Below are positions 1 to 33,404 of a DNA stretch of 33,404 nt, in pieces (the first letter of the stretch is position 1; each line of letters opens with the position of its first letter). Made by a program: the position numbers and the translations under genes. The notes below the pieces were generated by a model, which was not told the DNA's origin, made no database searches, and saw only the letters and a list, made by a program, of their open reading frames with translations. This DNA is from Sphaerochaetaceae bacterium (GTDB lineage: Bacteria; Spirochaetota; Spirochaetia; Sphaerochaetales; Sphaerochaetaceae). The stretch is taken from the NCBI GenBank assembly GCA_016938475.1, contig JAFGUP010000218.1:1-33404 (forward strand), read 5' to 3'.

Positions 1-55
1 CACGCATGTCGCCGATTTCTTCTGTGATGTTGAATGCACCAACAAATCCACACAT
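1..55 (-). CDS. asnB: Class II glutamine amidotransferase, probably asparagine synthetase B, 5' end only
   Basis: Only the first 18 codons lie in the window; the gene runs off the left edge. They read MCGFVGAFNITEEIGDMR. A start Met followed at once by Cys and then GFVG is the hallmark of class II (Ntn) glutaminase domains, where Cys2 becomes the N-terminal nucleophile after Met removal. The GFVG form favours glutamine-hydrolysing asparagine synthetase over GlmS, which usually has GIVG; that choice is inference. A strong AGGAGG Shine-Dalgarno at 62-67, six bases upstream, fixes the start. The gene diverges from the NifA-like activator and fits the nitrogen theme of the block. Confidence 0.7.
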   Translation of the reverse strand, partial: MCGFVGAFNITEEIGDMR

Positions 56-257
56 GTTCTGCCTCCTGTTACAAGAAATTTGTGACACCATCCGATGCCC
101 TGTGTATATAATCGGCTACGCTAACGAGTTTTAGATGAGCGTGTCAATCCGTTGGCAGGAAATACTCTTTAATTTTCTGTTAACATTCACTCTACAGTTC
201 AAAAATCAACAACAGTTCCGCCTTTCCATATACTACTCTTGCATAGATCCTTGTATC
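56..257. promoter_or_regulatory. Divergent leader between asnB and the NifA-like gene
   Basis: The stretch holds the asnB Shine-Dalgarno and, on the plus strand, a TATAAT box at 107-112. A GTGACA-like -35 at 82-87 lies 19 bp upstream of it, slightly too far. A second weak pair is TCAACA (206-211) and TATACT (229-234) with 17 bp between. Neither is strong enough to be sure of. The open frame extends upstream from 276 to 135, but those residues look non-coding and have no convincing ribosome-binding site. Confidence 0.35.
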
Positions 258-274
258 GACGTATCATATACGTC
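258..274. repeat. Perfect inverted repeat in front of the activator start
   Basis: GACGTAT-CAT-ATACGTC: two perfect 7-bp arms around a 3-bp spacer, ending one base before the proposed ATG at 276. It could be an autoregulatory operator or a leader hairpin. It differs in sequence from the paired palindromes upstream of amt and glnN. Confidence 0.45.
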
Positions 275-275
275 C

Positions 276-1808
276 ATGGATCACTCAATAGAACTTCAGG
301 TACTCCATGAGATCAGTAATATCCTTGATGAGAACGAAGAGATCAAGGGTATTCTCACCCCCATACTCATTGCACTCTCTCGTAGCTATCACTCGCAGAT
401 GAAGCGTGGTGCCATAACGCTGCTTAACCGTGACACCAAAGAGATCCTTATCGAAGCTGCCTATGGATTCACGGCAACTCAGAAACGCAAAGGGCGCTAT
501 AGTCTCGGAGAGGGGATAACCGGGGAAGTCGTCGAGCAGGGGCTTCCCGTCTCGATCCCGGATATCTCCAAGGATCCGAGGTATGTCAACAAGACGGGGG
601 CTGAAGAGGACGAACTCGGTTCCAAGAGGGTGTCGTTCATCAGCGTTCCCATCCGCAGTGGGAAAGAGGTGATCGGTACACTCAATATCACCTTCGAGAA
701 TCTCAAGAAGTCCGATGTAGAGAAGTTTGAGAAACTGCTGATGGTCATTGCCAGTATGCTTGCCCGCATCGTGAAGCTCCGTCAGGAACTGAGGGAGGAG
801 AATGAGCGTCTCACCGAGGAGAACAAACGACTCAAGCTGGAGCTTGGTGAACGCTACAAACCTGAGAGGATCATCGGAAACTCCCAGGTCATGCAGATGC
901 TCTATCAGCAGATCGCCCAGGTGAGTAAATCAGATGCGACGGTGTTGATCCGTGGTGAAAGCGGAACCGGAAAGGAACTCGTCGCTCAGGAGATCCACGA
1001 CTCCTCCTTCCGTAAGAACATGCCTCTGATCAAAGTGAACTGTGCCACCTTTGCCGAAGGCCTTATCGAGAGCGAGCTGTTCGGACATGAGAAAGGCTCT
1101 TTCACCGGGGCGTATGCCGCGAAGAAGGGGAAGTTCGAACTTGCAAACAACGGAACGATCTTCCTTGATGAGATAGGGGAACTGCCGCAGGCGATGCAGG
1201 CCAAGCTGCTGAGGGTTCTTCAGGAGAAGGAATTCGAACGGGTAGGCGGTATCAAGACCATCAAGGTGAATGTGAGGATCATTGCCGCCACGAACCGCGA
1301 CCTCGAAAAAGAGGTGGCCGAGGGTACCTTTCGTGAAGACCTCTACTACCGCCTGAACGTGTTTCCTGTTCATATTCCCCCTCTCAGAGAGCGTAAAAGC
1401 GATATCACGATGCTCTGTGACCATTTCATCGAGAAATACAACAGAGAGAACAACCTCTCCATCAAACGGCTCAGCACGAATGCAATAGACCTGCTGAACA
1501 TGTATCATTGGCCGGGGAACGTACGGGAACTTGAGAATATCATCATGCGGGCAGTCCTTCTCAGTCGGGACGATGTCATCCATAACTATCACCTGCCTCC
1601 ATCTCTTCAGTCTGCAGAATCTTCCCAGACTGCTCTTTCATCCTCCCTTCAGAGTGCCCTCGATACCCTCGAATACGAGCTGATCACCGATGAACTCAAG
1701 ACGACCCGGGGAAACCGGGCAAAGGCGGCGAGAAACCTTGGAATCAGTGAACGGATCATGGGTCTCAGGATCGAAAAGTACCGTATCGACCCGAAGCGTT
1801 TGAAATAA
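276..1808 (+). CDS. NifA-family sigma-54-dependent activator (GAF, AAA+, Fis-type HTH), 510 aa
   Basis: Enhancer-binding activator that uses ATP to open sigma-54 promoters. From the ATG at 276 the order is an N-terminal GAF sensor domain (about 10-175), a short coiled linker, a AAA+ domain with Walker A GESGTGKE (227-234) and the sigma-54-contacting loop GSFTGA (274-279, a Ser variant of GAFTGA), then a Fis-type helix-turn-helix at the C-terminus ending LRIEKYRIDPKRLK. This architecture and tail match NifA rather than NtrC, because there is no receiver domain. The oxygen-sensing Cys pair of rhizobial NifA is absent. The start was chosen because MDHSIELQVLHEIS matches NifA N-termini; no clear Shine-Dalgarno precedes it, so the start is uncertain. 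GAF domains of some NifA proteins bind 2-oxoglutarate or are targeted by PII; a similar link to the neighbouring glnK is inference. Likely targets are amt and glnN. Confidence 0.88.
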   Translation: MDHSIELQVLHEISNILDENEEIKGILTPILIALSRSYHSQMKRGAITLLNRDTKEILIEAAYGFTATQKRKGRYSLGEGITGEVVEQGLPVSIPDISKDPRYVNKTGAEEDELGSKRVSFISVPIRSGKEVIGTLNITFENLKKSDVEKFEKLLMVIASMLARIVKLRQELREENERLTEENKRLKLELGERYKPERIIGNSQVMQMLYQQIAQVSKSDATVLIRGESGTGKELVAQEIHDSSFRKNMPLIKVNCATFAEGLIESELFGHEKGSFTGAYAAKKGKFELANNGTIFLDEIGELPQAMQAKLLRVLQEKEFERVGGIKTIKVNVRIIAATNRDLEKEVAEGTFREDLYYRLNVFPVHIPPLRERKSDITMLCDHFIEKYNRENNLSIKRLSTNAIDLLNMYHWPGNVRELENIIMRAVLLSRDDVIHNYHLPPSLQSAESSQTALSSSLQSALDTLEYELITDELKTTRGNRAKAARNLGISERIMGLRIEKYRIDPKRLK

Positions 1809-1809
1809 T

Positions 1810-1825
1810 CATACACTTTTGTATG
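1810..1825. promoter_or_regulatory. Palindrome A upstream of amt (putative activator site)
   Basis: CATACA-CTTT-TGTATG, 6-bp perfect arms. It lies directly after the activator's stop codon and about 150 bp upstream of the amt sigma-54 promoter. Its centre is 30 bp from the next palindrome, which puts both on the same DNA face. The assignment as an activator site is inferred from position and from a matching pair upstream of glnN. Confidence 0.6.
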
Positions 1826-1840
1826 TTTTCTATTATAAAT

Positions 1841-1854
1841 ATACAATATTGTAT
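1841..1854. promoter_or_regulatory. Palindrome B upstream of amt (putative activator site)
   Basis: ATACAATATTGTAT is a perfect 14-bp palindrome with the same ATACA/TGTAT arms as the sites at 1810, 3714 and 3736. It lies about 120 bp upstream of the -24 element of the amt promoter, a usual distance for sigma-54 enhancers. Confidence 0.6.
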
Positions 1855-1964
1855 GAATCGGCTTTGTCACAACCGTTGACCTCTTGCGGGCAATGTGCTC
1901 GTATATCTTGCATAACTAATTATAAAATAAGAAATAAAAAAATCTTTTCTATTGTTTCTCCCGA

Positions 1965-1980
1965 TTGGCACACTGGATGC
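1965..1980 (+). promoter_or_regulatory. Sigma-54 promoter of amt-glnK
   Basis: TTGGCACACTGGATGC has the invariant GG (1967-1968) and GC (1979-1980) separated by exactly 10 bases, within a TGGCAC context. This is the -24/-12 signature of RpoN promoters. Transcription would begin near 1992, leaving a short leader before the amt Shine-Dalgarno at 2004-2009. Confidence 0.85.
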
Positions 1981-2015
1981 TTATGGGTACCCATCACAAT
2001 CGTAAGGAGATGGAT

Positions 2016-3341
2016 ATGAAGAAACTCAAAGTTGGTGTCGCGATGCTCATGCTGCTGTGCTTCGCAGGTGGAACCCTGGCGGCAGATGATCTGGCTCAGA
2101 GTGTGGCACTTCATCAGGCTGCCCTTGATATGATCTGGCTGCTTATTGCCGCTTCCCTGGTGTTTTTTATGCAGGCGGGCTTTGCCATGGTGGAGATCGG
2201 GCTTACCCGTGCGAAGAATGCCGGCAATATCATCATGAAGAACCTGATGGATTTTGCTGCGGGTGCATTGTTCTACTGGGCGATAGGATGGGCGCTGATG
2301 TATGGTTCAGATGTCGGTGGTCTGTTCGGCTTCTCTGATTTCTTTGTATCAGGAACCGATTCAGTGCTGTATCGTGACTGGATGTTCCAGGTGGTTTTCG
2401 CTGCAACAGCAGCAACGATCGTAAGCGGTGCCGTTGCCGAGCGAACGAAGTTCACAGCCTATCTGCTCTATTCTGTTGTTGTCTCAGCGGTCATCTACCC
2501 CATCAGTGGACACTGGATCTGGGGCGGCGGCTGGCTCGGGTCTCTCGGTTTCCACGATTTTGCAGGATCCACTGTCGTCCACTCTGTCGGAGGATGGGCA
2601 GCCCTTATGGGAACACTCGCTCTTGGGCCGAGGATCGGCAAGTATGTAACGAACGGAAAGAAGGTGACCAGCAAGGCAATCCCCGGTCATAACCTCCCTC
2701 TGGCTTCTCTGGGTGTCTTCATTCTCTGGTTCGGATGGTACGGATTCAATGCCGGTTCAACTCTTAGCGGTACCGATCTTACTATGGCGAATGTCGCGGT
2801 CACCACGACTCTGGCAGCTTCAGCAGGAGCAGTAGGAGCGATGATCATCAGCTGGATACAGTTCGGCAAGCCTGATGTGTCGATGTCCCTTAACGGAGCT
2901 CTGGCAGGTCTCGTCGGCATTACAGCTCCCACCGCAGTGGTAAGTCCTGTCGGGGCCATACTTATCGGCCTTATCGCGGGAGTCCTCGTCGTCTACTCGG
3001 TCGAGTTCATAGATAAGGTGCTCCACATTGATGACCCGGTCGGAGCCATCAGCGTCCATGGTGTGTGCGGTGCCTGGGGAACCCTGGCAGTCGGTCTGTT
3101 CAGTACGGCTGAAGGGATGAAAGGCCTCTTCTATGGCGGCGGGTTCACTCAGCTCGGTATACAGGCCCTCGGAGTCGTAGCGGTCGGCGCCTGGGTGACT
3201 GCATCAGCCGGTATCCTGTTCTTTGTCATCAGGAAGTTCAACGGACTCAGAGTGGATGCCGCTGACGAACTCAAAGGTCTGGACCTTGCTGAGCACAACG
3301 CTGAAGCGTACAGCGGTTTTCAGATATTCACCACGATGTAG
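2016..3341 (+). CDS. amt: Ammonium transporter Amt, 441 aa
   Basis: Trimeric inner-membrane channel for ammonium. The start at 2016 follows AAGGAG at 2004-2009, and the first 22 residues (MKKLKVGVAML...GGTLAA) form a cleavable signal peptide as in E. coli AmtB. About eleven hydrophobic segments follow. The two pore histidines are in FAGSTVVHSVGG and GAISVHGVCGAWG, and the tail ends with the conserved family motif GLDLAEHNAEAY that contacts PII. The gene is 27 bp upstream of glnK, the classic amtB-glnK pair. An in-frame extension back to 1965 is rejected because it would begin inside the sigma-54 promoter. Confidence 0.97.
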   Translation: MKKLKVGVAMLMLLCFAGGTLAADDLAQSVALHQAALDMIWLLIAASLVFFMQAGFAMVEIGLTRAKNAGNIIMKNLMDFAAGALFYWAIGWALMYGSDVGGLFGFSDFFVSGTDSVLYRDWMFQVVFAATAATIVSGAVAERTKFTAYLLYSVVVSAVIYPISGHWIWGGGWLGSLGFHDFAGSTVVHSVGGWAALMGTLALGPRIGKYVTNGKKVTSKAIPGHNLPLASLGVFILWFGWYGFNAGSTLSGTDLTMANVAVTTTLAASAGAVGAMIISWIQFGKPDVSMSLNGALAGLVGITAPTAVVSPVGAILIGLIAGVLVVYSVEFIDKVLHIDDPVGAISVHGVCGAWGTLAVGLFSTAEGMKGLFYGGGFTQLGIQALGVVAVGAWVTASAGILFFVIRKFNGLRVDAADELKGLDLAEHNAEAYSGFQIFTTM

Positions 3342-3368
3342 GAATCACAAAGTCAAAAGGAGCACGAT

Positions 3369-3710
3369 ATGAAACTTATCATAGCATATATACAGCCGGG
3401 AAAACTTCCAGAGGTGAAACAGGAACTGTACAAGAAGAAGATCTATAAGATCAGCGTGACCAATGCACTGGGATGCGGTCAGCAGAAAGGCTATACTGAG
3501 GTCTATCGGGGAATCGATGTCGAGGTGAACCTTCTGAAGAAGGTAAGAATAGAGATCGCGGTCAATGATTCCTTCGTTGATGCCACTGTAGATGCCATCG
3601 TAGCCGGTGCCGCTACCGGAACGATAGGTGACGGAAAGATCTTTATTCTCCCGATCGAGCAGACGATCCGTATCAGGAACCGCGAGAAAGGCTCGGATGC
3701 CATAGGCTAG
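3369..3710 (+). CDS. glnK: PII signal protein GlnK, 113 aa, lacking Tyr51
   Basis: Trimeric PII protein that reads ATP/ADP and 2-oxoglutarate and blocks Amt when nitrogen is ample. It is the normal family length, with AAAAGGAG just upstream. The T-loop reads [20 protein letters not shown]. Gapless alignment with E. coli GlnB keeps Gln39, Lys40 and Tyr46, but position 51, the uridylylated Tyr of enteric PII, is Val. The nucleotide-binding segment [13 protein letters not shown] is intact. Control is therefore probably by ligand binding rather than by GlnD-type uridylylation. It could also signal to the NifA-like GAF domain; that is inference. Confidence 0.96.
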
Positions 3711-3713
3711 TCC

Positions 3714-3725
3714 TACAAAAATGTA
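3714..3725. promoter_or_regulatory. Palindrome A upstream of glnN (putative activator site)
   Basis: TACA-AAAA-TGTA, followed by TG, so the right arm reads TGTATG as at the other sites. It lies just after the glnK stop. Its centre is 31 bp from the larger palindrome at 3736-3765, mirroring the pair in front of amt. Confidence 0.5.
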
Positions 3726-3735
3726 TGAAAGATGC

Positions 3736-3765
3736 CCATAATCATACAAATTTGTATGATTATGG
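3736..3765. promoter_or_regulatory. 30-bp perfect palindrome upstream of glnN (putative activator site)
   Basis: The left arm CCATAATCATACAAA (3736-3750) is followed at once by its exact reverse complement (3751-3765). The core is the CATACA/TGTATG motif found upstream of amt. It sits about 63 bp before the -24 element of the glnN promoter. It could double as a weak terminator hairpin for glnK, but it has no T-run and is AT-rich, so a protein-binding site is preferred. Confidence 0.65.
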
Positions 3766-3810
3766 TATGAGAAACCTTGCCATTGCATTGTATTATAACG
3801 AGATAAATGC

Positions 3811-3826
3811 TTGGCACGCTGTGTGC
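3811..3826 (+). promoter_or_regulatory. Sigma-54 promoter of glnN
   Basis: TTGGCACGCTGTGTGC shows GG at 3813-3814 and GC at 3825-3826 with exactly 10 bases between. It is nearly the same as the amt promoter. Transcription should start near 3838, so any glnN start codon before that can be excluded. Confidence 0.87.
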
Positions 3827-3867
3827 TTATACATAAAAACCAAATGCACGTAGAGGAGTATGTGAGT

Positions 3868-5991
3868 ATGATCAACCAGATAGATTATTCGAAGACGTCA
3901 CTCATTGACGTATACGGAGAGTATTGTTTCAGTGATTCAGTGATGAGAGAGAGACTGCCGAAGAACGTCTACAAAGAAGTCGTTGCAGTTCAGACAGGTG
4001 GAAAGACTCTCAGCAAGGAGTCTGCCGAAGTGGTCGCCAATGCGATGAAAGACTGGGCACTCGAAAAGGGAGCTACCCATTATACTCACTGGTTCCAGCC
4101 CCTTACCGGACTCACCGCTGAGAAGCACGACTCCTTCATCAGTCCCAACGGAGATGGTTCTGTCGTTCTGGAGTTCTCGGGAAAGGAACTCATCCAGGGC
4201 GAGCCCGATGCATCCAGCTTCCCCAACGGAGGCCTGCGAGCTACCTTTGAAGCCCGCGGGTATACCGCATGGGATACTGCCTCTCCCGCCTTCATCAAGG
4301 AAGTCGGTGGCGTCAGGACCCTGACGATCCCCACCGCGTTCTTCTCCTACAACGGAGAGGCTCTCGATAAAAAGGTCCCTCTGCTGCGTTCCATGGTCTC
4401 GATAAACGAGGAAGCTCTTAAAGTACTTCGTTTGCTCGGCAACACGTCCGCCTCACGTATTGTCGTGAATGTAGGTCCCGAACAGGAATATTTCCTGATC
4501 GACGAGGAGTTCTACAACAAGAGACCAGACCTGAAGCTTGCCGGCCGCACGGTGTTCGGCGGAATGAGTGCCAAGGGACAGGAGATGGACGACCACTATT
4601 TCGGTGCTATCAAAGAACGAGTCAATGTGTTCATGAAGGAACTCAACTCGGCTCTATGGAAGCTCGGTATCTCTGCCAAGACTCAGCATAACGAGGTGGC
4701 TCCGAACCAGTTTGAGATCGCCACGATCTATGCTTCGGCCAATATCTCCGTTGATACCAATCAGCTGGTCATGGAAACGATCAAGAATGTGGCACAGCAT
4801 CACGGTATGGTAGCGCTCCTCCACGAGAAGCCTTTCGCAGGTGTCAATGGCAGTGGAAAACATAACAACTGGTCGATTTCGACCGATGACGGACAGAACC
4901 TGCTCAGCCCGGGAGACAGTCCTGCCGAGAATGTTCAGTTTCTCCTTTTCCTTACCAGTCTCATCAAGGCAGTAGATACCTATTCGGTTCTTCTGCGTCT
5001 GTCAGCTGCGACAAGCGGTAACGATCACCGCCTCGGTGCAAACGAAGCTCCTCCTGCCATCATTTCTATGTACCTCGGAGATATGCTCACTGAAATTCTC
5101 GAGGCCATCGCAGAAGATGCTCCCCTTGTCAAGAAAGACGGCAAGCTCATGCAGCTCGGACTCACCACGATACCCTCCTTCCCGCTCGATGACACTGACA
5201 GGAACAGGACAAGTCCCTTTGCTTTCACCGGGAACAAGTTCGAGTTCCGGATGGTAGGTTCATCACAGTCACTGGCAGGCCCCAACACGATGCTCAATGC
5301 GGCAGTCGCGGAGGTGCTCAGTGAAGTCTCCAAGCGACTGGAGAAGGCCGATGATGTGCTATCTGAAGCGAAGAGCATCATCAAGGAGTTCTATGCGAAC
5401 CACAGACGCGTCGTATTCAACGGAAACGGGTACTCGGAAGAGTGGGTGCAGGAGGCTGAAAAGAGAGGTCTGCCGAACCTGACAAACACGGTCGAAGCGG
5501 TCAGTCACCTCACAGACAGCGAATATATCGAACTGCTTTCCAAGCATAAAATCTACAGCAGGGAAGAGCTTGAATCACGCAAAGAGATCTACCTCGAGAC
5601 CTACGTGAAGCAGATCAATATCGAGGGGTCACTCATGGTGGAGATGGCTCTGGGTAAGATGGTTCCCGCAGCAAACCGATATCTGAGTGAACTGTTAACC
5701 AGTATTTCCCAGCAGAAACAGTTCGGTATCAAGGCGACAGAACTGGAGAAAGTCGCCCATGAACTGGCAAGCACCATCAATATGACGATATCTCAGGCAA
5801 AAACCCTGGAGCTTCAACTCAAAAAGGCGATGGAGCATGAGGAGAGTGTCTCGGATCATGCCCGCTTTACACACAGCCATGTTGTGAAGGCTATGGATGC
5901 TCTCAGAGTATCGGGAGATGCACTGGAGAGACTGACCGATACCTCCTACTGGCCGTATCCAAGTTACGAGGATATGCTCTTCACTCTCTAG
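3868..5991 (+). CDS. glnN: Glutamine synthetase type III, 707 aa
   Basis: Makes glutamine from glutamate, ammonia and ATP in the cytoplasm. The length of about 700 residues is that of GSIII; GSI has about 450-470. Recognisable GSIII segments include GPEQEYFLID, HNEVAPNQFEIA, FAGVNGSGKHNNWS (metal and substrate site) and RLGANEAPPAI. The C-terminal region after FRMVGSS is the long helical GSIII tail. The ATG at 3868 follows AGAGGAG at 3852-3858. Upstream in-frame codons are ruled out because the frame would start within the sigma-54 promoter. It probably forms one assimilation path with the downstream gltBD. Confidence 0.96.
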   Translation: MINQIDYSKTSLIDVYGEYCFSDSVMRERLPKNVYKEVVAVQTGGKTLSKESAEVVANAMKDWALEKGATHYTHWFQPLTGLTAEKHDSFISPNGDGSVVLEFSGKELIQGEPDASSFPNGGLRATFEARGYTAWDTASPAFIKEVGGVRTLTIPTAFFSYNGEALDKKVPLLRSMVSINEEALKVLRLLGNTSASRIVVNVGPEQEYFLIDEEFYNKRPDLKLAGRTVFGGMSAKGQEMDDHYFGAIKERVNVFMKELNSALWKLGISAKTQHNEVAPNQFEIATIYASANISVDTNQLVMETIKNVAQHHGMVALLHEKPFAGVNGSGKHNNWSISTDDGQNLLSPGDSPAENVQFLLFLTSLIKAVDTYSVLLRLSAATSGNDHRLGANEAPPAIISMYLGDMLTEILEAIAEDAPLVKKDGKLMQLGLTTIPSFPLDDTDRNRTSPFAFTGNKFEFRMVGSSQSLAGPNTMLNAAVAEVLSEVSKRLEKADDVLSEAKSIIKEFYANHRRVVFNGNGYSEEWVQEAEKRGLPNLTNTVEAVSHLTDSEYIELLSKHKIYSREELESRKEIYLETYVKQINIEGSLMVEMALGKMVPAANRYLSELLTSISQQKQFGIKATELEKVAHELASTINMTISQAKTLELQLKKAMEHEESVSDHARFTHSHVVKAMDALRVSGDALERLTDTSYWPYPSYEDMLFTL

Positions 5992-6015
5992 AAGTGAATA
6001 CATCCACCCTGAAAA

Positions 6016-6033
6016 GGCCCCCACCCGGGGGCC
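6016..6033 (+). other. GC-rich stem-loop between glnN and gltB
   Basis: GGCCCCC-ACCC-GGGGGCC forms a 7-bp stem with a 4-base loop, 25 bp after the glnN stop. It has no T-tract, so it is not a standard terminator. It could cause partial termination or protect the glnN message. No clear promoter follows it before gltB, which suggests some readthrough. Confidence 0.55.
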
Positions 6034-6082
6034 GTATGAGCCTATAAAAGGGGTTATACCAGATCCCTGACAAGGAGAATTC

Positions 6083-9000
6083 ATGCAAGAAGCGATAAGC
6101 GGACAAGGAATCGAGCACCTTCGTGCTCACACCATGCAAAGCGGCGGGTACGGTCTGTACCGCACCCGGTTCGAACACGATAACTGCGGAGTGGGTTTCA
6201 TCGCCCACATGGACGGCACGGTGCGTCATACCATCGTTTCCGATGGCCTCAAAGTTCTGAGGAATCTCCAGCACCGGGGTGCTGTCGGGGGGGATCAGAA
6301 GACCGGTGACGGAGCCGGTATCATGACCCAGATTCCCCACTCGTTTTTCACAAAGAATACCCCCGGTCTCAAGCTCCCGGAACCCGGGAGCTATGCTGTC
6401 GGTATGGTGTTCTTCCCTCACGAATCAGATTATGAGGCCTACAGGAAATCGATCGAACTGAGTATTGAGAGTAGAGGGTTCATCTTTATCGGCTGGAGAG
6501 AGGTCCCCGTTGACGCTTCCGGTCTCGGAGAGCTTGCCCTGTCGACCGAACCCGGAATTTTCCAGTTTTTCATAACTCATGATTCGCTGCGCGGCGAAGC
6601 ACTGCAGCGTAAACTTTTCGTTCTCAGACGTCTGATAGAGAAGAACGTTGAAGAGGTTCTGGGAGGTAAAGATCAGTTTTACATCTGCAGCCTCTCATCC
6701 TCAGTCGTCGTCTATAAAGGGATGCTCACAGGTGACCAGGTTGAAACCTACTACCCTGACCTGCGCGACTCCCGGTTTGAGAGTGCTTTTGCTATTATCC
6801 ATTCCCGATTCTCGACAAATACACTCCCCCAGTGGCGCCTTGCCCAGCCGTTCCGCTACCTTGCTCACAATGGCGAGATCAATACCCTCAAAGGGAATAT
6901 CAACCGCCAGAAGGCGCGTGAAGGTTATATGACGAGCAAAGTGCTTGGTGAGGATGTCAAGCATGTCGTTCCGGTCATCGATGAGAGCGGAAGTGACTCG
7001 GCGATCTTCGACAACGTGCTTGAACTGTTCACCATGGCAGGAAGAAGCATCCCCCATGTCATGATGATGATGATACCCGAAGCCTATTCTCCCGAGATCC
7101 AGATGAGTGCGGATAAGAGGGCTTTCTACGAGTATCACTCACCGATCATGGAACCCTGGGACGGTCCTGCTGCCGTGGTCTTTACAGACGGAAGGTTTAT
7201 CGGCGCGACCCTTGACCGTAACGGTCTCAGACCTGCGCGATATACTGTCATGAAGGACGGCCTCATCGTCCTCGCTTCTGAAACCGGTGTCGTCGATCTT
7301 CCCGCTTCCCAGGTACGTATGAAGGGAAGACTCCACCCGGGCAAGATGTTTCTTGTCGATCTTGAGCAGCACAGGATTATCCCTGACAACGTTATCAAAT
7401 CACGTCTTTCCAGACAGAACCCGTACCGCAGATGGGTCAAGAATACACGTCTCGAGCTTCGCGGTCTGTTTGCGCCCGCCGGTGTCCATAAGATGGAAAC
7501 TCAGGAACTGCTGGAGAAACAGATCCTGTTCGGTTACACCGATGAGGATATGCAGACGATCATCCGCCCCATGGCGAACAAGGGTCAGGAAGCAATCGGT
7601 TCGATGGGTAATGATACCGGACTTGCCGTTCTCTCCGATACATCGGAAATGCTCTTCTCCTATTTCAAGCAGCAGTTTGCTCAGGTGACTAATCCACCGA
7701 TCGATCCGCTGAGAGAGCAGTTGATGATGTCACTCGAGAGTTTCATCGAGAACGAGACCAATCCCCTCGACGAGGATCAGAGTCAGTACCGCTCCTTCAA
7801 GCTTCCTCATCCTGTACTGACATCCCGTGACCTTGCGAAGATCAGAGACAACCCCCACCCCGAGCTCGTATACCAGGACCTCGATATCACATACACCCCG
7901 GATGAGACGGGAAAAGCGATGGAAAGGGCTCTTGATGGGATGTGCCGGGAAGCCGAGCGTCTCACCTCGGAGGGTGTCTCTCTGATGATCCTCACCGACA
8001 AGAACGCAGGCCCCGGCAGGGCGCCAATCCCCTCTCTTCTTGCGGTTTCGGCACTTCATCAATATATGCTGCGCAGACATCTGAGAGGGAGAGTCGGTAT
8101 TATCGTTGAAGCAGGAGATGTGAGAGAGGTGTTCCACTATGCGCTTCACCTTGCCTTCGGCTGTGATGCAATCTGCCCGTATGTCGCCTTCGCAACGGTT
8201 AGGGCACTGGCTGAAAAGGGTTCTCTTGATGATTCATCTGTCGAGATAGCCTCGGACAATTATGTCAAGGCTATCAAGAAGGGACTGCTCAAGACCTTTT
8301 CGAGAATGGGTATTTCGACTCTTCACAGTTTCTTCAATACTCAGATTTTCGAAGCAGTGGGACTTGCCGATGATGTGGTGGACAAGTATTTCACAGGTAC
8401 GATCAGCCGTATCGGGGGAGCTGGTCTCCCTGAACTGTCCTGGGATGTCGAGCAGCGTCTTGCACAGGCCTATCCCGCTGACGGGCGCAAGGCCAAGCTG
8501 CGGGAAGTAGGTGGTTCCTACCGCTACAGGCCGGGAAGTGAACCTCACTACTGGTCTCCCGATGCAATCCGTCTCCTTCAGTCTGCCACACGGCAGAAGT
8601 CCTACGATATCTTCAAACAGTTCACGGCTATCATGGATACCTCATACCGTACCAACGGAGAGCTCCGCGGACTTCTGGATTTCAAGGAAGCGGAACCAAT
8701 TCCTATCGAGGAAGTCGAGCCGGTTGAAGCGATCACGAGAAGGTTCGTCTCTGCGGCAATGTCGATCGGAAGTATCGGCAAAGAGGCTCATGAGACTGTG
8801 GCAATCGCCATGAACCGCCTGGGTGCCAAGAGTAACAGCGGTGAAGGGGGAGAGGACCCTGTCCGCATCAAGCCCCTCGAGAATGGAGACTCGATGCGAA
8901 GCCGCATAAAACAGGTCGCCAGCGGCCGGTTCGGTGTCACCACCGAATATATCATGAGTGCCGATGAGCTGCAGATTAAGATGGCTCAGGGAGCAAAACC

Positions 9001-10663
9001 CGGAGAGGGGGGGCAGCTGCCGGGCAAGAAGGTCTCCGAATATATCGCGAAGATCAGACATACCACCCCCGGAGTGACTCTCATCTCACCACCTCCACAC
9101 CATGATATCTACTCGATCGAAGATCTTGCCCAGCTGATCCATGACCTGAGAAGCGTCAATCCGCAGGCGGAAGTATCGGTCAAGCTGGTCAGCGAACCCG
9201 GCGTCGGGACGATCGCCAGCGGAGTGTGCAAGGCAAAGGCTGACAGGGTTATCATATCGGGACAAAACGGGGGGACAGGTGCATCTCCCCTCACTGCCAT
9301 ACGCCATGCAGGACTCCCCTGGGAACTCGGACTTGCAGAGACACAGCAGGCTCTCATCCTCAACAAGCTGAGAAGTCAGATCATCGTTCAGACTGATGGT
9401 CATCTCAAGACCGGTCGCGACCTTGCCATTGCAACACTCCTGGGAGCGGAGGAGTATGGATTCGGCACCTCCCTCCTGATAACCCTCGGATGTATCATGA
9501 TGAGGAAGTGTCATCTCAACACGTGTCCCTTCGGTGTGGCGACCCAGGATCCTGAACTGCGCAAACTCTTTAGAGGGAAGGCTGATTTCGTCATCGAGTT
9601 CCTCCGCTTTGTCGCCCAGGAGTTCAGAGAGCATATGGCGCGTCTGGGCTTCAGGACAGTAGAAGAGATGGTGGGTCGAGTGGACATGCTGAAGTACGTT
9701 CCAAACGGAGAAAAGAAAAAGGCCGCAGGGCTTCATCTTGATGCCATACTCGCTTCTGATCATCTGAAAGCGGGGGTGCCTCTACACTTCGAACAGACCG
9801 GGGATAGGCCGGGACTTTCACGCTTCGACAAAGCGATTGACAAAGAGCTGAAAAAGTTCTGGGGTTCTGCTGAAAAAACCACTATCAATCTTGAGGTGAA
9901 CAATAGGGATCGGACGATAGGTGCTGCCCTCAGTGGAAAGATCGTATCGGTTTACGGCGCTGACGGGCTGACTGATGACACACTCACCTTCAACCTCACA
10001 GGTGCAGTAGGGCAGAGTTTCGGTGCCTTCCTTACCCGGGGGGTGACCCTTCGTCTCAAGGGTGAGGCGAACGACTATCTCGGAAAGGGACTCAGCGGCG
10101 GTACGATTATCGTCGTTCCTCCAGAGGACTCGAAGATTCCCCCCGAAAAGAACATCATCACCGGGAATGTCATGATGTACGGTGCCACAAGCGGAAAGGC
10201 ATTCATCAACGGGATGGCAGGAGAACGTTTCTGTGTTCGTAACAGTGGCGGTACAGCGGTCGTTGAGGGAGTGGGCGATCACGGATGTGAGTATATGACC
10301 GGAGGTACTGTCGTCATTCTCGGAGAGACAGGTAAGAACTTCGCCGCTGGAATGAGTGGCGGGATAGCGTACGTATATGACCCGGCTGAACAGTTCGATT
10401 CGAGGTGTAACCTCGATATGGTCGAACTTGAAGGTGTCTGGGATATGAAGGATCAGAGGGTTCTGAAGAATCTTGTCAAAGAACACTACGACCTCACAGG
10501 CAGCGCAGTCGCCCTCGATATTCTCGAAAACTGGGAAGTTCAGTATCCCCAGTTCGTCAAGGTCGTTCCTGTCGAGTACCGCAAGGTCCTGGAAAGGATC
10601 AGCCTCAATGAGAATAGAGATGATGAGACGATGAGTGTTACTGAGGAGGTGTTCAATGGGTAA
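6083..10663 (+). CDS. gltB: Glutamate synthase large subunit, 1526 aa
   Basis: Makes glutamate from glutamine and 2-oxoglutarate. The order is a 34-residue propeptide, a class II glutaminase domain whose nucleophile should be Cys35 (HDNCGVGF), a central domain, an FMN and [3Fe-4S] synthase domain (cluster Cys at about 1137, 1143 and 1148 in CIMMRKCHLNTC), then the C-terminal GXGXG beta-helix (repeated GGT/SGG turns, about 1270-1480). The length is normal for bacterial GltB. AAGGAG lies 8 bases before the ATG. It overlaps gltD by 8 bp, so the subunits are translationally coupled. Confidence 0.97.
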   Translation: MQEAISGQGIEHLRAHTMQSGGYGLYRTRFEHDNCGVGFIAHMDGTVRHTIVSDGLKVLRNLQHRGAVGGDQKTGDGAGIMTQIPHSFFTKNTPGLKLPEPGSYAVGMVFFPHESDYEAYRKSIELSIESRGFIFIGWREVPVDASGLGELALSTEPGIFQFFITHDSLRGEALQRKLFVLRRLIEKNVEEVLGGKDQFYICSLSSSVVVYKGMLTGDQVETYYPDLRDSRFESAFAIIHSRFSTNTLPQWRLAQPFRYLAHNGEINTLKGNINRQKAREGYMTSKVLGEDVKHVVPVIDESGSDSAIFDNVLELFTMAGRSIPHVMMMMIPEAYSPEIQMSADKRAFYEYHSPIMEPWDGPAAVVFTDGRFIGATLDRNGLRPARYTVMKDGLIVLASETGVVDLPASQVRMKGRLHPGKMFLVDLEQHRIIPDNVIKSRLSRQNPYRRWVKNTRLELRGLFAPAGVHKMETQELLEKQILFGYTDEDMQTIIRPMANKGQEAIGSMGNDTGLAVLSDTSEMLFSYFKQQFAQVTNPPIDPLREQLMMSLESFIENETNPLDEDQSQYRSFKLPHPVLTSRDLAKIRDNPHPELVYQDLDITYTPDETGKAMERALDGMCREAERLTSEGVSLMILTDKNAGPGRAPIPSLLAVSALHQYMLRRHLRGRVGIIVEAGDVREVFHYALHLAFGCDAICPYVAFATVRALAEKGSLDDSSVEIASDNYVKAIKKGLLKTFSRMGISTLHSFFNTQIFEAVGLADDVVDKYFTGTISRIGGAGLPELSWDVEQRLAQAYPADGRKAKLREVGGSYRYRPGSEPHYWSPDAIRLLQSATRQKSYDIFKQFTAIMDTSYRTNGELRGLLDFKEAEPIPIEEVEPVEAITRRFVSAAMSIGSIGKEAHETVAIAMNRLGAKSNSGEGGEDPVRIKPLENGDSMRSRIKQVASGRFGVTTEYIMSADELQIKMAQGAKPGEGGQLPGKKVSEYIAKIRHTTPGVTLISPPPHHDIYSIEDLAQLIHDLRSVNPQAEVSVKLVSEPGVGTIASGVCKAKADRVIISGQNGGTGASPLTAIRHAGLPWELGLAETQQALILNKLRSQIIVQTDGHLKTGRDLAIATLLGAEEYGFGTSLLITLGCIMMRKCHLNTCPFGVATQDPELRKLFRGKADFVIEFLRFVAQEFREHMARLGFRTVEEMVGRVDMLKYVPNGEKKKAAGLHLDAILASDHLKAGVPLHFEQTGDRPGLSRFDKAIDKELKKFWGSAEKTTINLEVNNRDRTIGAALSGKIVSVYGADGLTDDTLTFNLTGAVGQSFGAFLTRGVTLRLKGEANDYLGKGLSGGTIIVVPPEDSKIPPEKNIITGNVMMYGATSGKAFINGMAGERFCVRNSGGTAVVEGVGDHGCEYMTGGTVVILGETGKNFAAGMSGGIAYVYDPAEQFDSRCNLDMVELEGVWDMKDQRVLKNLVKEHYDLTGSAVALDILENWEVQYPQFVKVVPVEYRKVLERISLNENRDDETMSVTEEVFNG

Positions 10664-12065
10664 GCAAGACGGCTTTATCACGATAGAGAGAAAGAATGGT
10701 GAATATCGTCCTGTAAAGGAGAGAATCCTAGACTTTGATCCTGTGGAACAGATGCTTCCTGCACAAGACGTACAGATCCAGTCGAACCGTTGTATGGACT
10801 GCGGGGTCCCGTTCTGTTCTATGTACGGATGCCCCTTAGGTAACCGTATCCCCGACTACTCGGACCTCGTTTCGAGGGGATTGTGGAAGGAGGCGCTTGA
10901 TCTTCTGGAGTCGACCAATAATTTTCCCGAGATCACCGGACGGATCTGTCCGGCCCCCTGTGAGGCCGCCTGCACCCTGGATGTCGATTTCGGTGCCAAC
11001 ACCTGTGAAGAGATCGAGCTGGCCATCGCAGAGATGGGATGGAAGAACGGGTGGGTAGTACCCGATATCGCACCGATCAAGACAGGAAAGCGAGTCGCTG
11101 TCATCGGAAGCGGCCCTGCAGGTCTCGCCGCAGCACAACAGCTTGCCAGAAAGGGACATGAGGTGGTTGTATTCGAAAAAGCCGATCGTATCGGCGGCCT
11201 TCTGATGTATGGTATTCCTAATTTTAAGCTTGAAAAGGAAGTGATCGAACGGCGCCTTGAACAGATGCGTGCTGAAGGGGTCACCTTCGAGACGGAAGTG
11301 GAGGTGGGAAGAGACATCTCTGCTCACTATATCCTGAGCAAGTTCGATGCGGTTGCCATCACCAGCGGGACACCCCTTGCCCGTGACCTGGCGATACCGG
11401 GTAGAGAACTCAAGGGGATTCACCTCGCTCTCGAGTACCTTACCCAGCAGACGCGGATAGTGCTCGGCGATACAGTGTGCGACAATGAGTACATTGATGC
11501 CCGGGGAAAGCATGTGGTTGTCATCGGGGGAGGGGACACAGGAAGCGACTGTGTGGGAACCAGTATCCGTCGGGGTGCTGCCAGTGTCACTCAGATAGAA
11601 CTTCTGCCCAAGCCGCCTGAAAACCGTATAGATACGAACCCCTGGCCTGAGTGGCCTGCCACTCTCAGAACCAGTTCCTCGCACGAGGAAGGGGTTGAAC
11701 GACTGTGGTCAATCCTTTCCAAGGAGTTCCTGGGAAAGGATGGCCAGGTAAAGCAGCTTTCCTGTGTCAGACTCGAGTGGGAGGGGCGTCAGTTTCGTGA
11801 GAAACCGGGAAGCGAATTCCTCCTTGATGCAGATCTCGTCCTCCTCTCGATGGGATTCGTTCCCTACAAAGAGTCTCCCCTCGTCAAGGAATTCGGCCTT
11901 TCTCTCGATGACAGAGGAAGCATTTCGGTCAGCAGCGACTATCAGACCTCAGTCGATAAGATCTTCGCCGCAGGAGATGCCACCACCGGAGCCTCACTGG
12001 TGGTGCGCGCTATCGATCACGGAAGGCGGTGCGCTGAAGGAATTGATACATTCCTGAAGAACTGA
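10656..12065 (+). CDS. gltD: Glutamate synthase small subunit, NADPH-type, 469 aa
   Basis: Supplies electrons to GltB from NAD(P)H through FAD and Fe-S clusters. The N-terminal cluster cysteines are visible: C46, C49, C54 and C59 in CMDCGVPFCSMYGC, then C98, C102 and C106 in CPAPCEAAC. The FAD Rossmann motif is VAVIGSGPAGLAAA, followed by GGLLMYGIPNFKL, and the NADPH motif is VVIGGGDTGSDC. The start at 10656 has GAGGAGGTG upstream inside gltB, and gltB ends 8 bp later. Confidence 0.96.
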   Translation: MGKQDGFITIERKNGEYRPVKERILDFDPVEQMLPAQDVQIQSNRCMDCGVPFCSMYGCPLGNRIPDYSDLVSRGLWKEALDLLESTNNFPEITGRICPAPCEAACTLDVDFGANTCEEIELAIAEMGWKNGWVVPDIAPIKTGKRVAVIGSGPAGLAAAQQLARKGHEVVVFEKADRIGGLLMYGIPNFKLEKEVIERRLEQMRAEGVTFETEVEVGRDISAHYILSKFDAVAITSGTPLARDLAIPGRELKGIHLALEYLTQQTRIVLGDTVCDNEYIDARGKHVVVIGGGDTGSDCVGTSIRRGAASVTQIELLPKPPENRIDTNPWPEWPATLRTSSSHEEGVERLWSILSKEFLGKDGQVKQLSCVRLEWEGRQFREKPGSEFLLDADLVLLSMGFVPYKESPLVKEFGLSLDDRGSISVSSDYQTSVDKIFAAGDATTGASLVVRAIDHGRRCAEGIDTFLKN

Positions 12066-12090
12066 ACTAGTGTTCTCCCTCTTATCTCTG

Positions 12091-12126
12091 CACAGCGCCC
12101 TAAACAGGGCGCTGTGTGCTCTTTCC
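12091..12126 (+). terminator. Terminator after gltD
   Basis: CACAGCGCCC-TAAACA-GGGCGCTGTG gives a perfect 10-bp GC-rich stem with a 6-base loop, then a pyrimidine-rich tail (TGCTCTTTCC). It closes the nitrogen block. The next 170 bases, to about 12289, show no gene or motif I can support. Confidence 0.8.
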
Positions 12127-12289
12127 GGTTTGAAAATTCTCTTTCTGTTTCTGCTCAGTTTGGAAGAGTCTTAGGGTGATGGTGGAAATACCCGCGTGAT
12201 AGATCAGACACAGTTCAATACCTACTGTCAACTTCAGCTCGGCATTCTCGTGTCTGAGTATATCCAGCTGAGAAGAGAAGCCTGACCTC

Positions 12290-12318
12290 TTGACGGAGTA
12301 GCACTGATTGTATATTCT
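12290..12318 (+). promoter_or_regulatory. Promoter of csoR-copA
   Basis: TTGACG (12290-12295), a 17-bp spacer, then TATTCT (12313-12318). Initiation would fall near 12325, inside the CsoR-like operator, as expected for a repressor site. Confidence 0.6.
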
Positions 12319-12322
12319 TAAA

Positions 12323-12341
12323 TATACCATAGGGGGGTATA
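12323..12341. promoter_or_regulatory. CsoR-type copper operator
   Basis: TATACC-ATAGGGG-GGTATA: perfect 6-bp arms around a G-rich centre. This resembles known CsoR operators, which have TACC/GGTA arms and a G-tract. It covers the predicted transcription start, and its G-tract (12332-12337) is also the only Shine-Dalgarno-like sequence for csoR. Confidence 0.75.
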
Positions 12342-12343
12342 GT

Positions 12344-12640
12344 ATGGAACACACCTGTCACCCGGAAGCTGCACATCACTCGCCTCAGGCGAAGAAAAAT
12401 ATGATCAGTCGTCTGAGCAGAATAGAAGGGCAGATCAGAGGGATCTCAAGAATGATCGATAACGATGTGTACTGCGATGATGTGCTTCACCAGTTCATGG
12501 CCGTTGATGCTGCTCTGAAAGGGGTGAAGAATCAACTGCTTGAAGCTCATATGAAAAGCTGCGTCGTCGAGCAGATTCGAGATGGCCGGGATGAAGTCAT
12601 CGATGAGCTGCTCGTGACGATCAAGAAGATGACGAAGTAG
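12344..12640 (+). CDS. csoR: Copper-sensing repressor CsoR, 98 aa
   Basis: All-helical DUF156 repressor that releases DNA on binding Cu(I). The N-terminal helix carries the family motif RLSRIEGQIRGISRMI. The Cys-His-Cys copper site is complete: Cys in DVYCDD, then His and Cys in EAHMKSC. The N-terminus is His-rich (HTCHPEAAHH). The start at 12344 gives MEHTCHPE; an upstream extension would run through the operator. It sits 9 bp before copA and most likely represses both genes through the operator just upstream. Related RcnR, FrmR and CstR proteins differ in these metal or thiol residues. Confidence 0.93.
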   Translation: MEHTCHPEAAHHSPQAKKNMISRLSRIEGQIRGISRMIDNDVYCDDVLHQFMAVDAALKGVKNQLLEAHMKSCVVEQIRDGRDEVIDELLVTIKKMTK

Positions 12641-12649
12641 GAGAAGAGG

Positions 12650-15091
12650 ATGAAAACAGTTCAGATACAGGTTGAAGGCATGACGTGCGCTTCCTGTGTT
12701 GCTCACGTGGAAAAGGGAATAAAAAGTGGAGCAGGCATTGATATGGCTGCCGTGAACCTAGCCACTGAGAAGGCCACCGTCAGTTTCGACCCGTCGGTGA
12801 CGAACCTGGAAGATATCATGGGACACATTCAGGGCGCCGGTTACGGTGCTCATCTGGCCAGTGATGATGAACAGGATAAGAAAAAGGCTCAGATGCTGAC
12901 TCTCAGGAATGAGACAATCGTCTCCGCTGTGTTGTCCGCTCCCCTTGTTCTTGCCATGTTAGCAGGAGTTTTCTCTCTTGAAGCACTGATGTTCCTTCAT
13001 ACCCCAATCCTTCAGTTTGGTCTTGCAACTCCCGTGCAATTCTATATCGGCAGACGCTTTTTCAGAACCGCATGGAAGACTCTGCGCGCAGGGAACCCGG
13101 GCATGGATGTGCTTGTAGCCCTGGGAACCAGTGCAGCATACCTGTTCAGTGTATTCAATGCCTTCTTCGCGGTATCCCTGGGGATAGATTCTACCGGGCT
13201 CTATTTTGAAGCCTCTGCAGTGATCATCACACTGGTCCTGTTCGGTAAGTATCTAGAGGAGATGGCAAAAGGGAAGACCAGTGAAGCGATCAGGCATCTG
13301 ATGGACCTGCAGCCGAAGACGGCACATGTCAGGCGCAAAGGAGAAGAACTGGACCTTCCACTCAGTGACATCGTCGAAGGGGATATTGTTCTGATCCGCC
13401 CGGGAGAACGTATCCCGGTTGACGGAATCGTAATCCATGGAGTATCAGCTGTCGATGAGAGTGCTTTGACCGGAGAGAGCATGCCGGTCGAGAAGAATGA
13501 GGGGGAATCGGTTTTAAGCGGCTCACTCAACAGTTACGGTGCTCTCGAAGTTGAAGCGAAGCATGCAGGAAAGGATTCAGTGTTCTCCCGGATCATCCAG
13601 ATCGTGGAGGAAGCCCAGAGCTCGAAAAGTCCGATACAGGAACTCGCAGACAAGGTCGCAGGCGTGTTTGTTCCGTCTGTTCTCGTGATAGCACTGCTCA
13701 CCTTTCTCATCTGGACCTTCGCTCTTTCGGATGTCACACAGGGAATCATATCAGCCGTGGCGGTTCTTGTAATAGCCTGTCCCTGTGCTCTCGGCCTTGC
13801 AACGCCGACTGCGATCATGGTCTCCACCGGTGTCGGTGCGCAGCGGGGCATTCTCATCAGGAATGGCAAAGTCCTTCAGCAGATGGAGAAGATCGATACG
13901 ATAGTCTTTGATAAGACCGGTACCATCACCAAGGGGAAGCCTGAAGTGAACGGCCTTCACCTTCTTGCCGATCAGAAGGAAGAGGATATTCTTGCAGTGC
14001 TTGCAAGCCTCGAGAACACGAGTGAGCACCCGCTTGGCAAGGCGATCGTCTCCTATGTGAAGGAGCGCGGTGTCAGTCCCGTCGTTCTCAGTGAGTTCAC
14101 TGCCGTCCCGGGCAGGGGGATACGCGGAGTGTATGAGGGTATGGAGTATCTGGTCGGCACCGAACGATTCATGCAGGAGAATGACCTGCTCGATGACTCC
14201 TTCACCGGCACAAAGGCCGCTCTCGAAGAAGAAGGAAACACAGTCATGATACTTGCCTCTTCTACTGAGATCCTGGCTCTTGTCAGTGTATCTGACATGA
14301 TCAAGGATAGTTCTCCGATAAGCATCGGAGCTCTGAAGAAGCTAGGAATGATGGTGTACATGATCACCGGTGACAACAGGAGAACCGCTGGTGCCATCGG
14401 ACGGCAGGCCGGCATCGACCATGTGCTCAGTGAGGTTTTGCCTGAGGGGAAAGCCGACAAGATAGCAGAACTGAAGAAGAGCGGCAGAATCGTCGCCATG
14501 GTAGGGGACGGGGTGAACGACGCACCCGCTCTTGCAACAGCCGACATCGGGATCGCGATGGCGGAGGGCTCGGATATAGCGATGGAAGCAAGCGATATCA
14601 CTTTGATGAGGAGTGACCTCGCTGAAGTCCCTGTCGCACTTGAACTCTCGAAGAAGACGATGAACAAGATCCGTCAGAATCTGTTCTGGGCCTTCTTCTA
14701 TAACGCACTGGGCATCCCGTTCGCTGCACTGGGACTGCTCAACCCGATGATCGCCGGGGCGGCGATGGCTTTCTCTTCAGTGTCAGTGGTATCGAACTCT
14801 CTTTCACTGAAGCGTTTCAAACATACAGAGCGAACACATCACACGAAAAAGACCTCCGCTGAAGCGGAGCGTACCGATAGAGGAGAACACAGTATGACAA
14901 TCAGTGTAGAAGGAATGAGCTGCAATCATTGCAGGATGGCGGTTGAGAGATCTCTTACGGCCCTCGATGGAGTCGAGCGGGCTGAGGTCTCGCTTGAAAA
15001 GAAGAACGTATCGGTCACCTTTGCACGCGGCAAAGAGGATGAGGGTGCAGCCCGTGCAGCTATCTCGGAAGCCGGGTACACACCCGTATAG
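12650..15091 (+). CDS. copA: Copper-exporting P1B-type ATPase with metal-binding domains at both ends, 813 aa
   Basis: Pumps Cu(I) out across the inner membrane. The order is an N-terminal heavy-metal domain (GMTCASC, Cys13 and Cys16), the transmembrane region with the CPC metal site (about 377-379), the phosphorylation motif DKTGT (Asp421), SEHPLG in the nucleotide domain and GDGVNDAP (from about 619), then the last helices. Unusually, a His-rich linker (about 725-748) leads to a second heavy-metal domain at the C-terminus (GMSCNHC, Cys758 and Cys761). That domain has its own internal start. AGGAG precedes the ATG. Confidence 0.96.
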   Translation: MKTVQIQVEGMTCASCVAHVEKGIKSGAGIDMAAVNLATEKATVSFDPSVTNLEDIMGHIQGAGYGAHLASDDEQDKKKAQMLTLRNETIVSAVLSAPLVLAMLAGVFSLEALMFLHTPILQFGLATPVQFYIGRRFFRTAWKTLRAGNPGMDVLVALGTSAAYLFSVFNAFFAVSLGIDSTGLYFEASAVIITLVLFGKYLEEMAKGKTSEAIRHLMDLQPKTAHVRRKGEELDLPLSDIVEGDIVLIRPGERIPVDGIVIHGVSAVDESALTGESMPVEKNEGESVLSGSLNSYGALEVEAKHAGKDSVFSRIIQIVEEAQSSKSPIQELADKVAGVFVPSVLVIALLTFLIWTFALSDVTQGIISAVAVLVIACPCALGLATPTAIMVSTGVGAQRGILIRNGKVLQQMEKIDTIVFDKTGTITKGKPEVNGLHLLADQKEEDILAVLASLENTSEHPLGKAIVSYVKERGVSPVVLSEFTAVPGRGIRGVYEGMEYLVGTERFMQENDLLDDSFTGTKAALEEEGNTVMILASSTEILALVSVSDMIKDSSPISIGALKKLGMMVYMITGDNRRTAGAIGRQAGIDHVLSEVLPEGKADKIAELKKSGRIVAMVGDGVNDAPALATADIGIAMAEGSDIAMEASDITLMRSDLAEVPVALELSKKTMNKIRQNLFWAFFYNALGIPFAALGLLNPMIAGAAMAFSSVSVVSNSLSLKRFKHTERTHHTKKTSAEAERTDRGEHSMTISVEGMSCNHCRMAVERSLTALDGVERAEVSLEKKNVSVTFARGKEDEGAARAAISEAGYTPV
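14894..15091 (+). CDS. Possible free CopZ-like copper chaperone from an internal start in copA, 65 aa
   Basis: The last 65 codons of copA, in frame, start with ATG at 14894. AGAGGAG precedes it by 8 bases, as strong a ribosome-binding site as those of the genuine genes here. The product MTISVEGMSCNHCRMAV... is a complete heavy-metal domain with CxxC and ends just as a CopZ does (about 65-70 residues in the family). This could be an in-frame nested gene made by internal initiation, or a relic of a former copA-copZ pair joined by loss of a stop. The domain itself is certain; separate production is inference. Confidence 0.55.
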   Translation: MTISVEGMSCNHCRMAVERSLTALDGVERAEVSLEKKNVSVTFARGKEDEGAARAAISEAGYTPV

Positions 15092-15108
15092 ATGAGGAAG
15101 GTTGATAT

Positions 15109-15306
15109 ATGATGATCGGGATTGTGCTGCTGGCCCTTGTTATACTCTTTGCCGTCTTCGGCTCGTCGTGGTTCAAGGGTACACACTCCACCCGGGAGGA
15201 CCGGGAAAGTCCTCTGGAGATCCTCGACAGACGGTACGCCGAAGGCGAGATCGGTGAAGCCGAGTATGTCAGGAAAAAAGAGGATATCACTCGGCAGGAT
15301 AGATGA
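15109..15306 (+). CDS. Small membrane-anchored SHOCT-domain protein, 65 aa
   Basis: One N-terminal membrane helix (MMIGIVLLALVILFAVFG) is followed by a charged linker and a SHOCT motif, SPLEILDRRYAEGEIGEAEY. SHOCT domains are short C-terminal modules, often found next to transporters, with a proposed role in oligomerisation. AGGAAGG lies 7 bases before the ATG, and the gene starts 17 bp after copA, so it is probably in the copper operon. Its exact function is not known. Confidence 0.85.
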   Translation: MMIGIVLLALVILFAVFGSSWFKGTHSTREDRESPLEILDRRYAEGEIGEAEYVRKKEDITRQDR

Positions 15307-15342
15307 CATATCTTGGATGCAAAATCTCAACGTAATTAGGGA

Positions 15343-15372
15343 TTGCCTTTTTAGCACACTTTGGTGTATGAT
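15343..15372 (+). promoter_or_regulatory. Promoter of the lipoprotein gene
   Basis: TTGCCT (15343-15348), an 18-bp spacer and TATGAT (15367-15372). Transcription would begin near 15379, inside the inverted repeat at 15371-15394. Confidence 0.5.
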
Positions 15373-15394
15373 ACTCTTGTCATACCAAGAGTAT
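15371..15394. repeat. Inverted repeat at the lipoprotein promoter
   Basis: ATACTCTTG-TCATAC-CAAGAGTAT: perfect 9-bp arms with a 6-base centre. It overlaps the end of the -10 box and the expected start of transcription. No T-run follows, so an operator is more likely than a terminator for the copper operon. Confidence 0.55.
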
Positions 15395-15479
15395 TCCCGT
15401 TCATCAGGCTGATCAGAATGGTTCATAGAGTACACAGGGGATCTCGGGGCATGTATGTGTATGATCCAGGAGGTATTCT

Positions 15480-16151
15480 ATGAAAAGAACCATGATTCTT
15501 ATGTTCTCGGTGATGGCGATGCTCATCATGTTCGTCAGTTGTCAGGTTGAGACTGAACTCGTCCCTGATGAGCAGGTGCTCGCAGCGGAAACCCGCTCTG
15601 TAGTCACCCGGGCCCCGGCGAAGCAGAACGTTACTGCTACGGTGACCCTCTATCAGGATTATCTGAATGTTGTTACTCAGGATATGGGCTCGAGCCACCA
15701 TCACAAGACCCTGGAAGAGACCTTGACCTCATTGGGAATGGTCTATCCTCAGTACGATCCGTATGGAGTATTCTCAGATTGGGACCTGATCAGCGGAGCG
15801 CAGGTGGTGATGTCCAACGAGACGAACTACAATCTTGACGGAGAGCTCACAGCGGAAGGTTACCCGATTCCCGGGACCGGAACCTTTGATCTGTGGGGTT
15901 CGAACCACAGCAGCATCACCTTCATTAAGGAAGGGGTTCCTGTTCTGACCCTGCGGGCGAACGGACGGATAGAAGGAAATCTGCTCACCGGTGCTGAGAT
16001 TTCGATGAACTGGAATGTTGCAGAAGATTACGGAAACCGCGTGAAGGCAACCGGTAAGATCACCGGCACCTTCAACTGGGTCTTCCCTGACGGTGACCCG
16101 TGGGGCGGCTGTCCTCGGGGAACATTTACCCTGACAGGCTCGATTCGCTAG
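15480..16151 (+). CDS. Predicted lipoprotein of unknown function, 223 aa
   Basis: AGGAGG lies 7 bases before the ATG. The N-terminus, MKRTMILMFSVMAMLIMFVSC, is a lipoprotein signal with Cys21 in a relaxed FVSC lipobox of the spirochaete kind. The rest has no membrane helix and is rich in Thr, Gly and beta-prone stretches (GTFDLWGSN, ATGKITGTFNW, GTFTLTGSIR), suggesting a beta-sheet domain exposed at the cell surface or in the periplasm. I do not recognise the family. It has its own promoter and terminator and is probably a single-gene unit. Confidence 0.85.
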   Translation: MKRTMILMFSVMAMLIMFVSCQVETELVPDEQVLAAETRSVVTRAPAKQNVTATVTLYQDYLNVVTQDMGSSHHHKTLEETLTSLGMVYPQYDPYGVFSDWDLISGAQVVMSNETNYNLDGELTAEGYPIPGTGTFDLWGSNHSSITFIKEGVPVLTLRANGRIEGNLLTGAEISMNWNVAEDYGNRVKATGKITGTFNWVFPDGDPWGGCPRGTFTLTGSIR

Positions 16152-16166
16152 AGACGTGCTGAGTGA

Positions 16167-16206
16167 AACCTGCCTTGAGCTTTTCTGAGGCAGGTTCTTG
16201 TTCATT
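16167..16206 (+). terminator. Terminator after the lipoprotein gene
   Basis: AACCTGCCT (16167-16175) pairs perfectly with AGGCAGGTT (16188-16196) across a 12-base loop, and a T-rich tail (CTTGTTCATT) follows. Confidence 0.8.
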
Positions 16207-16241
16207 GTCTGTACATTGCATTCACAGATTCTCACCCGGTC

Positions 16242-16270
16242 TTGACGAAAACGGATAAATCTGTTCTATT
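16242..16270 (+). promoter_or_regulatory. Promoter of the riboflavin operon
   Basis: TTGACG (16242-16247), a 17-bp spacer and TCTATT (16265-16270). The predicted start near 16277 places the whole riboswitch in the leader RNA. Confidence 0.55.
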
Positions 16271-16291
16271 GACAGCAACACTATTATCTAT

Positions 16292-16418
16292 GTTCTTCAG
16301 GGTCAGGTGAAATTCCTTACCGGCGGTAGATACCCATAGGGTATGAGCCCGCGAACTCGAGAGAGTTGATTCGGTCAAATTCCGAAGCCGACAGTTACAG
16401 TCTGGATGGAAGAAGAAC
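16292..16418 (+). ncRNA. FMN riboswitch (RFN element)
   Basis: Conserved RFN blocks are readable in order: TCAGGTGAAATTCC, ACCGGCGGTA, GAGCCCGCGAA, GATTCGGTCAAATTCCGAAG, GCCGACAGTTACAGTC and GGATGGAAGA. The closing P1 helix is GTTCTTC (16292-16298) with GAAGAAC (16412-16418). It binds FMN in the nascent RNA and switches the terminator at 16470-16503. Its place before ribD is typical. Confidence 0.97.
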
Positions 16419-16469
16419 TGCGCGTATTGCATCTGTATCATGAGATAGAGATGAGGAACGTGCAATCAA

Positions 16470-16503
16470 AAAAACCCCTGGAGAACCGTATCCGGGGGTT
16501 TTT
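16470..16503 (+). terminator. Riboswitch-controlled terminator overlapping the ribD ribosome-binding site
   Basis: The 5' arm AAAAACCCCTGGA (16470-16482) pairs with TCCGGGGGTTTTT (16491-16503) in a 13-bp stem with one G-T pair. The T-run completes an intrinsic terminator that ends two bases before the ribD ATG. GGGGG (16494-16498) is the only Shine-Dalgarno-like sequence for ribD, so the hairpin would also hide the ribosome-binding site. Confidence 0.9.
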
Positions 16504-16505
16504 AT

Positions 16506-17615
16506 ATGGTGGAAGACCGACAGTACATGGAACGTGCTCTGAGAGCAGCCGCAAGAGGTAGTGGAAATACGCGACCGAACCCTCTTGTCGGTGCCGTTAT
16601 AGTTCGCGATGGTGAAGTCATCGGTGAAGGCTGGCATGAAGCATACGGCACAGCACACGCTGAAGTGAATGCCTTGAACAGAGCTGGCGAGGCAGCTGCG
16701 GGTGCGACCATGTACGTCACCCTGGAACCTTGTTCCCACCACGGTAAGACCCCTCCCTGCTGTGAAGCTATCGTGAAAGCCGGGATCACCCGGCTCGTAT
16801 GCCCCATGGTCGACCCGAATCCTCAGGTGAGAGGAAGGGGCTTTGACTATCTGAGGGAGCATGGTGTCGAAGTTATCACCGGTATCATGGAGGAGGAAGC
16901 AGAGAAGCTCAACGAGGTCTTCCTGCATTACATCACCACTTCCCGTCCATTCGTCACCGTCAAGACAGCTATGTCTCTGGATGGCAAGATCGCCACAGCA
17001 ACCGGCAGCAGCAGGTGGATCTCGGGTGAAGAATCCCGTGCGTATGTGCATACTCTGCGCCATCAGAGTGCAGCCATAGCCGTTGGTGTGAACACCATTA
17101 TCGCAGATGATCCGCTTCTCACGACCCGTCTGGAAGGGAAGATATCTCGTAATCCACTGAGAGTCATCTACGATTCATCAGGAAGGACCCCGCTCGAAGC
17201 ACGAGTGCTCAACACTCTGAACCTCTCAGCGGTCCTCATCTTCTCTACACCTGCACTCACACCTCAGCAAAGACACCTGTATGAACAGAAGGGAGCACAG
17301 GTGATCATTCTGAACGGTAGTGATCGCGCTGAATTGGTGCGTGAATCCTTGAGAATTCTCGCAGAGAAACAGATCGACTCTCTTCTTGTCGAAGGAGGGG
17401 GTACCCTCATTGATTCGTTCTTTGCAGCTGACTCCGTGAACCGTTATATCACACACATCGCACCGATGATCATCGGCGGGGCAACTGCATTGACCCCCGT
17501 GGCAGGGCAAGGAGTTGACTCCTTAGAGAAAGCCTGTCGTTTCGGTGAAGTGGAGGTGCATCGTATGGGCGAGGATATCGTCCTGTTCGCTACAGGCAGA
17601 AGGAAGGGTAGGTAG
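16506..17615 (+). CDS. ribD: Bifunctional riboflavin biosynthesis deaminase/reductase RibD, 369 aa
   Basis: Carries out the second and third steps after GTP opening: deamination of the pyrimidine, then reduction of the ribose. The deaminase domain (about 1-145) has the zinc site His51 and Glu53 (HAEVNAL), Cys76 (LEPCSHHG) and Cys85 (TPPC). The reductase domain follows from about residue 147 (TVKTAMSLDGKIA, LLVEGGGTLI). The start at 16506 gives the usual short lead before YMERAL; an in-frame ATG six codons later is an alternative. It is the first gene of the riboswitch-controlled operon and abuts ribE. Confidence 0.96.
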   Translation: MVEDRQYMERALRAAARGSGNTRPNPLVGAVIVRDGEVIGEGWHEAYGTAHAEVNALNRAGEAAAGATMYVTLEPCSHHGKTPPCCEAIVKAGITRLVCPMVDPNPQVRGRGFDYLREHGVEVITGIMEEEAEKLNEVFLHYITTSRPFVTVKTAMSLDGKIATATGSSRWISGEESRAYVHTLRHQSAAIAVGVNTIIADDPLLTTRLEGKISRNPLRVIYDSSGRTPLEARVLNTLNLSAVLIFSTPALTPQQRHLYEQKGAQVIILNGSDRAELVRESLRILAEKQIDSLLVEGGGTLIDSFFAADSVNRYITHIAPMIIGGATALTPVAGQGVDSLEKACRFGEVEVHRMGEDIVLFATGRRKGR

Positions 17616-18251
17616 ATGTTCACCGGACTGATAGAAGAGGTGGGAGCACTGAGAAGCAGAGAGCATACCTCACTCACTATAGCCTGCACACAGCTGCAGG
17701 ATGATCTTGCTCTAGGAGACAGTGTAGCGGTGAACGGTGTCTGTCTCACGGTCACATGGTTTGACAGATCATCATTACGTGCCGAGGTGATGCCTGTGAC
17801 ACTGAGAACCACCAATCTCGGTTCACTCAGGAAAGACGAGCCGGTTCATCTGGAACGTGCTATGAAGATCACTGCCCGCCTCGGCGGGCACCTCGTTGCA
17901 GGTCATGTGGATGCGACGATACCTGTGCTTGCAAAGGCAGCTGAGAAAGATGCACTGCTCATCACACTTGCCATCCCGAAAGAGTTTCAACCGTTCATCA
18001 TTCATAGAGGGTCGGTTGCTCTCGATGGGGTAAGTCTCACGGTTGCCGACCTGTCAGAGAAGGACTTTACCGTCTCGCTGGTCGGGCATACCCGTGATCA
18101 TACCGCCCTGGCAGACAGGCGTGTCGGTCAGCAGGTGAACCTTGAGTGTGACCAGATCGGCAAGTATGTGTATCACCAGCTCTCTGCTGCAAACGGGAGC
18201 GGTTCACAGAAGATAACCTATGAGATGCTTTCAAAAGAAGGCTTTCTGTAA
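17616..18251 (+). CDS. ribE: Riboflavin synthase alpha subunit, 211 aa
   Basis: Dismutates two lumazine molecules to riboflavin. It starts with the family signature MFTGLIEEVG and has two similar halves: GDSVAVNGVCLTV in the first, and GSVALDGVSLTV in the second. The GGHLVAGHVD segment is also present. The length is typical. The ATG directly follows the ribD stop, with its ribosome-binding site (AGGAAGGG) inside ribD. Confidence 0.95.
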   Translation: MFTGLIEEVGALRSREHTSLTIACTQLQDDLALGDSVAVNGVCLTVTWFDRSSLRAEVMPVTLRTTNLGSLRKDEPVHLERAMKITARLGGHLVAGHVDATIPVLAKAAEKDALLITLAIPKEFQPFIIHRGSVALDGVSLTVADLSEKDFTVSLVGHTRDHTALADRRVGQQVNLECDQIGKYVYHQLSAANGSGSQKITYEMLSKEGFL

Positions 18252-18284
18252 ACAAAAGTATCAAAAAAGATATGGAGGAGAAAT

Positions 18285-19517
18285 ATGAAACTGAATAGTG
18301 TCAGAGAGGCCGTTGAGGCTATACGAGCAGGCGGTATCGCAGTCGTCATAGACGATATGGACAGGGAACATGAAGGAGATCTCATTGCAGCTGCAGAGCT
18401 GGCTTCTCCCGAGGTGATCAATTTCATGGTCACCCACGGACGTGGTCTTGTCTGTGTTCCGCTTGAACGATCCATCGTGGAAGAGCTTAACCTCCCGGCT
18501 ATGACACGGAAGAACAGAGACCCCATGGGAACCGCCTTCACGATAAGCGTCGATCATCGAGATACCACCACCGGTATCTCCGCCTATGAGCGTGCACTGA
18601 GCATTCAGCGCCTCGGTGCAGAAGATGCGCGTGAGGACGAGTTCAACTCTCCCGGACACGTATTCCCTCTCATCGCGGCCGACGGGGGTGTGATTTCCAG
18701 GCCGGGGCATACCGAGGCAGCCGTAGATCTGGCTCAGGCAGCGGGACTGCGCCCTGCAGGTGTTATCTGTGAGATTCTCAAGGAGGACGGAACGATGGCG
18801 CGAACTGATGACCTGATCGAATTCGCACAGACGCATCGGCTTCCTGTCATCACCATAGCCCAGCTCATTCAGTGGAGAAAGGATGAGAATCGTGAACGAT
18901 TCGTACTTGATTCTACCGTATCCCTACCGACACAGTATGGTGAGTTCACCCTTCACACCTACGTTCATCAGGAAAGCGGCGAGCACCACCTTGCCCTTGT
19001 GATGGGGGATATCAGTTCCGACGAACACTCTAAGCCTCCTCTTGTCAGAGTGCACAGTGAATGCCTCACAGGAGATGTCCTGCATTCGCTTCGATGTGAT
19101 TGCGGACAGCAGCTCGATGCATCTCTCGAGCGAATCGCTGCGGAAGGACGGGGTGCTGTCATCTATCTTCGCCAGGAGGGCAGGGGTATCGGGCTGGTCA
19201 ATAAGATGAGGGCCTACCGGCTCCAGGAGCAGGGGTATGACACTGTGCAGGCGAATATAGAGCTGGGTTTTGCAGCCGATGAACGGAACTATGAAGTAGC
19301 CGCCACGATCCTGAGCGATCTGGGGGTGAAACAGGTCCGTCTTCTGACGAACAATCCTGATAAAGTGAATGGGCTTGAGAACAGCGGAATTACAGTGGCG
19401 GAACGTCTAGCGATCGTCACTGCTCTGTACGATTCTAACCGAACCTATATGCAGGTGAAATCAACCAAGATGGGACACCTGTACCAGGTAGAGAGTCACG
19501 AACTTAAAGCAATATAG
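18285..19517 (+). CDS. ribBA: Bifunctional DHBP synthase / GTP cyclohydrolase II, 410 aa
   Basis: Makes both riboflavin precursors. The N-terminal RibB domain (about 1-200) has the acidic motif [19 protein letters not shown] and [11 protein letters not shown]. The C-terminal RibA domain has the zinc cysteines in [18 protein letters not shown], the catalytic loop RQEGRGIGL and LLTNNPDKV. Both domains look complete. GGAGGAG lies just upstream of the ATG. It is third in the order ribD-ribE-ribBA-ribH, which is the Bacillus order. Confidence 0.96.
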
Positions 19518-19540
19518 ATCAACAGACGAAGGAGACATCT

Positions 19541-20020
19541 ATGAACACGATACACACGATCCAGGGAAATCTGGTAGCACAGGGAAAGCGTTTCGCTATA
19601 GTTGCGGCGCGATTCAACGAGTTTATCACCTCAAAGCTGATAGACGGAGCACATGATGCTTTGACCCGTCATGGGGTTGATGAAAAAGACATCACCCTCT
19701 CCTGGTGTCCGGGAGCCTATGAGATCCCCATGGTGGCAAAGAAACTCGCACTCAAGGATGAGTACGATGCCGTGATCTGTCTCGGGTGCGTGATCAGAGG
19801 CAGTACACCGCACTTCGACTATGTAGCTGCAGAGGTGGCAAAGGGAATCGGAAAGGTCTCTTTAGATGTCGACAAACCGGTCATCTTCGGTGTTCTGACC
19901 ACTGAGAACATTGAGCAGGCGATAGAAAGAGCCGGCACGAAATCAGGAAACAAGGGGTTTGACGCTGCTCAGGCTGCCATCGAAATGGTCAACCTGTATG
20001 ATGAGATAGCGAGAGCTTAA
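19541..20020 (+). CDS. ribH: Lumazine synthase, 159 aa
   Basis: Condenses the RibD and RibB products to lumazine; family members form 60-subunit shells or pentamers. Conserved parts seen are [41 protein letters not shown] and [15 protein letters not shown], and the length is normal. AAGGAG precedes the ATG. It ends only two bases from the stop of the convergent macrodomain gene, and no terminator is visible between them. Confidence 0.96.
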
Positions 20021-20022
20021 CC

Positions 20023-20517
20023 TCATTGTAGCCTTGAAAGGTGGTCAAACAGTTTTCGTGTGAGAATCACCAGATAGACTTCATGATCATGACGGGAGAG
20101 AAAGCTTTCGATAGAAGACACAGCTACCCGGTAAGCATCATCGACCGGGTAGCCATAAATTCCCGATGAGATCAGGGGAAATGCTATCGAGGTAAAACCT
20201 TCTCTCAGACACACCTCGAGGGAGCGGGTGTAACACGATGCAAGGAGTTTGGCCTCAGAGTGAGTGCCTCCTGTGTACACAGGTCCTGCCGCATGGATGA
20301 TCTTCTTTGCGTGAAGGGCAAAGCCATCGGTAACGGCAACTTCTCCCGTTTTCACCGGAGGGAGTTTTCTGCATGCAGCAGAGAGCGCCTCTTTACCGGC
20401 AGCGTGAAAAATTGCGCCGCACACTCCACCGCCCATGGAAAGTCGTGTGTTGGCGGCATTGACAATCACATCAACTTCCATCTCCGTAATATCTCCCTGG
20501 ATCAGATGAAACGGCAT
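20023..20517 (-). CDS. Macrodomain protein (ADP-ribose binding, probable hydrolase), 164 aa
   Basis: A single macrodomain covers the whole protein. Motifs of the MacroD/YmdB group are QGDITEMEVDVIVNAAN, the GGGVCGAIFHAAG loop, IIHAAGPVY and the phosphate loop SSGIYGYP. Family members bind ADP-ribose and remove O-acetyl or ADP-ribosyl groups. The start at 20517 follows GGAGGTG by about 5 bases; an extension of 8 residues upstream has no ribosome-binding site. It diverges from the helicase gene; a functional link is possible but unproven. Confidence 0.92.
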   Translation of the reverse strand: MPFHLIQGDITEMEVDVIVNAANTRLSMGGGVCGAIFHAAGKEALSAACRKLPPVKTGEVAVTDGFALHAKKIIHAAGPVYTGGTHSEAKLLASCYTRSLEVCLREGFTSIAFPLISSGIYGYPVDDAYRVAVSSIESFLSRHDHEVYLVILTRKLFDHLSRLQ

Positions 20518-20623
20518 GGGTACACCTCCAGTTCTCATCATATCATGGTAATCGCCTTCTTTGGTGTGTATTCATGAAGCCCTGTGATATACTGACTCAG
20601 AACATTGACTGAGGGGAGGGCGT

Positions 20624-22771
20624 GTGCATACCGACAATGAATATCAATCAAAACTGGAACGTCTGCTTGTCCTGCAGGGGACTGATCCGGGATTTTTCGT
20701 CCTTGCAGTCCACTCGTTCATCGAGTCAACGCTCAGAGAACGTTATTGTCTGATGGAAGCTGAGGTCTCTTTCACTGAATTGGTGAAGGTCTTTAAAGAC
20801 GACAGCACTCAGGATGCAAAAGCCGGGCAGTATTTCAACACTCGCATCAGGATTCTTACAGCACTGAAGGAAGCTCATAAGGCTGTCAATGATGTGCGTC
20901 ACCGTTTTTCCCTCATGAGTGAAGAAGATGCCCGTATAGCAACGGTTCATCTGAAGGAGTTCTGCTCTCTGGTCGGCATCCCTGACTCTACGGTACTTGT
21001 CCGCCTCCATGAATATCTATCGCTATGGGATGCCAGGAAGCCGCTTGGAGTACTCTGGGATGAATATGAACGGCTTTACCGGGAACACCTGATACAACAG
21101 AAAGAGAAGGAGGACCTCATTGATGACATGATGGTTCTCACTGAACTGCAGCAGACAACTCAGTGGTTGAATGTTCAGCTCATCATCATGAATCAGGACA
21201 TGAAGAAGGTGGAACTGCTGCAAAATCGTGACCACAAGAAAATTGATGAGCTGAGAAGGAAACGGTATGAGCTGACAGAGGAACTCAAGAGAGTGAATAG
21301 TGAGGCAGCACAGCTGCAGGGGGTCCGCGTGGCCTTTGATGCACTGCAGAAGATGTCACTGTATACTCGTACGCGGGGAGATTACGAGCGGGTAGTGGTC
21401 CGGCTCTCTTTCGAACAGCAGGAAGTCGTCAATCACATCTCCCTCACTTCGGACTTCCTGATACGAGGAAGAGCAGGAACTGGAAAGACACTCGTGCTCC
21501 TCAAAGCGATGGAGAAGGTGACGGGCTCACCTGAACCGGAGGTTCCCGTGCCCTCTTACCTGCTTCTGACCTACACCAACGCACTGGTGAAATATGACCG
21601 GTATCTCCAGTCAGTCTTTGCTTCAGACCGCGATGAGGATTCACTGAAGACAGCCGATGCCTTTATGCTTGACACACTGCACTCCTTCGACCCGCTGATC
21701 ACGGTGGATGCCGACATACTTTCTGAACTTCTTGATGGAATACATATCCACCCTCTCGACAGCAAAGGAATCGCTCATGAGATCGAGAATTTCATCTGGG
21801 CAGGGGACCTCACCAAAGAAGAGTATGTCGAACAGATGGTGAAACGAGCCGGTATGTCTGTATCACTGAAACAGGATCAGAGAGAGGCGGTGTGGGGTAT
21901 CAAGGAAGAGGTGGAAGAGAAACTCGCACAGCGTGATGGCAAGCCGTTCAGGTATCTGCGATATCTTCTTCTGCGTAACCTCGAGACATGTGAAGACTTC
22001 TCAGCCTTTCAAGTTGATTATCTGTTCGTTGATGAAGCTCAGGACCTTGATGCCTTGACCCTCAAGGTCCTGAAGAAGCTGACCCGGCGAGCACTGATAC
22101 TTGCAGGAGACGAACAGCAGTCCATCTATCAGCAGGGTTTCAGTTTCAAACGGGCAGGTATCGACATCGTCGGTACAAGCAGACTGCTGACACTCAATTT
22201 CAGGAACTCTGTCCAGATTCACTCACTGGCAGAGCGGTACAGAACGAACTCAGGGAAGCAGAGCGCGAGAGAGACGGGGGTGGAAGCTTTCCGGGATGGG
22301 CCCCCTGTTGAACTGTTTCAGAAGACCTCACAGACGAAGGCTCTTGCCCACATCGCAAAACGTGTGCGGTTCTTCATAGACTTTCTGGGGTATGAGAGGG
22401 AGAACATCTGCATCATCACGGTGAGTAAATCACTGTTCGGTATAATCGCCTCGGCTCTCGATGAGCAGGGTATCACATCGGAGGCGATTGTCGACGCCGA
22501 TTTCTCCTTTTCCTCAAGCGGCAGTGTCAGACTGACCACGATGCATTCGGCCAAGGGACTCGATTTCCCCGTTGTCCTTCTGTATCTCCCCGGTGCCACC
22601 CGTCAGCACAGTGAGTACGATGGGAAAGTGAACGATATGCTCCTGAGAAACCTCATCTATGTATCGCTCACACGAGCAATGGAACACCTGAATATTTTTA
22701 CTCTCTCTTCTTCCTCGTGTCATGCCATACAGGATCTCAAAGCATTGGTGCCTGTGACCATAGGACCTTGA
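20624..22771 (+). CDS. UvrD/Rep-like superfamily 1 helicase with HEPN/DUF4145-like N-terminal region, 715 aa
   Basis: ATP-driven DNA or RNA translocase. The GTG start is preceded by GAGGGGAGG. Helicase motifs are Walker A GRAGTGKT (about 282-289), motif II DEAQD, AGDEQQSIYQQG (motif III), LNFRNS (motif IV), HSAKGLDFPVVLLY (motif V) and YVSLTRAMEHL (motif VI). The first 130 residues are helical, with AVHSFIESTLRERY and KAVNDVRHRF; the latter resembles the N-x-x-RH pattern of HEPN/DUF4145 domains of type I restriction enzymes. A coiled coil (about 150-235) follows. There is no nuclease motif that I can see. Such stand-alone helicases occur in repair and in phage defence; I cannot tell which applies. 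Confidence 0.9.
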   Translation: MHTDNEYQSKLERLLVLQGTDPGFFVLAVHSFIESTLRERYCLMEAEVSFTELVKVFKDDSTQDAKAGQYFNTRIRILTALKEAHKAVNDVRHRFSLMSEEDARIATVHLKEFCSLVGIPDSTVLVRLHEYLSLWDARKPLGVLWDEYERLYREHLIQQKEKEDLIDDMMVLTELQQTTQWLNVQLIIMNQDMKKVELLQNRDHKKIDELRRKRYELTEELKRVNSEAAQLQGVRVAFDALQKMSLYTRTRGDYERVVVRLSFEQQEVVNHISLTSDFLIRGRAGTGKTLVLLKAMEKVTGSPEPEVPVPSYLLLTYTNALVKYDRYLQSVFASDRDEDSLKTADAFMLDTLHSFDPLITVDADILSELLDGIHIHPLDSKGIAHEIENFIWAGDLTKEEYVEQMVKRAGMSVSLKQDQREAVWGIKEEVEEKLAQRDGKPFRYLRYLLLRNLETCEDFSAFQVDYLFVDEAQDLDALTLKVLKKLTRRALILAGDEQQSIYQQGFSFKRAGIDIVGTSRLLTLNFRNSVQIHSLAERYRTNSGKQSARETGVEAFRDGPPVELFQKTSQTKALAHIAKRVRFFIDFLGYERENICIITVSKSLFGIIASALDEQGITSEAIVDADFSFSSSGSVRLTTMHSAKGLDFPVVLLYLPGATRQHSEYDGKVNDMLLRNLIYVSLTRAMEHLNIFTLSSSSCHAIQDLKALVPVTIGP

Positions 22772-22812
22772 ATATCAGGCCGATGAGCAGTACCCTGATC
22801 AGGAGGTCGTGT

Positions 22813-23190
22813 ATGAAACGTCTGCTGTTCTGGCTGACCAGAGGGCTCATGGTCGTCTATATTCTGTTCATCTCACTTTTTGCCCTTGATTCCTTTGATT
22901 CTGCCTATTCAACATCACAGCAGCTGATCAGTTTCATGATCCATATTGCTCCTTCCGTCCTGCTGGCAGTGACGCTCTTTTTTGCCTGGAAGCGACCCCT
23001 TGTCGGTGCCGCCGGCTTTCTGGTGATGAGCGTGTTCTTTACCATACTGGTTCATGGGCCTTCAGGCGGTATCGGGTTTTATATTCTGGTCATTCCCGCT
23101 CTCATCGGCTCCTTTATGTTTTGTGTCGAATCGATCCGGACAAAACGTCATGGAGGAAGAGAACACAATAAATCAGGAGGTACCCGATGA
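22813..23190 (+). CDS. Four-helix membrane protein of unknown function, 125 aa
   Basis: Four hydrophobic segments fill the protein: about 8-26, 36-58, 60-80 and 86-110. Short loops and a basic, polar tail follow. It resembles a widespread small family with FALDSF after helix 1 and HIAPSVLL in helix 2; a DUF7670-type name comes to mind but is unchecked. AGGAGG lies 6 bases before the ATG. Its stop overlaps the FMN-binding gene (ATGA), so the two are translationally coupled and probably act together in the membrane. Confidence 0.85.
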   Translation: MKRLLFWLTRGLMVVYILFISLFALDSFDSAYSTSQQLISFMIHIAPSVLLAVTLFFAWKRPLVGAAGFLVMSVFFTILVHGPSGGIGFYILVIPALIGSFMFCVESIRTKRHGGREHNKSGGTR

Positions 23191-23579
23191 AAACCCGGTT
23201 CATCGTGCTCATCGTAATCGTTCTTGCCATCGGTATTCTGGCTGTGACTGTATCACTGCTTCTTCGCACTACTGAAAAGAAGCTGGAAGCCCTCACAGCT
23301 ATCGAGATCGAGGATGTCGATCTCCTGCAGGTGCCTGACGGTACCTACGAAGGAGAATGGAAAGTCTTTCCCATCAACGTCGTAGTACGAGTTTCGGTGA
23401 CAGACCATGAGATAACCGAGGTTCTTCTTATGAAACACGACAATGGGCAGGGAGAGGCGGCAGAGGAACTGCTTGATGAGATAGTACACGCACAGAGAAT
23501 CAATCTGGATGCAGTCAGCGGGGCAAGTTACAGCAGTAAGGCGATTCTTCTGGCAGTGCGCGATGCGCTGGTGCAGTAG
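23187..23579 (+). CDS. Membrane-anchored FMN-binding domain protein with flavinylation motif, 130 aa
   Basis: An N-terminal membrane helix (about 4-27) anchors an extracytoplasmic FMN-binding domain, as in NqrC and RnfG. The core begins DGTYEGEW and ends with DAVSGAS (Asp108 to Ser114), which matches the DxxTGAT-type motif where ApbE attaches FMN to a Ser or Thr. AGGAGGT precedes the ATG, and the start overlaps the stop of the membrane protein upstream. It may pass electrons to or from a periplasmic partner; the coupled four-helix protein could be the membrane end of that path. This is inference. Confidence 0.9.
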   Translation: MKTRFIVLIVIVLAIGILAVTVSLLLRTTEKKLEALTAIEIEDVDLLQVPDGTYEGEWKVFPINVVVRVSVTDHEITEVLLMKHDNGQGEAAEELLDEIVHAQRINLDAVSGASYSSKAILLAVRDALVQ

Positions 23580-23616
23580 GAGAGCTCATATTCGCAGTGA
23601 CTCAGCGATCTCTTGC

Positions 23617-23862
23617 TCAACTGACCTTGACAGTCAGTGTGGAGTTAAGCGCCTGAGCAATATCTACAAGTTTGCCGATGGTGAAATTTCTCGTTCCGTT
23701 CAGGATCTGTGTGATATTGGCCGGTGAGGTATTCATGGTTCTTGCAAGGTCTGCCTTTGTGACACCTTTTTCTTTCATCACCCTATAGATGTCCTCTGTT
23801 ATGGTATGTATGTACAAGAATTTTCCGCTATCCGTTTCCTGTGTTGCACTTTCCTTCAACAT
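23617..23862 (-). CDS. Xre-family HTH protein, antitoxin-like, 81 aa
   Basis: A DNA-binding helix-turn-helix fills residues about 18-72 (KADLARTMNTSPANITQILNG), followed by the TIGKLVDIAQALNSTLTV tail common in HigA-type antitoxins and small Xre regulators. AGGAG lies 8 bases before the ATG. No toxin-sized frame precedes it: the 250 bases upstream hold only a promoter and hairpins. It may be an orphan antitoxin or a stand-alone regulator. It converges on the FMN-binding gene. Confidence 0.85.
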   Translation of the reverse strand: MLKESATQETDSGKFLYIHTITEDIYRVMKEKGVTKADLARTMNTSPANITQILNGTRNFTIGKLVDIAQALNSTLTVKVS

Positions 23863-24015
23863 GCATCATTCTCCTCAATCTGTGCGTGCAGGAATTTTCA
23901 CTGCCCGCTGCCTGGGATTATGACAGTAGTTTTCTCCAGTATCTAAGGCAATGAGAACCTGGAACTCATTTGTGAGTACCAGTGATTCTGATTCCCTTAT
24001 CTGTATGAAACGCAT

Positions 24016-24107
24016 GAAAATTAAATAATCAGGTGCGTGTTTCGTACCTGATTATCTTTCGTACACTTTTTTAGTACTGCTACTGTCTTCTCTAGCAGAA
24101 TCTGCTA
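24016..24107 (-). ncRNA. Candidate small RNA or leader between pdxT and the HTH gene
   Basis: A good promoter (24114-24142) would start a transcript near 24107. The first 15 bases form TAGCAG-ATT-CTGCTA. After about 40 unpaired bases, a 10-bp hairpin followed by TTTAATTTTC would end it at about 24016, giving roughly 90 nt. No open frame is seen. It could instead be an attenuated leader of the HTH gene. Confidence 0.4.
24025..24055 (-). terminator. Terminator for pdxST or the candidate small RNA
   Basis: On the minus strand ATAATCAGGT pairs perfectly with ACCTGATTAT across an 11-base loop, and TTTAATTTTC follows. It lies about 120 bases beyond the pdxT stop. In the remaining stretch to the HTH gene (23863-24015) I see nothing else but that gene's Shine-Dalgarno. 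Confidence 0.65.
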
Positions 24108-24113
24108 TTAATA

Positions 24114-24142
24114 GTTATACTAAATGTCAGAAGAGCTGTCAA
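24114..24142 (-). promoter_or_regulatory. Minus-strand promoter just beyond pdxT
   Basis: On the minus strand TTGACA (24142-24137), exactly 17 bases, then TATAAC (24119-24114). It is one of the best sigma-70 promoter matches in the window. It drives the candidate small RNA and, by readthrough, the HTH gene. Confidence 0.65.
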
Positions 24143-24172
24143 GAATCACTTTCCGGTTTTCGTTTCAGAATT

Positions 24173-24799
24173 TTATGCACTTGAAAGATTCCACCTGGCA
24201 CTATCGGGCAATTCTTCTGAAGTGAGAGAAAAGGCCGGGTCTATCTTATGGATAAAATACGCATGTACTCTCGGGTCCTCTGTCAGCTCTGGATGGAAGG
24301 CTGTCACCAGACAGGTATCGCTCTCTGCTGCTACGATCCTCCCTTCATGGTTCGCCAGAGGACGGACATTACAACCACAGGAGGTGATGTACGGTGCCCG
24401 AATGAATCGCATCGGAATCCGCCCGAGGCCGGCGAACGTTTGATAGCTGTGAAAACTACCCAGCTGTCTTCCATACCCGTTGCGTTGAACCGATATCGGC
24501 AGTGTTCCCAGGTGAGGGCTCTCCTGCCCCTCTATATCGTGTGCAAGGAGGATCAGACCGGCACAGGTGCCGAACACCGGTAGACCTTCACTGATCATGT
24601 CCTTCAGAAAACCAAAGAGGTTTCGAGAGTGCAGGAGTCTACCCATTACGGTAGACTCTCCCCCGGGAATGATAAGGCCATCCATCTCCCTGTTCAGGTG
24701 TGAGCTGTCCCTGATCTCAAAAGAGTTCACGCCGATGCGTTTCAGCATCTTCGTATGCTCTTCAAATCCGCCCTGCAGGCCAAGTACTCCGATCGTCAT
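24173..24799 (-). CDS. pdxT: Pyridoxal 5'-phosphate synthase glutaminase subunit PdxT, 208 aa
   Basis: Releases ammonia from glutamine for PdxS. Class I glutaminase parts are [12 protein letters not shown], the glutamine-binding [11 protein letters not shown], the nucleophile Cys in [11 protein letters not shown], and the His and Glu of the triad in [13 protein letters not shown]. The length is slightly above the usual 190-200 because of a short C-terminal tail. Its ATG overlaps the pdxS stop (ATGA), so the two subunits are translationally coupled. Confidence 0.96.
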
Positions 24800-25671
24800 A
24801 CTCCGCGCTCCGCCATCAACAGGGCGATCTCCTGTTCGTTGATACCGACCATGGCCTCTCCAAGGTTCTCTGACAACCGTGCAAGAAGGATGGGGTCCTG
24901 ATAGCCGGTCACTGCTTCTACGATCGCACGGGAGCGTTTTACGGGATCGCCCGACTTGAAAATTCCCGAACCGACGAAGACACCCTCAGCACCAAGTTGC
25001 ATCATCAGAGCAGCATCAGCGGGGGTGGCGATGCCTCCGGCAGCAAAGTTGACTACAGGGAGTGCCCCCTTCTCTGCCACCTCTGCAAGGAGATCGAAGG
25101 GAACCTGAAGGTCCTTTGCCACCTGATACAGTTCATCTTCTCTCAGTCCGTGAACGTGTCTGATCTCATGCTGCAGTCCTCTCATATGACGCACTGCCTG
25201 GATGATATCTCCAGTTCCCGGTTCTCCTTTGGTCCTGATCATCGAAGCACCTTCACTGATTCTTCTCAGTGCTTCACCTAGATCTCTCGCACCGCAGACA
25301 AAAGGAACCCTGAATGCTCTCTTGTTGATGTGGTACACATCGTCAGCCGGACTGAGTACCTCACTTTCATCGATGTAGTCGATCTCGATGGCTTCAAGGA
25401 TCTGTGCCTCCGTGAAGTGTCCGATTCGGACCTTCGCCATGACCGGGATTGAGACCGCTTCCTGGATACTGCGTATCATGGCAGGATCACTCATCCGTGA
25501 CACTCCTCCTGCTGCCCGGATATCTGCAGGGATCCTTTCAAGTGCCATCACAGCGCATGCTCCTGCATCTTCAGCGATTCTTGCTTGTTCGACGGTGGTC
25601 ACATCCATGATGACACCACCTTTGAGCATCTGTGCAAGATTCTTATTCAATTCGTACTGTTCTGTGTTCAT
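24796..25671 (-). CDS. pdxS: Pyridoxal 5'-phosphate synthase subunit PdxS, 291 aa
   Basis: Builds PLP from ribose 5-phosphate, glyceraldehyde 3-phosphate and ammonia from PdxT; it acts as a 12-mer barrel. Seen are [26 protein letters not shown], the catalytic Lys in [10 protein letters not shown], the second Lys in [13 protein letters not shown], and the phosphate-binding [10 protein letters not shown] and [11 protein letters not shown]. The length is typical. GGAGG lies 9 bases before the ATG. It is expressed divergently from the PdxR-like activator. Confidence 0.97.
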
Positions 25672-25695
25672 ATCTTTGTTCCTCCGATTGTATTC

Positions 25696-25789
25696 TAGGT
25701 AAAAACTGGTTGTGCAGAAAGTGTCAGTATGATAAATTATTATAGAACCAGATAAGCTTATACTTCGTGTCGATACCGGTTTTTACCTA
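25696..25789. promoter_or_regulatory. Long-spaced inverted repeat flanking the pdxS promoter
   Basis: TAGGTAAAAACTGGT (25696-25710) and ACCGGTTTTTACCTA (25775-25789) match as reverse complements at 14 of 15 positions; the outer 11 are perfect. They flank the minus-strand -10 box TATAAT (25744-25739), which has no recognisable -35. One arm lies near -50 and the other near +29. This suits activation by the divergent MocR-type regulator, but binding is inferred. Confidence 0.6.
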
Positions 25790-25796
25790 ACTGAAG

Positions 25797-25825
25797 TTGT
25801 TAGGGACTGCACTGATGTATATCAT
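25797..25825 (+). promoter_or_regulatory. Promoter of the PdxR-like gene
   Basis: TTGTTA (25797-25802), 17 bp, then TATCAT (25820-25825). The -10 lies within the left arm of the inverted repeat at 25814-25855. Confidence 0.5.
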
Positions 25826-25855
25826 ATAGTAGATTATTGGTATGTGATATACATC
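25814..25855. promoter_or_regulatory. Inverted repeat at the PdxR-like promoter
   Basis: GATGTATATCA (25814-25824) and TGATATACATC (25845-25855) are perfect 11-bp arms with 20 bases between. The left arm covers the -10 box, so autorepression is likely. The sequence differs from the repeat around the pdxS promoter. Confidence 0.6.
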
Positions 25856-25896
25856 CAGAATAGTTAATTATAATGGTACCAAAGGAGGTTGTCGTA

Positions 25897-27288
25897 ATGA
25901 ATGGAGATACAACGGAAGAAGTGAGACATCTGTATATGAAGGTGTATGAGTACATGAAAGATCTGATCATATCAGGTGCCTATGCATTCGGTGAGAAGAT
26001 TCCTTCAAAACGGGCTCTTGCTTCACTCCTGCATTGTTCATTGAATACTGTTCAAAGTGCTTATGGACAGCTGGTTGATGAAGGCTATCTTATCGCAAAG
26101 GAGAAAAAAGGCTACTATGTAGCAAATCTCGAGGGGGTAGCCGCGGATATGAGACAGGTGGAACCTATCGAGGTCTCTCAGCGGCAGGTTGTTTTGTTCC
26201 GCTACAACTTTTCCTATCAGGGGATAGATCTGAGCGCTTTTCCCATTACTGTGTGGCGTCGTCTCACCCGTGAGGTTCTCAGTGATGAGACGCGGAGTTT
26301 CCTGGAATCAGGGAACCCCAAAGGGGAGTGGGACTTGAGGGTGAGTATCGCAACTTACCTGAGGCTTTCACGGGGCGTTCAGTGCACACCCAATCAGATC
26401 CTCATCGGAAGCGGCACCGAGTATCTTCTTCAGCTTCTCATCCAGCTGTTTGATGCGGAGACTGTGTATGCGATAGAGAATCCCGGGTATGAGAAACTTG
26501 CTCTCATGTTCACTCGAGCGAGAGTGTCGTTTCGCCCCATCAATGTAGATGAATCAGGTCTGGTTCCGCAGAGCCTTGCCGACAGCGATGCTGATGTGGT
26601 GTGCATAACTCCCTCCCACCAGTTTCCGACCGGGTCTATCATGCCGGTCGGAAGGAGGGTGCAGCTGCTGAGCTGGGCTCAGGAGAAAGAGGGCCGATAT
26701 ATCATCGAGGACGATTATGACAGTGAGTTCCGGTTTGCAGGGAAACCGATTCCCTCCCTTCAGGGGCTTGATCAGAGCGGGCGTGTGATCTATCTCGGTT
26801 CATTCAGCAAGTCATTGTTCCCTTCTCTTAGAATCAGTTATCTTGTCCTGCCTGATCAGCTTATCTACCGGTATGATGAGGTGTTGAGCTTTACAGTATG
26901 TCCTGTGCCCCTTACAGAACAGCTCACGCTTGCCCATTTCCTTTCTCGAGGTCATTTTGATCGTCATCTCAACAGGATGAGAAAGCTCTACAGGGGAAAA
27001 CGGGATACATTGGTGGCAGCCTTGAAAGCCTCATTTTCCGGTATACGAATCGAAGGGGCCTCCGGAGGATGCCATCTTCTTGTACATCTTGACTCTCAGA
27101 TTCCTGAGGAGATTTTCGTACGCAGGGCGGCAGAGGCCGGGGTGAAAGTCTACGCTCTTTCCCGCTTTTTCTGTGCCAGGACTCAGAGACCGAGAACGAG
27201 TACTCTCCTGCTTGGCTATGCATCCCTTTCTCTGCAGGAGATACAGGATGCGGTAGAGCTTCTCAAAGTGGCGTGGAATGTGCTGTGA
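25897..27288 (+). CDS. pdxR: MocR-type PLP-responsive regulator, PdxR-like, 463 aa
   Basis: A GntR-type winged helix (about 8-75; KIPSKRALASLLHCSLNTVQSAY) is fused to a type I aminotransferase fold that senses PLP. The fold shows SGTEYLLQLL, TPSHQFPTGSIMP, the Asp/Tyr pair in IEDDYDSEFRF and the PLP lysine in GSFSKSLFPSLRISY. The start at 25897 follows AAAGGAGGT by 7 bases; an upstream Met in frame would place this site inside the gene. Divergence from pdxST is the usual PdxR setting, where PLP switches activation of pdxST. It ends 4 bp from the convergent cupin gene. Confidence 0.93.
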   Translation: MNGDTTEEVRHLYMKVYEYMKDLIISGAYAFGEKIPSKRALASLLHCSLNTVQSAYGQLVDEGYLIAKEKKGYYVANLEGVAADMRQVEPIEVSQRQVVLFRYNFSYQGIDLSAFPITVWRRLTREVLSDETRSFLESGNPKGEWDLRVSIATYLRLSRGVQCTPNQILIGSGTEYLLQLLIQLFDAETVYAIENPGYEKLALMFTRARVSFRPINVDESGLVPQSLADSDADVVCITPSHQFPTGSIMPVGRRVQLLSWAQEKEGRYIIEDDYDSEFRFAGKPIPSLQGLDQSGRVIYLGSFSKSLFPSLRISYLVLPDQLIYRYDEVLSFTVCPVPLTEQLTLAHFLSRGHFDRHLNRMRKLYRGKRDTLVAALKASFSGIRIEGASGGCHLLVHLDSQIPEEIFVRRAAEAGVKVYALSRFFCARTQRPRTSTLLLGYASLSLQEIQDAVELLKVAWNVL

Positions 27289-27292
27289 ACTC

Positions 27293-27685
27293 TCAAGGTG
27301 TGAGGCGCTGCTGTGCTTCCCTGATCTTCTCCATCGGCAGATCAAGGAGGTCGCTGTTAGCCAGAGTCGTGCCGCTGCGTTCTATAAGAATCATTTTCGT
27401 CTCCCGTCTCATCACGGTGGTATGCCAGATGCCTCGTGAAATGGTGTACACTGAGCCCGGCTCCATACTGCAGTAGGTAAGAGACGAATGCTCCTCATCA
27501 AAGGTGAGGAGCGTGCATGAACCCTCAAGGAGAACGAAAGATTCGTCTGTGAGGTTGTGCCTTTCCAGAGTGCCTAAAGCTGAGATATCATTTGCAGTTT
27601 TATAATTCTTGATCCCTATGACCCATTCACCCTCATCATATACGAGGGAGAGACCTTCGCCTGCATACTGTCTTTGTTCAATCAT
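27293..27685 (-). CDS. Single-domain cupin protein, 130 aa
   Basis: A small beta-barrel metal-binding protein. Likely ligands are His43 and Glu48 (ERHNLTDESFVLLEG) and His88 (ISRGIWHTT), with the cupin turn EPGSVYTI. AAGGA precedes the ATG, which lies 14 bp after the permease stop, so it is the last gene of the sugar operon. Similar cupins in sugar operons act as isomerases, epimerases or sugar-binding proteins; the activity here is unknown. A longer frame running upstream overlaps the permease and is rejected. Confidence 0.85.
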   Translation of the reverse strand: MIEQRQYAGEGLSLVYDEGEWVIGIKNYKTANDISALGTLERHNLTDESFVLLEGSCTLLTFDEEHSSLTYCSMEPGSVYTISRGIWHTTVMRRETKMILIERSGTTLANSDLLDLPMEKIREAQQRLTP

Positions 27686-27699
27686 ATGGTATTTTCCTT

Positions 27700-28533
27700 T
27701 TATCCTTTGACAGCTCCGGCTGTCATACCCGTTATCAGTTGCTTCTGAATGAAGAAGAAGAGAATGATGACCGGCAGGGCACTCAGGACCCCACCTGCTG
27801 TGAGCAGCCCCCATTCTATCGAGAATTCTCCGATCATGTTCTGAAGAGCGATCGGTATCGTCCGCACATTGCTGCTTGTCAGAATCGCAGCGTAGAGGTA
27901 CTCGTTCCAGGCTGTGATGAAGATGTAGATTCCGGTGGACATGATACCGGGCATTGCCACCGGAAGGATGACACGGTACATCGCCTGGATGCGCGAACAT
28001 CCGTCGATGAGCGCGGCCTTGTCCAGGTCGAGCGGTATCGCATTGAAAAAACTGGTGAGCATCCATGTCGAGAACGGTATGGTGAATGTGGAGTAGGCGG
28101 CGATCAGTGCAATATGCTTATCCATGATGCCGATCTGTTTCATCATGACGAACAAGGGTACGATCAGCAGCATGATGGGAAACATGTTGATTACCAGGAA
28201 CTGCATCAGCATCGGGTTCCTTCCTTTGAACTTGAATCGTGAGAAGCTGTAGCTTGCCGGTACGGTGATTGCAAGACCGAGGAGTGCAGTGAAGAGGGCG
28301 ACGATAAGTGAGTCGAATATGTTCCTGGTGAAGTTCAGTTTTGTGAACAGCCTGAGATAGTTTTCGCTCGTGGGATGTTCCGGGAAAAATCTGAAATCGG
28401 GACGGTAGAGCTCTGCCTCCGGGGTGATCGATGAGGCGAAGGTCCAGATATACGGTCCGATGGCGAACAGTACGATGACCAGTATCGGAAGATAGGTGCC
28501 GAAGATGTCGGAAACGGGGTGTCTTTTTGCCAT
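27700..28533 (-). CDS. Carbohydrate ABC transporter permease, MalG type, 277 aa
   Basis: Inner-membrane permease subunit of a CUT1-type sugar importer. Six membrane segments are visible, with the ATPase-docking EAA-like loop KAALIDGCSRIQAMYRVILP in the cytoplasmic loop before the last helices. The C-terminus is typical (QKQLITGMTAGAVKG). AGGAGG lies 7 bases before the ATG, and the other permease ends 2 bp upstream. Confidence 0.95.
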   Translation of the reverse strand: MAKRHPVSDIFGTYLPILVIVLFAIGPYIWTFASSITPEAELYRPDFRFFPEHPTSENYLRLFTKLNFTRNIFDSLIVALFTALLGLAITVPASYSFSRFKFKGRNPMLMQFLVINMFPIMLLIVPLFVMMKQIGIMDKHIALIAAYSTFTIPFSTWMLTSFFNAIPLDLDKAALIDGCSRIQAMYRVILPVAMPGIMSTGIYIFITAWNEYLYAAILTSSNVRTIPIALQNMIGEFSIEWGLLTAGGVLSALPVIILFFFIQKQLITGMTAGAVKG

Positions 28534-28535
28534 CT

Positions 28536-29429
28536 CTATGCCTCCTGACTTTTCAGGATACTTCGGACGTAGCCTGTAACGATGATCATGAGGAGAATGG
28601 TGAGCAGTACGGCAAGTGTGCTGGAGTATCCGAAATCCATCCCCTTGTAGGCCTTCACGTAGGAATAGACCGGAAGTGTGTGCGTCGAATAGCCCGGGCC
28701 GCCTCCTGTCATGATGAGAATGACATCAAGTGAGTTCGCGACCCAGATCGTACGAAGCAGTATCGTCGTGAGTATCACGGGTTTCAGCATGGGGACGGTG
28801 ATACGGAAGAAGCACTGTCCCTTTGTAGCACCATCTATCTCGGCTGCTTCGTACAGTTCCTCTGGGATTGCCTGGAGACCGGCAAGGAGCATGATCGCGA
28901 AGAAGGGGAACCCCTGCCATATCAGAGCCACGATGATCGAACCCATCGCGGTGGAGCTCTGTGCGAGAAACGGGATGAACTCCCTGATGATTCCTGCCTT
29001 GGAGAGTATCTGATTGATCAGCCCGTAGTTGCCGTCATACATCCACCGCCACATGAGTGCGGTGATGACGCTTGGCGTCACCCATGGAATGAGAATGAGG
29101 GAACGTGCGATCCCCCGCCCGATAAAGTTCCTGTTCAGCAGAAGGGCTGTCACAAGACCGAGAAGGAACTGAAAGACGATGATACTGATGATCCAGACGA
29201 AGGTATTGGAAAGAGATGACCAGAACAGCGGGTCACTGAAGGCGGTCACATAGTTGTCCAGCCCGATCAGACCCTTCTCCTGTGGTTTGTACAGGATATA
29301 CCGGGAAAAGCTATAGGTGATGGTGCGGAACATCGGAAGAAAGATTATCGCTACGGTGATGGCGAGTGCCGGGGTTATCAGCGCATAGGGAAGAAGGTCT
29401 GTCTTCTTCTGTAGTGGTTGGTGTCCCAT
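28536..29429 (-). CDS. Carbohydrate ABC transporter permease, MalF/UgpA type, 297 aa
   Basis: Partner permease of the CUT1 importer. It has six membrane segments and the EAA loop EELYEAAEIDGATKGQCFFR. The start at 29429 (MGHQPLQKK) follows AGGAGA by 5 bases; the 25-residue upstream extension lacks a site and crosses the intergenic hairpin. It is encoded between the binding protein and the MalG-type subunit, the usual order. Confidence 0.94.
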   Translation of the reverse strand: MGHQPLQKKTDLLPYALITPALAITVAIIFLPMFRTITYSFSRYILYKPQEKGLIGLDNYVTAFSDPLFWSSLSNTFVWIISIIVFQFLLGLVTALLLNRNFIGRGIARSLILIPWVTPSVITALMWRWMYDGNYGLINQILSKAGIIREFIPFLAQSSTAMGSIIVALIWQGFPFFAIMLLAGLQAIPEELYEAAEIDGATKGQCFFRITVPMLKPVILTTILLRTIWVANSLDVILIMTGGGPGYSTHTLPVYSYVKAYKGMDFGYSSTLAVLLTILLMIIVTGYVRSILKSQEA

Positions 29430-29461
29430 GGTCGTCTCCTGTATTGTCGTGCACGATTCTG

Positions 29462-29500
29462 GTGGTGTGCAGGGGCCGTAAAGGAAACTCTGCACACCAC
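29462..29500 (-). other. Stem-loop between binding-protein and permease genes
   Basis: On the minus strand GTGGTGTGCA and TGCACACCAC pair perfectly over 10 bp around a 19-base loop, 7 bases beyond the binding-protein stop. No T-run follows. Such hairpins commonly protect the binding-protein message, giving more binding protein than permease. Confidence 0.7.
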
Positions 29501-29507
29501 ACATCGG

Positions 29508-30746
29508 TTATTCAGTGAAATGGTCTTCGATTGCCTGCATCATCTCTCTGCTGGTTATCTGACCTTCAAAGGCCTGCTGCATCAGTGCCGGCCACAGGGA
29601 CTCGACAAATTCGCTCACTCCCGGATGTGCCGGAAGGACTCCTGCAAAGGGTGCACTGTCAGTGGTAGCCTTCAGGAACCGGTCAGCATCTTCTGAGGCA
29701 TTGCTCTTGTTGATGGAAACCTGTCCGCTTGATTTCTGCCAGAGTGCATTGTTCTCTGCTTCAGCAAGGAATGCTGCCCATTTGAAGGCCGCATCAGGTA
29801 CTTTTGTTGCTGCAAAGACTGCATTCTCTTCATCACCGAAGGAGGTCCATGAACCCATCGTTCCCATTGGAACGGGAGCTGCACTCAGTTTATCACCGAG
29901 AACCGCCTCGATATCAGCAGCACTTCCTCTGTGATGGATGGTCATCGCGGTCCTTCCTGATTTCATGTTGGCAATGATTTCCTGGAATCCGTCACTTGGT
30001 GTGGTGGGAGGGCTTACCTTGTGTTTGCGGTAGAGATCAATGAACCACTGGTTCGCTGCGATTGCCTCTGGCGTGGTGAGACCGGAATTGCCGTTTTCAT
30101 CGAAGAACTGAGCTCCGCTGGAAAGAACGAAGGTTCCCCACCAGTCGTGCCCGCCTCGAGCACCGCGGATGCCGAATCCATAGACATCAATGATGCCGTC
30201 ACCGTCAGTGTCCCGTGTAAGCTTCTTTGCCACGTCAAGGAATTCTTCCCGTGTTTCAGGAACTTCAAGTCCGAGTTCATCGAACATATCGGCCCTGTAG
30301 TAGAGATAGAGAATGACCATCTGGAGCGGCATATAATACTGACGTCCGTCCGAGTGGCGTGTCAGCTCCCAGATCTTGTCATAGACATCATCCTTCCCGT
30401 CCCATTCAGCTATGTAGTCATCCAGTGGAAGGAGTGCACCCATCTCGACCAGCTGCGGCTGCCACCACAGTTTCACCTGTGCGACATCGGGCGGATAGCC
30501 GCCGGCGACAGCGGTGAGAAGTTTCTGGTTGTAGGAATCCCAGCTGATTCTCTCTGCCTCGATCTCAATTCCGGGGTTTTCCGCTTCGAACTTCTCAATC
30601 AGCGGGTTAAGAGCTGTTTCTGGATTGTCGAAGTGATACCAGAATTTTACGACCTGTGTCTCATCGGCCTTCTCCTGTGCACCCTGTGCACAGATGAATG
30701 CTCCGGCTGTCAACAGGATCAAAGTTACTGCAATAACTTTTCTCAT
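29508..30746 (-). CDS. Extracellular sugar-binding protein of the ABC importer, 412 aa
   Basis: Family 1 solute-binding protein that delivers sugar to the permeases. The first 20 or so residues (MRKVIAVTLILLTAGAFICA) are an export signal followed by QGAQEKADE, a leader type common in spirochaetes. Cys19 could be a lipid anchor, but Ile before it is poor for a lipobox. FWYHFDNPETALNPLIEKFE, the TDGDGIIDVYGFG loop and AFKWAAFLAEAENN fit the family. AAGGAGG precedes the ATG. The substrate cannot be read from the sequence. Confidence 0.94.
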   Translation of the reverse strand: MRKVIAVTLILLTAGAFICAQGAQEKADETQVVKFWYHFDNPETALNPLIEKFEAENPGIEIEAERISWDSYNQKLLTAVAGGYPPDVAQVKLWWQPQLVEMGALLPLDDYIAEWDGKDDVYDKIWELTRHSDGRQYYMPLQMVILYLYYRADMFDELGLEVPETREEFLDVAKKLTRDTDGDGIIDVYGFGIRGARGGHDWWGTFVLSSGAQFFDENGNSGLTTPEAIAANQWFIDLYRKHKVSPPTTPSDGFQEIIANMKSGRTAMTIHHRGSAADIEAVLGDKLSAAPVPMGTMGSWTSFGDEENAVFAATKVPDAAFKWAAFLAEAENNALWQKSSGQVSINKSNASEDADRFLKATTDSAPFAGVLPAHPGVSEFVESLWPALMQQAFEGQITSREMMQAIEDHFTE

Positions 30747-30760
30747 AACGTTCCTCCTTG

Positions 30761-31702
30761 TTATTTTTCCTTCAGGACCTGCCTGACTTGATGTACGATA
30801 TCTTCAGGAGTGAGATGGTACTTTCTCAAAATCTCCTCTGGTTCTCCCGACTCACCGAAGGTGTCTGCGACACCGACCATCCTCATCGGTGTGGGTCTGT
30901 GTCGTGCCAGAACCTCTGCTACTGCCCCTCCGAGACCGCCGATCACAGTGTGCTCTTCAGCGGTGACCACGCACCCGCAGGTTAAAGCACTGGTGATGAT
31001 CGCTTCTTCATCAAGAGGTTTCACGGTGTGGATGTTCAATACCTGAGCTTCGATTCCTTCTTTCTTAAGGGTCTCTGCTGCTTCGAGCGCAAAAGGAACC
31101 ATCATGCCCATGGCGATGATGGATACATCGGTCCCCTCCCTGAGGATTTTTGCTTTTCCTACAATGAAGGGTTCGTTCGGGTCTGTTACAACCGGTGTGG
31201 CAATTCTTCCGAACCTGAGGTAGACCGGTCCGTCGAGCGCTGCTGAGGCTACAGTTGCGTGGTATGCTTCGTTGGCGTCACAGGGGACGAGTACAGTCAT
31301 TCCCGGAAGTGTCCTCATAAGGGCGACATCCTCGAATGCCTGGTGAGTTGCTCCATCGGCACCGACACAGACACCTCCATGACTTGTAGCTATCTTGACG
31401 TTTGTACCGTTGTAGGCACAGTTGACCCGTATCGCCTGATTCGCCAGAGATGCTGCAAAGATGGCAAAGGTGCTGGTGAAGGGGATGAGCCCGTCAATGG
31501 CCATACCGGCTGCAGTGCCGATCATATCCGATTCTTTGATACCCATCTGATAGAATCGGTCCGGGAAGGCTTTGGCAAATGCGCCTACCTTGATGGCATC
31601 GGTGAGATCAGCTGTGAGAACGACAATTTTTTCGTTATGTGCTCCAAGATCAGCAAGAGCATGACCGAACGCTTCCCTCATCGATTTATTTCCACTGTAC
31701 AT
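30761..31702 (-). CDS. Transketolase-like C-terminal subunit, 313 aa
   Basis: Carries the pyrimidine-binding and C-terminal domains of a split transketolase. GIKESDM includes the glutamate (Glu57) that activates thiamine diphosphate. Other parts are FTSTFAIFAA, SHGGVCVGADGATHQA and EDVALMRTLPGMTVLVPCD. GAGGAG 6 bases before the ATG overlaps the end of the N-terminal subunit gene, so they are coupled. Split transketolases in sugar operons include AptAB (apulose 4-phosphate) and SqwGH (sulfofructose 6-phosphate); the substrate here is unknown. Confidence 0.94.
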   Translation of the reverse strand: MYSGNKSMREAFGHALADLGAHNEKIVVLTADLTDAIKVGAFAKAFPDRFYQMGIKESDMIGTAAGMAIDGLIPFTSTFAIFAASLANQAIRVNCAYNGTNVKIATSHGGVCVGADGATHQAFEDVALMRTLPGMTVLVPCDANEAYHATVASAALDGPVYLRFGRIATPVVTDPNEPFIVGKAKILREGTDVSIIAMGMMVPFALEAAETLKKEGIEAQVLNIHTVKPLDEEAIITSALTCGCVVTAEEHTVIGGLGGAVAEVLARHRPTPMRMVGVADTFGESGEPEEILRKYHLTPEDIVHQVRQVLKEK

Positions 31703-31705
31703 CTT

Positions 31706-32590
31706 TCACTCCTCATTTCCTGCGATGGGGAAATCGCGGTATCTCGTATTGGTTCCGATGTGATTCAATGCCTCTTCGGTTTGTTCAGCAGAGGGAGTGG
31801 CCCCATGCCAGGCAGCTTTTCCTTCCATGAAGGGAACGCCCTTGGACATGACAGTCCGCCCGATGATAGCTGTCGGTTTCCCCTTGGTCTCTGCTGCTTC
31901 CTGAAGAGCATTGAACAATGATGGAAGATCATGGCCGTCAATCTCGATGACATGCCAGCCGAAGGAGGAGAGCCTCTGTGCCAGAGGTTCGATTCCCATC
32001 ACCTCCTGCACCGTGCCGTCGATCTGAATATTGTTCAGGTTGATGAAGGCGCAGACAGAGTCGAGTCGGTAGTGGGACGCTGTCATGAACGATTCCCATA
32101 CCTGACCTTCCTGCAGTTCTCCATCACCCAGGACGATATATACCCGTCCGCGGGAGGATCGGGCTCTCATGGAGAGGGCGATACCGTTCGCAACAGGGAC
32201 TCCCTGACCGAGAGGACCGCTCGATGTCTCAACGAACTCAGGCATGGCTTTGCGGGAGGGATGCCCCTGAAGTCGGGATCCCATCTTCCGATGTGTGGCA
32301 AGTTCTTCAAGAGGAATGAGACCGCTGCGCGCAAGCGATGCATACCAGATAGCACAGGTATGGCCGTTGGATAGAATGATCCTATCCCGGTCTGGATCTT
32401 TGATGTTGTCTGTGTCGTATTCGAATGCCCATCCGTACAGTGCTGCCATCCATTCGGCCAGAGAGAGGGCTCCTCCTATGTGTCCGCTTCCCGCATGAGC
32501 GATCATTCTGACCGTATCACGGCGGAGTTGTTGAGCCAGATCGGCAGCTTTCTGCACATCCGGTTTTCCCTTCATTCTTTCCTGTTTCAT
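31706..32590 (-). CDS. Transketolase-like N-terminal subunit, 294 aa
   Basis: Binds thiamine diphosphate through its diphosphate end. The cofactor motif runs from GDGE (155-158) to Asn-Asn (186-187). GSGHIGG (His37), SNGHT (His77), QGHP (His110) and SSGPLGQG are the usual active-site parts. AGGGAGG lies just before the ATG; a second ATG five codons in is possible. It pairs with the downstream C-terminal subunit to make a complete enzyme. Confidence 0.94.
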   Translation of the reverse strand: MKQERMKGKPDVQKAADLAQQLRRDTVRMIAHAGSGHIGGALSLAEWMAALYGWAFEYDTDNIKDPDRDRIILSNGHTCAIWYASLARSGLIPLEELATHRKMGSRLQGHPSRKAMPEFVETSSGPLGQGVPVANGIALSMRARSSRGRVYIVLGDGELQEGQVWESFMTASHYRLDSVCAFINLNNIQIDGTVQEVMGIEPLAQRLSSFGWHVIEIDGHDLPSLFNALQEAAETKGKPTAIIGRTVMSKGVPFMEGKAAWHGATPSAEQTEEALNHIGTNTRYRDFPIAGNEE

Positions 32591-32598
32591 ATCCCTCC

Positions 32599-33306
32599 CT
32601 ATGTGACGGGTTCGGTCAGAGGTGCTGATCCGACCCTTCTATCCCTGGAATTGTTCATATGGCATCTCATAGCTTCAGCGGCTTTTTCCGGATCCTTTTG
32701 CTCGATAGCCTGTACTATCGCCAGATGTTCATTGAGTGAGTGCTTCTTGACTATTTCATACTCCTCCACAAAATCCTTGTTCATGGCGATGATCTCAGGA
32801 GTGATAAGCGTTATCAGAGACTCAAGCACGGTGTTTTTTGCCGCCTTGGCAATGGCAAGGTGGAACAGATGGTCTTCCTCAAGTGTCGGGTGTCCTTCAT
32901 GGTACGCAGTCTCGAAAGCTTCATGGGCGTCAACGATGCCGGCAATATCCTCATCAGATCCCCGTATCGCCGCAAGTCGGGCCGCCTCAATTTCCAGGGG
33001 CTTTCTGGTTTCCATCAGATCCTCTATTTCATGGTCCTTGAACCTGAGAATGTTGTTGATGATCGCATCGAGGGTGATGGACTTGATCTGTGACACATAG
33101 ATCCCTTTCTGCGGAATTATCGTGAGAACACCATAATGCTCAAGACGTTGCAGTGCAATGCGGACGTAGCCTCGGGTCGTGGACAGGTTTTCAGCCAGAA
33201 CACGTTCTGAGGGCATCTTGCTCCCGCTGGTTATAGAACCTTCGTGGATCATGTTCTGTATGCTTCGAAGGATTCGGTCTACCGATTGTCCTTTCGATTC
33301 AGCCAT
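32599..33306 (-). CDS. GntR-family FCD-type repressor of the sugar operon, 235 aa
   Basis: A winged-helix DNA-binding domain (about 8-75; KMPSERVLAENLSTTRGYVRIALQRLE) is joined to an FCD sensor domain (about 90-220). Histidines of the FCD metal site are visible in EDHLFHLAIA, LNEHLAIV and MRCHM. AAGGAG at 33312-33317 sets the start. It is the first gene of the operon, and two TGGTTAACCA sites of the kind FadR-group proteins bind cover the promoter. It most likely represses its own operon until a sugar-derived ligand binds. Confidence 0.94.
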   Translation of the reverse strand: MAESKGQSVDRILRSIQNMIHEGSITSGSKMPSERVLAENLSTTRGYVRIALQRLEHYGVLTIIPQKGIYVSQIKSITLDAIINNILRFKDHEIEDLMETRKPLEIEAARLAAIRGSDEDIAGIVDAHEAFETAYHEGHPTLEEDHLFHLAIAKAAKNTVLESLITLITPEIIAMNKDFVEEYEIVKKHSLNEHLAIVQAIEQKDPEKAAEAMRCHMNNSRDRRVGSAPLTEPVT

Positions 33307-33323
33307 AAAATCTCCTTCCCAAG

Positions 33324-33335
33324 CTGGTTAACCAG
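33324..33335. promoter_or_regulatory. GntR operator 1
   Basis: CTGGTTAACCAG is a perfect 12-bp palindrome just downstream of the expected transcription start (about 33341 on the minus strand). With the following TT it is identical over 13 bases (TGGTTAACCAGTT) to operator 2, 33 bp away. Confidence 0.8.
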
Positions 33336-33347
33336 TTGACGATATGT

Positions 33348-33376
33348 AGTGTAGCATTGGTTAACCAGTTTAGCAA
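33348..33376 (-). promoter_or_regulatory. Promoter of the sugar operon
   Basis: On the minus strand TTGCTA (33376-33371), a 17-base spacer and TACACT (33353-33348). Operator 2 fills most of the spacer, so bound repressor would exclude RNA polymerase. Confidence 0.7.
33357..33368. promoter_or_regulatory. GntR operator 2
   Basis: TTGGTTAACCAG, with core palindrome TGGTTAACCA at 33358-33367, between the -35 and -10 boxes. Its centre is 33 bp from operator 1. In the last 28 bases of the window I see nothing further. Confidence 0.8.
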
Positions 33377-33404
33377 GAGAAACTTTTGTCACATCTGAGA
33401 GCAG

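Follow-up and report, generated by a model that had tools for sequence, protein, structure and literature searches.

The window, a 33,404-nucleotide stretch of DNA from a Sphaerochaetaceae bacterium, carries on its plus strand a helicase gene at positions 20624–22771 (GTG start, 715 aa, stop codon included in the coordinates) whose product is a single chain made up of a HEPN-like domain, a linker of long helices and a UvrD-type translocase with intact motifs. This protein is likely to be an accessory anti-phage protein of the defence-island kind, to which the neighbouring macrodomain gene is unrelated. Judging by the genomic neighbourhoods of its relatives, bacterial immunity probably has in it a component that has so far gone unnoticed. 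The analysis establishes its domain make-up (from the open reading frame call, Pfam, an AF2 model and Foldseek), its conservation, the absence of linkage to the macrodomain and the presence, beside its relatives, of defence genes that recur without being obligate.

The SF1A helicase core occupies residues ~258–705 (21395–22738, plus strand), with the Walker A motif GRAGTGKT at residues 282–289 and DEAQD at 470–474, as placed by Pfam, motif alignment, the structural model and Foldseek. Pfam detects the UvrD-helicase domain PF00580 (E 3.4e-14; 53.6 bits against a cut-off of 23) and UvrD_C (E 1.4e-9), and with this domain and its motifs the protein belongs to the SF1A UvrD/Rep helicases. UvrD models match every one of the 49 aligned relatives, in which the motif residues G282, G285, G287, K288, D470, E471, Q473, D474, D496, Q499, R527, K644, G645 and R684 are invariant. 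The helicase with motifs I–VI described in the first-pass annotation is thus borne out. Sequences L005 (in-frame stop), L062, L066 and L072 were left out of alignment A1, and L012/L052 (differing N-terminus), L045, L066 and L202 out of alignment A2. The full-length AF2 model built from 49 sequences (pLDDT 83.8, pTM 0.74) most resembles PcrA, UvrD and Rep in Foldseek. It places N-terminal helices first, then long helices at residues 141–244 that are consistent with the coiled coil noticed earlier, and then the helicase core. The linker (residues ~141–245; 21044–21358, plus strand) was delimited by the secondary structure of the model and by weak coiled-coil-type Pfam matches.

The N-terminal domain (residues 1–136; 20624–21031, plus strand) is HEPN-like and related to DUF4145, as judged from its predicted structure and its sequence profile. 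Modelled alone (AF2; pLDDT 89.6, pTM 0.85), it is predicted to form a compact all-helical bundle of HEPN-like type, with helices at residues 4–17, 22–41, 50–65, 70–94, 100–116 and 123–135. In a VIA-align search, ranks 1–26 are HEPN-superfamily chains except for 3mfn, a row without family assignment; they align over 95–122 residues at an rmsd of 2.9–5.5 with Z scores of 9.2–6.2, a range to be read with caution since helical bundles may commonly give Z scores below ~13. The first unrelated row follows at Z 5.6. The leading chains comprise HepT/HEPN toxins, Csm6, AbiV, the sacsin HEPN domain, YutE, MtlR and LinB, and most of them bear HEPN in their titles. Csm6 and AbiV are HEPN proteins as well, and 1wty is assigned to the same superfamily. 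PMC3710099 lists 1wwp, 1ylm, 1o3u, 3jyy and MtlR as HEPN. The comparison with HEPN folds, which had been suggested on first reading, therefore did not reveal an ordinary helicase accessory domain. With the same N-terminal model, Foldseek gave no match better than E 0.5 among PDB structures or better than 0.17 in the viral library.

Because such Z scores may be common among helical bundles, the HEPN assignment rests on the uniformity of the list together with an independent hhalign test. The alignment of the N-terminal domain matched DUF4145 domains from genomes of the same class at a probability of 19%, scoring 25.2 over 94 columns where the best of the nulls (reversed, 20 column-shuffled and other-segment) reached 15.1, and N89 and H93 of the helicase fall onto the conserved GN...H of DUF4145. 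Members of the Pfam HEPN family PF05168 match the N-terminal profile weakly (18.7 against a best null of 15.6), and this closeness to the null makes DUF4145 the closer relative. The helicase does not reach the gathering cut-off of the Pfam model for DUF4145 (PF13643). No convincing Pfam domain covers residues 1–250, HEPN/DUF4145 models are absent from the 25 most frequent Pfam matches of the 49 relatives, and none of the PADLOC, Pfam or NCBIfam models among the matches listed covers the N-terminal domain. A sequence-profile search of solved chains matched no HEPN chain; all its hits, among them interleukin-10 and spectrin, had E values of 0.02 or higher and were judged chance helical matches.

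The N-x-x-R-H pattern reported in the first-pass annotation is real and conserved rather than fortuitous. It belongs to a motif H-x3-N-x-V-R-H-x-F at residues 85–95 (20876–20908, plus strand) that is kept among the 49 relatives, in register with the GN...H of DUF4145. N89 is present in 43 of the 49 sequences, V91 in 44 (with I in the other 5), R92 in 44, H93 in 47 and F95 in 48, while E34 is found in all 49. The textbook catalytic motif of HEPN domains is R-x4-6-H, and this motif is absent: the position five residues before H93 is T, V, A or S (one I) throughout the 49 sequences. Eight residues before H93, His occurs in 31/49 and Arg in 4/49. The missing canonical arginine makes an RNase activity of the domain uncertain.

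Relatives of the helicase occur in 59 of the 297 genomes of the class to which the window belongs, several of which contain more than one match; within the window's family, some but not all members carry the gene. Among named records, full-length matches came from a Spirochaetales MAG and from a MAG labelled Ruminococcus; the match in a Treponema MAG is partial. The Ruminococcus-labelled protein (L077) lies on a 4.4 kb contig that is possibly misbinned and is the only full-length one outside Spirochaetales- or Treponema-labelled records among the matches listed. A search of genome contigs with the single helicase protein gave no relative. A second search, with the alignment, was filled mostly by generic UvrD motifs, so that sampling beyond the class is thin. 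Viral contigs matched the helicase core only, and no homolog of the N-terminal domain was found in the phage or plasmid records searched. These proteins probably form a patchy defence-island family of HEPN-coil-helicases within the class, which the named records indicate is probably that of the spirochaetes.

The idea of a role in defence gains support from the neighbours of these relatives, which were compared at 52 loci besides the window. In one genome (G122; L211/L332), a relative opens a complete DISARM operon, with helicase, drmD, drmMI, drmA, drmB and drmC following one another on the same strand and an overlap of 4 bases between the helicase gene and drmD. In L077, the Druantia gene druE lies upstream of the helicase gene, 10 bases apart. 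Next to the helicase (+1), L050 has Cas3e and L213 a Type IV restriction gene, and L198 has an SNF2 gene of the DpdE/ZorD-like (Dpd/Zorya-like) type at −2. An AbiEi gene lies near the helicase in L180, in addition to an RtcR-like regulator. Nuclease-helicase genes that adjoin other relatives encode an RNase_H_2 domain together with a UPF1-type helicase (L043, from the window's genus), a UvrD-PDDEXK protein (L181) and a UPF1-type protein with a Mokosh-like score (L182), and DUF2779 genes lie near the helicase in L044, L193 and L195. Individually verified defence or RtcR-type genes are found within two genes at 10 of the 52 loci, or at 16 if looser ones are included. There is no conserved operon partner, and the largest recurrent neighbour clusters cover 6 of 53 loci. 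Gene calling simply took the longest ORF, so that some neighbours in G+C-rich loci may be false, and the set includes close relatives (L193 and L195; L186 and L194).

The neighbours scanned lay within two genes of the helicase and comprised 148 proteins of 110–900 aa plus 7 of the 8 above 900 aa (the 927-aa neighbour in L179 was left out). As a control, 144 proteins were taken from 26 arbitrary regions of helicase-carrying genomes. PADLOC families number 161 among the 148 neighbours against 13 among the 144 control proteins, a ratio that is inflated by a single Cas3 protein matching ~25 models and by a helicase-family fragment of L070 among the 148. PADLOC found no RtcR, DISARM, Druantia or Cas3 in the control, which covered no proteins >900 aa, the size class to which the DISARM, Dpd/Zorya-like and Type IV matches belong.

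RtcR-like sigma-54 activators recur at five of the 52 loci (L180, L185, where the gene is split in two frames, L200, L203 and L210). PADLOC RtcR-PspF models match five neighbour proteins, and PF06956 exceeds its cut-off in L180 and L210. RtcR-type proteins thus make up 5/148 neighbours and 0/144 controls (p 0.03). PF06956 is found in 25 of the 297 genomes of the class; two of its 25 matches lie within three genes of a helicase, against ~0.03 expected (an estimate at 3500 genes per genome). The helicase itself occurs in 12/25 RtcR-positive and 47/272 other genomes, p 0.0008 without correction for phylogeny. L187, at first read as a further locus, was dropped because its neighbour resembles a response regulator at its start. 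A search for sigma-54 promoters ahead of the helicase genes gave no convincing signal; the best-placed, in L208, is matched by 4% of control stretches and the others by more.

In the window, which belongs to a 3.07 Mb genome, the surroundings of the helicase gene have a different character. A riboflavin-synthesis run of ribD, ribE, ribBA and ribH (names read from the translations, with no family search behind them) extends over 16506–20020, the macrodomain gene abuts its end, and on the 3' side of the helicase Pfam identifies a DUF7670 membrane protein, an FMN-binding protein and a small HTH protein. Neither Pfam nor PADLOC recognised a defence gene among the macrodomain, DUF7670, FMN-binding and HTH neighbours. 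Such metabolic surroundings would suit a helicase with an accessory role in repair or replication, a paralogue of UvrD/PcrA in which the N-terminus is a HEPN fold for protein interaction with no enzymatic role, and whose nearness to defence genes merely reflects variable genome islands that gather accessory genes. The intact helicase motifs, the PcrA/UvrD structural matches, the loss of the catalytic HEPN arginine and the lack of a conserved partner gene also favour this account, which is possible but the less likely one. Passive co-residence poorly explains the tight, co-directional arrangements with DISARM, where genes overlap, and with Druantia, or the recurrence of RtcR-like regulators across five different families of genomes, and the patchy presence of the gene (59/297) is unlike that of a core repair gene.

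For a helicase acting in defence, we infer engagement of DNA, dimerisation, action on RNA and protection against phages. The ATP-driven helicase would engage abnormal or invading DNA, such as single strands, ends or replication intermediates, and the coiled coil would pair two chains, with dimerisation of the HEPN domains as a consequence; HEPN domains generally dimerise. Contact with DNA could then make the paired HEPN domains bind or cleave RNA; should the domain have no catalytic activity, the pair could recruit partners instead. In some lineages the helicase would be wired into a bigger system, as the first gene of a DISARM operon or behind DruE. In others it sits beside an RtcR-like CARF/sigma-54 activator, published RtcR being responsive to damaged RNA ends. 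Action on RNA is the weakest link in this scheme, because the textbook HEPN arginine is absent. A more specific version, somewhat unlikely as a whole, would make the protein an immune effector not described so far, working alone or as a plug-in. In it, the UvrD-type translocase would be coupled via the coiled coil to a non-canonical HEPN site (H/N/R-H rather than R-x4-6-H), so that detection of invading DNA leads to RNA cleavage; RtcR-like CARF regulators would amplify the response by sensing broken RNA ends, and some genomes would have the effector as an add-on to DISARM or Druantia.

The RtcR-like regulators also raise the possibility of a response to RNA damage in which no phage is involved. 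The helicase would then act on RNA or RNA-DNA hybrids and be induced by these regulators upon RNA breakage, a distinctly unlikely reading. The regulators at 5/52 loci, the excess of nearby PF06956 matches and the higher share of helicase carriers among RtcR-positive genomes are in its favour. Against it, no sigma-54 promoter signal was found at the helicase, no such regulator was detected at 47 of the 52 loci, and UvrD relatives act mainly on DNA. That HEPN domains act on RNA, as stated in PMC3710099, agrees with this reading, whereas PMC4012209 and PMC11090510 also place RtcR-like regulators at defence loci, those of R-M and CoCoNuT, where they may detect RNA whose ends carry a cyclic phosphate.

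The first-pass annotation had paired the helicase with the ADP-ribose-binding macrodomain gene that adjoins it (20023–20541, minus strand, 172 aa). The macrodomain is present (PF01661, E 2.5e-38), and "divergent", as it had been called, holds for its orientation relative to the helicase gene, 82 bases away in the ORF list, and not for its sequence, which is of the ordinary YmdB/MacroD type (E 1.6e-35 to a solved structure). Fold and sequence are shared with YmdB/MacroD proteins, but their segment GGGVDGAIH, the Asp of which is catalytic in MacroD-type enzymes, reads GGGVCGAIF in the window; the same Asp-to-Cys exchange occurs in 5 of the 29 macrodomain homologs listed. The proposed pairing fails. 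No macrodomain homolog lies beside the helicase at any of the 52 other loci (tblastn, best E 1.4), and among 61 genomes the macrodomain occurs in 6/11 helicase-bearing and 31/50 helicase-free ones (p 0.74); in all, 37 genomes have the macrodomain, 11 the helicase and 6 both. Wherever a genome has the two genes, these are on separate contigs or, in G004, ~970 kb from each other. The macrodomain is therefore a chance, unrelated neighbour outside the system. A functional pair in which it serves as antitoxin or ADP-ribose eraser of an ADP-ribosylating or HEPN toxin activity, as in DarTG, is scarcely credible despite the adjacent, divergent genes: besides the missing linkage, the DarG model scores 15.2 bits against a cut-off of 250, no DarT family was found in the window neighbours scanned (Pfam/PADLOC/NCBIfam) and no ADP-ribosyltransferase family in the helicase.

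Removing the macrodomain as a partner eliminates a false lead. If the helicase is an accessory defence protein, an unlisted defence gene would be present in roughly one in five of the genomes sampled from the class, a single protein would link DNA surveillance by a UvrD-type motor with a HEPN domain, and DISARM and Druantia would have adopted a HEPN-UvrD helicase as an accessory. With its catalytic arginine missing, the protein also lends itself well to the question whether a HEPN domain can function in the absence of the canonical motif.

Several known systems share parts of this protein. Gabija GajB and other UvrD-like defence helicases have the SF1A core in common with it; GajB models match it in PADLOC (E 7.9e-19), but they start at ~residue 259 and leave the HEPN/coil half outside. 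GajB needs GajA, and no adjacent GajA OLD-family nuclease is found in the window. The top PADLOC match, C3a187 (NERD+UvrD), aligns best at residues 465–693, and PHROG 1967 (DNA helicase) matches from residue 149 onward. The likeness to DISARM is confined to the one locus where a relative opens the drm operon, whereas no DISARM gene was recognised beside the window helicase. CoCoNuT, as described in PMC11090510, likewise combines coiled coils, HEPN domains and an SF1 helicase with upstream RtcR-like CARF regulators in defence loci, but its helicase CnuH is UPF1-like and travels with a McrB-type GTPase (CnuB). The window helicase is UvrD-type, with PcrA/UvrD as best match and with HEPN domain and coil in the same chain, and no McrB is found among the window genes scanned. 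The literature searched on HEPN/DUF4145-UvrD and macrodomain-HEPN-helicase proteins gave no description of this family. Anantharaman et al. 2013 (PMC3710099) describe most HEPN domains as RNases of conflict systems, with repeated fusions to helicases, and give "UvrD Helicase" among the fusion partners of DUF4145-type HEPN. The window protein resembles those fusions in joining a DUF4145-kind HEPN domain, with the same GN...H register, to a helicase; it differs in having no Pfam DUF4145 match, in the His that takes the place of the Arg in 31/49 relatives and in the long coiled coil between its domains. The HEPN-coil-UvrD family is not in PADLOC or Pfam as such, while HEPN/DUF4145-helicase fusions as a kind have been in print since 2013.

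In one relative's genome (locus L180, genome G143), the HEPN-helicase is found together with an RtcR-like regulator and a 222-aa coiled-coil-like protein, and is followed by AbiEi. An apparent AbiEii fragment, identified by reading, accompanies AbiEi. L180 may represent a composite defence locus. The RtcR-like regulator adjoining the helicase in L185 (4889-6386, minus strand) occupies two overlapping frames, a split that is due to a frameshift, either natural or from the assembly.

Several genomes contain more than one match to the helicase family. Two helicase-family genes are arranged in tandem in L070 (genome G179), at positions 1-1305, truncated by the contig end, and 1369-3474. DUF2779 proteins are encoded near the helicase in three loci (L193 and L195 in G258 and G293, and L044 in G019), and they may act as its nuclease partner.

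Elsewhere in the window, a solitary 81-aa HTH_3 protein (23617-23862, minus strand; PADLOC PDC-M64C, E 5e-12) resembles antitoxin-type regulators; no toxin was recognised beside it. By reading, a putative pdxT/pdxS pair (24173-25671, minus strand) lies next to a divergent, putatively MocR-type regulator (25873-27288, plus strand).

The window macrodomain (20023-20541, minus strand) possibly belongs to a non-hydrolysing or altered subfamily. Its sequence change is shared by L014, L015, L016, L017 and, in the form GGGVCGFIF, L027. The window protein has GGGVCGAIF at the place where MacroD/YmdB-type enzymes have GGGVDGAIH.
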